Shown: piece after piece, positions 1 through 9,723 of the stretch | Numbering within the stretch: position 1 is the first letter of the stretch | Layout: every line of letters begins with the position of its first letter | NCBI GenBank assembly: GCA_020725805.1 | Contig: DYEF01000064.1 | Coordinates: forward strand, 1 to 9,723 | Length of the DNA stretch: 9,723 bases | DNA from: Bdellovibrio sp. | GTDB lineage: Bacteria; Myxococcota; SpSt-1050 | Direction: 5' to 3' | The notes under the pieces: model-generated | The model's input: only the letters and a program-made list of their open reading frames with translations | The model's database searches: none | What the model was told of the DNA's origin: nothing | Made by a program: the position numbers and the translations under genes

Positions 1-5
1 AAGAA

Positions 6-72
6 GCCCCAAGAGACCGCTTTGTGGTGTCATAACCATAAGAGGTTTAGTACCTGTATGCGGCTTTGGGGC
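6..72. other. Long imperfect stem-loop at left edge, possible structured RNA
   Basis: Bases 6-12 (GCCCCAA) are perfectly complementary to 66-72 (TTGGGGC). After a small internal loop, 17-20 (CCGC) pair with 60-63 (GCGG). The roughly 39-nt interior can form further short helices (for example AACC at 34-37 with a GGTT shortly downstream, or AGGT with ACCT). No T tract follows on the plus strand, so it is not a standard terminator in that direction. The acceptor-like 7-bp stem recalls a tRNA, but no T-arm or TTCRANY loop is present. It may be a small RNA, part of a larger RNA cut by the window edge, or an mRNA 3' structure. I do not recognise the family. Confidence 0.3.
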
Positions 73-440
73 CTCAAATAAAAAACCTGAGGCGAATAGA
101 CCTCGAATAGATGGATGAGAACCCTTATGGCTTTGGGATATGGGATAGATAAAAAGAACTTGCAAAAGAACAGAGAGGTAAAAGAGATATGAACAAATTA
201 TTCCAATATGATTATGGATAGAAACGATTTTTCTCTTGACAACCCACTTTCATAGATGGCACCTTTTCCGGACATCTGTGCGTTAACTGGCACCGGTATT
301 TTTTCGTTTCCGGAAGGAATTCGGTGTGAATTTTTTCACGCTGTAGCGTGGTTTCCCGCTTTATCTTTCCTTTTTTGTGGGTTAACCTGTTGTTTTTACG
401 TGGTTTTTGTTTCTGGAACGATTTTTGATAGTATATTAGC
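73..440. other. Gene-poor intergenic stretch
   Basis: No convincing gene is seen here. Only very short frames exist: one of 25 codons at 115-192, and a 63-codon frame at 256-447 that has no ribosome binding site, has T-rich hydrophobic content and runs into a terminator-like hairpin. Around 300-350 are small palindromes: TTCCGGAA, a hairpin GTGAA-TTTT-TTCAC at 326-339, and CACGCT-GT-AGCGTG at 337-350. The last two share bases and could not form together. A TTGACA hexamer at 236-241 has no matching -10 at normal spacing. A TATATT hexamer at 432-437 could be a -10 for the downstream gene, but I see no good -35. Confidence 0.4.
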
Positions 441-469
441 GACCTAATTATTGGTATTTAGGTCTTTTT
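441..469 (+). terminator. Terminator-like hairpin directly before the first gene's ribosome binding site
   Basis: GACCTAA (441-447) pairs with TTAGGTC (458-464), giving a 7-bp stem with a 10-nt loop, followed at once by TTTTT (465-469). The AGGAG ribosome binding site of the phosphatidyltransferase gene starts at 470, one base after the T run. The stem is AU-rich and so weak. It could end transcription arriving from upstream, or act as an attenuator or translation-modulating leader if the promoter lies further upstream. Confidence 0.4.
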
Positions 470-479
470 AGGAGTTACT

Positions 480-1265
480 ATGGATGTTTTTCTGATTACA
501 ATTCTTCCCTTTACGGTTCTGGCAACCTTCTTTCTTATTATGCTCGTTGCCTTTTACGTAAAGACCCTCGTATACGGTATGCCGAATACGAAGAGGATTT
601 CCGAAAAAGGCGAAACCATATTTCTGGGCAGATTCTTTATGGAATACTGGTTCTGGCTTGTGGTAAACCCGGTGCAGAAGGTCTTTGTAAATGCCCGTCT
701 CTCCCCTGATATCATTACCATCGTTTCGCTCTTCTTCGGGATAGGTGCGGGCTTTGCTTTCCATTATGGATGGTTTGCTCTTGCCGGCTGGCTGATATTT
801 GCCGGAGGGACCTGTGATATTCTTGATGGTGCCGTTGCAAGGGCATTAAAAACAACGAGAAAATCCGGAGCATTTCTCGATTCGAATATAGACAGATTCA
901 CCGAAATATTTACTTTTGCCGGGCTTGCTTCGTATTACAACGGAACTCCGGTTGCCTATCTTGTTTATTTTGCAATAGCCGGTTCGCTGATGGTGAGTTA
1001 TACGAGGGCGAGGTCCGAGGCCCTGAACGTGGATTGCAAGGTCGGAAATATGCAGAGGGCTGAGAGGATTGTTTATACCGGTTTCGGCGCGGTGCTTGCA
1101 CCTATTGTTTCAACGGTACTTGAGCCTGAGGCCACCCGTCCGGTTTATCACCTGATGGTTATCGCGCTTCTTATAATTGCCGTATTTTCGAACATTACGG
1201 CCGTAAGAAGATTCCTCTTTACTCTCGGAAAACTGAGAGAAATCGACAAAGCAAATAATAAGTGA
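480..1265 (+). CDS. CDP-alcohol phosphatidyltransferase family membrane enzyme
   Basis: This 261-residue integral membrane protein belongs to the CDP-alcohol phosphatidyltransferase family, which moves a phosphatidyl group from CDP-diacylglycerol (or a similar CDP-alcohol) to an alcohol acceptor in the inner membrane. The full family signature D-x2-D-G-x2-A-R-x8-G-x3-D-x3-D is visible: Asp113, Asp116, Gly117, Arg121, Gly130, Asp134 and Asp138. It is preceded by RLSPDIIT, the usual entry to the catalytic fold. An extra hydrophobic helix covers about residues 5-28, and more spans follow the motif. The start is ATG with AGGAG five bases upstream. A 49-residue ORF and a GT4 glycosyltransferase follow on the same strand, which suits synthesis of a phospholipid such as phosphatidylinositol (or its phosphate) that is then glycosylated. 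The acceptor alcohol cannot be read from the sequence; phosphatidylglycerophosphate synthase is an alternative. Confidence 0.9.
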   Translation: MDVFLITILPFTVLATFFLIMLVAFYVKTLVYGMPNTKRISEKGETIFLGRFFMEYWFWLVVNPVQKVFVNARLSPDIITIVSLFFGIGAGFAFHYGWFALAGWLIFAGGTCDILDGAVARALKTTRKSGAFLDSNIDRFTEIFTFAGLASYYNGTPVAYLVYFAIAGSLMVSYTRARSEALNVDCKVGNMQRAERIVYTGFGAVLAPIVSTVLEPEATRPVYHLMVIALLIIAVFSNITAVRRFLFTLGKLREIDKANNK

Positions 1266-1275
1266 GGAGCCTTTT

Positions 1276-1425
1276 ATGATAAAGAAACTTGTTAAATTCG
1301 GTTCGCCTGAGATTAAGAAAAGGCTATGGAAACTCTCCGTGGTGCCTTACAACAGTGTACTGGTCGGGGCAATCATCCTTACATTCATCAATGCCCGCGT
1401 CTGGGAGATTGAGAGAGGCAGATAG
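1276..1425 (+). CDS. Small single-span membrane protein, unrecognised
   Basis: A 49-codon frame starts with ATG preceded by GAGGAG (1264-1269) at a spacing of six, a better ribosome binding site than that of the next gene. It begins only ten bases after the phosphatidyltransferase stop and ends 23 bases before the glycosyltransferase start. The product begins MIKKLVKFGS, has a basic amphipathic N-terminal part (about residues 1-20, many Lys/Arg) and one likely membrane span at about residues 22-41, ending VWEIERGR. I do not recognise a family. Its position between two predicted lipid-headgroup enzymes suggests a small membrane partner, but that is inference from context. Absence of homologues keeping the frame would make it spurious. 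Confidence 0.6.
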   Translation: MIKKLVKFGSPEIKKRLWKLSVVPYNSVLVGAIILTFINARVWEIERGR

Positions 1426-1448
1426 AATCTGACTTTTCTCATTATCTG

Positions 1449-2597
1449 ATGGATAAACTGCTCAAAATAGGAATTGTTACCGAGTACTATTACCCGACCC
1501 TTGGCGGTATTCAGGAACACGTATATCATTTTTCAAAGGAGGCGGCATCAAGAGGGCACAATGTTCATATTATAACCTCGAATGTAATCGGGGCCGATCT
1601 GGGTTATGATGTCTACAACAGTGATGTAAAAGTAATAAGGGTCGGTTATTCGCTTCCGATAGTCTCGAATAATTCAATCGGCAGAGTAAGTCTTGCTCCC
1701 AATATTACGAAGAAAGTCCGGGAGATTCTCGAGAGGGAGAAATACGATATACTGCATATCCATTCACCACTCCATCCGGTTCTTCCTATTCTGGCCCTCT
1801 CCAAGTCGAATACTCTGACAATCGGCACATTTCATACAAACTTCGACAGGTCACTCTTTTTTACCGTATTCAAGCCGTTTCTGAAAATGGGGATAGAGAG
1901 ACTCGACGGTATGATAGCGGTCTCGGAGACAGCGATTACAACTGTCAGAAATTATCTTCACCCCAAAAAGGAGTTCAGAATAATTCCCAACGGGGTGGAT
2001 ACGGATATGTTTTCTCCCGAATCCCCGAAAATCAGTTCCATAAATGATGAGAAGATAAATCTGTTGTTTGTAGGCAGAATGGAACCGAGAAACGGGCTGG
2101 ACAGATTGCTGCGGGCTTTCTTCTATGTGCGGGAAAAGGGTTTTCATAATGTCCGGGTTATTGCGGTGGGAGATGGTCCGCTCAGGAAAATCTATGAAGA
2201 TATGATTCCGCCGAGGCTCAAACCTGATGTAATCTTTACAGGTGCCTTAAACGGCGGGAGACCGGAATATTATGCCTCATCTCATATCCTCTGTTTCCCC
2301 GCAACGATTGCATCTTTTGGTATAACTCTTCTTGAGGGTTGTGCATCCGGTCTTCCTTTCGTTTCAACCGCAGGTGCCGGCTTCCCTTCGATATTTGCAA
2401 ACGGAGAGAACGGTTTTCTGATAGACACGTCCGATGAGAGGGAATTCGGAGAGACGCTGATAAAACTTATAAAGGATGAGAATCTCAGAAAGAGACTCGG
2501 TGAAAACGGCAGAAGACTCGCAGAAAAATACTCCTGGAAAAATGTTACAACACAGGTAATAGATTACTACTACGAACTGCTCGGAAAAAACAACTGA
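1449..2597 (+). CDS. GT4-family (GT-B fold) glycosyltransferase, PimA-like layout
   Basis: This 382-residue cytoplasmic or membrane-associated retaining glycosyltransferase probably moves a sugar from a nucleotide donor to a lipid. The N-terminal acceptor domain begins at about residue 6 (IGIVTEYYYP) with the GG loop at 19-20. The hinge IPNGVDTDMF (179-188) and the donor domain (GRMEPRNGL at 209-217, GDGPLR at 241-246) are typical of GT4. Two usual donor-site residues differ: the Lys expected in the GRxxxxKG stretch is Asn215, and the first Glu of the EX7E motif is Ala288 (ASFGITLLE, second Glu at 296). From memory, some PimA-like subgroups share RNGL and ASFG, so the enzyme may well be active. 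The ATG at 1449 lacks a clear ribosome binding site, so translation may be coupled to the small upstream gene. Following a phosphatidyltransferase, it could glycosylate that enzyme's product. Donor and acceptor are unknown. Confidence 0.88.
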   Translation: MDKLLKIGIVTEYYYPTLGGIQEHVYHFSKEAASRGHNVHIITSNVIGADLGYDVYNSDVKVIRVGYSLPIVSNNSIGRVSLAPNITKKVREILEREKYDILHIHSPLHPVLPILALSKSNTLTIGTFHTNFDRSLFFTVFKPFLKMGIERLDGMIAVSETAITTVRNYLHPKKEFRIIPNGVDTDMFSPESPKISSINDEKINLLFVGRMEPRNGLDRLLRAFFYVREKGFHNVRVIAVGDGPLRKIYEDMIPPRLKPDVIFTGALNGGRPEYYASSHILCFPATIASFGITLLEGCASGLPFVSTAGAGFPSIFANGENGFLIDTSDEREFGETLIKLIKDENLRKRLGENGRRLAEKYSWKNVTTQVIDYYYELLGKNN

Positions 2598-2635
2598 CAG
2601 GTATTTTTGCTCTGGCCTTTATGGTTTTTTTCAGT

Positions 2636-3388
2636 TCACGGTTGTACCTTAACACCATTATTTATTTCTTCCCATTCTTTTTTGCTCTTTTCTGTAAGAG
2701 ATTCTATTGCCCTTCTTACCTCTTCCATAAGGGCATCGAGGTTTTCCCTTGTATACTTTGAGGCGTCTATCGGTTCGCCTACATTTATTGCGACCTTTCC
2801 GGGTCTCACCAGCCAGCTCCCGCGGGGGAGTATCTTTATGGTTCCCCAGATTCCGATAGGTATAATCTTTGCCTTCGCCTGTACTGCCAGATGAAATCCT
2901 CCTTTTTTGAACTGAGCAATATTCCCGTCTTTAGAGCGTGTCCCCTCGGGGAATATTACTATTGACCTCTTTCCCTCTACAAACTGTCTGGCCGCTTCCT
3001 CTATCGCCTTAAACGCCTCTTCCCTCTTTTTTCTGTCAATGAACACAAATCCGACTACCCACATCGCCCAGCCCAGAAAAGGAATCTTCCTGAGCTCCTT
3101 CTTTGCAAGAAACATTGTGAATATAGGGAGTGTGCAGTAGATTGTCGGAATATCATAGTGGCTCTGATGATTCGACATAAAAAGCACAGGTGCAACGAAT
3201 TCTTCGTTTCTGCAGAGTATGTTTTTCCTGATTTCGATCCCGCACCAGTTGATCAGGATATTCGCCCACCTGTATGCGCACCATATAAATCCGTCTTTCT
3301 TTCTCAGAATTCCGGTCACTATGATTGCAAGGCTTCCGAATATTGCCGTTGCAAAAATTACGATCAGTATATTTATTATCTTACGCAT
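2636..3388 (-). CDS. PlsC-type 1-acyl-glycerol-phosphate acyltransferase family protein
   Basis: This 250-residue protein of the PlsC/LPLAT family transfers an acyl chain to a lysophospholipid, classically 1-acylglycerol-3-phosphate to phosphatidic acid, at the inner membrane. An N-terminal hydrophobic helix spans about residues 4-28. The catalytic HX4D motif is NHQSHYD with His74 and Asp79. The acceptor-phosphate motif FPEGTRS lies at 146-152, and IPIGI at about 176-180 is a typical block IV. Length fits the family. The start is ATG with GGAGG (3400-3404) eleven bases upstream, rather far but the only good candidate. It is the last gene of the minus-strand run and ends 38 bases from the convergent glycosyltransferase. 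It may supply phosphatidic acid for CDP-diacylglycerol, the likely substrate of the phosphatidyltransferase at 480-1265; that link is inference. I leave the symbol blank because several paralogous LPLATs share these motifs. Confidence 0.88.
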   Translation of the reverse strand: MRKIINILIVIFATAIFGSLAIIVTGILRKKDGFIWCAYRWANILINWCGIEIRKNILCRNEEFVAPVLFMSNHQSHYDIPTIYCTLPIFTMFLAKKELRKIPFLGWAMWVVGFVFIDRKKREEAFKAIEEAARQFVEGKRSIVIFPEGTRSKDGNIAQFKKGGFHLAVQAKAKIIPIGIWGTIKILPRGSWLVRPGKVAINVGEPIDASKYTRENLDALMEEVRRAIESLTEKSKKEWEEINNGVKVQP

Positions 3389-3465
3389 TCCGTTGAATTC
3401 CTCCGGAAATTCGGCTCAGCACAGAAGCCGTTCTCTGTCAGACTATCATCTGTTCTTCTGAAAAA

Positions 3466-3867
3466 CTACTTCTGCCTGACCATATATCTGAGTGGTAAAT
3501 ATATTAACACAATACCGATTGCAAGAATAATTATTCTGACAAAAAGCGTCTTTGGTGCCAAAATAAAGTAATCAAGTCCCTGTACAAATAATCCGCTTAT
3601 GTATTCATAGAGATAGAACTGCGGGACAATAAAAAGAATACTCCTTTTCAGATTCAGTCTGAAGAAGAAGGCGATGAGAAAAATCTGGAAGAAGTAAGCG
3701 ATTATATAGGTCGAATCGTGAATTACGAGGACCCAGTAAAGTGAGAGGCTCGAATCGTGAATAAACCTGAAGAAGAGGTTTACAAACAGAAAGGTTGTAA
3801 GGATAAAGAATAAAAAACCAAATCCGAAATAATACTTGAGCTCTTTAAAAGAAAAGTCCCTGAACAA
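3466..3867 (-). CDS. Four-span hydrophobic membrane protein, unrecognised, TTG start
   Basis: This 133-residue protein is very hydrophobic and rich in Phe, Tyr and Ile, with about four predicted membrane spans (roughly residues 12-34, 43-67, 75-100 and 107-125) and a basic C-terminus (RYMVRQK). I recognise no family and see no catalytic motif; the layout recalls MreD-like or other small polytopic proteins, but I would not assign it. The start is TTG at 3867, immediately after the TAG stop of truA with no base between. GGGAG (3874-3878), inside the truA 3' end, is six bases upstream, which supports TTG as the true start and suggests coupled translation with truA. A 77-base gap separates it from the following acyltransferase gene. 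Confidence 0.75.
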   Translation of the reverse strand: MFRDFSFKELKYYFGFGFLFFILTTFLFVNLFFRFIHDSSLSLYWVLVIHDSTYIIAYFFQIFLIAFFFRLNLKRSILFIVPQFYLYEYISGLFVQGLDYFILAPKTLFVRIIILAIGIVLIYLPLRYMVRQK

Positions 3868-4623
3868 CTAAATCTCCCATTTTATCTCAGGCTCGTAAAT
3901 TACTCTTCTGAGTATCAGGCCGCAGGCAGGTACTGTCTCGAATGCATTTTTTCTCTCCCCGCTTTCGGCAATCTGTTTAACCTGTCCGATGTCGATATCC
4001 GTGCGTCCGAGTCTTAAAAGAGTCCCCATTATTATCCTTATCATATTCTTGTAAAATGCCCGCCCCCTGAATGTGAAGATGTAGAATGATGGTTCTGTCT
4101 CGGCAACCGAGATCTCCACTTCCCTAACTTCGCCCTTGCATTCGTTGTCCGATGCCTTGAATGCGGAGAAATCCCTGAGGTTGTTGAAGAAGGCGATACC
4201 GCTCTGAATCTTTTCGAAATCGAGAGCAAAATGATAGTGATATACGGTGTCTGCAAAAAGAGATGGTCTCCCTTTTCTTGTGAGCAGTCTGTATTCGTAA
4301 ATCTTTGTCTTTGCAGAGAATCTCGGATGAAAACTTTCGTCAACAGGCGCGACCGAGATTACGGAGATATCCTTCGGGAGTACGCCGTTTAGCGACAACA
4401 GGAATCTTTTTGTGTCAGGTATCTCATCGGATTCGAAGGATGCCACCTGTCCGGTTGCGTGAACTCCGGCATCTGTGCGGCCTGCTGCCGAAATCCTTAT
4501 ATCCTTTCTGAAGATAATTCTTAGTGAGCGTTCTATCTCGCCCTGTACTGTCCTTTTCTGAGGCTGAACCTGCCATCCAGAGAAGAATTTTCCGTGATAT
4601 TCAATGAGCAGGGCATATCTCAT
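3868..4623 (-). CDS. truA: tRNA pseudouridine(38-40) synthase TruA
   Basis: TruA converts uridines 38, 39 and 40 in the anticodon stem of many tRNAs to pseudouridine, working as a cytoplasmic homodimer. The 251-residue length is normal. The N-terminal RYALLIEYHGKFFSGWQ block is characteristic, and the catalytic Asp51 lies in GRTDAGVHATGQVASF. Later conserved blocks are FHPRFSAKTKIYEYRL, the FSAFKASDNE region and FYKNMIRIIMGTLLRLG. The ATG lies eight bases after the stop of the exported fusion gene and has no clear ribosome binding site, suggesting coupling to that gene. The 3' end abuts the next gene's TTG start. Nothing unusual is seen in the active-site blocks. Confidence 0.96.
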   Translation of the reverse strand: MRYALLIEYHGKFFSGWQVQPQKRTVQGEIERSLRIIFRKDIRISAAGRTDAGVHATGQVASFESDEIPDTKRFLLSLNGVLPKDISVISVAPVDESFHPRFSAKTKIYEYRLLTRKGRPSLFADTVYHYHFALDFEKIQSGIAFFNNLRDFSAFKASDNECKGEVREVEISVAETEPSFYIFTFRGRAFYKNMIRIIMGTLLRLGRTDIDIGQVKQIAESGERKNAFETVPACGLILRRVIYEPEIKWEI

Positions 4624-4631
4624 GATCTGAA

Positions 4632-6416
4632 TCAGATATCGAGGTAGAGACCGAAGAAGAGACCGGTATTCGACAGGTCGAAGCCGCTGCTGCCGAAACC
4701 GTCTATTATTGCTCTGTAAAATTCGACGAATATGTACGAGTTGTTAACCCCGAATTCCATATCAAAGTCCGCTGCCGTCTCTCTGTCGATCCAGTCCAGA
4801 AGGAACATCAGACCGCCGGCATAGTGATAACCGGTCTTTCCGCCGTATCCCTCGAATGTCTTGTTTTCGGAATTCTGGTACCTCGAGATGTCTCCCCTCG
4901 CATCCGTTATCCAGTAGATGTAATAATCCAGCCCGCCCTTGACATAGGGCACGAGTGGGATACTGGCATTGACGGCATAATAATCGAATCTGTAAATGAG
5001 GTTGAGTTCGAGCGGAATGATATTGAAGACGGTCGTGTCCTGACTCTTCTCCGATGTACTTCCCTGATAGTTGTAAATGCCCTTCCCCAAAACCTGCCAG
5101 AAACCTGCCATTGTGCCCGCAGAGAACGTCCCGAATCTCTGGAAGAGTTCATAGTCGAGTCCGAGTTTGAACATAAATTCGCTTTTGTTGTTGAATATCT
5201 CCTTATACGGTTTTGCCGACAGACCTTCCTCCTCGTCTATTTTCGAAGGTTTGTAATCTCCCGCGTTGATAGAGATACCAAAGGTCCTTTCGGATTCTGC
5301 CTTAACAGAGAGGGGTAAAAGGGCGAATATCAGAAAAAGAGGGAGAATCAATCCGGTCCTCTTTCTTCTAATGATGACAGCAGTCAGTACAGACACAAGA
5401 ACCAGAGCCAGCAGGAGTGATGGTTTCAGTGTCAGATATAAAACGATTGCAAGCGGGGTGAGCAGCATTGCAGAAAAGAATCTGAGCACGGGTCTCTCTC
5501 TGATGAAGTCTGCCGCAGGCGGCGATAATCTGTAGTAGAGAGAGATAATCTTCTGGCCTGTCTCCGAGTTTTTCAGATATGTATCCCTGAATGCCTTGAA
5601 CACATAGACAATCGGGTGAACGGGAGAGCCGTATACGGCAGTTGCGATGAAGCAGAATCCTCCCTCTTCCTTGCCTCCGCTGTTCTTATAGTATTCGTAG
5701 TAATCAAAGACCTCCCGGGGAGTGCCGGTAAATACGGCAGATTTATCCGATACATTTTTTGCCTTGTCGATCTGCTCTGCCCAGATATCATAAGTGATGT
5801 TGTTTACAAGTCCTGTAATTTTGTGGCTGGTTGTGCGCACGTTTTTACTTACGGATGGTTCGTCACTCGTCCCGCTCTTGCGCCAGTAGATATTGAAGCC
5901 ATATTTGTCTGATTCCGAGGAATTTGCTCCCCAGCTGAGATATACGATCAGACTGTTCTCTCCGGGGACGACAGAGCTTACGGACGGTACCGGAGGAGGG
6001 GTGCGGTCAAAGTGAACTATTATTGCCTTGATGTTCTCCTGAAATTTCGGGGAGGAACTGCCTGCGTCTTCGGATTCCTGTGCCTCGATGAGTATGTACA
6101 ACTCCTTTTCTCCGTCGTCTTTATTATTTGCGTGTGCCAGAATATCGGAGGCATATACTGTATAGGCCGCATCTCCGCCGTTGTATGAACCACTGGCGAT
6201 CTGATTCGCTGAACTTTTGGATGAGGAGTCGACATTTATGTAATATGTTGCATTTGTAACACTGCTGGTCCACCTCAGGGTTATCGCCTTGTTGTTTTCA
6301 ATGTCGGTCGCATTGAAGTAGGAGTCATCCTCCGAAAGGTCGTAGACGGTTACCTTGAATGCAAACAGATTCAGTGGCAGGGTAATCAAAAAGATGAGGA
6401 AAAATATTCTTTTCAT
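4632..6416 (-). CDS. Exported fusion: FN3-like domain, CFI-box tail, and MXAN_2562-like outer-membrane barrel
   Basis: A 594-residue envelope protein. The ATG at 6416 is chosen because AAAGGAGA lies five bases upstream and a signal peptide follows (residues 1-19, cut near NLFA). Order: a beta-rich N-domain (20-140); an FN3-like domain (about 141-234, with VYLSW, GFNIYW and TYDIWAEQ); a CFI-box segment starting at Cys255 (FCFIATAVYGSP, then YYRLSPPAADFI); a hydrophobic stretch (313-349) ending in RRKR (350-353); a second signal-like helix (356-373, ending SVKA); and a barrel-like C-terminus (374-594) with alternating hydrophobic strands, IPLVPYVKGGL, GVNNSYIFVEF and a final FFGLYLDI. The barrel resembles the myxobacterial MXAN_2562 family, and the CFI box usually ends a protein; both points are from memory. 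It looks like two adjacent genes fused. If the second helix is cut by signal peptidase, an anchored FN3 part and a free barrel would result. Function is unknown. Its ribosome binding site overlaps the asd stop. Confidence 0.82.
   Translation of the reverse strand: MKRIFFLIFLITLPLNLFAFKVTVYDLSEDDSYFNATDIENNKAITLRWTSSVTNATYYINVDSSSKSSANQIASGSYNGGDAAYTVYASDILAHANNKDDGEKELYILIEAQESEDAGSSSPKFQENIKAIIVHFDRTPPPVPSVSSVVPGENSLIVYLSWGANSSESDKYGFNIYWRKSGTSDEPSVSKNVRTTSHKITGLVNNITYDIWAEQIDKAKNVSDKSAVFTGTPREVFDYYEYYKNSGGKEEGGFCFIATAVYGSPVHPIVYVFKAFRDTYLKNSETGQKIISLYYRLSPPAADFIRERPVLRFFSAMLLTPLAIVLYLTLKPSLLLALVLVSVLTAVIIRRKRTGLILPLFLIFALLPLSVKAESERTFGISINAGDYKPSKIDEEEGLSAKPYKEIFNNKSEFMFKLGLDYELFQRFGTFSAGTMAGFWQVLGKGIYNYQGSTSEKSQDTTVFNIIPLELNLIYRFDYYAVNASIPLVPYVKGGLDYYIYWITDARGDISRYQNSENKTFEGYGGKTGYHYAGGLMFLLDWIDRETAADFDMEFGVNNSYIFVEFYRAIIDGFGSSGFDLSNTGLFFGLYLDI
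5298..5351 (-). other. Internal signal-peptide-like segment within the fusion protein
   Basis: Residues 350-353 (RRKR) are followed by a roughly 18-residue hydrophobic segment, LILPLFLIFALLPLSVKA, then the acidic-polar ESE. This has the n-, h- and c-region layout of a Sec signal peptide with a V-x-A cleavage site, placed exactly before the barrel domain. The first codon of the segment is TTG at 5351, in frame, preceded by AAGAGG at a spacing of six, so an internal start is possible. Whether this is an internal cleavage site, a second membrane span or a restart point is not settled by sequence alone. Confidence 0.5.
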
Positions 6417-6420
6417 ATTA

Positions 6421-6428
6421 TCTCCTTT
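6421..6428 (-). promoter_or_regulatory. Strong ribosome binding site deciding the fusion-protein start
   Basis: On the minus strand AAAGGAGA ends four bases before the ATG at 6416 and overlaps the TAA stop of asd. It decides for the 594-residue form over a frame that is open 17 codons further upstream inside asd, and it implies translational coupling between asd and the exported protein. Confidence 0.75.
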
Positions 6429-7437
6429 ACAGCATATCTTTGAGAATTTCTGCGATCTCGACTGCATTTGTGGCCGCCCCGCGTCTGATATTGTCGGCCA
6501 CGATAAACATCGACAGCCCGTTTTCGAAGATAAGTGGCTCTCTTATTCTTCCAACAAAGACCTCGTCTCTTCCTGCCGCAAGTATTGGCATCGGATATTT
6601 CTTCTCTTTCGGGTCATCCACAACAACGACCATCTGTGCCTTGCTCAGTATCTTAATTGCCTCTTCGCGGTCTATCGGTCTTTCTGTCTCGATAAGGACG
6701 CTCTCCGAATGTCCGTGCATAACCGGTACACGGACTGTAGTAGGGGCGACCTTTATACCGGATTCCATAATTTTCTGGGTCTCGAAGACCATCTTCATCT
6801 CTTCCTTTGTGTAGTTGTTCTCCTGAAAGACATCTATATGAGGGATACAGTTGAACGCGATGTGATACGGGAAATGCTGTGGCGGAATCTTTTCGTTTTT
6901 ATAGTATGCATTGGTCTCCCTGTTGAGGGCGTCAACCGCCTTCTGCCCGGCACCGGAGACTGCCTGATATGTTGATACAACAATTCTCTTGATAGGATTG
7001 ACTTTGTGAATCGGGTTGAGGGCAACTACCATCTGAATTGTAGAACAGTTGGGGTTTGCAATAATTCCGCGGTTTTTATAATCCTTTATCCTGTGCGCAT
7101 TTACCTGAGGGACAACGAGCGGGATATCCGGCTCCATTCTCCACGCACTCGAGTTGTCTATGACAATACAACCCTCCGAGGCGCTTACGGGTGCAAATTC
7201 CCTGCTTACCGTCCCGCCGGCAGAGAAGAGGGCTATATCGAATCCTTTGAACATCCCCTTTTTGAGTTCTTCAACTGTGATATCCTCGCCGCCAAACCTT
7301 ATCTTTTGTCCGGCAGACCTCGAGGATGCCAGAAATCTGATTCTCTTTACCGGAAATTTCTTCTCTTCGAGAACTCTGATAAAAGTCCTGCCCACGAGCC
7401 CGGTCGCTCCGGCAATCACAATATTGTATTCCTTCAT
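6427..7437 (-). CDS. asd: Aspartate-semialdehyde dehydrogenase
   Basis: Asd reduces L-aspartyl-4-phosphate to L-aspartate-4-semialdehyde with NADPH in the cytoplasm, the branch point to lysine, diaminopimelate (peptidoglycan), threonine and methionine. The 336-residue product starts MKEYNIVIAG with the Rossmann loop GATGLVG at 10-16. The catalytic cysteine is Cys131 in NPNCSTIQ, the conserved STYQAVSGAG block (155-164) carries the active-site Gln, and RVPVMHGHSE (236-245) carries the catalytic His243. This matches the Bacillus-type Asd subfamily in length and motifs. The ATG at 7437 is chosen because GAGGAG (7445-7450) lies seven bases upstream; the frame is open 33 codons further, but that extension lacks family similarity and overlaps the upstream gene. 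A candidate promoter lies in the 59-base gap before it. Its stop overlaps the ribosome binding site of the next gene. No defect is seen. Confidence 0.96.
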   Translation of the reverse strand: MKEYNIVIAGATGLVGRTFIRVLEEKKFPVKRIRFLASSRSAGQKIRFGGEDITVEELKKGMFKGFDIALFSAGGTVSREFAPVSASEGCIVIDNSSAWRMEPDIPLVVPQVNAHRIKDYKNRGIIANPNCSTIQMVVALNPIHKVNPIKRIVVSTYQAVSGAGQKAVDALNRETNAYYKNEKIPPQHFPYHIAFNCIPHIDVFQENNYTKEEMKMVFETQKIMESGIKVAPTTVRVPVMHGHSESVLIETERPIDREEAIKILSKAQMVVVVDDPKEKKYPMPILAAGRDEVFVGRIREPLIFENGLSMFIVADNIRRGAATNAVEIAEILKDML

Positions 7438-7444
7438 ATAATAT

Positions 7445-7450
7445 CTCCTC
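7445..7450 (-). promoter_or_regulatory. asd: Ribosome binding site deciding the asd start
   Basis: GAGGAG on the minus strand, seven bases before the ATG at 7437, selects this start over in-frame upstream codons and places the Rossmann GATGLVG loop at the expected distance from the N-terminus. Confidence 0.75.
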
Positions 7451-7464
7451 TCAGAATCCGTTGT

Positions 7465-7492
7465 ATAATACCACAAGTTTTGAAAATGTGAA
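7465..7492 (-). promoter_or_regulatory. Candidate sigma-70 promoter for asd
   Basis: On the minus strand TTCACA (7487-7492, five of six to TTGACA) is followed after 16 bases by TATTAT (7465-7470, five of six to TATAAT). TG stands one base before the -10, an extended -10 element. It sits in the short gap between the acyltransferase stop and asd, so asd and the genes downstream could be transcribed apart from the upstream genes. Confidence 0.45.
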
Positions 7493-7496
7493 GAAA

Positions 7497-8372
7497 TTAG
7501 CAGGAGAATTTCCAGCGGTCGTGAATCCATATCCACTCGTGCGGGAATCTTATTATCTCTTCGGATAGCATATTGTTGACCCTTTCGAGTATCTCTGCCT
7601 CACCCTCATCGCAGGAATAACAGACTCTCTTCACTTCCGTGTGTATTTTTCCGTTTATACGGTGATTGTAACCGACTACAAGGGCGGCGCCGGTCTCCTT
7701 CAGGATTCTGGCAGGGAAGACCGGTGTCGGGGCGTCGAATCCCATAAATTTTACCATAACGGAAGGGACATTCGTATTCTGGTCTATGAGAAATCCCATA
7801 ACGGCATTCGAAGAGATGACATTGCGTATTTTTCCGGTTATTCCTTCCTCTTTTCTGAATATACACTTCACGCCGTTTTTCTCTCTCTTCTCCCTGATTA
7901 TTCCTGTAAATCTCGGGTCATAACTCTCCTTTGCAACTGTGTAGATATTGTATCCTGCCTTTGCAAGAGAGACAGCCATCAGTTCCCAGTTGCCCAGATG
8001 TGCGGTCAGAAATACTATCCCCTTTTTTTCAGACAGAGCTTCGTCGAGAATTCCTTTCGAATCCTTACCGATTGATGCAAATTCGTTTACGTCCTTATTT
8101 CTGAATATTACTGCTATCAGCTCCGAGACTGATATTGCCCAGTGAAGGTACATATCCCTGAGTATCCTTTTTGATTTCTTTTTGTCGTAGAAGACAGAGA
8201 GATTTTTGTATGCAGTCCTGTTTTCCCTTGTCGGGAGGAACGAAGCAAAGAGGGCTATTGCATAAAGAATATATTTTGTCAGCGGAGCGGGAATGTGGAC
8301 GAGTACAAAAAGCAGTATTTTTACGAATATATAAATCAGGTCGTTTTTTATTTTCTTTATAATCCTTCTCAT
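7497..8372 (-). CDS. LpxL/HtrB-family lysophospholipid or lipid A acyltransferase
   Basis: This 291-residue inner-membrane protein belongs to the LpxL/HtrB (lauroyl acyltransferase) family, which adds secondary acyl chains to lipid A in Gram-negatives; the mycobacterial relative PatA acylates phosphatidylinositol mannosides. An N-terminal membrane anchor covers about residues 11-29, with a second hydrophobic stretch at about 34-46. The catalytic HX4E motif is HLGNWE with His125 and Glu130 in VFLTAHLGNWELMA. Further family blocks are GFLIDQN followed by VKFMGFDAPTP, and the C-terminal FPHEWIWIHDRWK. Length is near the family norm of about 300. The ATG at 8372 has only a weak purine tract upstream, but no better start is seen. 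A candidate promoter lies upstream in the 123-base gap. The acceptor could be lipid A or a glycolipid made by the plus-strand genes; sequence does not decide. Confidence 0.88.
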   Translation of the reverse strand: MRRIIKKIKNDLIYIFVKILLFVLVHIPAPLTKYILYAIALFASFLPTRENRTAYKNLSVFYDKKKSKRILRDMYLHWAISVSELIAVIFRNKDVNEFASIGKDSKGILDEALSEKKGIVFLTAHLGNWELMAVSLAKAGYNIYTVAKESYDPRFTGIIREKREKNGVKCIFRKEEGITGKIRNVISSNAVMGFLIDQNTNVPSVMVKFMGFDAPTPVFPARILKETGAALVVGYNHRINGKIHTEVKRVCYSCDEGEAEILERVNNMLSEEIIRFPHEWIWIHDRWKFSC

Positions 8373-8461
8373 ACAGGTCTCTGATTACCAGAAAAGAGAT
8401 TCAAGTCAAATATTTTAATGTAGCCGCAAAGAGAGATCACCGTTTGCATTTGTTTTACGTG

Positions 8462-8490
8462 ATTATAGTGTACGAAGATTGCTGTGCGAA
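8462..8490 (-). promoter_or_regulatory. Candidate sigma-70 promoter for the LpxL-type gene
   Basis: On the minus strand TTCGCA (8485-8490, four of six to TTGACA) is followed after 17 bases by a perfect TATAAT (8462-8467). It lies just downstream of the kinase-like gene's stop, in the 123-base gap before the acyltransferase gene, and would separate lipid genes from the signalling pair. I see no clear terminator for the kinase-like gene in this gap. Confidence 0.42.
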
Positions 8491-8495
8491 AAATT

Positions 8496-9167
8496 TTATT
8501 TTATGACAGCCGGGAAGATGAGTATGAACATCCTTTCGGATATATTGCTTGTGTACATCTCTATCTCTCCCCCGATTGCGCGGACTATTATTGTGGAAGT
8601 GGCGGCGTGCTGAATCAGATGGGATTCTTCGGCCTTTTCGAATCTCTGGAGAAAGATATCGGTATTCGAGGTAGTCTCCGCTGCGTGGGATATGATTATT
8701 TCTGCCTTTTCTCCGTTTTTTCTTGCAGCAAGCAGAATCTTTCTCTTGTTTATATCCTTTGTCAGATTCGAGACAAGGACGTCGATGGTCCTGCCCAGCC
8801 TTTCGTTGTCCGAATTAATGAGAATATCCTCAGGCATATCGATTATGAAGAAGCCGGACCTGAAATCATTGAGTACGGCCTCGTTTCTCTCGATAGCTGA
8901 TTTTATAACGGACTGCAGGCTTAACTGTGTCAGTGTGAGTTCTTTCTGAAAGTGAAGAATCCTTGCCGCATCAGCTACATCGTCGATATAAAGATTGATT
9001 CTGTATGAGTTCCTCCTTATCCGCGACAGATAATCGCGTTGTTCCTGATTGATTTCTCCAACGACATTCGAGAGAAGAAGTTTTGTATAACCTGTAATGT
9101 TGGAAAGCGGAGACTTGATATCGTGTAGTATGGAGTCGATTATGTTTATGTTTTTAGTCTCTTTCAT
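8496..9167 (-). CDS. Histidine-kinase-like phosphotransfer protein with degenerate ATP domain
   Basis: A 223-residue cytoplasmic protein with no sensor domain or membrane span. The dimerisation helix pair begins almost at once: phospho-acceptor His15 in HDIKSPLSNITGY, a normal HisKA-type H box. The C-terminal part has the outline of a HATPase domain (RLGRTIDVLVSNLTKDI as an N-box-like helix with one Asn kept, FLQRFEKAE as an F-box-like stretch, then IVRAIGGEIEM), but the DxGxG motif is replaced by HAAET and the GxGLGL lid motif by HAATST. ATP binding is therefore unlikely. This resembles Spo0B and ChpT, kinase-derived proteins that relay phosphate between receivers. The ATG at 9167 is preferred over a TTG ten codons upstream because AAAGG lies nine bases before it; it overlaps the receiver gene by 14 bases. 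A phosphotransferase or phosphatase acting with the adjacent receiver is the likeliest role. Confidence 0.75.
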   Translation of the reverse strand: MKETKNINIIDSILHDIKSPLSNITGYTKLLLSNVVGEINQEQRDYLSRIRRNSYRINLYIDDVADAARILHFQKELTLTQLSLQSVIKSAIERNEAVLNDFRSGFFIIDMPEDILINSDNERLGRTIDVLVSNLTKDINKRKILLAARKNGEKAEIIISHAAETTSNTDIFLQRFEKAEESHLIQHAATSTIIVRAIGGEIEMYTSNISERMFILIFPAVIK

Positions 9168-9537
9168 ATTCAAGTGCCTTTGCAATGAGCTGAACAAGCT
9201 GTTCGCTGTTTATGGGTTTGTTGATATAGTCTACTACCCCCAGATTCATTGCCTCGATATATGAATCCATCTCCCCGTATGCCGTAAAGATGATAAATTT
9301 CTGATTGATGCCCATCTTTCGCGCCTCCTTCACCAGCTCGATCCCGTTCATCCCGCTCATAACAAGGTCTGCAAGCACTACCTTGATGTCTCCTGTATCC
9401 CTGAGAATCCTCAATGCCTCATTCCCGCTCGATACCGCGACCACATTGAAGCCGAGTGTCTTTATGGTATTCTTCACCAGCTCAAGCGAGTCTTCTTCAT
9501 CATCGACAACAAGGACTTTCAAGTTCTTCTCTGCCAT
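9154..9537 (-). CDS. Stand-alone response-regulator receiver domain (CheY-like)
   Basis: This 127-residue protein consists of a single receiver domain with no output domain. Key residues are present: acidic pair Asp12/Asp13 in VLVVDDEEDS, phospho-acceptor Asp57 in VVLADLVMSGMNG, switch Thr85 in FIIFTAYGE, and Lys107 followed by cis-Pro108 in YINKPIN. It should therefore accept phosphate and act by protein contact. The ATG at 9537 has AAAGG seven bases upstream. The gene overlaps the start of the kinase-like gene by 14 bases, so the two are co-translated and probably partners. With the neighbour lacking ATP motifs, the phosphate source would have to be a kinase coded elsewhere. A candidate promoter lies directly upstream. 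Confidence 0.93.
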   Translation of the reverse strand: MAEKNLKVLVVDDEEDSLELVKNTIKTLGFNVVAVSSGNEALRILRDTGDIKVVLADLVMSGMNGIELVKEARKMGINQKFIIFTAYGEMDSYIEAMNLGVVDYINKPINSEQLVQLIAKALEYERD

Positions 9538-9547
9538 TTATTAACCT

Positions 9548-9631
9548 TTACTTGCTAAAACTGATACCATTATTAGGCAATATAGTCAAGATTTTAGAAG
9601 ATATATCTGGAAATACCCCAAAATTTTTCAT
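9548..9631 (-). CDS. Possible 27-residue peptide upstream of the receiver gene
   Basis: A 27-codon frame begins with ATG at 9631, with GGAGG (9636-9640) four bases upstream, and ends ten bases before the receiver gene's ATG; its stop overlaps the receiver's ribosome binding site. The start also overlaps (ATGA) the stop of a frame entering from the window edge. The product (MKNFGVFPDISS..., ending SFSK) shows no known motif. A candidate promoter lies within it, which argues that this is instead an ordinary leader region. The tight spacing is the only support for a real peptide. Confidence 0.22.
   Translation of the reverse strand: MKNFGVFPDISSKILTILPNNGISFSK
9561..9589 (-). promoter_or_regulatory. 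Candidate sigma-70 promoter for the receiver/kinase-like pair
   Basis: On the minus strand TTGACT (9584-9589, five of six) is followed after 17 bases by TATCAG (9561-9566, four of six), with TG one base before the -10 as an extended element. Transcription would begin near 9554, leaving a leader of about 17 bases that just contains the AAAGG ribosome binding site of the receiver gene. Confidence 0.4.
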
Positions 9632-9723
9632 AAATCCTCCGCAAAACTAAATCTTAGCTGGTTTTTATTCACTTTTTTCTCTTTACTAAGCATCTGCTTT
9701 ATCCTTTTCATAATGATTTTAAG
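9628..9723 (-). CDS. Possible 3' end of an upstream gene cut by the window edge
   Basis: A frame open to the right edge reads 31 residues and then TGA, which overlaps the ATG of the small frame downstream. The sequence is very Lys-rich (for example MKRIKQMLSKEKK) and ends RFSFAEDL. It could be the basic tail of an upstream protein, or chance reading through AT-rich intergenic DNA; the base composition here is lower in GC than in the genes around it. No family is recognisable from so short a piece. Confidence 0.25.
   Translation of the reverse strand, partial: LKIIMKRIKQMLSKEKKVNKNQLRFSFAEDL

Follow-up and report, generated by a model that had tools for sequence, protein, structure and literature searches.

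What becomes of a presumed C-terminal sorting tail when an outer-membrane barrel follows it in the same open reading frame? This question is raised by a 9,723-nt contig of Bdellovibrio sp. (DYEF01000064.1), which in its full length is referred to here as the window. ORF and profile scans of the window identify the gene P0001 (4632..6416, minus strand), encoding a 594-aa precursor that joins an MXAN_2561-type protein, a CFI-box tail and an MXAN_2562-type barrel.

Fused gene and genomic context

The 594-aa frame of P0001 is open from 6416 to 4635 on the minus strand, with the stop codon at 4632-4634. The start at 6416 is preceded by the Shine-Dalgarno sequence AAGGAG (TGTAAAGGAGATAATATG). Profiles, hydropathy and structure prediction bear out the layout proposed in a sequence-only reading of this DNA: a signal peptide, an FN3-like domain, a CFI-box from Cys255, a hydrophobic stretch with RRKR, a second signal-like helix and a barrel. 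The domain order of the precursor is a signal peptide, two β-sandwich domains, the CFI-box, a transmembrane helix, RRKR, signal peptide 2 and an eight-stranded barrel. The single stopless frame through the junction, also described in that reading, is likewise open in many other families and at locus L062, from another genome of the genus, where the fused protein is 71% identical over 594 aa.

The gene is spaced by 10 nt from asd (aspartate-semialdehyde dehydrogenase; 6427..7536, minus strand, as listed in the ORF list) and by 8 nt from truA (tRNA pseudouridine synthase; 3868..4623, minus strand). The true start of asd probably lies further in than that of the listed ORF. The ORF list and a neighbor survey show asd as the 5' neighbor of the fusion in many families and truA as the 3' neighbor in several. 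Among the surveyed loci L062 to L141, these two housekeeping genes stand beside the envelope pair in many families and form an old conserved neighborhood; only presence and strand of the neighbors are used here, since stop-to-stop frames overlap and make upstream and downstream labels unreliable. The window has no match in a plasmid collection, and a plasmid origin has therefore been dropped.

N-terminal half

Signal peptide 1 comprises residues 1-19 (6360..6416, minus strand), with LNLFA/FK as the site predicted by inspection and hydropathy. It is followed by the N-terminal half proper (residues 20-254; 5655..6359, minus strand), in which profiles and the model recognize two β-sandwich domains, the second of them FN3-like, and which ends in YKNSGGKEEGGF. 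The full-length AlphaFold2 model places the two sandwiches at residues 22-136 and 145-231. Profile and fold searches with this half return FN3 domains, and Pfam fn3 matches residues 151-215 with an E value of 6e-4, under the gathering threshold. The family model MXAN_2561_fam (NF045522) matches residues 7-255 with an E value of 1.7e-24 and 86.9 bits, under the equivalog cut-off of 150. Judged by this match, the N-terminal half is a distant homologue of MXAN_2561 and not a family member by NCBI's rule. It lies directly 5' of the 2562-type barrel, in the window within the same ORF. A Pfam scan of P0001 lists neither a PA14 nor an OmpA domain.

CFI-box tail

The CFI-box (residues 255-322; 5451..5654, minus strand) is defined by profile, alignment and model. 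It is helical in the model and begins with Cys255 (5652-5654), which stands where relatives have the cysteine of MYXO-CTERM. The model CFI_box_CTERM (NF041770) matches residues 255-322 with an E value of 9.6e-23 and 79.8 bits, above the cut-off of 40. The box lies inside the 594-aa precursor, so it lacks the C-terminal position that belongs to the definition of CFI-box-CTERM; a cut at A373 would make it near-terminal. The end of the tail is formed by a transmembrane helix (331-349) and RRKR (350-353), located at 5358..5426 on the minus strand and expected from hydropathy and linker analysis to provide a cytoplasmic loop. Hydropathy shows hydrophobic segments on both sides of R350-R353, at 331-349 and 354-373. 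The number of membrane passes is uncertain because the segment 309-330 is hydrophobic too.

Orthologous N-terminal halves typically finish with Y...GG.x.GG and then a cysteine. Among them, the CFI cysteine is offset by +1 in 16 of 18 sequences and the MYXO cysteine by -2 to +2 in 55 of 62. Split CFI genes mostly terminate with the CFI-box, a helix and a basic cluster. This indicates that a full CFI tail has every element of a tripartite sorting signal, the box being interposed between the cysteine and the helix. The box leaves about 55 to 75 residues between Cys255 and the next helix, whereas the MYXO-CTERM cysteine adjoins its helix, and this unlike spacing means that myxosortase may not act on the CFI tail. 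P0001 departs from the MYXO-CTERM model in the same respect: its cysteine, helix and basic cluster are all there, but separated by some 70 residues. A scan of the whole window genome (G000) with the MYXO-CTERM model (TIGR03901) gives no match at E<=10.

The proposal that the CFI-box is a C-terminal sorting tail is borne out in part. The cysteine slot shared with MYXO-CTERM argues for it; against it, the box is also found at the end of proteins that show no evident signal peptide. The box by itself does not make up the tail of P0001, which is completed by the separate transmembrane helix and basic cluster. The CFI-box is present in single copy in most genomes. C-terminal boxes on proteins without an evident signal peptide are found at five loci, Myxococcus-type genomes included. 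These proteins of ∼350 to 400 aa carry Cys-pair (zinc-ribbon-like) motifs besides the terminal box; for the one at L149, Pfam gives no match.

Joint and internal signal peptide

Hydropathy, linkers and the model delimit an internal signal peptide 2 at residues 354-373 (5298..5357, minus strand), with a predicted signal peptidase I site at VKA373/ES. Ala373, at the -1 position, is conserved in at least 90% of 26 aligned fused proteins. In the full-length model, residues 353-375 fall below a pLDDT of 50, meaning flexible and of low confidence. A home-made signal peptide test was applied to 55 linkers (36 from survey fusions and 19 from further loci) and to shuffled linkers of the same composition. 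The succession of helix, net basic stretch, h-region and AxA is found in 53 of the 55 fused linkers, compared to 6.6 expected from the shuffles.

Identity to the same-genus protein is 81% in the N-terminal half and 74% in the barrel and falls to 37 to 38% in the helix with its basic residues and in signal peptide 2. The segments of the joint are therefore kept in type and not in sequence. Synonymous sites are saturated in this gene pair, which deprives dN/dS at the joint of information. Only 2 of 36 fusions have, close to signal peptide 2, an internal start whose Shine-Dalgarno match reaches 5/6 or better; one of these is the window's TTG with an SD-like sequence at residue 356. This scarcity rejects internal translation start as a general rule for the barrel and indicates that translation normally yields the barrel only within the long chain. 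Apart from this one SD-like TTG, P0001 has the makeup of a polyprotein, with an internal signal peptide, a predicted peptidase site and no separate start.

Outer-membrane barrel

The mature barrel, residues 374-594 (4635..5297, minus strand), is an eight-stranded outer-membrane barrel of the MXAN_2562 family according to profile and AlphaFold2. MXAN_2562_fam (NF040596) matches residues 380-593 with an E value of 1.1e-58 and 198.4 bits, and since the curated cut-off of 100 is passed, the likeness to this family noted from the sequence can be upheld. The barrel-like nature of the C-terminal domain is likewise upheld by a confident prediction for residues 374-594, with eight long strands, a pLDDT of 93.3 and a pTM of 0.86, as a fold prediction only. 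The closest folds are OmpA (Z 16.1; 164 residues, 3.5 A) and NspA (Z 15.8). The first strand begins about 5 residues past the predicted cleavage site. The barrel (4635-5297) also resembles the Bd0486 family barrel of Bdellovibrio (NF053801) with an E value of 3e-15, far under the cut-off.

Distribution and evolution of the fusion

Both families are near-universal in the phylum: 180 of 195 genomes carry the barrel, and 183 of 193 the MXAN_2561 family. Linkage was classified with profiles built for this analysis at 80 mostly MAG-based loci plus the window. The N-terminal half lies directly 5' of the barrel at 80 of these 81 loci, fused at 36 and adjacent at 44, which agrees with the earlier suggestion that two cooperating genes have been joined. 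The fused frame occurs in 16 of the 27 surveyed families of the phylum; six families show it with a CFI-box and ten with a short Cys-helix-Arg joint of the MYXO type. Of the 44 split pairs, 34 have a barrel start that shares 4 nt with the stop of the upstream gene, and 40 have it between -7 and +5 nt (own count). A GGFCF motif scan of named genomes returns 53 loci, with 33 fused, 16 split and 4 incomplete (33 of 49 classifiable); Myxococcota MAGs are among their sources. The two surveys are not independent, as L062 and L160 are one contig and further survey loci recur among L160 to L178.

Several single loci deserve mention. At L105 (G134), asd abuts the barrel with no N-terminal half between them, and the best MXAN_2561 match is on another contig, making this the only unlinked pair seen. 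L071/L174 is the sole split member in an otherwise fused family and has no clear barrel start, which could reflect either a lesion of the frame in this MAG or a genuine overlap of 47 nt. In genome G019 the CFI type occurs twice, fused at L073 and as a split pair overlapping by GTGA at L154. CFI fusions are also found at L177, L180 and L182 to L210, which come from UBP6, from mostly rumen MAGs labelled Spirochaetales or simply bacterium, and from Sumerlaeota-labelled bins. The Mrt-like protease of these genomes is mostly about 213 to 234 aa long and under the Mrt_core cut-off.

On a phylogeny computed from the two halves together (80 rows, 434 columns), fused and split states require at least 9 changes, or 8 without L071 with its possible frame lesion; these counts carry no direction and stand for either fusion or fission. 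Between CFI and MYXO tails at least 3 changes are needed, and a careful tree search gives equal counts. Counting strongly supported branches only, no fewer than 4 changes are needed for split-MYXO and fused-MYXO. A single clade of the CFI-bearing rows is rejected (AU p 0.002).

Myxosortase and secretin

The window genome encodes a homologue of Mrt_core with 117.9 bits (cut-off 100), whose nearest full-length model is MrtP, although under the cut-off of MrtP itself. This myxosortase-family protease is located at L146:4714-5370, in a genome with no MYXO-CTERM protein detected by TIGR03901. Of 20 genomes in which CFI fusions or pairs occur, 19 contain a homologue of Mrt_core, 6 of these over the cut-off. 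Mrt-like CPBP proteases are common, with matches below the cut-off in 5 of 14 control genomes. The secretin GspD is found over the cut-off in 12 of 12 genomes, including G000.

Proposed processing and alternative explanations

A polyprotein that is cut into two envelope proteins is, on this evidence, a highly probable reading of P0001. In the proposed sequence of events, signal peptide 1 would take the MXAN_2561-type half to the periplasm, the tail helix would stop transfer, and RRKR would remain cytoplasmic. Signal peptide 2 would then initiate export of the barrel, signal peptidase I would cut after Ala373, and the eight-stranded barrel would be inserted in the outer membrane through BAM. 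Signal peptidase I cleavage is the most likely event in view of the geometry of an uncut chain: with the first strand only about 5 residues past the site, a barrel still tethered to a helix of the inner membrane would have little chance of getting to the outer one.

The N-terminal half would be held by its tail of CFI-box, helix and basic residues until the tail is processed, most plausibly near Cys255 and by the myxosortase-family protease of G000. The presence of a myxosortase-core protease and of a type II secretin makes processing of the tail plausible; the specific site near Cys255 falls somewhat short of being probable. Once processed, this half would meet the barrel at the outer membrane or on the cell surface and pair with it as TraA does with TraB, and the mature products would be those made by relatives from two overlapping genes. 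Taken together, the polyprotein with the tail and partnership steps is the reading we favor, and it is reasonably likely as a whole. More speculatively, and with the balance leaning against it, the CFI-box with its helix may represent another surface-sorting tail of the cysteine type, one that is exchangeable for MYXO-CTERM and is handled by a myxosortase-family protease, with P0001 as its sole recognizable client in G000. In the same tentative proposal, the tail and the internal signal peptide may form a removable hairpin by which a surface protein is repeatedly joined to a barrel as a polyprotein.

The one open frame, recurrent across families, would also fit a chain that stays whole, with the N-terminal half as a permanent part of the barrel protein, anchored in the outer membrane by the barrel. 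Such anchoring, suggested in the sequence-only reading, is very unlikely: the intact signal peptide with AxA is kept between the halves in 53 of 55 fusions, an uncut chain would put two inner-membrane helices beside an outer-membrane barrel, and split relatives produce two proteins. The same reading considered that the barrel exports its partner, and an autotransporter- or Slam-like function could account for the strict gene adjacency. The OmpA/NspA-type fold is unlike known protein exporters, and to our knowledge eight-stranded barrels of this type are not the architecture of any of them. Barrel-driven export is highly improbable: a protein of two folded domains has no obvious passage through such a barrel, a helix and a signal peptide intervene between the halves, and the genome has a type II secretin for surface export. 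A stop lost or a frameshift introduced in assembly has a nearly negligible probability and is rejected, since independent genomes share the fused frame. MAG frame errors are possible, as the split L071/L174 within a fused family illustrates, but the same frame recurs in the congeneric genome and across 16 families, and hardly any internal start is left in the fusions.

The strongest competitor agrees with the favored polyprotein in that signal peptidase frees the N-terminal half, but leaves this half in the inner membrane, held there by CFI-box and helix without sorting and working with or without the barrel. The helical CFI-box of the model, the occurrence of the box on proteins without an evident signal peptide and the lack of a TIGR03901 match in G000 even at E 10 are consistent with this. 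It is nevertheless unlikely. Across orthologous proteins, the CFI cysteine stands where MYXO-CTERM has its own, and the two tails swap at least 3 times on a tree in which the CFI rows are not one clade. Moreover, G000 retains a myxosortase-core protease though no MYXO-CTERM client is detected, and anchoring in the inner membrane would separate the N-terminal half from the barrel.

Comparison with known systems

A bacterial precedent for two proteins arising from one chain by a cut at an internal signal sequence is the cytochrome b/c1 polyprotein FbcH of Bradyrhizobium. Unlike the window fusion, FbcH consists of inner-membrane cytochromes and has neither a sorting tail nor an outer-membrane barrel. 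Searches of a paper collection for fbcH and for internal signal peptides in bacterial polyproteins yielded no usable paper, one on Slam and TraB brought nothing further, and none of the papers in that collection names MXAN_2561, MXAN_2562 or the CFI-box.

The closest counterpart is the MXAN_2561/MXAN_2562 pair of myxobacteria, with the same order and domains and often the same neighbor, asd. Myxococcus-type genomes have two genes and MYXO-CTERM, in contrast to the one gene and CFI-box tail of the window. The recurrent joining of these near-universal genes is strong genetic evidence that they act as a pair.

MXAN_5598 of Myxococcus xanthus contains an internal MYXO-CTERM followed by an outer-membrane barrel and has been proposed to be a fusion with a processed and surface-anchored N-terminal part, likened to joined TraA and TraB (PMC11980579). 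It is a large adhesin with MYXO-CTERM and a barrel with OmpA cell-wall-binding domains, whereas the window protein has a CFI-box. An internal signal peptide, predicted for the window fusion, is not described for MXAN_5598 in the passage of PMC11980579 consulted. The MXAN_2561/2562-type pair is far more widespread than MXAN_5598, and CFI-box and MYXO tails exchange in the former. These fusions offer a natural test of sorting tails acting inside a chain, as proposed for MXAN_5598, and of the CFI-box, an annotated domain with no function assigned to it, as a sorting tail handled by myxosortase.

The split pairs resemble TraA-TraB in combining a cysteine-tailed surface protein with an envelope partner and in the 4-base overlap, as the traA and traB ORFs of M. 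xanthus overlap by four bases (PMC3325183); both TraA and TraB are needed for one function (PMC3325183, PMC11980579). TraA and TraB contain PA14, a cysteine-rich repeat and an OmpA domain, none of which is found in the window protein, and there is no sign of outer membrane exchange. By analogy, the window gene would work like TraAB and MXAN_5598 while belonging to neither.
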